Origin: Bernardetia sp.
GTDB taxonomy: Bacteria > Bacteroidota > Bacteroidia > Cytophagales > Bernardetiaceae
Direction: 5' to 3'
Assembly: GCF_020630935.1 (NCBI RefSeq)
Contig: NZ_JAHDIG010000053.1
Span: forward strand, 1-34,051
DNA length: 34,051 nt
The notes below the pieces were generated by a model that was not told the DNA's origin, did not search any database, and saw only the letters and a program-made list of their open reading frames with translations. How positions within the stretch are numbered: the stretch's first letter is position 1; every line of letters starts with the position of its first letter. The position numbers were made by a program, and so were the translations under genes. Below are positions 1 to 34,051 of this stretch, piece after piece.

Positions 1-1
1 T

Positions 2-535
2 AAAAGGATTTGTGAATTAGAGTACGAAATCAGAAAAACAACTAAGAATGGATTGAAAAAAGATTCAAAACTCATGCTTGACCAAGCACAGATATTATAT
101 AGTAAAAATTTAATAAAAAAATATGGAAAAATACAACAGGGAATAATAGATTTGGAACAATATCAAATAGATTTATCATTACATTTTCTAAATCGTATCC
201 CAAATGAACCTCGTGATGAAAAAAACAAGCTAGGAAAAATTTTTAGACATAGGCATTATAACAATAATAAGTATTACTTGGTTGTATCACCTGATACCCT
301 TAATAGAAACCCTCGCCATCCAAGAGTGAATGTAATAGAAGTGAAAATAGAGGGAGATAAAGGAATAATCCTAAATGAAATAGACACATTAGATAAGTAT
401 AATCTCAAAAAATTTCCTATAAAAACACTAAATGACTTTGAAGTAGACGAAATTAATCAAGCATTTTTTGTACAAGGGAAAAATGAAATTACAATACAGA
501 TTAAAAACGACTTTAAAAAAGTAATTGAAAAATAA
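2..535 (+). CDS. Unknown protein, 5' end outside the window
   Basis: The frame is open from base 2 to the TAA at 533-535 with no stop upstream, so this is the last 177 codons of a longer gene that starts before the window. A TTG at 53 could be read as a start, but nothing favours it: the upstream codons read as ordinary Lys/Glu/Arg-rich protein. The visible part is soluble-looking and highly charged, with no signal peptide or membrane segment. It has an Asn/Tyr-rich patch (about residues 88-93) followed by an alternating hydrophobic stretch that looks like beta strands. I do not recognise the family. A good hairpin terminator follows 47 bases after the stop. Confidence 0.7.
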   Translation, partial: KRICELEYEIRKTTKNGLKKDSKLMLDQAQILYSKNLIKKYGKIQQGIIDLEQYQIDLSLHFLNRIPNEPRDEKNKLGKIFRHRHYNNNKYYLVVSPDTLNRNPRHPRVNVIEVKIEGDKGIILNEIDTLDKYNLKKFPIKTLNDFEVDEINQAFFVQGKNEITIQIKNDFKKVIEK

Positions 536-581
536 AACAACTTAAAACCTAGATATTTCGCCAATATTTTAAGACAGAAAG

Positions 582-614
582 CCATTCTTGTAAAAAGAAT
601 GGTTTTTTGTTTTT
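582..614 (+). terminator. Rho-independent terminator after the first gene
   Basis: A perfect 8-bp stem, CCATTCTT (582-589) with AAGAATGG (595-602), closes a 5-nt loop and is followed by TTTTTTGTTTTT. The T-run is on the plus strand, so it mainly ends the truncated first gene. It lies just downstream of the convergent batA stop and has only a short T-run in that direction. Confidence 0.8.
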
Positions 615-620
615 AGCTTA

Positions 621-1670
621 CTAATCCTCCAAAGCACTCACTAAAAAAGTGTTTTTCAAGCCTAGCCAAATAATGAAAAATATAAATGCCCAAGTGAGGT
701 AGATTTCATAATAATCATTGGTAAGGGTAAACTTATTTTCCTTGATTTCAGAGCGTTCTAATTTATCAATAGTAGCAAAAATAGAACTTAATGATTTGTT
801 ATCTGTCGCTCTAAAAAATTCTCCTCCTGTTATTTGTGCAATTTCTCTCATTCCAGACTCGTCTAAAGAGTTTTCGATATATTGTATCTGACCAAAACGG
901 TTTCTGTATGGCACTCTTCCTTGCTTTCCAACACCAATCGTATAAATTTTGATACCGTATCCGTAAGCTAATTTGGCTGCCGTGTTAGGGTCAAGTGTTC
1001 CTGCATTGCTCTCTCCATCTGTCAAGAGAATCATTATTTTTGATTCTACTTCTTCGTTTTCTCTCATTCGGTTTGTTCCTACTCCGATGGCACTTCCAAT
1101 GGCTGTTCCTCCTCGTTGTATCATTCTAAAATCAATTTCTTCTAAGTAGCCATACAAAAGTTCGTAGTCTGTGGTAAGTGGAGCAAGACTAAAGGCATCG
1201 CCAGCAAAAACAACAATTCCGATACGGTCTTGTAAACGTCCTTTGATGAAGTTATTTGCCACTTGTTTTGCAGATTCCAAACGATTGGGTTTGAGGTCTT
1301 CAATTTGCATAGATTCTGAAATATCCAAAACTAGCATTATATCAATTCCTTCTGTGTATTGCTCTGGAGGTTGTTCCGAAGTTTTTTGAGGGCGAGCAAG
1401 CGCAATCAAGATAAAAATCAAAAACAGACTAAAAAATAGCTTGGGTATGTGTCGTAAGATTGTCCAAAAGTCTGATTTTAAGCTAGTGTCTGGAAAAGCA
1501 ACTTCTAATTTTTGTCTAAATTTTACAAAAATGAGCCATTTCAAGACAAATAATAATGGAACTCCAATAATAGCGTAGAGCCAAAATGAATTCTGCCAGT
1601 CGAAACTTTGAAGCATTTCGATAGTGAACCATTTAAAATCTAACCATTCAAAACTTGACTTACTAAACAT
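621..1670 (-). CDS. batA: BatA-type VWA-domain membrane protein
   Basis: A 349-residue protein of the Bat (Bacteroides aerotolerance) family, expected in the inner membrane with a von Willebrand A domain in the periplasm. Membrane segments lie at about residues 30-50, 78-92 and 324-342. The VWA domain spans about 107-290 and has an intact MIDAS metal site: DISES at 116-120, Thr189 in RGGTAIG, and TDGES at 217-221. These proteins are thought to act with MoxR ATPases in envelope assembly or stress tolerance. It follows its upstream partner by 30 nt and is presumably cotranscribed with it. No moxR, DUF58, batB, batC or batD gene is adjacent. BatB is the main alternative name, but the three-segment layout and the company of a DUF4381-like partner favour BatA. 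Confidence 0.85.
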   Translation of the reverse strand: MFSKSSFEWLDFKWFTIEMLQSFDWQNSFWLYAIIGVPLLFVLKWLIFVKFRQKLEVAFPDTSLKSDFWTILRHIPKLFFSLFLIFILIALARPQKTSEQPPEQYTEGIDIMLVLDISESMQIEDLKPNRLESAKQVANNFIKGRLQDRIGIVVFAGDAFSLAPLTTDYELLYGYLEEIDFRMIQRGGTAIGSAIGVGTNRMRENEEVESKIMILLTDGESNAGTLDPNTAAKLAYGYGIKIYTIGVGKQGRVPYRNRFGQIQYIENSLDESGMREIAQITGGEFFRATDNKSLSSIFATIDKLERSEIKENKFTLTNDYYEIYLTWAFIFFIIWLGLKNTFLVSALED

Positions 1671-1700
1671 TTTTTCTTGATTTAATTTCCTTTTTATTCC

Positions 1701-2690
1701 TTACTGTTGAGATTGTTTATTTAGTTCGTTTTCAGAAGTTACTCGCAGTTCTGCCAAACGTTTTTCAAAAATATTGATGGCATAGTTTTTTAAATTTTGA
1801 AGAGCAAGCTCTGTATTTTTATCTATTTGTCCTCCATAAATTGCCCTATCGATGACTTTCAAGTTTTGTCCTAAGGCTTCATTTTTTGTCAAGCGAGCAA
1901 TTTCACTAGAAGTATAGGTGGTAAAAGGCTCATTTTTGAGCTTTTCAATATACGATTTCCACATTCCTAATGTATGGTCAGTGGCTTCTGGATTTTCAAT
2001 ACTTCCTAACTGATTAGCATATTCTTGAATAAACTTTTCGTGTTGGCGTTGTAGGCGTTTCAAACGGTAGCTTCTTCGAATACTTTCTCCAAAAAAGACA
2101 AAAAACAAAATTATGGCTACTACCAAAACAACAAATGCCAATCCGTATAAAGGATAATTTGTGAAGCGTGGAATGTCTATAAAAGTCGTATTCTTATAAA
2201 AAGTAATATCATCTTCCCTTAACATCCTTTCTAAAGTGTCTTGAGCCAAAACAAAATCCGTCTCTTTGGTGGAAACCTCTGTAAAATATTTCAACGTATC
2301 GCCTGTGTTTTGATTTAATACAAAAACAGGAAGTTTGAGGGATTGGATAGTATCTAGTTCGAAAGTTCTTAGCCAATAAATGGCACTATCAGTAGCGATG
2401 CCTTCTGACGTAGTTTGTGTGGGAAAAGCCTCTGTCTTGACCCATTCAAAGGGCTTGAAGTTGTAGGTAGAATCTGCAAAAATAACCTCTTTATCGTATT
2501 GGTGTACAAAGACCACTTTAAACGGAATATGTTTTCCCATTTTTAAGCTATCTTTTGAAAAAGAACCTGTTATTTTAGGAAGGTTGTTTTTTTCGTTCTC
2601 TGTCTGTCCGAAGCTGTAAAAATTGCAGAAAGCAAAGCTAAAAAATAAGACAGTTAGATGGAAAAAATATTTTTTATTTATAATTTTCAT
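1701..2690 (-). CDS. Bat-operon periplasmic/membrane protein (DUF4381- or BatD-like)
   Basis: A 329-residue protein with a signal peptide (about 1-29), a beta-rich periplasmic domain (about 35-145), one membrane helix (about 181-200), then a basic cytoplasmic tail. The tail has a helical LGMWKSYIEKL segment (241-251) that resembles the cytoplasmic part of DUF4381 proteins. Proteins of this design usually sit between DUF58 and batA genes in Bacteroidota Bat clusters and may present substrate to, or assemble with, the VWA proteins (family knowledge). Here it is the first gene of its transcript: a clear promoter lies in its leader and the next gene upstream is divergent. The exact Pfam assignment is uncertain. 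Confidence 0.65.
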   Translation of the reverse strand: MKIINKKYFFHLTVLFFSFAFCNFYSFGQTENEKNNLPKITGSFSKDSLKMGKHIPFKVVFVHQYDKEVIFADSTYNFKPFEWVKTEAFPTQTTSEGIATDSAIYWLRTFELDTIQSLKLPVFVLNQNTGDTLKYFTEVSTKETDFVLAQDTLERMLREDDITFYKNTTFIDIPRFTNYPLYGLAFVVLVVAIILFFVFFGESIRRSYRLKRLQRQHEKFIQEYANQLGSIENPEATDHTLGMWKSYIEKLKNEPFTTYTSSEIARLTKNEALGQNLKVIDRAIYGGQIDKNTELALQNLKNYAINIFEKRLAELRVTSENELNKQSQQ

Positions 2691-2752
2691 ATTTTGTTAT
2701 GACTTAATCACTCTTCTTTATATGTTTTGTAAAAGTTGAAAATCTCTAGTTA

Positions 2753-2783
2753 CAAACATAATGGATTGAGTTTCTTTCTGCAA
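2753..2783 (-). promoter_or_regulatory. Bacteroidota-type promoter for the Bat pair
   Basis: On the minus strand a TTG (complement of 2781-2783) is followed after 20 nt by TATGTTTG (complement of 2753-2760), a full match to the TAnnTTTG -7 element. It predicts transcription starting near 2746 and a leader of about 55 nt before the start codon at 2690. Confidence 0.6.
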
Positions 2784-2883
2784 TACGATAGATAAATGAA
2801 TAACTTTCTTGAGAAATATACTTTTGGAAAGTTAGTCATTTTTTAGATATTCTGTTTTCAACTCTCCACAAACATAGCTACTT

Positions 2884-3462
2884 ATGATAAAACTAAAATT
2901 TACTTTGCTTGTTGCTGTATTTTTCTTTGCTTTATTTCCAAAAGCCAAAGGTTTGGTTTTTTCGTGTTCTTCTGAAAAGATAGCAGAGGCAAAACCAAAC
3001 ACTAAAGTAGCTACATCAGACAAAAAACACACGTTAAATTATTGGAAAAATTCTACAAGTAAAAACATTTACAGAACTAAAGTTGTGAAAAATAGGAAGA
3101 ATGAGAATAAAATTTCACTTAGAAAAAAACTTTCTATTCTAAAGCTAGTTCTAAAAAATAAGAATCGCAAAAAAGCTAAAAAAGATGCAAAAAAACAGCT
3201 TTACTGGACAACAAAACATACGCTTGGTCTAATAGCTTGGGCAGCTACCTTAGGAACTGTGATGAGTTTTCTGACAGGAAATATTATTTTTGGAGTTTTA
3301 TTTTCTTGTATTGCAATTTTTTCTCTGATACTGATTCTTTTTAGTGAAAGTATATCAAAGTTTGCAAAGTTTTTGCTTTGGTTGGCTCTTGGAGGCTCAA
3401 TAGCATTATTTTTTATGGTGGCATTTCCACTTCTCACAGAGCTTATCCTTTTATTTTTTTAG
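2884..3462 (+). CDS. Small membrane protein, divergent member of a tandem paralogue family
   Basis: A 192-residue protein with an N-terminal signal peptide or anchor (about 1-23), a strongly basic Lys/Asn/Arg-rich region (about 40-105), then hydrophobic helices at about 113-130, 133-153 and 161-190. The segment at 78-104 (LRKKLSILKL onward, ending in KKAKKDAKK) resembles the basic helix of the next two proteins (KERLASKLLIKKLKKAEKK and KQRLAAKMLTKKLKKIEKK). I therefore treat it as a divergent member of the same family, with one extra membrane helix. A near-consensus -7 element (TACTTTTG, 2819-2826) lies upstream, but no matching -33 element is visible. No known function is recognised. Confidence 0.6.
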   Translation: MIKLKFTLLVAVFFFALFPKAKGLVFSCSSEKIAEAKPNTKVATSDKKHTLNYWKNSTSKNIYRTKVVKNRKNENKISLRKKLSILKLVLKNKNRKKAKKDAKKQLYWTTKHTLGLIAWAATLGTVMSFLTGNIIFGVLFSCIAIFSLILILFSESISKFAKFLLWLALGGSIALFFMVAFPLLTELILLFF

Positions 3463-3513
3463 AACTTTTTTTTATTCAAGTTATATATTTTTTTCAATCT
3501 AACCCCAATTTTT

Positions 3514-3978
3514 ATGAAAACTACCTTTTTAACTCTCCTACTTTTAGTATTCGGATTTTCTTCGTTTGCATTTATGCCAGCAGAGTCTGCTAGTGCATCA
3601 GCAAGTGCAGCCGTTGCCTCTGAAAAACCAAAAACTGAATCAGAAAACAAAGCGAAAACAGAAACAAAGAAAGAAGTCAAACAAATGACTGCCAAAGAGC
3701 TTCAACAAAAAATGGAAGCCAACTACGAAGCTAATAAGAAAGAAATGAGCCTGAAAGAACGCCTAGCAAGCAAACTTCTTATCAAAAAACTTAAAAAAGC
3801 AGAGAAGAAAGAGGTAAAGGATTCAAAAAAGAGTAAAGGTTCAACAGAATTATTTCATCTTTTAGGTATTTTACTTATTGTTTTAGGTGTTGTAAGTATC
3901 ATATTTTTAAACCTTTATGGAGGTATAGTTACTATTATAGTAGGTATATTTGTTTACTTATTGCCAGAACTTATTTAA
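3514..3978 (+). CDS. Small secreted/membrane protein, tandem paralogue 2
   Basis: A 154-residue protein: signal peptide (about 1-19) ending in the motif FAFMPAES, an Ala/Ser run (25-36), a Lys/Glu-rich helical region (37-105) that probably forms a coiled coil, and two closely spaced membrane helices (about 115-131 and 134-153) forming a hydrophobic hairpin that ends at the C-terminus. It shares this whole plan with the gene at 4230, including the MPAES motif after the signal peptide, the xSLKERLASK basic helix and the GILLIVLGVV membrane segment. It starts 51 nt after the previous gene and is probably cotranscribed with it. The family is not recognised. The layout suggests a small envelope protein, but no role can be read from the sequence. 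Confidence 0.7.
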   Translation: MKTTFLTLLLLVFGFSSFAFMPAESASASASAAVASEKPKTESENKAKTETKKEVKQMTAKELQQKMEANYEANKKEMSLKERLASKLLIKKLKKAEKKEVKDSKKSKGSTELFHLLGILLIVLGVVSIIFLNLYGGIVTIIVGIFVYLLPELI

Positions 3979-3987
3979 TTTTTTGTG

Positions 3988-4027
3988 GAAGAAAATCAGT
4001 AAAACTTCAATTTTCTGATTTTCTTGT
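3988..4027 (+). terminator. Hairpin after paralogue 2, possible weak terminator
   Basis: GAAAATCAG (3991-3999) pairs with CTGATTTTC (4015-4023). The stem can extend through GGAA (3987-3990) and TTCC (4027-4030) with a 3-nt bulge. There is no clean T-run after it, so termination would be weak. Confidence 0.4.
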
Positions 4028-4229
4028 TCCTACATTTTAGTCTAGTAGAACTCTCGCACATTGACATAACAAACAAATTTTATTTTGATAAAAATGTTTT
4101 CTTTTGTTAGTGAAAAGGCGTGCCTTTTTCTTACAGATGATAAAACAAAATAATATTTTTTCTAAAATTGATTTTGCGAAAGTCCTATTTAGGAATCACT
4201 ATTTTTTTAATCTTTAATTTTTTATTAAT

Positions 4230-4682
4230 ATGAAGTATTTTTTTATTGTAATCCTCTCATTTTTTGTCACATTCTCATCTTTTGGCTTTATGCCTGCCGA
4301 AAGTAGTTCTAATAGTTTAGTTTCTGAAGCGAATAAATCAGAAGCTAAAGCAACTACAAAAACAGCGTCGGAAAAGACTATCACTTCTAAAGAACTTGTA
4401 GAAAAGCTAGAAGCGAACAAATCTAAAATGAACTTCAAACAGCGACTAGCTGCCAAGATGCTAACTAAGAAGCTCAAAAAGATAGAAAAGAAACAAGCTA
4501 AAGCAGAAAAAAAGTCTATTAAAGAAAGTAAAGATTCTACTGCTCTTGGTGGAATATTGAGATTCATTGGAATTTTACTCATTATTTTGGGAGTAGTTGG
4601 CTTATTTACCAGTTTTGTAACAGCTGGAATAGGAACTATCATTGTAGGAGTTATTCTTGTTTTATTACCTATGTTGATATAA
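4230..4682 (+). CDS. Small secreted/membrane protein, tandem paralogue 3
   Basis: A 150-residue protein with the same order of parts as the gene at 3514: signal peptide ending FGFMPAES (16-25), Ser/Ala/Lys-rich linker (26-50), basic helix (KQRLAAKMLTKKLKKIEKK, about 70-88), and two C-terminal membrane helices (about 112-128 and 131-149). The two proteins match closely in the MPAES motif, in the helix and in the GILLIxLGVV membrane segment, so they arose by duplication. The 251-nt gap before it holds a hairpin at 3988 and a small AAAAGGC/GCCTTTT dyad at 4113-4128. A strong terminator follows. Its function is unknown. Confidence 0.7.
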   Translation: MKYFFIVILSFFVTFSSFGFMPAESSSNSLVSEANKSEAKATTKTASEKTITSKELVEKLEANKSKMNFKQRLAAKMLTKKLKKIEKKQAKAEKKSIKESKDSTALGGILRFIGILLIILGVVGLFTSFVTAGIGTIIVGVILVLLPMLI

Positions 4683-4705
4683 CACTTGATTTTAAATAAC
4701 AAGAG

Positions 4706-4745
4706 AAAACAACGCATTTTTGATTAAATTGCGTTGTTTTTTTTA
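4706..4745 (+). terminator. Strong terminator after the paralogue cluster
   Basis: AAAACAACGCA (4706-4716) pairs perfectly with TGCGTTGTTTT (4730-4740). The loop is 13 nt and the T-run continues to 4744. Confidence 0.85.
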
Positions 4746-4873
4746 TTTATATAGGAAACTTAGTTGGACTACTTTATTGATTTTGTAACCAAGAATCAAA
4801 ACAAAGTTACTTGGAATAGATTAAAAAAATAAGCACTACTAAAACAGACCTTCCCAATAAAAAATAATTAGTC

Positions 4874-6346
4874 ATGAAAATAATAGAGTTACTCAAAAAT
4901 ATAAAAGTAGAGTCTTTACACGGAGATTTAGACACTACTATCAATGAAATTCAATTTGACTCTCGTAAGATAAAACCAAATGATATTTATGTAGCCTTGA
5001 AAGGTACGGTGGCTGATGGGCATCAGTTCATAAAGCAAGCTATTCAAGATGGAGCAAAGGCTATTGTCTGTGAAATTTTGCCTGTGTATTTGGAAAAGGA
5101 AGTTATCTATGTAAAGGTAGAAAATACAGCCAAAACCTTAGGATTGTTGGCAGGGAACTATTATGGAAACCCGTCTAAAAAACTAAAATTGGTAGGTGTT
5201 ACAGGTACGAATGGTAAGACAACAGTTGTAACAATTTTGTACAAATTATTTAAAAAACTAGGATACAACGTCGGACTTATTTCTACTATTCACAACAAAA
5301 TAAAAACTCGTATTTATCCATCTACGCATACTACCCCAAATCCTGTCGAACTCAATAAGCTATTGGCAGAAATGGTAAAAAAACGCTGTACTCACGTTTT
5401 TATGGAGGTAAGCTCACACGCTGTCGTACAAAAACGCATTGAAGGACTGCATTTTAAAGGAGCTGTGTTTACAAATATTTCACACGACCATTTAGATTAT
5501 CATAAAACATTTGCTGAATATATCAGAGCAAAAAAAGGCTTTTTTGATATGCTTTCCACAACAGCTTTTGCACTTGTCAATCAAGACGACAAGCGAGGTT
5601 TGGTTATGCTTCAAAACTGTAAGGCAAAACACGTAACATATTCTATGAAATCTATGTCTGATTATAAAGTCAGAATTATGGATAGTTCTTTTGAAGGAAT
5701 GCAATTACAGATAGAAGAGCGTCTTAACGGGCAAATCAATGGTAAAGAAACATGGACAAAACTCATCGGACATTTTAATGCCTACAATCTCTTGGCTGTC
5801 TATGCTGTGGCGATGCTTTTGGGAGAAGATGAAGATGAAATTTTGACAGAGCTTTCCAATATAAAAGGAGTAAATGGTCGTTTTCAGCGTTATACGTCAT
5901 CTTTAGGAGTTCATGCGATTGTAGATTATGCTCATACGCCCGATGCACTTGAAAATATTTTAAAAACAATTAGCGAGATAAAAAAGCCTCATCAAAATCT
6001 AATTACTGTTGTGGGCTGTGGAGGAGATAGAGATAAAACCAAACGACCAGAAATGGCAAAAATAGCTACGAATTATAGTACGTGGAGCATTTTTACATCA
6101 GATAATCCAAGAACAGAAAAGCCAGAAGATATTTTACAAGATATGTTAGAGGGGGTAAAAGAAGTAGAGCCTTCAAAATATCAGACGATAGTTTTACGCA
6201 AAGAAGCCATTGAAAGAGCTTGTAGTATGGCAAGTAAAGACGATATTATTTTAGTGGCTGGAAAAGGACACGAAACCTATCAAGAAATAAATGGAGAGCG
6301 TTTTGATTTTGATGATAGAGTAGTTTTGAAGGAATCTTTGGAGTAA
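4874..6346 (+). CDS. murE: UDP-MurNAc-L-Ala-D-Glu:meso-diaminopimelate ligase (MurE)
   Basis: A cytoplasmic Mur ligase that adds the third stem amino acid to the peptidoglycan precursor with ATP. At 490 residues it has the usual length. The ATP loop GTNGKTT is at 111-117, HDHLDYH at 204-210, the lysine expected to be carbamylated is near 220-221 (AKKGFF), and the C-terminal GKGHE motif is at 463-467. The substrate motif DNPR at 410-413 marks specificity for meso-diaminopimelate rather than lysine. It stands outside a dcw cluster: neither mraY, murF nor ftsI is adjacent. The gene follows a strong terminator by about 130 nt and should have its own promoter, but I could not find a consensus one. 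Confidence 0.95.
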   Translation: MKIIELLKNIKVESLHGDLDTTINEIQFDSRKIKPNDIYVALKGTVADGHQFIKQAIQDGAKAIVCEILPVYLEKEVIYVKVENTAKTLGLLAGNYYGNPSKKLKLVGVTGTNGKTTVVTILYKLFKKLGYNVGLISTIHNKIKTRIYPSTHTTPNPVELNKLLAEMVKKRCTHVFMEVSSHAVVQKRIEGLHFKGAVFTNISHDHLDYHKTFAEYIRAKKGFFDMLSTTAFALVNQDDKRGLVMLQNCKAKHVTYSMKSMSDYKVRIMDSSFEGMQLQIEERLNGQINGKETWTKLIGHFNAYNLLAVYAVAMLLGEDEDEILTELSNIKGVNGRFQRYTSSLGVHAIVDYAHTPDALENILKTISEIKKPHQNLITVVGCGGDRDKTKRPEMAKIATNYSTWSIFTSDNPRTEKPEDILQDMLEGVKEVEPSKYQTIVLRKEAIERACSMASKDDIILVAGKGHETYQEINGERFDFDDRVVLKESLE

Positions 6347-6379
6347 AAAATATCTAATATACTTTTCAAATTATAATTT

Positions 6380-6796
6380 ATGAAACCTCTCATTTTTGGA
6401 TTTTTATTGTTACTAGGTTGGGTATTTCTCTTCATTACCTTTAGTAACTACAAACAAAGCTCATTTTTATTAGAAAATGGAAAAAAGACTAAAGCTCTTG
6501 TTATTGATTTAGGAGAAGAACAAGATTTTGAAGGCTATGAATATACTCCCATTTTTGAATATCAAGACGAAGAAAATAATACCATAACCTTTGTGAGCAA
6601 TGCTACGTCAGATTATGAACCGTACAGCGTGGGCGATAGTGTAGAGATTGTTTACTTCCCAAATGAGCCGAATACTGAAGTTGAGATTTCGTTTTTTTCG
6701 CTGTATGGAATGTCTCTCATTTTTGGAGTTCTGGGTCTTGTGTTTTCTGTCGCTGGCTTCGGGTTTTTGATAGATTTTTATAGGAATAAGAAGTAG
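6380..6796 (+). CDS. DUF3592 membrane protein
   Basis: A 138-residue protein with a membrane helix at each end (about 2-18 and 108-130) and a small beta-rich domain between them (about 35-100), the standard DUF3592 plan. The middle part reads as the typical 'KTKALVIDL... YTPIFEYQ... YSVGDSVEIVYFP' pattern. Function is not established for the family. It starts 33 nt after murE and may be read through from it. Confidence 0.8.
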   Translation: MKPLIFGFLLLLGWVFLFITFSNYKQSSFLLENGKKTKALVIDLGEEQDFEGYEYTPIFEYQDEENNTITFVSNATSDYEPYSVGDSVEIVYFPNEPNTEVEISFFSLYGMSLIFGVLGLVFSVAGFGFLIDFYRNKK

Positions 6797-6866
6797 ATAT
6801 GAAATTATTTTACTGTATTTTTGCTTCAAGAATAGTAATTCTATTCTCTACATTATATCAAATAAA

Positions 6867-7106
6867 ATGAATAAAAGAGCTTGCGAAAAATCTATATTTA
6901 GAACGTTACATCTAATTTTGGAGACACAAAAAATGATAGAACTGTATGAAGAAGATTCAGAATTTGAAACAGATTTATCAGCTATAAGAGAGCATAAAGA
7001 AATGCTAACAAGTCTTATTAGAGATATTAATGATGATTTACTGCCTTATAATCTTGGTTTATATTCCTTAAGTTTAGACAATGATGCAAAACAAAATAGG
7101 TATTGA
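6867..7106 (+). CDS. Small helical protein, unknown
   Basis: A 79-residue protein, mostly predicted helix, acidic in the middle (EEDSEFETD) and with no signal peptide or membrane segment. It starts with ATG. A perfect -7-like element TATTTTTG lies at 6816-6823, but there is no -33 partner, so it may have its own promoter or be read with the DUF3592 gene 70 nt upstream. No family is recognised. Confidence 0.55.
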   Translation: MNKRACEKSIFRTLHLILETQKMIELYEEDSEFETDLSAIREHKEMLTSLIRDINDDLLPYNLGLYSLSLDNDAKQNRY

Positions 7107-7127
7107 TTTTCTAAAAACCATAGTTTT

Positions 7128-7158
7128 TCTGAAAAACGATGAATTTACCCTATTTTTG
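7128..7158 (+). promoter_or_regulatory. Possible promoter of the lipoprotein gene
   Basis: TATTTTTG at 7151-7158 is a perfect TAnnTTTG element. The -33 position holds only TCTG (7128-7131), 19 nt upstream. A start near 7165 would leave a leader of about 30 nt. Confidence 0.4.
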
Positions 7159-7194
7159 ATGACATAATCTTGATATCAAAATACCATTTTAAAT

Positions 7195-7764
7195 ATGAAA
7201 TATATACTTTCTGTGTGCTGTCTTATCGTTATTTTCCAATCTTGTTCTTCTGCTAACAAATCAGGCTCTATGCCGACGAGTAACCAAGAAAGTACAGAAG
7301 CAGGAGCAATGTCGGATAAGAAAAAACGAGAAAAGCTAGATGAAGCACAGGATGAACTCTACGAAGAAGCACCCACAGAAGCTCTACGACAAATTTCCAT
7401 TCCAGAACAGACTTTCAAAATAGAAAGAGTAATCGTCTTAGATGATGCAAGAAGTGAGAGTGACATTGCCAGTGAAAGCTCTAGCGAAAGTGAAAAACTA
7501 AGCGTGAGCAATAAACACGCAAAGGTTTTGTTGTTTGCAGAAAAAATACAAACGGGTTCTTATCCAATAGCTCAAAATAATCTTCCTTATGCCACCGTCC
7601 ATGTAATGCTCACACAAGGACAAGAAAAAATTGAAGGTGACCTAGAAGATGGAACGGTACATTTGTCCGTTTTGGATTCGGCTGGAATAACCAAAGGAAA
7701 TTTTGAAGGAACGCTCATCAAAGGAGACGAGCGTTATTTTATTGGAGGAAACTTTTCGAATTAA
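7195..7764 (+). CDS. Putative lipoprotein, unknown function
   Basis: A 189-residue protein. Residues 1-17 form a lipoprotein signal ending IFQSC, so Cys17 is the likely lipidated residue. Next comes a Ser/Gly linker and a long acidic, Glu/Ser-rich region (about 30-100, with SESSSES and similar runs). The C-terminal 80 residues look like a compact beta domain. After export it should sit in the inner or outer membrane facing the periplasm. The C-terminal domain is not recognised. Its stop codon runs straight into a heptamer array. Confidence 0.7.
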   Translation: MKYILSVCCLIVIFQSCSSANKSGSMPTSNQESTEAGAMSDKKKREKLDEAQDELYEEAPTEALRQISIPEQTFKIERVIVLDDARSESDIASESSSESEKLSVSNKHAKVLLFAEKIQTGSYPIAQNNLPYATVHVMLTQGQEKIEGDLEDGTVHLSVLDSAGITKGNFEGTLIKGDERYFIGGNFSN

Positions 7765-7844
7765 TTGAAAATGAATAACGAACAATGAAAAATTTAGTAG
7801 TTGGCTTTTCATTCATCATTAATAATTAACCATTTATCATTAAT
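7763..7844. repeat. Pair of degenerate heptamer arrays between two convergent stops
   Basis: Two blocks of five 7-bp units. AATTGAA, AATGAAT, AACGAAC, AATGAAA, AATTTAG run from 7763 to 7797. CATTCAT, CATTAAT, AATTAAC, CATTTAT, CATTAAT run from 7810 to 7844. The second block reads like the reverse complement of the first. Together they fill the whole gap between the lipoprotein stop and the hslV stop. Confidence 0.7.
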
Positions 7845-7845
7845 T

Positions 7846-8382
7846 CTAAAGTGTTTCTATCATAAAGTTATGGTTTGTATAAATACACGTATCAGCAGCA
7901 ATAGTGAGTGCTTCTTTTACCATTTCTTCTGCTGAAAGGTGTGGTGCGTGGCGTTTGAGCGCAATAGCAGCTGATTTTGCATACATACTTCCAGAGCCGA
8001 TAGATTCTACTTCTTCATCTGGTTCAATAACATCTCCAGAACCCGAAATATTTAAGATTCCATTTTTATCTACCACAATCATCATTGCTTCTAGCTTACG
8101 AAGGTAACGGTCTGTACGCCAATCTTTGGCAAGTTCGATGGCAGAGCGTTTTACATTTCCACCGTACGAGTTTAGTTTTTCTTCGAAGCGTTCTAAAAGT
8201 GTGAAGGCATCGGCAGTTGAGCCAGCAAAGCCTGTAATTACTTTTCCATCTGCAATTTTACGAATTTTTTTGACAGTAGATTTGGCTACTGTATTTCCCA
8301 TAGTTGCCTGTCCGTCTGCTCCAATGGCAATTTGTCCGTTGTGAGAAATGGCAAGGACGGTTGTTGATTTTATTTTTTGCAT
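7846..8382 (-). CDS. hslV: ATP-dependent protease subunit HslV
   Basis: The proteolytic subunit of the HslVU (ClpQY) protease, an N-terminal-nucleophile threonine peptidase that forms a double hexamer in the cytoplasm and works with the HslU ATPase. At 178 residues the length is normal. Aligned by eye with the E. coli protein, TTVLAISHNGQ (7-17) matches the mature N-terminus. Thr7 is therefore the catalytic residue, after a 6-residue propeptide (MQKIKS) instead of a single Met. The conserved DGQATMGNTV (23-32) and GFAGSTADAFTL motifs are present. hslU is not adjacent. The gene upstream on the same strand ends only 2 bases before the start codon, so translation is probably coupled. Confidence 0.93.
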   Translation of the reverse strand: MQKIKSTTVLAISHNGQIAIGADGQATMGNTVAKSTVKKIRKIADGKVITGFAGSTADAFTLLERFEEKLNSYGGNVKRSAIELAKDWRTDRYLRKLEAMMIVVDKNGILNISGSGDVIEPDEEVESIGSGSMYAKSAAIALKRHAPHLSAEEMVKEALTIAADTCIYTNHNFMIETL

Positions 8383-8384
8383 TT

Positions 8385-9440
8385 TTAATTTGGTTGATTA
8401 TTATTCTTTACTGTTTTCAATAATTCAGTATGATGGTAAAATGTCTTTTTAAAATTAGGTAATTTATAAGCCGTATTTTCTAATATGATAAGGCTTGTTT
8501 TTGTTTGAGGAAAATAAAAGTTAGAAGACACAAATCCAGGGGCAAACCCTAATGCTCCAATCTGAATATCCTGCTCATTTTTTTGAAACGTAAGACCATA
8601 ACCGTATTCAATACTTCCAAAAATAGGATGTTTTCTTGTTTCATACTGTTTGGTCATTAGCTTAAAAGTTTCATTTTTGAGTAATTTTCCATTATGAAGG
8701 AGTGTGTTCCACTTTACTAAATCCTGTGCTGTAGAAATAAAACTTCCTGCTGCTACATAATTCTGAAATGTATTTTCCTCATAGATAATATTTCCACTTT
8801 CTGTTTCTGTGTAACCTGCTGTTATCATTTTTTTGTTTTCGATGCTAGGATAAGCAGTATGTTTCAGTCCAATAGTTTTGAAAAAAGTAGTTGAAATTTC
8901 TTCAAAAGATTGCTTTTTTACGTTTTCCAAAATATTAGCAAGAAGTTTAAACCCTAATTGAGAGTATTCAAACTTGCTTCCCAAAGGAAATGCTAGTGGT
9001 TCATTTAAGTTTCTAATGCCGTGTGTGTGCGTCAAGAGATGATGAACGGTTACAGAATCAGCCCATTTTTGTTTTACGTTTGGAAAATAGGTGCGTATAG
9101 GTTCATTAAGATTTATACTGCCTTTTTCATATTCTTGCAAAATCATAACAGCCGTTATTTGCTTACTTATAGAACCAATAACAAATTGATTTTCAGGCGT
9201 CAGAGGAATTTTTTTCTCTCTGTTTGCAAAGCCTTGAGTTTTAGAATAGATTTGTTTTCCATCTTTTACCATCAAAACAACTCCATTAAAAGGCTTAACA
9301 GTAGTAGATTCGATGAGCGAGTCAATGGCAGAAATATAACTATCCTCAAACTGTTTTTTTTCTACTTTTTGGCAACTAAAAAAAATAAGACTGATAAAAA
9401 TATAAATCCACAAACAATACAATGATTTTTTAAAATTCAT
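8385..9440 (-). CDS. Serine-hydrolase lipoprotein of the class C beta-lactamase / DD-peptidase fold
   Basis: I start the gene at the ATG at 9440 (351 residues), because residues 1-23 then form a clear lipoprotein signal (IFFSC, Cys23). An in-frame start at 9506 would add 22 residues ahead of the signal. The SxxK nucleophile motif is S90-I-S-K93. The Tyr motif is Y159-S in FEYSQLG, and HLLTHTHGI follows the usual pattern. The third motif, normally HxG, reads ALG in GALGFAPGF, so the His is replaced. The family includes esterases, D-aminopeptidases and cell-wall peptidases, and the substrate cannot be predicted. It overlaps the end of lptB by 11 bases and sits 2 bases before hslV, forming an lptB-hydrolase-hslV unit. 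Confidence 0.85.
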   Translation of the reverse strand: MNFKKSLYCLWIYIFISLIFFSCQKVEKKQFEDSYISAIDSLIESTTVKPFNGVVLMVKDGKQIYSKTQGFANREKKIPLTPENQFVIGSISKQITAVMILQEYEKGSINLNEPIRTYFPNVKQKWADSVTVHHLLTHTHGIRNLNEPLAFPLGSKFEYSQLGFKLLANILENVKKQSFEEISTTFFKTIGLKHTAYPSIENKKMITAGYTETESGNIIYEENTFQNYVAAGSFISTAQDLVKWNTLLHNGKLLKNETFKLMTKQYETRKHPIFGSIEYGYGLTFQKNEQDIQIGALGFAPGFVSSNFYFPQTKTSLIILENTAYKLPNFKKTFYHHTELLKTVKNNNQPN

Positions 9441-10194
9441 CTTTAAAATCTTTATCAAAGTCAAATACTTTACGCTTGTATTCGTACTTACTACCAAAGT
9501 AAACATCTTTTACACCTTTGTGAGCCGATACTTCTTCTGGAGTTCCATCAGCGAAAGGGTCACCTTCAAACATAATATAGACTTTATCACAAATCGAAAG
9601 CGTCTCATCTGCTTTATGGTCTGTGATAAGAACACCAATATTCTTCTGTTTTAGTTTTGCTACCAACATTTGGATATTCTCCACAGCGATAGGGTCAACA
9701 CCAGCAAAAGGTTCATCTAGTAAGATAAAGTTTGGGTTCGTAGCCACAGCCCTAGCAATTTCTGTACGACGACGCTCACCACCAGAGAGTAGTTTTCCTT
9801 TTGTTTTTTTGAAGCGTTTCAAACGAAACTCTTCAATGAGTTCCTCCATTTTTTCACGCTGCTCCTGTTTGGAGAGATTTCGCATTTCTAAAGGAGCTAA
9901 TATGTTTTCTTCTACAGTAAGTTCTCTAAAAACAGAGTTTTCCTGTGCTAAATAACCAATTCCTAGCTGCGAACGGCGAAACATAGGAAGCTTTGTGATG
10001 TCTCTATCATCCAAATAAACTCTTCCACTATTTGGTTTTACTAATCCTACGACCATATAAAAAGAAGTTGTCTTACCAGCTCCATTGGGCCCCAAAACAC
10101 CTACAATTTCGCCTTGTTTTACTTCTATCGAAACGCCATTCACTACCGTTCTGCCACCGTAGCGTTTGACTAAATTATCTGCTCTTAAAATCAT
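9430..10194 (-). CDS. lptB: LPS export ABC transporter ATP-binding protein LptB
   Basis: The cytoplasmic ATPase that drives LptFG to extract lipopolysaccharide from the inner membrane. It has 254 residues, with Walker A GPNGAGKT at 35-42, signature LSGGERRR at 136-143, and Walker B FILLDEP at 156-162. The LSGGERRRTEIARA stretch is typical of LptB rather than of general importers. The C-terminal tail is a little longer than in E. coli and ends in a charged Phe/Asp/Lys segment. Neither lptA, lptC nor lptFG is next to it. A heptamer array ends 5 bases upstream of the start codon, in the place where a ribosome-binding site would be. CAAACTTA at 10283-10290 (TAAGTTTG on the gene strand) is a possible -7 element. 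Confidence 0.93.
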   Translation of the reverse strand: MILRADNLVKRYGGRTVVNGVSIEVKQGEIVGVLGPNGAGKTTSFYMVVGLVKPNSGRVYLDDRDITKLPMFRRSQLGIGYLAQENSVFRELTVEENILAPLEMRNLSKQEQREKMEELIEEFRLKRFKKTKGKLLSGGERRRTEIARAVATNPNFILLDEPFAGVDPIAVENIQMLVAKLKQKNIGVLITDHKADETLSICDKVYIMFEGDPFADGTPEEVSAHKGVKDVYFGSKYEYKRKVFDFDKDFKDEF

Positions 10195-10199
10195 TTTTT

Positions 10200-10231
10200 C
10201 AGTAATCAGTAACCAGTAATCAGTAACCAGT
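10200..10231. repeat. Heptamer array in front of lptB
   Basis: The units CAGTAAT, CAGTAAC, CAGTAAT, CAGTAAC are followed by CAGT, so a 14-bp pair repeats perfectly. The array is in the lptB leader, 5 bases from the start codon. Confidence 0.85.
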
Positions 10232-10299
10232 CAAATTCAATATTTTTTCTTCGTATTTTATAATACAATATAAATCAATTACCAAACTTACTCAATTTG

Positions 10300-10599
10300 T
10301 TACACATCTGTTTTTGGTACAACCTCATTTTGTGAATAAATAAGTATTTTATCTCGGTTTATAGAATCTTTTAAGAATTTGGAAACCGAATTATTACTAA
10401 TCAAATCTACTTCAAGCCTTAGTTTTTTTTCTAAATCTAATTGTAAATTTATCAAATCAAATAAAGAAAAATCCGTAGCATGTTCTATTAAAAAATCTAT
10501 ATCGCTGTTTGGCTTTTGTTGTTTTCTTGAATATGAACCAAACAGATACGCTTTTTGAATACCATGTTTTTTCCAAATTGAATATAAACTTTCTAGCAT
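10300..10599 (-). CDS. MNT-type minimal nucleotidyltransferase (MntA-like)
   Basis: A 99-residue protein with the minimal nucleotidyltransferase fold. The GSYSR motif is at 21-25, SDIDF at 32-36 supplies two metal-binding Asp residues (33 and 35), and Asp65 in RLEVDLIS is the third. In known systems such proteins are antitoxins that AMPylate a partner HEPN toxin (MntA-HepT). No HEPN gene is visible beside it: the neighbours are lptB and gmhA. It is either a lone copy or a remnant, although the active site looks intact. The gene lies between an lptB leader rich in repeats and a twin-hairpin element upstream. Confidence 0.8.
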   Translation of the reverse strand: MLESLYSIWKKHGIQKAYLFGSYSRKQQKPNSDIDFLIEHATDFSLFDLINLQLDLEKKLRLEVDLISNNSVSKFLKDSINRDKILIYSQNEVVPKTDV

Positions 10600-10606
10600 A
10601 ACTGTA

Positions 10607-10663
10607 ATACAGACTTCCTAGTCTGTATGAGAAAAGTATTTTTAGTCAGACTAGAAGTCTGAC
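10607..10663. repeat. Twin-hairpin REP-like element
   Basis: Hairpin 1 is ATACAGACT (10607-10615) with AGTCTGTAT (10620-10628), loop TCCT. Hairpin 2 is GTCAGACT (10645-10652) with AGTCTGAC (10656-10663), loop AGA. The cores AGACTTCCTAGTCT and AGACTAGAAGTCT are near reverse complements, so the two hairpins are inverted copies of one unit. The pair lies between the nucleotidyltransferase and gmhA. Confidence 0.75.
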
Positions 10664-10670
10664 CTACATT

Positions 10671-11249
10671 TTATTCAAATAAAGCATTTTCCACCCATTC
10701 ACACAAAATATGTCCTATCAAAATATGACTTTCCTGTATGCGTGGCGTATCGTCAGAAGGAACATTCAAAATTATATCACAAAGCTCTTTTAATTTTCCT
10801 CCTTTGCTACCTGTCATTCCAATAGTAATCATTCCAATTTTTTTGGCTGCTTCTACGGCTTTTACAATATTAGGCGAATTTCCAGAAGTAGAAATGGCTA
10901 CTAAAACGTCGCCTTTTCGTCCCATTGCCTGTACCATTCTTTCAAAAACAATATCGTAGCCATAATCATTTCCTACGGCTGTCATATACGAAGAATTGAC
11001 GTGCAGAGCTTCAGAAAAAAGTGGTTTTCGGTCTTTGTAGAAACGCCCAGAAAGTTCGGCAGAAATATGCTGTGCATCGGCAGCACTTCCACCATTTCCA
11101 CAAAAAAGAACTTTTTTATCGTTTTGAAAGGCTATTTTCCAAGCCTGCGCAGCTTTTGAAATGTTTTCTAACAAAGATTCATTTGTTAGGATTCGCTCTT
11201 TTGTAGCAATACTTTCCTGTATGCGTGTGTTTATGAAGTTTGGGTCCAT
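10671..11249 (-). CDS. gmhA: Phosphoheptose isomerase (GmhA), SIS domain
   Basis: Converts sedoheptulose 7-phosphate to D-glycero-D-manno-heptose 7-phosphate, the first step of ADP-heptose synthesis for LPS or other heptosylated glycans. It has 192 residues and is cytoplasmic. The hallmark CGNGGSAADAQHISAEL lies at 50-66, followed by the sugar-phosphate loop STSGNSPN (about 119-126) and a C-terminal catalytic QESHILIGH. No other heptose gene (hldE, gmhB) is adjacent. A perfect -7 element TAAATTTG lies upstream on its strand, but the nearest TTTG is only 13 nt away, so the promoter is uncertain. Confidence 0.93.
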   Translation of the reverse strand: MDPNFINTRIQESIATKERILTNESLLENISKAAQAWKIAFQNDKKVLFCGNGGSAADAQHISAELSGRFYKDRKPLFSEALHVNSSYMTAVGNDYGYDIVFERMVQAMGRKGDVLVAISTSGNSPNIVKAVEAAKKIGMITIGMTGSKGGKLKELCDIILNVPSDDTPRIQESHILIGHILCEWVENALFE

Positions 11250-11363
11250 TGTTATTTATCATAAAGTTTTATACAAATTTACCAATAAAAATCTCAAAAC
11301 TGTAATACTGTTTTCAAAGTTGCTACTAATGTGTTGTAAATCAAGAATACAAAAAAATACAAG

Positions 11364-12092
11364 ATGAACGAAGTTATCCGTACAGAAAAAATATCTAGGC
11401 GTTATAAAATGGGAGATGAAATCATTCATGCGCTCAAATCGGTTTCTATTTCCATTAATTTTGGCGAATATGTCGCATTTATGGGACCTTCTGGTTCTGG
11501 AAAATCTACACTGATGAACATTGTGGGTTGTTTGGATACGCCCACAAGTGGTTCATATATTTTGAATAAGCGAGATGTAAGCCGACTTTCGGAAGATGAA
11601 CTGGCAGAAATTAGAAATAAAGAAATTGGTTTTGTCTTTCAGACTTTTAACCTTTTGCCTCGTGCTTCTTCATTAGATAATGTAGCCTTGCCCTTGATTT
11701 ATGCAGGATATAGCAAGAAAGAACGTGAAGCAAAAGCAAAAAAAGCCTTAGAAGACGTAGGGCTTGGCGACCGTTACCATCACAAACCAAACGAACTGTC
11801 GGGAGGGCAGCGTCAGCGTGTGGCGATTGCAAGAGCTTTGATAAATAACCCAAGTATTATTTTGGCAGACGAACCAACAGGAAACCTAGATACCAAAACG
11901 TCGTATGAAATTATGAACTTGTTTGCAGAGCTGCATAAAAAAGGAAACACAATCATTATGGTTACGCACGAAGAAGATATTGCTAATTACGCTCACCGAG
12001 TGGTCTTTATGCGTGATGGAAATATTGAAAGAGATGAGATAAATAAGAATCCTACACAGGTAAACCTCATGGATTTGACTAAGAAAGAGTAA
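11364..12092 (+). CDS. ABC transporter ATP-binding protein, LolD/MacB type
   Basis: A 242-residue ATPase: Walker A GPSGSGKS at 41-48, Q-loop in [11 protein letters not shown], signature [15 protein letters not shown] from 145, and Walker B IILADEP at 166-172. The [12 protein letters not shown] region and the overall length place it in the MacB/LolD/FtsE group that powers MacB-type permeases (lipoprotein release or efflux). No permease or membrane-fusion gene is adjacent, so its partner must be encoded elsewhere. It is divergent from gmhA across a 114-nt gap. A specific name such as lolD cannot be justified. Confidence 0.88.
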
Positions 12093-12240
12093 ATAATGTC
12101 ATTGATGCGAACACCAACAACAGTAAAGATTTTCATATCTTTGTGATAGAAAAAACAAAAATGTTGTTCAAGAGATTGTAGAAAATAGTTATACTCTCTT
12201 AAAGTATTAAAAGTAGCGTTTTATGTTAGTCAAATAATTT

Positions 12241-12273
12241 AATTCGTAATTTTTAATTCGTAATTTTTAATTC
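12241..12273. repeat. Heptamer array in front of the DUF6728 gene
   Basis: AATTCGT, AATTTTT, AATTCGT, AATTTTT and AATTC follow without a break, a perfect 14-bp unit repeated 2.4 times. It ends 10 bases before the start codon at 12284. Confidence 0.9.
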
Positions 12274-12283
12274 TTTCCCAGCT

Positions 12284-12520
12284 ATGCAAACTACAAAAGC
12301 AAATATAGATTCTTCAAATAACTCTGAAAAAATTGTCCGTAAGAAAAAAAATAGCTTAAAAGATTATTTTGCGCTGATGCCTGTCTTGACGTATTTTTTT
12401 ACGAAGAAAAATTCAGCCAACTTCAATATTCGTGCTATGCACACCATCAATAAAATTTCGATTACCGTTTTTTTATTAGGACTGATTTTTATTATTGTTA
12501 AAAAAGTATTCTTATCTTAA
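12284..12520 (+). CDS. DUF6728-like small membrane protein
   Basis: A 78-residue protein with a polar, basic N-terminus, a central segment LKDYFALMPVLTYFFTKKN, then FNIRAMHTINKISITVFLLGLIFI, whose second half is a membrane helix (about 57-74). The KDYF...YFF.KK...FN.R.MH.INKISI pattern is that of the DUF6728 family of Bacteroidota, as far as I can tell from memory. Function is unknown. The start is ATG just after a heptamer array, and hemW follows 32 nt downstream. Confidence 0.7.
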   Translation: MQTTKANIDSSNNSEKIVRKKKNSLKDYFALMPVLTYFFTKKNSANFNIRAMHTINKISITVFLLGLIFIIVKKVFLS

Positions 12521-12552
12521 AATGTAGCATACACTTTAGTGTGTGAAACTAT

Positions 12553-13719
12553 ATGATATATATTCACATTCCATTTTGCAAACAAGCCTGTCATTATTGT
12601 GATTTTCATTTTAGTACGAATCTCAAACAAAAACAGGCTTTTTTGTTTGCACTAGAAAAAGAAATTGAGCTTCGCAACCATTTTTTTGAGAGTACAAAAC
12701 CACTCAAAACCATCTATTTTGGTGGAGGAACACCTTCTATTTTAGAAGTTTCAGAACTTGAAAATATTTTAGACAAACTAAAATCCACTTTTGAAATTGA
12801 TGAGAATGCCGAAATTACGCTTGAAGCTAATCCAGATGACCTCACTTCACTAGAGTTTTTGAAAGACCTTAGAAAAATAGGTTTTAATCGTTTGAGTATC
12901 GGTATTCAATCGTTTGAAGAATCATTTTTAAAATTTATGAATAGGGCGCATAATGCAGAAGAAGCACAAAACTGCGTCAGATTAGCTCAAAAAGCAGGGT
13001 TTGAAAACATTAGTATTGATTTGATTTATGGCGTACAATTACCAAAAAATAATTCTGAAAAGCAAAGTGATGTTTTAAAATCAAATCCTCATTCTTTTTG
13101 GAAAAAAGATTTAGAGTTTGCCCTTGCACTAGATGTACCTCATATTTCTGCGTATTGTCTTACTATTGAACCCAAAACGCCTTTTGGAAATTATTTAAAA
13201 CGAGGAAAGTTAAAGCCAATTGATGAAGAGTTTGCAGCACAGCAGTTTGAAATTCTGACGCAAACACTTAAAGAAAACGGTTATCTGCATTACGAAATTT
13301 CTAATTTTGCAAAACCCAATCAGTTTTCAAAACATAACACAGCCTACTGGCAAGACGAGCCGTATTTAGGCTTGGGAGCTTCGGCGCATTCTTACGATGG
13401 GCAACATCGTTTTATGAATGCTGCTAATAATAGAAAGTATGTAGAAAGTTTGGAGAAAAATACATTGCCTCAAATTATAGATGAGCTTTCAGAAAATGAT
13501 AGAATCAATGAGTATTTTTTGACTTCTCTTCGGACGATTTGGGGAATAGACATACATCATTTGATAAAAAAATATAATTACAACCTCTTAGAAAATCAGT
13601 CTGAAACGATTTCAAAACTTACAAAAAATCAAATGATTGAATTAAAGAATGACAAAATTGTTCTGACAGAAAAAGGAAAATTATTTGCTGATGGAATTGC
13701 TGCTGATTTTTTTGTGTAA
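12553..13719 (+). CDS. hemW: Radical SAM protein HemW (coproporphyrinogen III oxidase-like haem chaperone)
   Basis: A 388-residue radical SAM enzyme. The cluster-binding motif is C9-x3-C13-x2-C16 in HIPFCKQACHYCDF, followed by YFGGGTPS (55-62), LEANPDD, and a HemW-type C-terminal domain with the LGLGASAHSY-like stretch (GLGASAHSYDGQ). HemW proteins bind haem and are thought to deliver it to respiratory proteins. They were once called oxygen-independent coproporphyrinogen oxidases (HemN-like). The length and the lack of the longer HemN N-terminal region favour HemW. It ends 3 bases from the convergent glycosyltransferase stop, with no terminator visible between them. Confidence 0.88.
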   Translation: MIYIHIPFCKQACHYCDFHFSTNLKQKQAFLFALEKEIELRNHFFESTKPLKTIYFGGGTPSILEVSELENILDKLKSTFEIDENAEITLEANPDDLTSLEFLKDLRKIGFNRLSIGIQSFEESFLKFMNRAHNAEEAQNCVRLAQKAGFENISIDLIYGVQLPKNNSEKQSDVLKSNPHSFWKKDLEFALALDVPHISAYCLTIEPKTPFGNYLKRGKLKPIDEEFAAQQFEILTQTLKENGYLHYEISNFAKPNQFSKHNTAYWQDEPYLGLGASAHSYDGQHRFMNAANNRKYVESLEKNTLPQIIDELSENDRINEYFLTSLRTIWGIDIHHLIKKYNYNLLENQSETISKLTKNQMIELKNDKIVLTEKGKLFADGIAADFFV

Positions 13720-13722
13720 AAG

Positions 13723-14925
13723 TTACTTTTTAAATAAAATCAAAGTGATTTTTTCTGGATTTCCATTAGTTCCATTTTCTTGTTCGTAGTAATAATCTTC
13801 AATAAAATCCTCAAAATCAACAATAAAATAAAATAAGAAATCTCGCACTTGATAAAAGTCTATATTTCCATAGGTATGTTTTAGAAGCTCTGTCATTCTG
13901 TATGAAACCTTTACTTTTTCTAACAGAGTATTAATTTTTCGTACTCCTTTGGCTGCTTTGCTTGTTGCATTTTCATCTATCAAAGAAAAAGATTGATTCA
14001 ATATTAAGGGTTCATTTTTTTCTAATTTCATAAACTGACTTATAAAACTAGAGTACGCCTTTTCGATAGGAAACTCAAAGTTAAAATTAGATTTTAGATT
14101 GCCATTTTCAAAAATATGTAAAGCTGGACGCTCTTCTCTTTTATATAGTTTTCCTGATTTTTCGCCATTTGTTTTTTTATGAATGAGTAATTCAGGTTTG
14201 TCGTATTTGTTGTGATAATGGTCAATGACAGTTTTTTCCCAACCTTTTGGCTGTGCAAGTGGATTGTTAGATACAGGATGCCATTGATGAAAAACTGGAG
14301 ACTTTTCCAAAGGAAACCATTTGACATCTAAATTCCTAGATAGGCGATAATGGATGTCTTTATCTTCAATTCCCCACATTCTAAAATACTCATCGAAGCC
14401 TCCAATGTGTTTTAATTCAGAAGTTTTGACAGCAAATATTCCTAGTGCTGAAGTTTTGCTACTTTCGTCTAAAGATGTAACGTCTGTATTTTGAAGCGTG
14501 TTTAAGTAATTTGTATAGTCAAAATTTGAAGGCAAGTAATAACATTGATAATGAAGAAGTGTATTTTGTTCTACATAATGGCTAATTTCCTCTAAAAAGT
14601 TGGGAAGATGAATCATATCTACATCAATAGTTATGAAATAATCTCCTGTTGCTTTGTTTAGAGCCAAATTGAGTGCTTCGGGCTTGCACCAAAACTTTCC
14701 TCTTGTTTCAGTATAGATATAAGTAATAAGGTCAGTCTCTTGACAAAACTTTTCTAATTCGGAAGATTTCTCTATATCACTTCCATAATCTATGAAGAAA
14801 ATTTCTGCTTCTACTGGTATATTATTATTTTGAAATATACTTTGGTTGATGAGAGAAGAGATACATCTTTTAGCAACCTCTACATCTCTGTTGCGATAAG
14901 GAACGACAAGAGAAAATTTAAGCAT
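13723..14925 (-). CDS. Family 2 glycosyltransferase with galactosyltransferase-type C-terminal motif
   Basis: A 400-residue GT-A fold enzyme. It begins FSLVVPYRNRD, has the metal-binding DVD at 101-103 (FITIDVDMIHLP), and a GGFDEYFRMWGIEDKDIHYR segment at 175-194 that matches the Glyco_transf_7C region of galactosyl- and GalNAc-transferases and chondroitin-polymerase-like proteins. Sugar donor and acceptor cannot be told from sequence. It has no membrane segment, so it acts in the cytoplasm, probably on a cell-surface glycan. The C-terminal third (about 240-400) is less typical and unassigned. No polysaccharide cluster surrounds it. It lies 91 nt downstream of the S41-like gene. Confidence 0.85.
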   Translation of the reverse strand: MLKFSLVVPYRNRDVEVAKRCISSLINQSIFQNNNIPVEAEIFFIDYGSDIEKSSELEKFCQETDLITYIYTETRGKFWCKPEALNLALNKATGDYFITIDVDMIHLPNFLEEISHYVEQNTLLHYQCYYLPSNFDYTNYLNTLQNTDVTSLDESSKTSALGIFAVKTSELKHIGGFDEYFRMWGIEDKDIHYRLSRNLDVKWFPLEKSPVFHQWHPVSNNPLAQPKGWEKTVIDHYHNKYDKPELLIHKKTNGEKSGKLYKREERPALHIFENGNLKSNFNFEFPIEKAYSSFISQFMKLEKNEPLILNQSFSLIDENATSKAAKGVRKINTLLEKVKVSYRMTELLKHTYGNIDFYQVRDFLFYFIVDFEDFIEDYYYEQENGTNGNPEKITLILFKK

Positions 14926-15016
14926 TAGAAAAATAAGTAGAACTAAAAATACATCAATGAAGACGAAAATAGTAGTTTTTTGTTTTCTAAGCTAGTAACC
15001 GTCTAAAAATAAAGTT

Positions 15017-17401
15017 TTATTTCAATATCTGATTGGAAAGAACATATTCCATTTTTTCTAGGGTTTCTCTATTCAAAACCTCTCCAAAAAGAAACTTTCC
15101 CTCTTTTCCCAATACCAAAACAACAGGTTCGCTGCTTGTTGGAATATATAAATCCTCAAAAATAGAGTTGCTACTTGGAATAATATCAGCATAAAATGGC
15201 GTTCCAATTAAAAATTCTTCTACTTCTTTTTTTTTGCTTTCTGTAAAACCATAAAAAGTGATATTGTTAGATGAATAGGTTTCAATCATTTTGTTGAGTA
15301 TTGGAATAGCTTCAATAGATTTTGTTGATGTTGGCGACCAAAAAAGAAAAACGCTTAATTTATTTTCTAAATCGTCTTTCAATATTTCATTTTCTGAAAG
15401 AAGAGTAAAACTAAAGTTTGGAAAGGCTTTAAAGAGATTTCTCTGCATTGTAAATCCTCTGAACAACGTCATTTTTTCCTCCTTACTCATTTTTGAAAAT
15501 GGGTAAGAAATTGTTGGTCTGATGATTTTGGTAGTATCAATAACTTGATTTTCTTTGATAAACTTTTTGAAATTATATTTTTCAATCTGTGTAAATTTTG
15601 CACTTGTGAAATCGCCATAACGCACAAACATATTCATTACAGAATCTGTTTCATTCTCTTTTTCTAGGTTTTTCTTGAAAAATACATAAATCGGTTGGGC
15701 TACCGTTTCATAAGGCGTTCTGTCTGTTCTTTTTTGTAGTCCACTTTCCACTAAAAATGTATTTGGAGTAGTTTGGTGAAGTACGGAAAGATGTTGATAA
15801 TTTTTGAGCCATAGTTTTCCGTCTTTGAAGATGATTTCTTTTCCTAAGCCATAACTTCCTAGAAATTCTCCTGCATTTTTGGGCAAAATATACGAATTAG
15901 GTTGTGGCTTGGTAATATTTTCTAACTGCTTAAAACGTTTTCCATACTTTCGGATATAAGTAAAATCGCTTTTTAAAATGCTTTGTTCATAAGCCATTTT
16001 GTAAGCAATGTCAAAAGCCTTATCTACACTTGTTGTATCATAAGCAGAGACAAAAATATTGGGTTTTACTACAAAATCTTCTTCATTTTCTGTTAAACTA
16101 ATTTCTATATCTGGGACATTGAGCCAAGCATACGCACTAACACCCACAGAGCGAGTGATTGTATTTTGTCCTTTTGTGTCTTCGCCTATCACAATAGCAT
16201 TTCTATATTTTTGTAAAACTTTTGCTATCCATTCAGCTATATCAGAGGTGTTTCTGTCCGTTAAGATATAAATAGGACGCTCATAATAACGCAAGGTGTA
16301 GTATTTTTCATAGTTTTTATCTACTTCTAATGGATAATGAGAGTAATGGTATAAATAATTTCCTCCTTTGAAGAAAGGTTTTACTTCTTCGGTTTTTGTC
16401 ATTAGAGAAATAGTAGGGTTTTCTACTGTTTTCCTGCGTGGCTTTCCATTATCTTTTAAATATTCTCTAGTGTGAAAAACTTTTGCTGTTCCTAAATTAT
16501 AGGTTGTGTCTGGACGAAAAAAACGCTCCACAAACCAAATGGGTACGCTCATTTCATTGATACTTTTGTCTTTTGTAAAGAATTTACTTTCAGGTTTGTA
16601 AAAACTAGCTTCTCTTAAATCTAAAATCAAGGCATCTGTAAAGAGAAATTCTTGAATTAAGTTTTTTATGAAACGCTCATCTACATAATTAGCAGTAGGT
16701 AAGAACGAACATTTTAAATAGCCAATATTTCCTTCTAAGATTTCTTTTTTCTCAAATCCGTTTACTAAATAATCTAAATTATAACGTGTAGAGTTATAGT
16801 TCCATAAATTGGTTTCGTAAGAAGCTCTGCGTCTGCCTCTTTTAACAGCTATTTTTCTAAATCCAGACTTGCCTTGAGCTATTCGATTATAGAAATTCTT
16901 TTTATTATAACGAAATAAACGCCACCATAAAGAGCCATACCTTAAATAGTGTGTATATTCATCAGACTTCAATCTTTCTCCTTTCCACCCATTTCCCCAA
17001 ACATGTTCTCTACCACAACTACAAAATCTTGACTTTCTATGAAATCCAAATTTTTCATCTTCTCCATGAACGTAACCCTCTTGTGGAGCAGTATTTTCAA
17101 GGGATAAAGCTGTATTATTGTCTAATTCATACCAATAGTGGTTTAGGTAAAAGGCAAATTCTTGTAAATTATATTCTATCAGAGAATCTATAAAAGCATT
17201 GTTTCCGATTTCTAAAATGGGTTTTCTATACAGTGAATCTGTCGTATAAAGACAAATTGTAGAGTCTAGTCTAGTTTTAAATTTTTCCACTTCTTCTTTT
17301 TCTATGATGCGTTCTGGTTTGCGTTGTGAGAAAGCAATAGTATAACTAACAACAGTAAAAAATAAACAAAGAAGGACAGTTTTTAGAAATGAGAGTTGCA
17401 T
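15017..17401 (-). CDS. Exported S41-protease-like protein fused to a thioredoxin-fold domain; both active sites look replaced
   Basis: A 794-residue protein with a signal peptide (1-25). An N-terminal helical region contains a CSCG motif (127-130). The S41 (tail-specific/IRBP) protease core runs from about 220 to 470: the ALILDLRE strand (257-264), YILTDRNTSDIAE (378-390) and GEDTKGQ (406-412) match the family's ALIIDLRG, VLTSRxTFSAAE and GETTGG. At the nucleophile Ser the gapless alignment puts Asp387, with Ser386 one place early. The C-terminal 130 residues look like a TlpA/redoxin fold. FLFWSPTSTKSIEAIP (685-700) sits where the family has FWATWCGPCR..., so the CxxC is S692-x-x-S695. It is probably periplasmic, a pseudoenzyme or binding protein, though altered catalysis is possible. 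It is a single gene, 91 nt before the glycosyltransferase. Confidence 0.75.
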   Translation of the reverse strand: MQLSFLKTVLLCLFFTVVSYTIAFSQRKPERIIEKEEVEKFKTRLDSTICLYTTDSLYRKPILEIGNNAFIDSLIEYNLQEFAFYLNHYWYELDNNTALSLENTAPQEGYVHGEDEKFGFHRKSRFCSCGREHVWGNGWKGERLKSDEYTHYLRYGSLWWRLFRYNKKNFYNRIAQGKSGFRKIAVKRGRRRASYETNLWNYNSTRYNLDYLVNGFEKKEILEGNIGYLKCSFLPTANYVDERFIKNLIQEFLFTDALILDLREASFYKPESKFFTKDKSINEMSVPIWFVERFFRPDTTYNLGTAKVFHTREYLKDNGKPRRKTVENPTISLMTKTEEVKPFFKGGNYLYHYSHYPLEVDKNYEKYYTLRYYERPIYILTDRNTSDIAEWIAKVLQKYRNAIVIGEDTKGQNTITRSVGVSAYAWLNVPDIEISLTENEEDFVVKPNIFVSAYDTTSVDKAFDIAYKMAYEQSILKSDFTYIRKYGKRFKQLENITKPQPNSYILPKNAGEFLGSYGLGKEIIFKDGKLWLKNYQHLSVLHQTTPNTFLVESGLQKRTDRTPYETVAQPIYVFFKKNLEKENETDSVMNMFVRYGDFTSAKFTQIEKYNFKKFIKENQVIDTTKIIRPTISYPFSKMSKEEKMTLFRGFTMQRNLFKAFPNFSFTLLSENEILKDDLENKLSVFLFWSPTSTKSIEAIPILNKMIETYSSNNITFYGFTESKKKEVEEFLIGTPFYADIIPSSNSIFEDLYIPTSSEPVVLVLGKEGKFLFGEVLNRETLEKMEYVLSNQILK

Positions 17402-17417
17402 ATTTTAATGCTAAAAG

Positions 17418-17436
17418 GGATAACGCATGGTTATCC
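17418..17436. repeat. Hairpin in the leader of the S41-like gene
   Basis: GGATAAC (17418-17424) pairs with GTTATCC (17430-17436) around a 5-nt loop, 16 bases upstream of the start codon. A perfect -7-type element, TAGATTTG on the minus strand (complement of 17463-17470), lies further upstream, so the hairpin would be in the transcript. It may be a REP-like unit or a leader structure. Confidence 0.5.
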
Positions 17437-17540
17437 TTACAAAAAAGATAATAATAATTTGACAAATCTAAACAAAAAATATGTATTGACTAAAATTTTA
17501 GTTGAAAAACTTTGTTTTTAGTTGTTTGTGTTTAGACAAG

Positions 17541-17584
17541 AAAAAACTCCTTAAAACAATTATTATGATGCTTTAAGGAGTTTT
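17541..17584 (-). terminator. Terminator of the padR-pspC unit
   Basis: AAAACTCCTTAAA (17543-17555) pairs perfectly over 13 bp with TTTAAGGAGTTTT (17572-17584), loop 16 nt. On the minus strand the stem is followed by a run of six T, so it ends pspC, 40 bases beyond its stop. Confidence 0.85.
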
Positions 17585-17589
17585 GCAGA

Positions 17590-17624
17590 AATGAATAGTT
17601 ATCATTTACCACTTATAATTTATC
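17590..17624. repeat. Degenerate heptamer array abutting the pspC stop codon
   Basis: The 7-bp register runs through TAGTTAT (17596), CATTTAC (17603), CACTTAT (17610) and AATTTAT (17617). It stops at the pspC stop codon (17624-17626). Confidence 0.55.
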
Positions 17625-18565
17625 TAAAAGTGTTTTTTAAAGAATTTAGAATTTTTGATTTTTGAAGCTGTTGAGCTTACAGTATCTTCAAACTGACTTT
17701 CTACTTGTGCTACTCTAGCTTTAAAACTCTCATCTTCCAAGAAAGAAGGTTTTTCTTCCAAGTCAATTTGCTCTTGTAGGCTTTTTGCTTCTGGCATAGC
17801 AATCCAAAGAGCTAAATAAGCTAAAAGTCCGAATCCGTCTAAGAATAGAGTTCCAATGAAAAGCAAGCGTACTATTGTCTCATCAATACCAAAATATTTT
17901 GCAATTCCTGAAGCTACACCACCTACTTTTTTATCGACCATGCTACGCATAAAACGCTTCGTTTTGGCAAGTGCAGATGTTGATTCTTGTTTTTCTAACA
18001 TTCCTTCCTTAGGGTCTTTTGGCATTGCTAACCAAGAGGCTGCATACAGAGGAATACCAAATCCACCAGCAAAAAGACTAGCTACAAAACCCAAACGAAC
18101 AAAAGCTGGGTCAATATTGTAATAATCAGCAATTCCAGAGGCTACACCACCAATTTTTTTATCTCTCTTTTTGAGTGTAAATTTTTTGCCTACACTACGC
18201 AATTCTTTTTTAGGAGCAGCTTTTTTGAGAGTTTGCCATTGGTCTTTTCGCTCAAAATAACCTAAATCTAAATCTATACCTTCTGCAATCGCAATTTCTT
18301 TTGCTGTTCCGACTTGCAAAATCATGATTTCAATATCATTTTTGTCAATCGTTCCTTTATCAATACTCAAACGCTCCAAGAGAACTTCTGCCATTCTTGT
18401 TTCGATATCCTCAATCGTCATTGAATCTTCTGGAAAGCAACGCTTCAAATCCATTAGATAGGCTTTTAGTGTTGGATAAGCTGCTTGCTCAACGTGAAAA
18501 GAAATGGATGCAATATTAACTTCCAAAGTATTGTTTAAAGACGAATTTGTGTGGAGTGGAGGCAT
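17624..18565 (-). CDS. Double PspC-domain membrane protein
   Basis: A 313-residue protein. Residues 1-100 form the helical N-terminal region common in Bacteroidota PspC proteins (LKAYLMDLKRCF...VLLERL...GTAKEIA). Two PspC domains follow, at about 128-183 and 202-260. Each starts KKxGGVASGIAxYxxID and ends in a membrane helix (IPLYAASWLAMP and LAYLALWIAMP). The C-terminal 55 residues are charged and helical. PspC proteins sense or buffer inner-membrane stress, and in this phylum the gene is regularly paired with a padR regulator, as here. No pspA is nearby. The close similarity of the two PspC domains points to an internal duplication. Confidence 0.88.
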   Translation of the reverse strand: MPPLHTNSSLNNTLEVNIASISFHVEQAAYPTLKAYLMDLKRCFPEDSMTIEDIETRMAEVLLERLSIDKGTIDKNDIEIMILQVGTAKEIAIAEGIDLDLGYFERKDQWQTLKKAAPKKELRSVGKKFTLKKRDKKIGGVASGIADYYNIDPAFVRLGFVASLFAGGFGIPLYAASWLAMPKDPKEGMLEKQESTSALAKTKRFMRSMVDKKVGGVASGIAKYFGIDETIVRLLFIGTLFLDGFGLLAYLALWIAMPEAKSLQEQIDLEEKPSFLEDESFKARVAQVESQFEDTVSSTASKIKNSKFFKKHF

Positions 18566-18639
18566 GATAAATTGAGAGTTTAGGTTTGAACACTTAGAAT
18601 ATATATTGTTATTTGCTTCTAAGTTTTCTGATGTAGTTG

Positions 18640-18674
18640 ATAGATAATTAGTTAGTAATAGGTAATGATGAAAA
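18640..18674. repeat. Degenerate heptamer array in the padR-pspC gap
   Basis: ATAGATA, ATTAGTT, AGTAATA, GGTAATG and ATGAAAA follow in a 7-bp register. It is weaker than the other arrays. The 215-nt gap holds nothing else I can identify. Confidence 0.4.
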
Positions 18675-18780
18675 ATTACATTTTTTTTAAATTATTTTGT
18701 AGGTTAAATGCCTTGTCTTTGACAAAGAAGAGAAACTGTATTCATTTTAAAATCTGATTTCTCCTTTCTAAATAGTTTTT

Positions 18781-19146
18781 TTAGCTGGCTTGTCGTTGTT
18801 CTTGTCTATTCTGATTTGTATTTTCTAAAAGAGTATTTGTTGAAAAAACAAGTTGATGCCAAGAGTTGGTCAATCCTTGTAAAAAATCATGTCCATTGTC
18901 TGTTAAGCGATAATATTTTCTTGGAGGACCTCCTGTAGATTCTTGCCACGAGTAAGTAACTAATCCAGATTTATTCAGACGATTTAGAAGTGGATAAAGC
19001 GTTCCTTCTACTACCAATAATTGAGCTTCCTTTAAGCTGCGAAGTAGCTCAGAAGCATACACTTCACCACCTGCAATTACACGCAAAACACACAGTTCCA
19101 AAATTCCTTTTCGCATTTGTACTTCAGCATTTTCTAATGTAATCAC
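18781..19146 (-). CDS. PadR-family transcriptional regulator
   Basis: A 121-residue winged-helix protein. MRKGILELCVLRVI (11-24) opens the helix-turn-helix, then EVYASELLRSLKEAQLLVVEGTLYPLLNRLNKSGLV (helices 2-3) and a wing TYSWQESTGGPPRKYYRLT. This is the standard PadR pattern. The start is GTG at 19146: an in-frame stop lies just one codon upstream, and the next Met (residue 11) would cut into the conserved QMRKG. It probably represses its own operon with pspC, which follows 215 nt downstream on the same strand. A dyad TTATAC-6-GTATAA at 19225-19242, about 80 nt upstream, is a candidate operator. Confidence 0.9.
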   Translation of the reverse strand: MITLENAEVQMRKGILELCVLRVIAGGEVYASELLRSLKEAQLLVVEGTLYPLLNRLNKSGLVTYSWQESTGGPPRKYYRLTDNGHDFLQGLTNSWHQLVFSTNTLLENTNQNRQEQRQAS

Positions 19147-19224
19147 GTCTTATTTGGTTAAATGTTTAATTGTTTTAGTGAATAATGAAAGAGCTTAAAA
19201 CTCTAACAATGTCCGTATGTCTTC

Positions 19225-19242
19225 TTATACGAAGCAGTATAA
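19225..19242. promoter_or_regulatory. Dyad upstream of padR, candidate PadR operator
   Basis: TTATAC and GTATAA form a perfect 6-bp inverted repeat with a 6-nt spacer, about 80 nt upstream of the padR start. PadR-family proteins bind inverted repeats near their own promoters. The link is inferred from position only. Confidence 0.35.
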
Positions 19243-19450
19243 AAAAGGTTACTATGTTATGCAAGGTAGTAGGTAAAATAATTTGTAATGAGCAAGTGAA
19301 AATATGAAAAGTGTTGATTTTCAGTGAGTTATGAGTGGTTTTTAAGTTGGATGAATTGTAAAATATTTATAACATTATGAAAGCAAAGAAAATTTTTGCT
19401 AAAAAAAGAGAGCAAGTGCAAAAAATAATGTATATTTATCGTTGCTAATC

Positions 19451-19479
19451 AATTACGAATTAAAAATTACGAATTACGA
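19451..19479. repeat. Heptamer array (AATTACG type)
   Basis: AATTACG, AATTAAA, AATTACG, AATTACG and A follow in perfect 7-bp register. It is the reverse-strand form of the AATTCGT/AATTTTT array at 12241. Confidence 0.8.
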
Positions 19480-19621
19480 CCTGATAAAGCAGTGAAGCTA
19501 ATTGAAATACAATATAATCAGTTACGGATTTGTGGTTTTATGATTTTTGAAATTCTACCTTTACAAAAGATTTTTTAGTGTTGTGTCTAACTAATTTTAA
19601 GTAATCAGAGTTAAGACAAAT

Positions 19622-19677
19622 AATTCGTAATTAGCTTCGCTGAATGCTTATTTCGTAATTAAAAAAAATCGTAATTG
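19622..19677. repeat. Degenerate heptamer array ending at the coiled-coil gene start
   Basis: AATTCGT, AATTAGC, TTCGCTG, AATGCTT, ATTTCGT, AATTAAA, AAAAATC and GTAATTG keep the 7-bp register: AATTCGT and ATTTCGT are exactly 28 bp apart. It ends 4 bases before the ATG at 19682. Confidence 0.6.
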
Positions 19678-19681
19678 AGTC

Positions 19682-20545
19682 ATGTCAAAATCAAATACAC
19701 CATTCGGATATATCAAGGGTTCTATTAATCAGCCTGTGAGCATCGTAAAGTATGCGATTGGCGTGGTGGCGATTGCTGCTTTAGTAGCTTTTATCTTCAA
19801 TACAACACAGGGTTCTGATAAAAAAGAGGTAGAAAATACATTTTTGTTAGAAGACATTAGAAAAACTAACGAAGAGCATCTCAAAACGATTGCAGACCTT
19901 CAAAAACAGTTAGAAGAGTCAGAAAACAATGCAGCCAAAATAAAGGAAGAACTCATTCAAAAACAAGCGCAGATAGATTCGAAAGGTGCACAAATTGATG
20001 CAAAAGAAGGAAGTATCGGAACGCTCCAAACACAACTTAGCGATTTGAAAAATGACAAAATGCGTCTGCATCAAATTATAGATGAACGTGGAAGAGAACT
20101 AGCTCAAATGACAGAGCGAAACAAAGAACAAAATTCGCTTTTAGAAACCACTCAAAACAATCTTCAAAAGTCGCAAGAACAAACTCGTCAAGACCAACAA
20201 GCTATTAAAAACCTTCAAGAAGAACTTCGTGGACTCAATGAAAAAGTAAATATTGCCTACAACCACGAAAAAGATTTGCAAAGCCAAGTTAATAAGCTCT
20301 TGACAGACCTCAACCAAACTCGTACAGAGCTTAATCAGTCAAGAATGGATTTGAGTGATGCTAAAGCAGAGCTACGTATTTTGAAGGAACTTCACCCAAT
20401 GAACAATAACGTTCCTGTTCAGCAAATCACACTCTCACAACAGCAACCTCAAGAAGAAAGTAGTGCCAATGCCCTCAAAATGGTAGCTATCGTTTCTGTA
20501 ATTGTGATGTTTATTGTTTTTGTTGTTTATATGCTTAGAGATTAG
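19682..20545 (+). CDS. Coiled-coil protein anchored at both ends
   Basis: A 287-residue protein with a membrane helix near the N-terminus (about 21-39), a continuous Gln/Glu/Lys/Leu heptad coiled coil (about 45-245), a Gln-rich Pro-containing linker (about 246-265), and a second membrane helix (266-284) ending in a 3-residue tail. By hydrophobicity the long coil should lie on one side of the membrane, held at both ends. No catalytic motif is present. Similar coiled coils occur in septum and envelope scaffolds, but nothing more specific can be said. The start codon follows a heptamer array and has no Shine-Dalgarno sequence. Confidence 0.65.
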   Translation: MSKSNTPFGYIKGSINQPVSIVKYAIGVVAIAALVAFIFNTTQGSDKKEVENTFLLEDIRKTNEEHLKTIADLQKQLEESENNAAKIKEELIQKQAQIDSKGAQIDAKEGSIGTLQTQLSDLKNDKMRLHQIIDERGRELAQMTERNKEQNSLLETTQNNLQKSQEQTRQDQQAIKNLQEELRGLNEKVNIAYNHEKDLQSQVNKLLTDLNQTRTELNQSRMDLSDAKAELRILKELHPMNNNVPVQQITLSQQQPQEESSANALKMVAIVSVIVMFIVFVVYMLRD

Positions 20546-20683
20546 GAATAAATTTGGAATTGAAATTTTAGAATGGAAAGCTCATTTAGTTTTTTTTACT
20601 CAAATGGTCTGCTTTTGACATTTGACCAAAAAACAACAAAATTTGCAATCCCACTACAAAGTCTGTAATTTTATCTTTCATAC

Positions 20684-20717
20684 AATTCATAATTTTTAAT
20701 CTGTAATTTTTAATTGA
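20684..20717. repeat. Heptamer array in front of fumC
   Basis: AATTCAT, AATTTTT, AATCTGT, AATTTTT and AATTGAA follow in 7-bp register: this is the 12241 array with three substitutions. It reaches to within 6 bases of the fumC start. Confidence 0.8.
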
Positions 20718-20723
20718 ATTTCT

Positions 20724-22124
20724 ATGTCAGATTTTCGTATTGAGCGTGATACAATGGGCGAGGTAAAAGTGCCTGCCGACAAATACTGGGGCGCACAAAC
20801 AGAGCGTAGCCGTAACAATTTCAAAATAGGTGATGAGGCTTCTATGCCAAAAGAAATCGTCTATGCGTTTGCTTATCTCAAAAAAGCTGCTGCACAAGCC
20901 AATACAGAATTAGGCGTTTTGGCAAAGGAAAAAAGTGACCTTATTGGAAAAGCGTGTGATGAGATTTTGGATGGAAAGTTAGATGACCAATTTCCTCTAG
21001 TAATTTGGCAAACAGGTTCGGGAACACAGTCGAATATGAATGTGAATGAAGTGGTGGCATACCGTGGACACGTTTTGAGTGGTGGAAACTTGACAGATGA
21101 GAAAAAAGCTCTTCACCCTAACGATGATGTAAACAAATCGCAGTCTTCAAATGACACATTTCCAACAGCAATGCACATTGCAGCCTACAAACTCGTTACA
21201 GAAAATACGATTAAGGGCATAGAAAAATTGCGTGATACGCTACAAAGCAAATCAGAGGAATTTAAAGACATTGTAAAGACGGGGCGTACTCACTTTATGG
21301 ATGCTACTCCTCTTACACTCGGACAAGAGTTTTCTGGTTATGTTCAACAACTCAATAACTCTTTGCGCTGCATCAAAAATGCGCTAGAAATGGTAAGAGA
21401 GCTTGCTCTTGGAGGAACTGCCGTAGGAACAGGACTAAATACACCAAAAGGATATGATGTTTTGGTAGCTGAAAAAATTGCTAACCTTACGGGTTTACCT
21501 TTCGTAACTGCACCAAACAAATTTGAAGCTTTAGCTGCTCACGATGCGATGGTAGAGCTTTCTGGTGCATTGAAGCGTACAGCTGTTGCACTTATGAAAA
21601 TCGGCAATGATATTCGTATGTTGGGGTCAGGTCCTCGTTGTGGTATTGGAGAAATTATGCTTCCAGAAAACGAACCAGGTTCTTCTATTATGCCAGGAAA
21701 AGTAAACCCTACACAGCCAGAAGCTATGACGATGGTTTGCGCTCAAGTAATGGGTAATGATATGGCTGTTTCGGTGGGTGGCTCAAACGGACACTTCGAA
21801 CTCAATGTTTTCAAGCCATTGATTGCTGCTAATGTTCTTCAATCGGCTCGTCTGATTGGTGATGCTTGTGTGTCATTTACAGATAACTGTGCTGTAGGAA
21901 TTGAACCAAACAAAGAAAATATACAAAAGCATTTAGAAAATTCTTTAATGCTCGTTACGGCTCTCAATACACATATTGGTTACGAAAAAGCTGCTAAAAT
22001 TGCCAAGAAAGCGCATAAAGAAAACAAAACATTGCGCCAAGCTGCTGTAGAACTAGAATTTTTGACTTCTGAACAGTTTGATGAGTGGGTGGTACCTGCA
22101 AATATGATTGGTTCTATGAAATAA
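20724..22124 (+). CDS. fumC: Fumarate hydratase class II (FumC)
   Basis: Catalyses reversible hydration of fumarate to L-malate in the TCA cycle, as a cytoplasmic homotetramer without an iron-sulfur cluster. At 466 residues the length is typical. [14 protein letters not shown] (97-110), [13 protein letters not shown] (141-153), the [14 protein letters not shown] segment (187-200, His190) and the superfamily signature [10 protein letters not shown] (319-328, with the catalytic Ser in the loop) are intact. Aspartate ammonia-lyase is the closest alternative, but the [12 protein letters not shown] and overall pattern fit fumarase. A long leader of 178 nt separates it from the coiled-coil gene. 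TAAATTTG at 20549-20556 with a TTG 23 nt upstream is a possible promoter. Confidence 0.95.
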
Positions 22125-22132
22125 ATTTGTAG

Positions 22133-22150
22133 CTCATTCTTTAGAATGAG
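22133..22150. repeat. Short REP-like palindrome after fumC
   Basis: CTCATTCT (22133-22140) and AGAATGAG (22143-22150) form a perfect inverted repeat around TT, just before the fumC terminator. Confidence 0.55.
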
Positions 22151-22156
22151 AAAGCT

Positions 22157-22196
22157 AAAACCCTAAGAGTGTTTAAAAATTCTTAGGGTTTTATCA
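22157..22196 (+). terminator. fumC terminator
   Basis: AAAACCCTAAGA (22157-22168) pairs perfectly over 12 bp with TCTTAGGGTTTT (22181-22192), loop 12 nt. The T-run is short and then AT-rich. Confidence 0.75.
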
Positions 22197-22247
22197 TTTA
22201 TTTTACTTTTAACTCCAACAACTATCAAAAAGATGGTTGTTTATATT

Positions 22248-22432
22248 TAACGTGAACTCGGGATTAAAAACCAATCTTAAATGCTTCTCTATACACTACA
22301 AAAACTATTTTAGGTCTGCTCTAACGAGACTGACCTACTTTTAATCAAGGTCAGCCCAAAGGGCAGTACCGAAGATTAAAAGAATATCATAACTCATTGA
22401 TAATCAATAAATATAATTCCGAGTTCACGTTA
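22248..22432. mobile_element. MITE-like element with 14-bp terminal inverted repeats
   Basis: TAACGTGAACTCGG (22248-22261) and its exact reverse complement (22419-22432) bound a 185-bp non-coding stretch, and the match continues with one mismatch for 5 more bases. Inside lie two nested hairpins. One is TAGGTC (22311-22316) with GACCTA (22332-22337). The other is CTTTTAATC (22338-22346) with GATTAAAAG (22374-22382), enclosing GCCC-AAA-GGGC. A possible 4-bp target duplication, ATTT (22245-22248 and 22432-22435), is weak because the flanks are AT-rich. It carries no transposase. The right end is 4 bases from the stop codon of the next gene. Confidence 0.65.
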
Positions 22433-22436
22433 TTTA

Positions 22437-22889
22437 TTAATTATACTTTTCAAATGTTTTTTGTAAACCTTCAATTAAATTTCTAACTGACTTTGAGCCA
22501 CAATAGATACCAATTTTACGTTTCCACTTTAGCCTTGTAATCTGCTCTCCTTCATATACTGTAATTGAAATCGGTGTAAAATAATCACAGTTAATTTCAT
22601 TAATTTCCATTTCGTAGGATAATAAACTTTCTGTAGGCTCTTCATAAACTTTTGCAATAAATGGTTCATCTGATAAACTGATGGTTTTCAAAGCTTGAAA
22701 GCTATTAGAGTTGATATCATAACAACTATCAATCTCAATTTTAGAACTATTAACTCGAAAAGCTACGTACTCACATTTTTTGCCATAATATATTCTACTA
22801 ACTAGTAACATACTTTTATTTTTCTCATTTTGGCTAAACACTGATAAAGAAAAAATGATTGATAACAAGACTCCAAAAACTATTCTCAT
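22437..22889 (-). CDS. Small secreted protein, unknown
   Basis: A 150-residue protein with a signal peptide (about 1-19, ending VFSQN). The mature part is beta-rich with four Cys residues, so it may be disulphide-bonded in the periplasm or outside the cell. No family is recognised. On its own strand TAAATTTG (complement of 22898-22905) is a perfect -7-like element only about 10 nt from the ATG. A 9-bp palindrome (22911-22932) lies just behind it. If that promoter is real, the transcript would be nearly leaderless. The MITE-like element abuts its stop codon. Confidence 0.6.
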   Translation of the reverse strand: MRIVFGVLLSIIFSLSVFSQNEKNKSMLLVSRIYYGKKCEYVAFRVNSSKIEIDSCYDINSNSFQALKTISLSDEPFIAKVYEEPTESLLSYEMEINEINCDYFTPISITVYEGEQITRLKWKRKIGIYCGSKSVRNLIEGLQKTFEKYN

Positions 22890-22910
22890 TTTACTTACAA
22901 ATTTAAAGTG

Positions 22911-22932
22911 ATGTATTATGTGTATAATACAT
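22911..22932. promoter_or_regulatory. Perfect palindrome, candidate operator
   Basis: ATGTATTAT (22911-22919), GTGT and ATAATACAT (22924-22932) form a perfect 9-bp inverted repeat. It sits immediately upstream of the -7-like element of the secreted-protein gene, where a regulator would block or recruit polymerase. AT-richness makes chance somewhat likelier. Confidence 0.4.
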
Positions 22933-23223
22933 AATTTGAGTTTCCGTCACATTTATACCCAATAAAAATTAAATTTGGAATTTAACTATTTACAATCAAT
23001 TAATAACGCTATCTTTATTTATGTTCTAACGAAGCAACACCAACTCAAAAACTACATTTTAGATTTTCAATCTTTAGCTTACCAAAGATAATTTTTAGCT
23101 ATCCATTCTCCATATAAGAATAACATATCTTAAATTCTTGCCTAAGAATATTCTACTTTGTTTCTTTGCAACTTTAATTTTTGTGATAACTTTAACACAC
23201 AACACAAAAACTTTTCAGTTTAT

Positions 23224-23251
23224 GAATTTTAATTTTTAATTGACCATTTTT
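23224..23251. repeat. Heptamer array in front of aspartokinase
   Basis: GAATTTT, AATTTTT, AATTGAC and CATTTTT follow in 7-bp register and end 2 bases before the ATG at 23254. Confidence 0.55.
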
Positions 23252-23253
23252 CC

Positions 23254-24531
23254 ATGTTACATGTATTCAAATTTGGTGGTGCGTCTGTAAAAGATGCTCC
23301 TGCTGTCAGAAATGTAAGCACTATTTTACGCTCATTTATTGACAAAAAAGATAAACTCGTTATTGTTGTTTCTGCTATGGGCAAGACGACAAACCATTTA
23401 GAAGACGTATTTAAGGCAGCCAAATCGAAACAGGAAGACAAGGTCAAACAGATTTTAAAACAGATTGAAGACTATCACTATCAGATTGCAGATGAGCTTT
23501 TTGATGGTGAGCGTGAAAAAATTGTCTATAAAATTCTTCAAAAATATATTTTTCAGCTTGAGGCAACTCTCAATGACGACGAACCCAACTGGGACAAGCA
23601 CTACGACCAAGTAATTTGTTTTGGTGAGCTTATGTCGACAGCTATCGTTTCAGAGTATTTGAAAATGGAACACGATGACAAATGTCTTTGGGTAGATGCT
23701 CGTCGTTTTGTACAGACAAACGAACGTTGGAGAGAAGGGCAAGTAGATTGGGAATGGTCGGAACAACTCATCAGAGCCGAACTTTTACCTATGCTAGAAC
23801 AACGTTTTGTTTTGACACAAGGCTTTATTGGAGGAACAATTGGAGGAAAAACAACGACGCTTGGACGTGAGGGTTCAGATTTTACGGCTGCTGTTTTTGC
23901 CTATTGTTTGAAGGCTGATGGTGTTACGATTTGGAAAGATGTTTCTGGAATTTTGAATGCTGACCCAAAAAGAATAAAAAATACACTTCTTTTTAAACAA
24001 ATCAATTATTCTGATGCTGCTGAAATGACGTATTATGGAGCGACAGTTATTCACCCAAAAACAATTCGTCCGTTGGCTGCAAAGGGAATAACACTTTACG
24101 TACGTTCTTTTATTAATGCAGAAATAGAAGGTACTAAAATTGGAGATTTTGAAACGCTGCCCTCTATTCCTTCTATAATCGTTAAAGGTAACCAAAGTAT
24201 GTTTATTTTTAAGGCAAAAGATTTGGCTGCTATCAATGAGCGAAACCAACTGGCTTATATTCATTCAGAGTTGAATCGTCATAATATCAAAACAAACTTG
24301 CTTCAAGTGTCAGCTACTTCTTTTTCTGTTTGTACTGATACAGATGCTCGTAAGTTAGAAATGCTAGAAAAATCTCTTACTTCCGATTTTGAACTTTCAG
24401 TAGTGGATAATTTAGAGCTTATTACTATCAAAAATTATGATGCTGAAACACTCAATAATTTTACTGGACTAGGAAATGCAACTATTTCACAGCGTTCAGA
24501 AGAAGTATATCAAGTAGTTGTTAAAAAGTAA
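23254..24531 (+). CDS. Aspartate kinase
   Basis: Phosphorylates L-aspartate with ATP, the first step to lysine (and diaminopimelate for MurE), threonine and methionine. It has 425 residues and is monofunctional, with no homoserine dehydrogenase domain. The N-terminal KFGGASV is at 6-12, FGELMS (123-128), the GREGSDFTAA nucleotide-site motif at 204-213, and WKDVSGILNADP at 227-238. The last 125 residues carry the tandem ACT regulatory domains, so feedback control is expected. Which amino acid inhibits it cannot be told. It is followed by a strong terminator. Confidence 0.92.
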   Translation: MLHVFKFGGASVKDAPAVRNVSTILRSFIDKKDKLVIVVSAMGKTTNHLEDVFKAAKSKQEDKVKQILKQIEDYHYQIADELFDGEREKIVYKILQKYIFQLEATLNDDEPNWDKHYDQVICFGELMSTAIVSEYLKMEHDDKCLWVDARRFVQTNERWREGQVDWEWSEQLIRAELLPMLEQRFVLTQGFIGGTIGGKTTTLGREGSDFTAAVFAYCLKADGVTIWKDVSGILNADPKRIKNTLLFKQINYSDAAEMTYYGATVIHPKTIRPLAAKGITLYVRSFINAEIEGTKIGDFETLPSIPSIIVKGNQSMFIFKAKDLAAINERNQLAYIHSELNRHNIKTNLLQVSATSFSVCTDTDARKLEMLEKSLTSDFELSVVDNLELITIKNYDAETLNNFTGLGNATISQRSEEVYQVVVKK

Positions 24532-24553
24532 TTTTCCTTTATCGATAATCTTT

Positions 24554-24586
24554 AAATGGACAGGGTTTCAGCCCTGTCCATTTTTT
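24554..24586 (+). terminator. Terminator after aspartokinase
   Basis: AAATGGACAGGG (24554-24565) pairs perfectly over 12 bp with CCCTGTCCATTT (24572-24583), loop TTTCAG, followed by T's. The G+C-rich core makes it the strongest hairpin in the window. Confidence 0.9.
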
Positions 24587-24597
24587 ATGTAAATTTG
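24566..24597 (+). promoter_or_regulatory. Possible promoter of the TPR gene overlapping the terminator
   Basis: TAAATTTG at 24590-24597 is a perfect -7 element. TTTC in the terminator loop (24566-24569) lies 20 nt upstream as a poor -33. A start near 24604 gives a 33-nt leader to the ATG at 24637. Confidence 0.4.
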
Positions 24598-24636
24598 CAA
24601 ATTGTTTAAAATCAGTCATTGAATTATATTCATTTT

Positions 24637-25371
24637 ATGCAGCCACAAGAAATACCAGCAGCTTATAACGAAGCTTGCAAAGCCTACGAAACAAGAAAAT
24701 ACGACATTGCTTTAGAAAAACTAAATGCTACTTTAGAAGAAGACTCAAAATTTGCTCCTGCATTTTATATAAAAGGTCTGACTTATATGCAGCTTCAAGA
24801 TTGGAGGAATGCTTACGATAATTTTAAAGCCTATTCTCAAATTACTCCAGAAAAAGGTGATACCTATCTCAATATGGGTACAGCAATGCTAAATATGAAA
24901 CAGCCTAGAACAGCAATTTCATATTTTGATTTTGCCCTTTCTTTAAGAATGACAGAAAACAGACCCGAACGAGCGCATCTCAATAAAGCCTTAGCTTTCA
25001 GGCAGATAAATGATAATGATAAAGCATTAGAATCTTTTGAAGCTGCTCTAAAGCTGCATCCTCACTTTGATGATGCTTTATTGGAAATGGCAAAATTGCA
25101 ATTAGACTTAGGAAAAAATGAAGAAGCTCTCACATATTACCAACGAGTAATTGACTTGCCAAAACAGCGTAAAAATTTTCCTCTGTGGGAAGTATGGGTA
25201 GGTTTAGCTCTTGTACAGACTGAACTCAAACAGTTTTCGAAGGCTCTTATTTCAATAGAAGAATCTATTGAACTCAATCCGAATACAATAGGTTTTTTCA
25301 AAACTAACGAAACATTTAATATTTTAAGAGAAAGCGAATACAAAGATGATTTTGAAACAATTTTAGGCTAA
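24637..25371 (+). CDS. TPR-repeat protein
   Basis: A 244-residue protein made of about five or six tetratricopeptide repeats covering most of its length, with the typical pattern (ALEKLNATLEEDSKFAPAFYIKGLTYMQLQDWRNAYDNF, then TYLNMGTAMLNMKQPRTAISYFDFAL). I use the ATG at 24637 rather than a TTG 18 bases upstream, because the TTG would add only six residues and this clade uses ATG almost throughout the window. There is no signal peptide, so it is probably a cytoplasmic scaffold for protein-protein contacts. Its partner is unknown. Confidence 0.85.
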   Translation: MQPQEIPAAYNEACKAYETRKYDIALEKLNATLEEDSKFAPAFYIKGLTYMQLQDWRNAYDNFKAYSQITPEKGDTYLNMGTAMLNMKQPRTAISYFDFALSLRMTENRPERAHLNKALAFRQINDNDKALESFEAALKLHPHFDDALLEMAKLQLDLGKNEEALTYYQRVIDLPKQRKNFPLWEVWVGLALVQTELKQFSKALISIEESIELNPNTIGFFKTNETFNILRESEYKDDFETILG

Positions 25372-25420
25372 AATAGTGATTATTTATTAGATGTATCAGA
25401 AACAATTTTCATAAAATAAG

Positions 25421-25455
25421 GTTGAAGAAATAAATATTTTTTCAACTTAATTTTT
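25421..25455 (+). terminator. Hairpin between the TPR gene and the next small gene
   Basis: GTTGAAGAAATA (25421-25432) pairs with TATTTTTTCAAC (25435-25446), with one G-U, and is followed by TTAATTTTT. It could end the TPR transcript or be a leader structure of the next gene, which starts 14 bases later. A and T pairs dominate, so it is weak. Confidence 0.45.
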
Positions 25456-25460
25456 ATGTT

Positions 25461-25781
25461 ATGGATAAAAGAACACTAAAAACAATCACTTCGGCAGTTA
25501 GTGGAGCAGAAACTGCTATTCGATACTTACCTGGAAACCTACACCACAAACCAGAGTATGAAGGTGCATTTGGAGCTGTTGCCTCGCTTACTGGTGTAGT
25601 AGCCTTTGGACAAGCACTGTTTAAAAAGGATGCTTTTAATGAAGATAATCGTATTAATACAGGAATTATTTTATGTTTGAGTGCTGCCAGTATCTTACAA
25701 GGTGTCAAGAAGATAAAGCAGGCTTACGCTAAAAAAACTGGAAATTATCAGATGATGGAAGAACCTATGTCAAAAAGTTAA
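25461..25781 (+). CDS. Small membrane-associated protein, unknown
   Basis: A 106-residue protein with a basic N-terminus, an Ala/Gly-rich hydrophobic segment (about 36-53) and a second one (about 66-82), then a basic tail. The two hydrophobic segments could form a membrane hairpin. No family is recognised. A nearby in-frame ATG at 25456 is out of frame with it, so 25461 is the better start. Confidence 0.55.
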   Translation: MDKRTLKTITSAVSGAETAIRYLPGNLHHKPEYEGAFGAVASLTGVVAFGQALFKKDAFNEDNRINTGIILCLSAASILQGVKKIKQAYAKKTGNYQMMEEPMSKS

Positions 25782-26150
25782 ACAGAAAAACAAACAAATT
25801 TTTAAAATTCCTATTTGTTAGAAAAGCAGATAGGAATTTTTATTTAGAAAATTTAAAATTTAACACAGTATTTGCTCCAATTTTTTATAAATTTATAAGC
25901 GATAGCATAATTTTTGCCTATTTTTGTGTTAGGTAATAGTTTTATTCCTTTTCTGAACAGAATAATTATACTTAATGGTTTGATTTTGAGGGAGGAGATA
26001 AAATTTTTTTGTATTTTTTGAGTTTATTCTAATAAGAGGTGGTTCAGAATCAAATTTTCTATTGTCTTTACTACAAACACTCTAAAAATAGCTCTATACA
26101 TTTATCTTGTCTAGTGAATAGCTACGACAGATTTTTAAAAAATCGTTTCT
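25782..26150. other. 369-nt gap before the first DUF6089-type gene
   Basis: It holds a terminator at 25804-25845, a perfect -7-like element TATTTTTG (25919-25926) without a -33 partner, and otherwise AT-rich DNA with no ORF. The promoter of the next gene is probably in this stretch. Confidence 0.5.
25804..25845 (+). terminator. Terminator after the small membrane protein
   Basis: AAAATTCCTAT (25804-25814) pairs perfectly over 11 bp with ATAGGAATTTT (25830-25840), loop 15 nt, followed by TATTT. Confidence 0.75.
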
Positions 26151-27296
26151 ATGAAAAAAATTCTTTTTACATTTCTATTCGCTTTGCTTGGAGTTGCTTT
26201 TTTAGCAACTGAAGAAGTACAGGCACAAGTAGGAAATAAATACTACTACAAAAAAACAACTCCCCGAAGAGGACCTCATAATCATAAATGGGTGTGGACA
26301 AAACGCAGACAATATGTAAGTGTTGGGTTGAATGTCAATGCAATGAACTATTTTGGAGATATTGTGCCAAAACCTAGTTTTTGGAGTACCGACTTACGTT
26401 TTACTCGTCCAAATATTGGAATTTTTGTAGAGAAAAAATTCCGTCCACAGTTTTCAGCTCGTTTAGGACTCAACTGGGGAAGACTCTTGAGTTATGACGT
26501 AGAAACGGCAGACCCAGCAGATAGTCATGATTTTTTCCGTTATATTCGTAATGCTCATTTTAGAAATGATATTTTCGAACTCAATACTACTTTTCGTTGG
26601 GATCTGATGAGTTCAGAACGTCTCAATAAAGAATTTTATCAGCGTCCAAAACAATTTGTACCTTACGTTTTGGGTGGATTAGCAGTTTTTTATCACGCAC
26701 CAAAAGCAAAAGCTCCCGAAACAAAGATTGGAGGAGGTAGCCCAGATTGGGGAGCAGGCGAATGGACAGACTTACAACCTTTGGGTACAGAAGGACAGGG
26801 GCGTGAGTACATCAATTTTAGTGGAGATACTGTCAATTTACACAATAAATACTCTAAAGTCCAAGTAGCTTTCCCTGTTGGATTTGGTATTCGCAAAAAA
26901 CTCTCTAATCGTATAGATATTGCTTTTGAGTTCTCATATCGTTTTTTACTAACAGATTATTTGGATGATGTAAGTCGTAATTATTTGAATTTAGGTGTTT
27001 TTGGTGATGATGAATTAGCAAAAGCATTTCACGACCGTTCTTTAGAAGGTGACAGATATGCAACTTTAGAAGAGATGGCTGGTAATGGAGAGCTTTATAG
27101 TTTACTGAACCGTTATAGTTATACAGGTATTGATGGACAACAGTATAATACCTTTGATGGTTTTGGTAGCGACCCATACATAGATCCAAGTATTCGTGGA
27201 AACCAAAAAGATAATGATGTTTATATGCTTACAGGATTTCATTTGATTTATATTATTCCTCCTCACGGAGTGCGTTGTCCTGTTCGTTTTAAATAG
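26151..27296 (+). CDS. Outer-membrane beta-barrel protein, DUF6089-like
   Basis: A 381-residue protein with a signal peptide (about 1-25, ending VQAQV). After a basic linker the barrel starts with SVGLNVNAMNYFGDI, a motif shared with the next gene (FGAGVMNYTGDI). It continues as alternating strands rich in aromatic residues and ends in the C-terminal motif RCPVRFK, again matched by VCPAEFR in its neighbour. DUF6089 proteins of Bacteroidota end in such a CPxF segment. It is longer than the neighbour because of two insertions, about 178-215 and 275-330, probably surface loops. It is expected in the outer membrane, with unknown function. Confidence 0.7.
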   Translation: MKKILFTFLFALLGVAFLATEEVQAQVGNKYYYKKTTPRRGPHNHKWVWTKRRQYVSVGLNVNAMNYFGDIVPKPSFWSTDLRFTRPNIGIFVEKKFRPQFSARLGLNWGRLLSYDVETADPADSHDFFRYIRNAHFRNDIFELNTTFRWDLMSSERLNKEFYQRPKQFVPYVLGGLAVFYHAPKAKAPETKIGGGSPDWGAGEWTDLQPLGTEGQGREYINFSGDTVNLHNKYSKVQVAFPVGFGIRKKLSNRIDIAFEFSYRFLLTDYLDDVSRNYLNLGVFGDDELAKAFHDRSLEGDRYATLEEMAGNGELYSLLNRYSYTGIDGQQYNTFDGFGSDPYIDPSIRGNQKDNDVYMLTGFHLIYIIPPHGVRCPVRFK

Positions 27297-27327
27297 TAAT
27301 AAGAAAATAAAAAAGAATATTTTTCAG

Positions 27328-27366
27328 AAAGTGTACAAGTCTAAACTGTTCTTGTACACTTTTTTT
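27328..27366 (+). terminator. Terminator between the two outer-membrane genes
   Basis: AAAGTGTACAAG (27328-27339) pairs perfectly over 12 bp with CTTGTACACTTT (27351-27362), and seven T's end the structure. Confidence 0.9.
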
Positions 27367-27372
27367 GTGATT

Positions 27373-27407
27373 TTTGATGCTTATGTTAGGAAATGGCTGT
27401 AAATTTG
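27373..27407 (+). promoter_or_regulatory. Promoter of the second DUF6089 gene
   Basis: TTTG (27373-27376), 23 nt, then TAAATTTG (27400-27407): the -7 element is perfect and the spacing is at the long end of the Bacteroidota range. It predicts a leader of about 58 nt. Together with the terminator just before it, it makes the two paralogues separate transcripts. Confidence 0.55.
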
Positions 27408-27471
27408 TCAATTCTTAAAAGTAAAAATCTAATAGAAATATTATCATTTATAAATTATTAGTCAGAATATT

Positions 27472-28182
27472 ATGATATTTACAGTCTATAAAAAAGCTGT
27501 TTTGAGCGTTTTGTGTGTGCTATTTTCCTTTACACTTTGTAATGCTCAAGATTTAGAATTTGGTTTTGGAGCAGGAGTTATGAACTATACAGGTGATATT
27601 TCTCCATCTTATAAGGTAAAAAATCTTCGTCCTGCAGGAGAGTTTTTTGTGCGTCTCAATCCAAATCCTATTTTTTCATTTCGCTTTGGTGCTGCAATAG
27701 GAGCGATAGGAGCAGATGAAACAGATTCAGAAGAACCTTTCTTTCAGCAAAGAGCAGCAAAATTTGCTGGTACTGTTTATGAAGTATCAGGAAGGGCAGA
27801 ATATAATTTTAGAGATTATAGAGCAATGAGTGAGCTAAATCGTCTTTCTCCTTATATTTTTCTAGGAGGTTCGGTAGCACATATTTCTGTAAATAGCAAT
27901 TATTTTGATAGCCAACCCAACGCATTGGAAATTGCTATACCAGTAGGAGTAGGCTTAAAGTATATGTTAGGGCAAAATTATAATCTCGGCTTCGAATTTG
28001 GCGCAAGACCTACTTTTACAGATGCAATAGATGGAATGCTTCAAGACAGCAACGCTGATGAAGTAAGTAGTGTAGGGAAATTTCAAATGACAAATCTGTT
28101 TACTAAAGATATGTATTATTATACAGGCATTTCTCTTAGTTTTACAATTAGCAGAGTGGTTTGTCCAGCAGAATTTAGGTAA
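27472..28182 (+). CDS. DUF6089-family outer-membrane protein
   Basis: A 236-residue protein with a signal peptide (about 1-25, ending CNAQD). The mature part starts LEFGFGAGVMNYTGDISP and runs as an eight- or ten-strand barrel pattern, with the family's RPAGEFFVRLNPNPIFSFRFG, FAGTVYEVSGRAEYNFRDY and LSPYIFLGGSV stretches, and ends VVCPAEFR. This matches DUF6089 as I know it. It sits next to a longer paralogue. Members are common in Bacteroidota outer membranes. Some related genes are linked to gliding or secretion, but none of those genes is here, so no role is assigned. Confidence 0.78.
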   Translation: MIFTVYKKAVLSVLCVLFSFTLCNAQDLEFGFGAGVMNYTGDISPSYKVKNLRPAGEFFVRLNPNPIFSFRFGAAIGAIGADETDSEEPFFQQRAAKFAGTVYEVSGRAEYNFRDYRAMSELNRLSPYIFLGGSVAHISVNSNYFDSQPNALEIAIPVGVGLKYMLGQNYNLGFEFGARPTFTDAIDGMLQDSNADEVSSVGKFQMTNLFTKDMYYYTGISLSFTISRVVCPAEFR

Positions 28183-28249
28183 TTCTACTCATCAATAATG
28201 ATAAGATTAGGTTATAAAATGAGTAAATGTAAAATAAAACACTCTTTGA

Positions 28250-28281
28250 TTTGAAATTACTGCTTAGTGTGTTTATTTTTG
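28250..28281 (+). promoter_or_regulatory. Promoter of prs
   Basis: TTTG (28250-28253), 20 nt, then TATTTTTG (28274-28281), a full match to the Bacteroidota consensus. Transcription should start near 28288, which excludes a TTG at 28292 as the start codon and leaves a 43-nt leader to the ATG at 28331. Confidence 0.7.
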
Positions 28282-28330
28282 TCTTAAATCTTTGCAATAC
28301 TTATTTTTACCCTATTGTTCTTTATACCTT

Positions 28331-29257
28331 ATGAATTCTGTCAAAATATTCTCTGGTTCTTCCTCTCGTTATCTAGCCAAAAAGATTGCTCACTCTTATG
28401 GAAAGCCCCTAGGAGAACACAATCTTCAAGTTTTTAGTGATGGAGAAATGTGTCCTAATTATAGCGAATCTATTCGTGGTGCAGATGTATTTATTGTCCA
28501 ATCTACCTTTCCACCTGCCGATAATCTAATGGAGCTTTTGCTTATGATTGATGCTGCCAAGCGTGCTTCGGCTGGTTCGGTGACCGTAGTAATGCCTTAT
28601 TTTGGATATGCTCGACAAGACAGAAAAGATAAACCTCGTGTGGCTATCGGTGCAAAACTGGTAGCCAATCTTGTTTCTGCAGCAGGCGCAACTCGTATCA
28701 TGACTTGTGATTTGCATGCAGGACAGATTCAAGGGTTTTTCGATATTCCTGTTGACCATCTATACGCAACAGCTATTTTTATTCCTTACATTGAATCATT
28801 AAAGATTGAAAATCTTGTTTTTGCTTCGCCTGATGTTGGAGGAGTTGCAAGAGCAAGAAGTTATGCTGCCCAGTTTCACGCTGATATGGTAGTTTGTGAT
28901 AAACACAGAAAGAGAGCCAACGAAATTGCTTCTATGCAAGTAATAGGAGATGTAGAAGGAGCGAATGTAATTATTGTAGATGATCTTATCGATACGGCAG
29001 GAACAATTTCAAAGGCTGCACAAGTTCTTTTAGATAACGGTGCTGTGTCTGTACGTGCGATAGCTACACACCCTGTTTTGTCTGGAAAGGCGTATGAAAA
29101 TATCAATAATTCTCCACTCGTAGAGCTGGCTGTTATGGATACTATTCCATTGAAAGAAGAGTCAGACAAAATAAAAGTATTGTCAGTAGCAGACCTTTTT
29201 GCAAAAGCAATTCGTAAAATACACGATAGAGAGTCTATCAGTACACTTTTTATATAA
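28331..29257 (+). CDS. prs: Ribose-phosphate pyrophosphokinase (PRPP synthase)
   Basis: Makes phosphoribosyl pyrophosphate from ribose 5-phosphate and ATP for nucleotide, His and Trp synthesis. It is cytoplasmic and usually hexameric. At 308 residues from the ATG at 28331 it has the normal length and N-terminus (MNSVKIFSGSSSRYLA). A TTG-initiated form 13 residues longer is unlikely given the promoter. The flexible loop is at 96-104 (RQDRKDKPR), DLHAGQIQGFFDIPVDHL at 127-144, and the PRPP loop VIIVDDLIDTAGT at 213-225. It follows the DUF6089 gene and has its own promoter and terminator. Confidence 0.95.
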   Translation: MNSVKIFSGSSSRYLAKKIAHSYGKPLGEHNLQVFSDGEMCPNYSESIRGADVFIVQSTFPPADNLMELLLMIDAAKRASAGSVTVVMPYFGYARQDRKDKPRVAIGAKLVANLVSAAGATRIMTCDLHAGQIQGFFDIPVDHLYATAIFIPYIESLKIENLVFASPDVGGVARARSYAAQFHADMVVCDKHRKRANEIASMQVIGDVEGANVIIVDDLIDTAGTISKAAQVLLDNGAVSVRAIATHPVLSGKAYENINNSPLVELAVMDTIPLKEESDKIKVLSVADLFAKAIRKIHDRESISTLFI

Positions 29258-29318
29258 AAAGTAAAAGAAAATTAGAAAAATAACTCTAGTCGTTAGAAAT
29301 AATTTGATAGAATTTTTC

Positions 29319-29353
29319 ACTCCTTTTTCCTGTATGGAAGAAGGAGTTTTTTT
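29319..29353 (+). terminator. prs terminator
   Basis: ACTCCTTTTTCC (29319-29330) pairs with GGAAGAAGGAGT (29336-29347), 12 bp with one G-U, 5-nt loop, then TTTTTTT. Confidence 0.85.
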
Positions 29354-29424
29354 ATAGATAACTATTTTAACTTAGAGTGGTTACTTCTAGTAAATAAATA
29401 GGATGTATTATAATTTTTTTATCT

Positions 29425-30756
29425 ATGCTTAAACGTCCCTATCAGTACCTTCGAAAAACTTATTTAGCCTTCATAAACAGCATTATTTTTATACCTTCTG
29501 TGATGGCTTTCTTGTCTGTTACGTTTTCTATATTGATGATGACCTTTGAAGACTCCGAACTAAGTAATGAAGCGAAGGAGGTCTTGAAGTTTGCGTTAGT
29601 AATAGGTGCAGATAATGCTCGTTTCTTGCTCAATGCTTTTATTGGAGGCATTATTTCCCTAATGGTATTTAATTTTTCTATGGTAATGGTAGTCCTTAAC
29701 CAAGCTGCCACAGCCTTTTCTCCTCGGGTTGTACCAGGGGTGCTAACCAACAAGTCTTATCAAGTGGTTTTAGGAACTTACTTAGGAACAATTTTGTATT
29801 GTCTTTTGCTTATTGTGAATATAGGTAAGACAGAAGAAGGAATTTATATTCCTCAACTCAGTATTTTCGTAGGAATGTGTTTAGGAGTATTGTCTTTAAT
29901 TCTCTTTATTTATTTTATTCATTCCATATCTAGGTCTGTTCAAGTAGATAATATTATTTTGCTTGTATATAACAAGACATTTAAAGAATTAAAATCCAAA
30001 GAAGTTAGTAAATATCAAGACTATCAGACAGTTTTTGATAAGGTAGCAAGCTGGCAAACTATCCCAAGCAACCAAAGTGGCTATTTTAGAGAATGTAATA
30101 GAAAAAAGTTAGTAAAAGTAGCTAAAAAACACGATATAAAACTGTTTATAAGTCTGAAAGAAGGTTCATTTCTTGTTATTGGTACTCCTTTATTGAAAGT
30201 AGATAAAGAAATAAAACAAGAAGTGATGGATGAAATATTAGAAGAGTTTATATTTTATGATAATGAATACATACAAGACAATTATGTATATGGAATTAAG
30301 CAATTATCTGAAATAGCAACAAAAGCATTAAGTCCGGGGATAAATGACCCAGAAACAGCTATCCGAACAATAAATTATATGACCTTACTTTTTATAGAAA
30401 AAGCTCTTCGTGAGGGTGTTTATTGTTATACTGATGAAGATGACAATACTAGACTTTGGGAGGAAACCTATTCACTCTACAATCTGATGTATCGTTATAT
30501 TGCACCTATTTTATATTATGGAAAAGATGATGTTATGGTAGTTGAGAGACTCTTTTCTATGATAGAATCTTTGCTTTTGGCACAAAGAATAGAAGGAAAG
30601 TTAGATGTGTCTAAAATAAATTCTCTTTTATTAGAGTTTCATAAAACTATCAAAGATAATACTGAGGGAGAGCAGAAAAACTATATCAACAAAGCCATTC
30701 TTCGTATTAACTTATTGATGCAAAAAAGTGGGTTTCAACTGCCTTTTTTAGAATAA
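29425..30756 (+). CDS. DUF2254 membrane protein
   Basis: A 443-residue inner-membrane protein. Four helices lie at about 17-40, 69-90, 111-132 and 143-166, and the soluble C-terminal half begins near 175. The family hallmark ALSPGINDPxTA is at 301-312. Function is unproven. The hallmark half looks like a cytoplasmic domain, and some have proposed a transport or channel role, which I cannot test here. It is convergent with siaC, and a shared hairpin lies between them. Confidence 0.85.
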   Translation: MLKRPYQYLRKTYLAFINSIIFIPSVMAFLSVTFSILMMTFEDSELSNEAKEVLKFALVIGADNARFLLNAFIGGIISLMVFNFSMVMVVLNQAATAFSPRVVPGVLTNKSYQVVLGTYLGTILYCLLLIVNIGKTEEGIYIPQLSIFVGMCLGVLSLILFIYFIHSISRSVQVDNIILLVYNKTFKELKSKEVSKYQDYQTVFDKVASWQTIPSNQSGYFRECNRKKLVKVAKKHDIKLFISLKEGSFLVIGTPLLKVDKEIKQEVMDEILEEFIFYDNEYIQDNYVYGIKQLSEIATKALSPGINDPETAIRTINYMTLLFIEKALREGVYCYTDEDDNTRLWEETYSLYNLMYRYIAPILYYGKDDVMVVERLFSMIESLLLAQRIEGKLDVSKINSLLLEFHKTIKDNTEGEQKNYINKAILRINLLMQKSGFQLPFLE

Positions 30757-30775
30757 GAAAATAGAATCACTAAAA

Positions 30776-30809
30776 TTAGCCTTCTTTATAAAAAATATAA
30801 GAAGGCTAA
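30776..30809. terminator. Hairpin between DUF2254 and siaC, possibly bidirectional
   Basis: TTAGCCTTCTT (30776-30786) pairs perfectly with AAGAAGGCTAA (30799-30809), 11 bp. The T-run is only four bases on the minus strand and absent on the plus strand. Confidence 0.6.
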
Positions 30810-30852
30810 CCAACTTATAGGAAAAAGAGTAAAATACTACTTTATGTTCCTA

Positions 30853-31230
30853 TTAGTAAGAAAGTAAATTAAATGACAAATCTACATCTTCAGCGTATTC
30901 TTCGCCACTCTCAAGCATATCTACATCGTCTTTCTCATAATACCAGTTTACAGTAACATTGCCATTTTTATTTTTACTGTAATCTTCAATTAAATCGAAA
31001 ATCTCTAAAAAACGACGAGAAGACGAAGTGTTGAAATAAGTCATTCTGAAATTGAAAACAATAGTCCTGCCTTCTTCTTCTAAATACTTGTTGAGCCATT
31101 CAAAAATAGGCTGAAAAAACTCAATGGTGTATTCGTGATACGATTCTCCAGAGATTTCTAATTCTCCAGTTTCAGCGTTGAAATTAACAGTAGGGATGTA
31201 GTTCTCACCTTCGATTTGGAAGTTTTCCAT
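30853..31230 (-). CDS. siaC: SiaC-type regulatory phosphoprotein (DUF1987)
   Basis: A 125-residue protein of the DUF1987/SiaC family. TPxV-like YIPTVNFNAETGELEISGESYHEYTIEFFQPIF (11-43) and YFNTSSSRRFLEIFDLI (65-81) are the family core, and WYYEKDDVDMLESGEEYAED is the conserved acidic end. In Pseudomonas aeruginosa SiaC is phosphorylated by SiaB on Thr68 and, unphosphorylated, activates the diguanylate cyclase SiaD (established knowledge). The matching residue here is also Thr68. It follows siaB by 23 nt, so the pair is one operon. No SiaA phosphatase or SiaD cyclase gene is in the window, so the output partner is unknown. Confidence 0.85.
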   Translation of the reverse strand: MENFQIEGENYIPTVNFNAETGELEISGESYHEYTIEFFQPIFEWLNKYLEEEGRTIVFNFRMTYFNTSSSRRFLEIFDLIEDYSKNKNGNVTVNWYYEKDDVDMLESGEEYAEDVDLSFNLLSY

Positions 31231-31253
31231 ACGAATATATAATTTTAAGAATT

Positions 31254-31811
31254 TTATTTATCTAATCTTACAGTAATAGTTAAAAATGATTGGCTAGGGT
31301 AGTCTGGGTGTGGGTAAGCCTCTCCAATCAATGGGTTGTTGGATTTGCGAACCATATCAATCAGACCAATGTTAGCTCCAGGTTTGTTTGTACGCTGTGG
31401 CGCACGACGTTGTTCTTTATAATATTGTTTCAGTTCTCCATCATCTAAAGAATTAATGTGCTGACAACGCTGCATAACGTGGTCTAGGTTAGAATTTTCT
31501 ATCAGATTGGAAGAAGAGATTAAAAAATGGTCATCTGCCTCACTTACTAAAAGATAGCCCACTCCAATAGGTTTGTCTTCTTTGATAGAATACGATTTTT
31601 CAATAGAATGAAGACTAACATTTTGAGAAAGCTCTATAAAAATAGCAAATATTTTGCGTCCAATATTTGGGTCTTGTTGTGAACTTTTGCGCTTCAAACT
31701 ACTCGCCAAACGAGAGAGCAAATCTTGAGAAACTACTCCTTGAAAAGCTAGTAACGTTTGATGTTTACGCATTTGGTCGTAAAAATCATATATGACGAAA
31801 TCGTTATCCAT
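31254..31811 (-). CDS. siaB: SiaB-type protein kinase (DUF6272)
   Basis: A 185-residue protein with a GHKL-type ATPase layout: ELSQNVSLHS (60-69) is the N-box with the conserved Glu60 and Asn64, and the GANIGLIDMVRK stretch (145-156) is the G-box-like segment. Members phosphorylate SiaC. I start it at the ATG at 31811: a TTG at 31850 would add 13 residues, but a near-perfect promoter places transcription start at about that same point. It heads the siaB-siaC pair. It has no transmembrane segment, so it is soluble. Confidence 0.82.
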   Translation of the reverse strand: MDNDFVIYDFYDQMRKHQTLLAFQGVVSQDLLSRLASSLKRKSSQQDPNIGRKIFAIFIELSQNVSLHSIEKSYSIKEDKPIGVGYLLVSEADDHFLISSSNLIENSNLDHVMQRCQHINSLDDGELKQYYKEQRRAPQRTNKPGANIGLIDMVRKSNNPLIGEAYPHPDYPSQSFLTITVRLDK

Positions 31812-31854
31812 ACGCTTAAAATTGTTGTATAGTTTTTTGAAAAAAAGCAAAAAG

Positions 31855-31883
31855 CAAATCTAAATTTAGTTTTATGCTTCAAA
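31855..31883 (-). promoter_or_regulatory. Promoter of siaB
   Basis: On the minus strand TTTG (complement of 31880-31883), 17 nt, then TAGATTTG (complement of 31855-31862). Both elements match the Bacteroidota consensus. The predicted start is near 31849, giving a leader of about 38 nt. Confidence 0.7.
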
Positions 31884-32161
31884 AATGCAAATACATTGTT
31901 GTAATACTTCAACTTACCTTTTATCAAAAATCATAATAAATCAGATAAGATTCAATGTTTTTTCGATAAAATATCCAAAATAATAAGGGGACAAGGAAAA
32001 TAAAGCAAAATTAGCACTGAATTCCAATATTTTCTATGTATAAAATCAAAGTATCAATAGCGAAACTAAACAAAAATTAAGAGAAATAAAATCAATTACC
32101 TAGTTTTTTTTAAATTTATTTGGATTTTCTTAGCATTCCGAACTCTTTATTTTTAGCACTA

Positions 32162-32207
32162 AAATAAAAAACCTATCTCATTCAAAATCAAATAAATGAA
32201 ATAGGTT
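32162..32207 (-). terminator. Terminator of the DUF6607 gene
   Basis: AACCTAT (32170-32176) pairs with ATAGGTT (32201-32207), extended by TCATT (32178-32182) with AATGA (32195-32199) after one mismatch. On the minus strand a T-rich run follows, 30 bases beyond the DUF6607 stop. Confidence 0.8.
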
Positions 32208-32238
32208 GCAAGATTCAAAATAATGAAGCGCATTATAT

Positions 32239-33141
32239 CTACTCTTCTACAAATTCTGAAATAATAGGCTTAATTTTTTTTGTTTCAGAAGTTTCTAATG
32301 GGAAAAGGTGCATAAATAGAGGTTTCTTATCTACCACTTTTTTGAGTTTTAAATCTTTATTTCTAGCAAATATACTGTTCCATTCTGTTCTAGCAACAGC
32401 CCAAAAGTCTTTGTTATTTTTCCACCACGTTTGGGCAGCCAAGCAACGAGAATCATCTACTTTTTTATATGTATTCATACCTTTTTCAGTAGCAATCAAT
32501 ATATCTTTTCCATCTTTACGCAATACTTTATCATTGTCTTGTTCGTGAATCCAGCCTTCATTTGTAATTTCGTGTAGATTACCACGCACCATAACATTGT
32601 AATCATTACGTTTGGTAAACTCACGCCTTGGTAGAGGACTATTCGTTGTGTTGTCCCAATAATGACGACCATCTACATGTACCCAACTTGCTGAACCTTC
32701 ATAACGTGGGCTATCATCTACTTGAAACACTTTCTGTGTCCATTGTCCTGCCACTTCCGATTTTGGTTGTTGTACAAATTTCCAATTATTATCTCCATCA
32801 TACATATAAAAATTGGTGTTTTCGTAGCTCCAATCTTGCCTCCAGTGCTTGATAATCATTGTATCATTAGCTAGTAACAAATGTTGCATAGAAACAAATG
32901 TAGGAGTTTCCTCTACGAGCTGTACCCACTCCAAAGCTCCAGCCTTATAATTTTCGTGAAATTTGTAAGACGTATCTGGAGAGAAGGTTTCTGCAAAATT
33001 AAAGGTTACTTCATAACAACCACACATAGATTTGATGGCTTCTTTATCTTTCGGATTAGGGTCATTGTCTGATGGAGAGGTAAAAGCAGCACCAAAAATT
33101 AATAATAAAGAAAGTACACTTGATAAAGTTAATTTTTTCAT
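32239..33141 (-). CDS. DUF6607-family secreted protein
   Basis: A 300-residue protein with a signal peptide (about 1-22). The mature N-terminus DKEAIKSMCGCYEVTFNFAETFSPD, then IKHWRQDWSYEN and WTQKVFQVDDSPRYEGSASW, is the pattern I know for DUF6607 of Bacteroidota. It has no membrane anchor beyond the signal, so it is likely periplasmic or surface-exposed. The TonB-dependent receptor gene that reads away from it shares a 211-nt control region, and DUF6607 genes are often found beside such receptors (from memory). This makes a role with that receptor plausible, but it is not shown by the sequence. Confidence 0.78.
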   Translation of the reverse strand: MKKLTLSSVLSLLLIFGAAFTSPSDNDPNPKDKEAIKSMCGCYEVTFNFAETFSPDTSYKFHENYKAGALEWVQLVEETPTFVSMQHLLLANDTMIIKHWRQDWSYENTNFYMYDGDNNWKFVQQPKSEVAGQWTQKVFQVDDSPRYEGSASWVHVDGRHYWDNTTNSPLPRREFTKRNDYNVMVRGNLHEITNEGWIHEQDNDKVLRKDGKDILIATEKGMNTYKKVDDSRCLAAQTWWKNNKDFWAVARTEWNSIFARNKDLKLKKVVDKKPLFMHLFPLETSETKKIKPIISEFVEE

Positions 33142-33174
33142 AACTCAATATGATTTTAAGGTTTAAGTGATAAA

Positions 33175-33222
33175 AGTAACAAACTTGTTGTCTTATAGCA
33201 TTAAGATAACAAGTTTGTTACT
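33175..33222. promoter_or_regulatory. Long inverted repeat in the DUF6607-receptor control region
   Basis: The 21 bases at 33175-33195 are the reverse complement of 33202-33222 except for one position (a G-U wobble as RNA), with a 6-nt loop. Each arm itself contains the dyad AACAA-AC-TTGTT. It starts 33 bases upstream of the DUF6607 start codon, so it could be an operator pair, a leader hairpin of that gene or an REP-like unit. Confidence 0.55.
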
Positions 33223-33234
33223 GCAAAAATATCC

Positions 33235-33302
33235 TTATTTAGATTAAATAAAAATTATTTTTGAAAATTATTTGGAATAAGTCTAAATAAATATAATATT
33301 TG
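33235..33302 (+). promoter_or_regulatory. Receptor promoter with two candidate metal-regulator boxes
   Basis: TTTG (33271-33274), 20 nt, then AATATTTG (33295-33302) approximates the Bacteroidota promoter. Two copies of TTATTTAGA flank or overlap it. The first, 33235-33251, is a perfect 7-bp palindrome TTATTTA-GAT-TAAATAA. The second (33282-33290, on the minus strand) lies between the -33 and -7 elements, where a repressor would block polymerase. Boxes of this look are typical of Fur/DtxR-type metal regulators, which would suit a receptor gene. The regulator is inferred. Confidence 0.5.
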
Positions 33303-33352
33303 CATCACCAAATACTCATTCAAGCAGAGTTTAATACTTACTATTTATAGCC

Positions 33353-34051
33353 ATGAAATTTTTTTTACCATTATTTTTATGCCTCTTCGTTTCTAATCAG
33401 TATCTAGTAGGACAAAATCCGACTCAAGAAGATAGCACCAAGACAGAAGAGCTTAATCAAGTGGTTGTTACAGCTACTCGTAGCGAAAAGTTACTTTCTG
33501 AAGTTCCTATACCTATGACAGTTATTGATGAGGAGCAAATTCAAGAGATGGGAAGTTTGCGTTTGAGTGAAGTTTTGATAGAGCAAACAGGGCTAACTCT
33601 TCTGCAAGACCACGGACAGGGCATTCAAATTCAGGGTTTTGACCCAGATTATACACTTATTTTGATTGATGGAGAGCCAATTATTGGAAGAGTAGCAGGT
33701 ACGTTAGAACTTTCAAGAATTGCAGTAGGAAATATTGAACGAATAGAAATTATAAAGGGAGCAAGTTCTAGTCTGTATGGTTCGGAGGCTTTGGCTGGAG
33801 TTATCAATATTATTACTAAAAATCCAAATGGTACAAGTGTAGAACTTTCAGCACGTTATGGAACAAACCAAACTACTGATTTTGGAATTTCTTTACAGAC
33901 AAGAAAAAATAAGCTATCTGTAACAGCATTTGCCAACCGATATGGAAGCGAAGGGTACGACTTTACCCCAGAAACGTTTGGACAGACCGTAGAACCGTTT
34001 CATAACTATACTTTCCAAAGTAAAATTGCTTATGATTTTACAGACAAAATA
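33353..34051 (+). CDS. TonB-dependent outer-membrane receptor, 3' end outside the window
   Basis: The frame is open from the ATG at 33353 to the window end (233 codons seen), so it is the N-terminal part of a longer receptor. A signal peptide covers about 1-21. A candidate TonB box is ELNQVVVTA (33-41). The plug domain spans about 46-156, ending SSLYGSEALAGVINIIT (139-155), and the first barrel strands follow. There is no N-terminal carboxypeptidase-like domain, so it resembles the shorter BtuB/CirA/HmuR-type receptors rather than SusC. The substrate is likely iron, haem or a cobalamin-like compound, inferred only from type and the possible metal boxes upstream. It is divergent from the DUF6607 gene. 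Confidence 0.88.
   Translation, partial: MKFFLPLFLCLFVSNQYLVGQNPTQEDSTKTEELNQVVVTATRSEKLLSEVPIPMTVIDEEQIQEMGSLRLSEVLIEQTGLTLLQDHGQGIQIQGFDPDYTLILIDGEPIIGRVAGTLELSRIAVGNIERIEIIKGASSSLYGSEALAGVINIITKNPNGTSVELSARYGTNQTTDFGISLQTRKNKLSVTAFANRYGSEGYDFTPETFGQTVEPFHNYTFQSKIAYDFTDKI

Follow-up and report, generated by a model that had tools for sequence, protein, structure and literature searches.

Replacement of both active sites in a conserved Bernardetia fusion of an IRBP-like peptidase S41 domain and a thioredoxin-fold domain, a probable periplasmic pseudoenzyme

IRBP has its origin in a bacterial S41 peptidase, and three separate losses of its active-site serine are thought to have preceded the divergence of the vertebrates (PMC10450429). 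Vertebrate RBP3 has lost its protease residues and transports retinoids and fatty acids (PMC11750400). Inactive S41 relatives, IRBP among them, are already known; what is described here is a genus-conserved fusion of such a domain with a thioredoxin fold that has no CxxC. In the open-access literature, searched by titles and abstract openings, no bacterial inactive IRBP-like S41 protein fused to thioredoxin was found among the matches listed. When the 794-residue protein of this study is compared with vertebrate IRBP/RBP3 (PDB 9frx, 7jti and 4lur), these are its best match by sequence and stand at the top of a tied list by fold, and the column that holds Asp387 in our protein holds Gly, Thr, Ser and Gly in the four porcine modules, the catalytic serine being lost in most of them. 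Unlike IRBP/RBP3, it is bacterial, has one S41 module, has Asp as the replacement and carries added barrel-like and thioredoxin domains. The bacterial IRBP-like S41 peptidases of Flavobacterium and others (PF03572) have the same core order of N-terminal region, S41 domain and, in many of them, C-terminal barrel, but they keep the serine (mostly in TFSAAE or TFSAGE) and most keep the DLRxNGGG, GAHP and NWEGxGV motifs, which our protein does not have. With the C-terminal processing peptidases Prc and CtpA it has the S41 fold and an alignable active-site strand and helix in common, but it has no Ser/Lys dyad, and no PDZ family of Pfam was matched in it up to E 1, a search that a degenerate PDZ could escape. 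With the TlpA/ResA thiol-disulfide oxidoreductases it shares the thioredoxin fold, and it has a proline that aligns with one of theirs and may be that of the cis-Pro loop, whereas both of their redox cysteines are serines in our protein.

The gene lies in a window of 34,051 nucleotides, by which is meant the whole stretch of Bernardetia sp. DNA that was analysed (contig NZ_JAHDIG010000053.1). Bernardetia is a marine genus of the Cytophagales. An intact reading frame had been predicted from the letters alone, and on the minus strand 15017-17401 does encode 794 residues with no internal stop, the plus strand over the same interval being stop-rich and non-coding. The motifs TDRNTSDIAE (residues 381-390), GEDTKGQ (406-412), FLFWSP and S692-T-K-S695 are all present in the translation as they had been quoted. 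From its N-terminus the protein consists of a signal-like sequence, a helical region, an IRBP-like peptidase S41 domain, a beta-barrel and a TlpA-like thioredoxin domain. The features of the gene and of its upstream neighbourhood are as follows.

15017..17401, minus strand: reading frame of 794 residues for the probable pseudoenzyme fusion (IRBP-like S41, barrel, TlpA-like), both active sites replaced, one copy in the genome
17327..17401, minus strand: residues 1-25, hydrophobic and signal-like, followed by an invariant Gln26 that fits the Bacteroidetes Q-rule
17072..17326, minus strand: residues 26-110, mostly helical N-terminal region, more conserved than any other part (mean identity 0.91, dN/dS 0.07)
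17012..17023, minus strand: Cys-x-Cys-Gly, residues 127-130, in an insert (111-207) that is variable and poorly modelled; each of the six intact orthologues has both Cys
15962..16780, minus strand: IRBP-like peptidase S41 domain, residues 208-480, poorly modelled at about 269-371
16241..16243, minus strand: Asp387, aligned with the S41 nucleophile (Prc Ser452)
16166..16168, minus strand: Gln412, aligned with the catalytic lysine (Prc Lys477)
15572..15874, minus strand: beta-strand-rich (barrel-like) domain, residues 510-610, pLDDT 88-92 in ten-residue blocks and 50-75 in loops
15020..15436, minus strand: TlpA/thioredoxin-fold domain, residues 656-794, from structure and sequence matches
15317..15328, minus strand: Ser692-Thr-Lys-Ser695 in place of CxxC, by alignment
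17463..17470, minus strand: TAGATTTG, possible promoter of the 794-residue gene, fitting the Bacteroidetes -7 consensus
17541..17582, minus strand: hairpin with a T-run, like an intrinsic terminator, between the PspC gene and the 794-residue gene (-16.5 kcal/mol, z -6.8)
17624..18565, minus strand: PspC-domain protein, upstream neighbour, with two matched PspC stretches, adjoining the gene in all seven Bernardetia genomes
18781..19146, minus strand: PadR-type regulator, upstream neighbour, found upstream in all six Bernardetia genomes examined for PadR

In the S41 domain, residues 372-417 aligned by phmmer without a gap with residues 437-482 of E. coli Prc, and over these 46 residues Asp387 falls on Prc Ser452, a column that is Ile in the S452I mutant chain of Prc, and Gln412 falls on Prc Lys477, a column that is Ala in another Prc chain. 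We take Ser452 and Lys477 to be the catalytic dyad of Prc. The placement of Asp387 at the nucleophile in the original prediction is upheld by this alignment, in which Ser386 stands beside the nucleophile column and not on it, but GEDTKGQ is not a kept motif as had been thought because its Gln412 replaces the catalytic lysine. The DLRxNGGG, GAHP and NWEGxGVxPD motifs that are common in the relatives are also gone. Among 66 distinct S41 rows the nucleophile column holds Ser in 58, Asp in six, all of them the Bernardetia orthologues, and Gly in two, of which one is a paralogue in the Bernardetia genome G003 and the other is L037, which also comes from this order. This set was made up of matches with E < 1e-13 and more than 250 residues, with identical sequences taken once, the paralogue (L144) added and weaker or shorter matches left out. 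A looser count with no filter on E or length, in which a motif row had to have under 15 gaps and identical motifs were taken once, gave Ser in 52, Asp in six and Gly in one of 59 rows. The genome has six further S41 domains, and all of them have Ser at the nucleophile (L004 and L006 were placed by eye); therefore Asp387 is not the product of a general drift of the genome. A supported group (96/96) takes in 10 of the 66 rows. In it the six orthologues stand with the paralogue and L037, and with two proteins from another family of the order that do bear the serine. These two Ser-bearing proteins are the nearest ones, and they keep the serine and are missing GAHP and NWEG, from which the sequences suggest that the S41 site may have decayed stepwise. 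Parsimony places two changes of the Ser state on the S41 tree; long branches meet in this group, and the tree supports no particular order of the losses inside it.

Of the two structure models, the first, a model of the whole protein built on 25 sequences, was weak overall (mean pLDDT 59, pTM 0.45), although residues 381-390 as a block reach a pLDDT of 87 in it. The best VIA fold matches of this model were IRBP modules, 7jti_D with a Z of 16.4 (rmsd 4.5, 268 residues aligned) and 4lur with 16.3, and the processing peptidase CtpA (8sxe_A), with a Z of 15.7 and an rmsd of 3.5 over 196 residues, is tied with them within one Z unit. Foldseek also ranks IRBP first for the first model, and porcine RBP3 was the best PDB match by sequence (E 1.9e-16). 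In the first model Asp387 comes immediately before a helix (388-399) that follows a strand (377-381), which is where the residue of a nucleophile elbow would be expected and would leave Ser386 off the site, as far as the position of predicted strand and helix can tell. The S41 domain was also recognized by Pfam, where PF03572 (Peptidase_S41) gave 35.8 bits against a cut-off of 24. For the thioredoxin part the AhpC-TSA profile gave 13.9 bits, under its cut-off of 26, and it is the models that bear out the second domain: residues 664-792 match thioredoxins in the first model with a VIA Z of 10.9, and the second model gave a Z of 11.5 to thioredoxin 6x0b_A (rmsd 2.6, 110 residues) and had TlpA, ResA and DsbE types among its best matches in Foldseek. 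What we call a barrel is a reading of the predicted strand pattern. This barrel-like domain is found also in Ser-bearing IRBP-like S41 relatives, and it is absent from the best 50 rows of each of the structure searches with the second model, both of which are filled by thioredoxins. The N-terminal domain of IRBP (PF11918) was not matched in the 794-residue protein up to E 1 and gave 34.3 bits in a relative from Flavobacteriaceae (L062).

In the thioredoxin domain the two cysteines of ResA and its relatives align with Ser692 and Ser695, just as had been predicted, and when distinct TlpA-like motif rows from outside Bernardetia are compared, 12 of 13 have both cysteines. Pro759 aligns with a proline of 2l5o and is invariant in the six intact orthologues; by this alignment it is a candidate for the cis-proline that faces the active site. 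It would be tempting to argue strongly from the loss of CxxC as a rare event, but this had to be rejected since the genome has 21 further thioredoxin-like loci and at least four of them (L176, L177, L179 and L190, judged by eye) are without CxxC. It is also missing in L016, which belongs to another family, and, by eye, in L156. The cysteines of the CSCG stretch are not the only ones of the protein, although it had been thought that they might be its only reactive ones, because the mature part of all six intact orthologues has four invariant cysteines, C50, C127, C129 and C231.

The homologue survey covered 148 genomes including that of the source, and matches to the 794-residue protein were found in 31 of them. 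Near-full-length matches were confined to Bernardetia, where six of the seven genomes have an intact copy and the seventh, G005, has fragments. The other 24 matching genomes have partial matches only, to the S41 or the thioredoxin region, and in two of these (G033 and G062) to both at separate places. Asp387, Ser692 and Ser695 are invariant in all six intact orthologues and none of them keeps the nucleophilic Ser or the CxxC; a mutation of one copy only and a sequencing error were both rejected on this ground. Pairwise dN/dS among the six intact copies is 0.12-0.22 across dS values of 0.34-1.48, and for the neighbouring PspC gene, in five genomes, it is 0.06-0.12. By segment the dN/dS is 0.07 in the N-terminus, 0.25 in the insert that contains the cysteines, 0.12 in the S41 domain, 0.14 in the barrel, 0.12 in the linker (13 pairs) and 0.15 in the thioredoxin domain, with 0.41 in the signal sequence. 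Since the values over the mature segments are all between 0.07 and 0.25, every mature part is held by selection, including the two domains that are free of catalytic residues, and the low dN/dS indicates that the presumably inactive form is being maintained. Selection for a non-catalytic form, as originally proposed, thus stands as far as purifying selection in all six orthologues is concerned, but the argument from two independent losses is weaker than it seemed because loss of CxxC is frequent in the genome and one of the seven copies in the genus is wrecked. The wrecked copy, that of G005, is interrupted by an inserted element and by stops and has a large deletion that takes nearly all of the S41 domain and the barrel, which implies that the protein is dispensable in that lineage. 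Full-length copies are absent from all four genomes of the family outside Bernardetia. These two observations on dispensability and absence count against a scaffold function, as do the weak model of the whole protein and the frequency with which CxxC is lost in this genome.

One Bernardetia genome, G003, encodes in addition a paralogue of 731 residues (L144) with the same layout, which gave 31.4 bits for the S41-like part, a sub-threshold similarity to DUF3471 and 59.2 bits for AhpC-TSA. Its S41 motif is NTAGLTN: the nucleophile column holds Gly, and the Glu of the motif is replaced by Asn. RAPC stands where CxxC would be, the first cysteine having become Arg. Unlike the 794-residue protein, therefore, the paralogue has Gly at the nucleophile and keeps the second redox cysteine, and from these other substitutions it follows that there are two forms of the fused architecture in which both sites have been lost. 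A search that scored five candidates per genome listed matches for 194 genomes, and among those listed the paralogue was full-length only in G003. In none of the 62 non-Bernardetia loci that were examined did an S41 reading frame match a thioredoxin profile. At L049 TlpA is encoded by a gene of its own, and in G124, a genome of another family, a Ser-bearing relative stands in a tight head-to-tail row with a CarbopepD_reg_2 gene and a TlpA gene bearing CPPC. This one clear case hints that IRBP-like S41 and TlpA proteins may work together.

Upstream, the hairpin with its T-run and the TAGATTTG box lie between the PspC gene and the 794-residue gene, and because of these two elements the latter is probably transcribed on its own. 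The consensus to which the box was compared is TAnnTTTG. A consensus terminator scan of 14900-19700, with a loop limit of 8, reported none and did not list the hairpin at 17541..17582. An operon with PspC and PadR was considered as functional evidence and dropped, given the hairpin and promoter-like box between the genes and the occurrence of the PadR-PspC pair without the 794-residue gene in two genomes of other genera of the same family. The synteny with the pair carries little weight because the terminator-like hairpin separates the genes.

The most likely explanation is that the protein is a periplasmic pseudoenzyme, which has lost its catalytic residues and is held by selection. More specifically, we favour, with some reserve, an exported and catalytically dead binding scaffold in the cell envelope, for which IRBP, a former peptidase that became a carrier, is the precedent. 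Going by its N-terminus the protein is probably exported: Gln26 after the hydrophobic stretch, which is invariant in the alignment of the six intact orthologues, matches the Q-rule of exported Bacteroidetes proteins (PMC10653852). The protein would leave the cytoplasm by Sec and would stay in the cell envelope. There the S41 fold, kept without its nucleophile, its base and the neighbouring motifs, could at most hold a peptide or an extended or hydrophobic ligand in its cleft, and the thioredoxin domain, without both cysteines and with Pro759, presumably of the loop that faces the substrate, may dock a partner protein with no disulfide exchange, the beta-barrel joining the two domains.

A rather unlikely alternative is that the protein is an independent bacterial counterpart of IRBP, in which the dead S41 cleft and the barrel carry a hydrophobic ligand such as a fatty acid, a carotenoid or another isoprenoid across the periplasm. 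Its sequence and fold are nearest to IRBP/RBP3, which itself underwent such a change of function, and it has an attached beta-strand-rich, barrel-like domain. However, the CtpA proteases tie with IRBP in the fold score (15.7 against 16.4), and the barrel is found in Ser-bearing relatives too and so is no mark of a new function. A link to rhodopsin, one source of a demand for retinal, was considered and rejected: PF01036 rhodopsin occurs in 44 of the 148 genomes of the order and in only one of the seven Bernardetia (G003), whereas the gene is in all seven with one broken, and the distribution of the gene does not follow that of PF01036. The distribution of rhodopsin over these 148 genomes gives no evidence of a retinoid role. 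It is quite unlikely that an IRBP-type S41 domain, together with the barrel-like and the dead thioredoxin domains, came to carry hydrophobic ligands in the periplasm on a line separate from that of the animals, and perhaps did so twice in the genus (the 794-residue gene and the paralogue of G003).

It is improbable that the protein is redox-active through the CxC of C127 and C129 together with C50 or C231 and uses its S41 and thioredoxin folds only as a platform for the substrate. That exactly four cysteines are invariant in the six orthologues, with the CxC surviving in the fastest-changing mature segment, would fit such a role, but these cysteines may merely form structural disulfides or bind a metal, the region of the CxC is modelled with a pLDDT mostly below 50, and the CxC is missing in both Ser-bearing relatives of the alignment. 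Decay of a gene that still reads through is very improbable; the insertion, stops and deletion of the G005 copy and a faster change than in the PspC neighbour (0.12-0.22 against 0.06-0.12) are what one would expect of it, but six intact copies persist over dS 0.34-1.48 with every mature segment constrained and the replacing residues are themselves invariant. That a rearranged site still hydrolyses something by means of Asp387 or Ser386 is hardly credible. The invariance of these two residues across the six intact orthologues would fit it, but the base and the neighbouring motifs are gone too and the predicted position of Asp387 directly before helix 388-399 would leave Ser386 off the site.

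If the protein is just another scaffold of the periplasm, as is more likely, the finding is of lesser importance. As two joined enzyme folds that are both catalytically stripped and yet conserved, the protein is a natural test of why dead folds are kept. And because its S41 part is nearest to IRBP among solved structures and has Ser-bearing sisters in the same order (L048 and L049), the change from a peptidase to a binding protein could be studied in bacteria.

When the orthologue of the S41/TlpA-like fusion in the seventh Bernardetia genome, G005, was examined it was found to be broken, and it carries a short element.

L042 (G005:C218) 3419-3578: broken orthologue with the inserted short element

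The element is bounded by terminal inverted repeats (GGGCGCATCTCAAAATG...) and ATTTGCAA is present on both sides of it, these flanking copies probably being an 8-bp target duplication. With up to one mismatch allowed, G005 contains 89 copies of the element's repeat end, 49 forward and 40 reverse, frequently as facing pairs spaced by roughly 75-150 bp, and each of the other 10 genomes of the family has at most one. Thus, this is a MITE-like element that burst recently in a single species, G005.

The six intact orthologues share a short cysteine-containing stretch without change.

Window 17000-17023: Cys-x-Cys-Gly-Arg-Glu-His

This stretch lies within the fastest evolving mature segment of the window protein and is possibly a metal or disulfide site. 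As for the window's DNA, TAGATTTG, which agrees with the Bacteroidetes promoter element TAnnTTTG, has 9 sites in it compared to 2.7 expected from shuffles, a count that was reached in 1 of 100 shuffles.

Related genes lie in other genomes of the order, one of them of Bernardetia.

L038 318-3746 (G124, another family of the order): tight gene row
L144 595-2787 (G003, Bernardetia): second S41-thioredoxin fusion

The L038 row consists of a Ser-bearing IRBP-like S41 gene, a CarbopepD_reg_2 protein and a TlpA with CPPC. In L037 of G147 the S41-like gene has Gly at the nucleophile, and the gene after it resembles, judged by its start, its counterpart in the L038 row. The L144 fusion has lost both the S41 and the thioredoxin sites, by substitutions that differ from those of the window protein. 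Among the seven Bernardetia genomes a rhodopsin match was seen only in G003, on the same contig as L144 and far from it. Finally, in the window's own genome CxxC is also absent, as seen by eye, from four separate thioredoxin-like proteins (L176, L177, L179 and L190), and this genome may encode a set of thioredoxin folds that are redox-dead.
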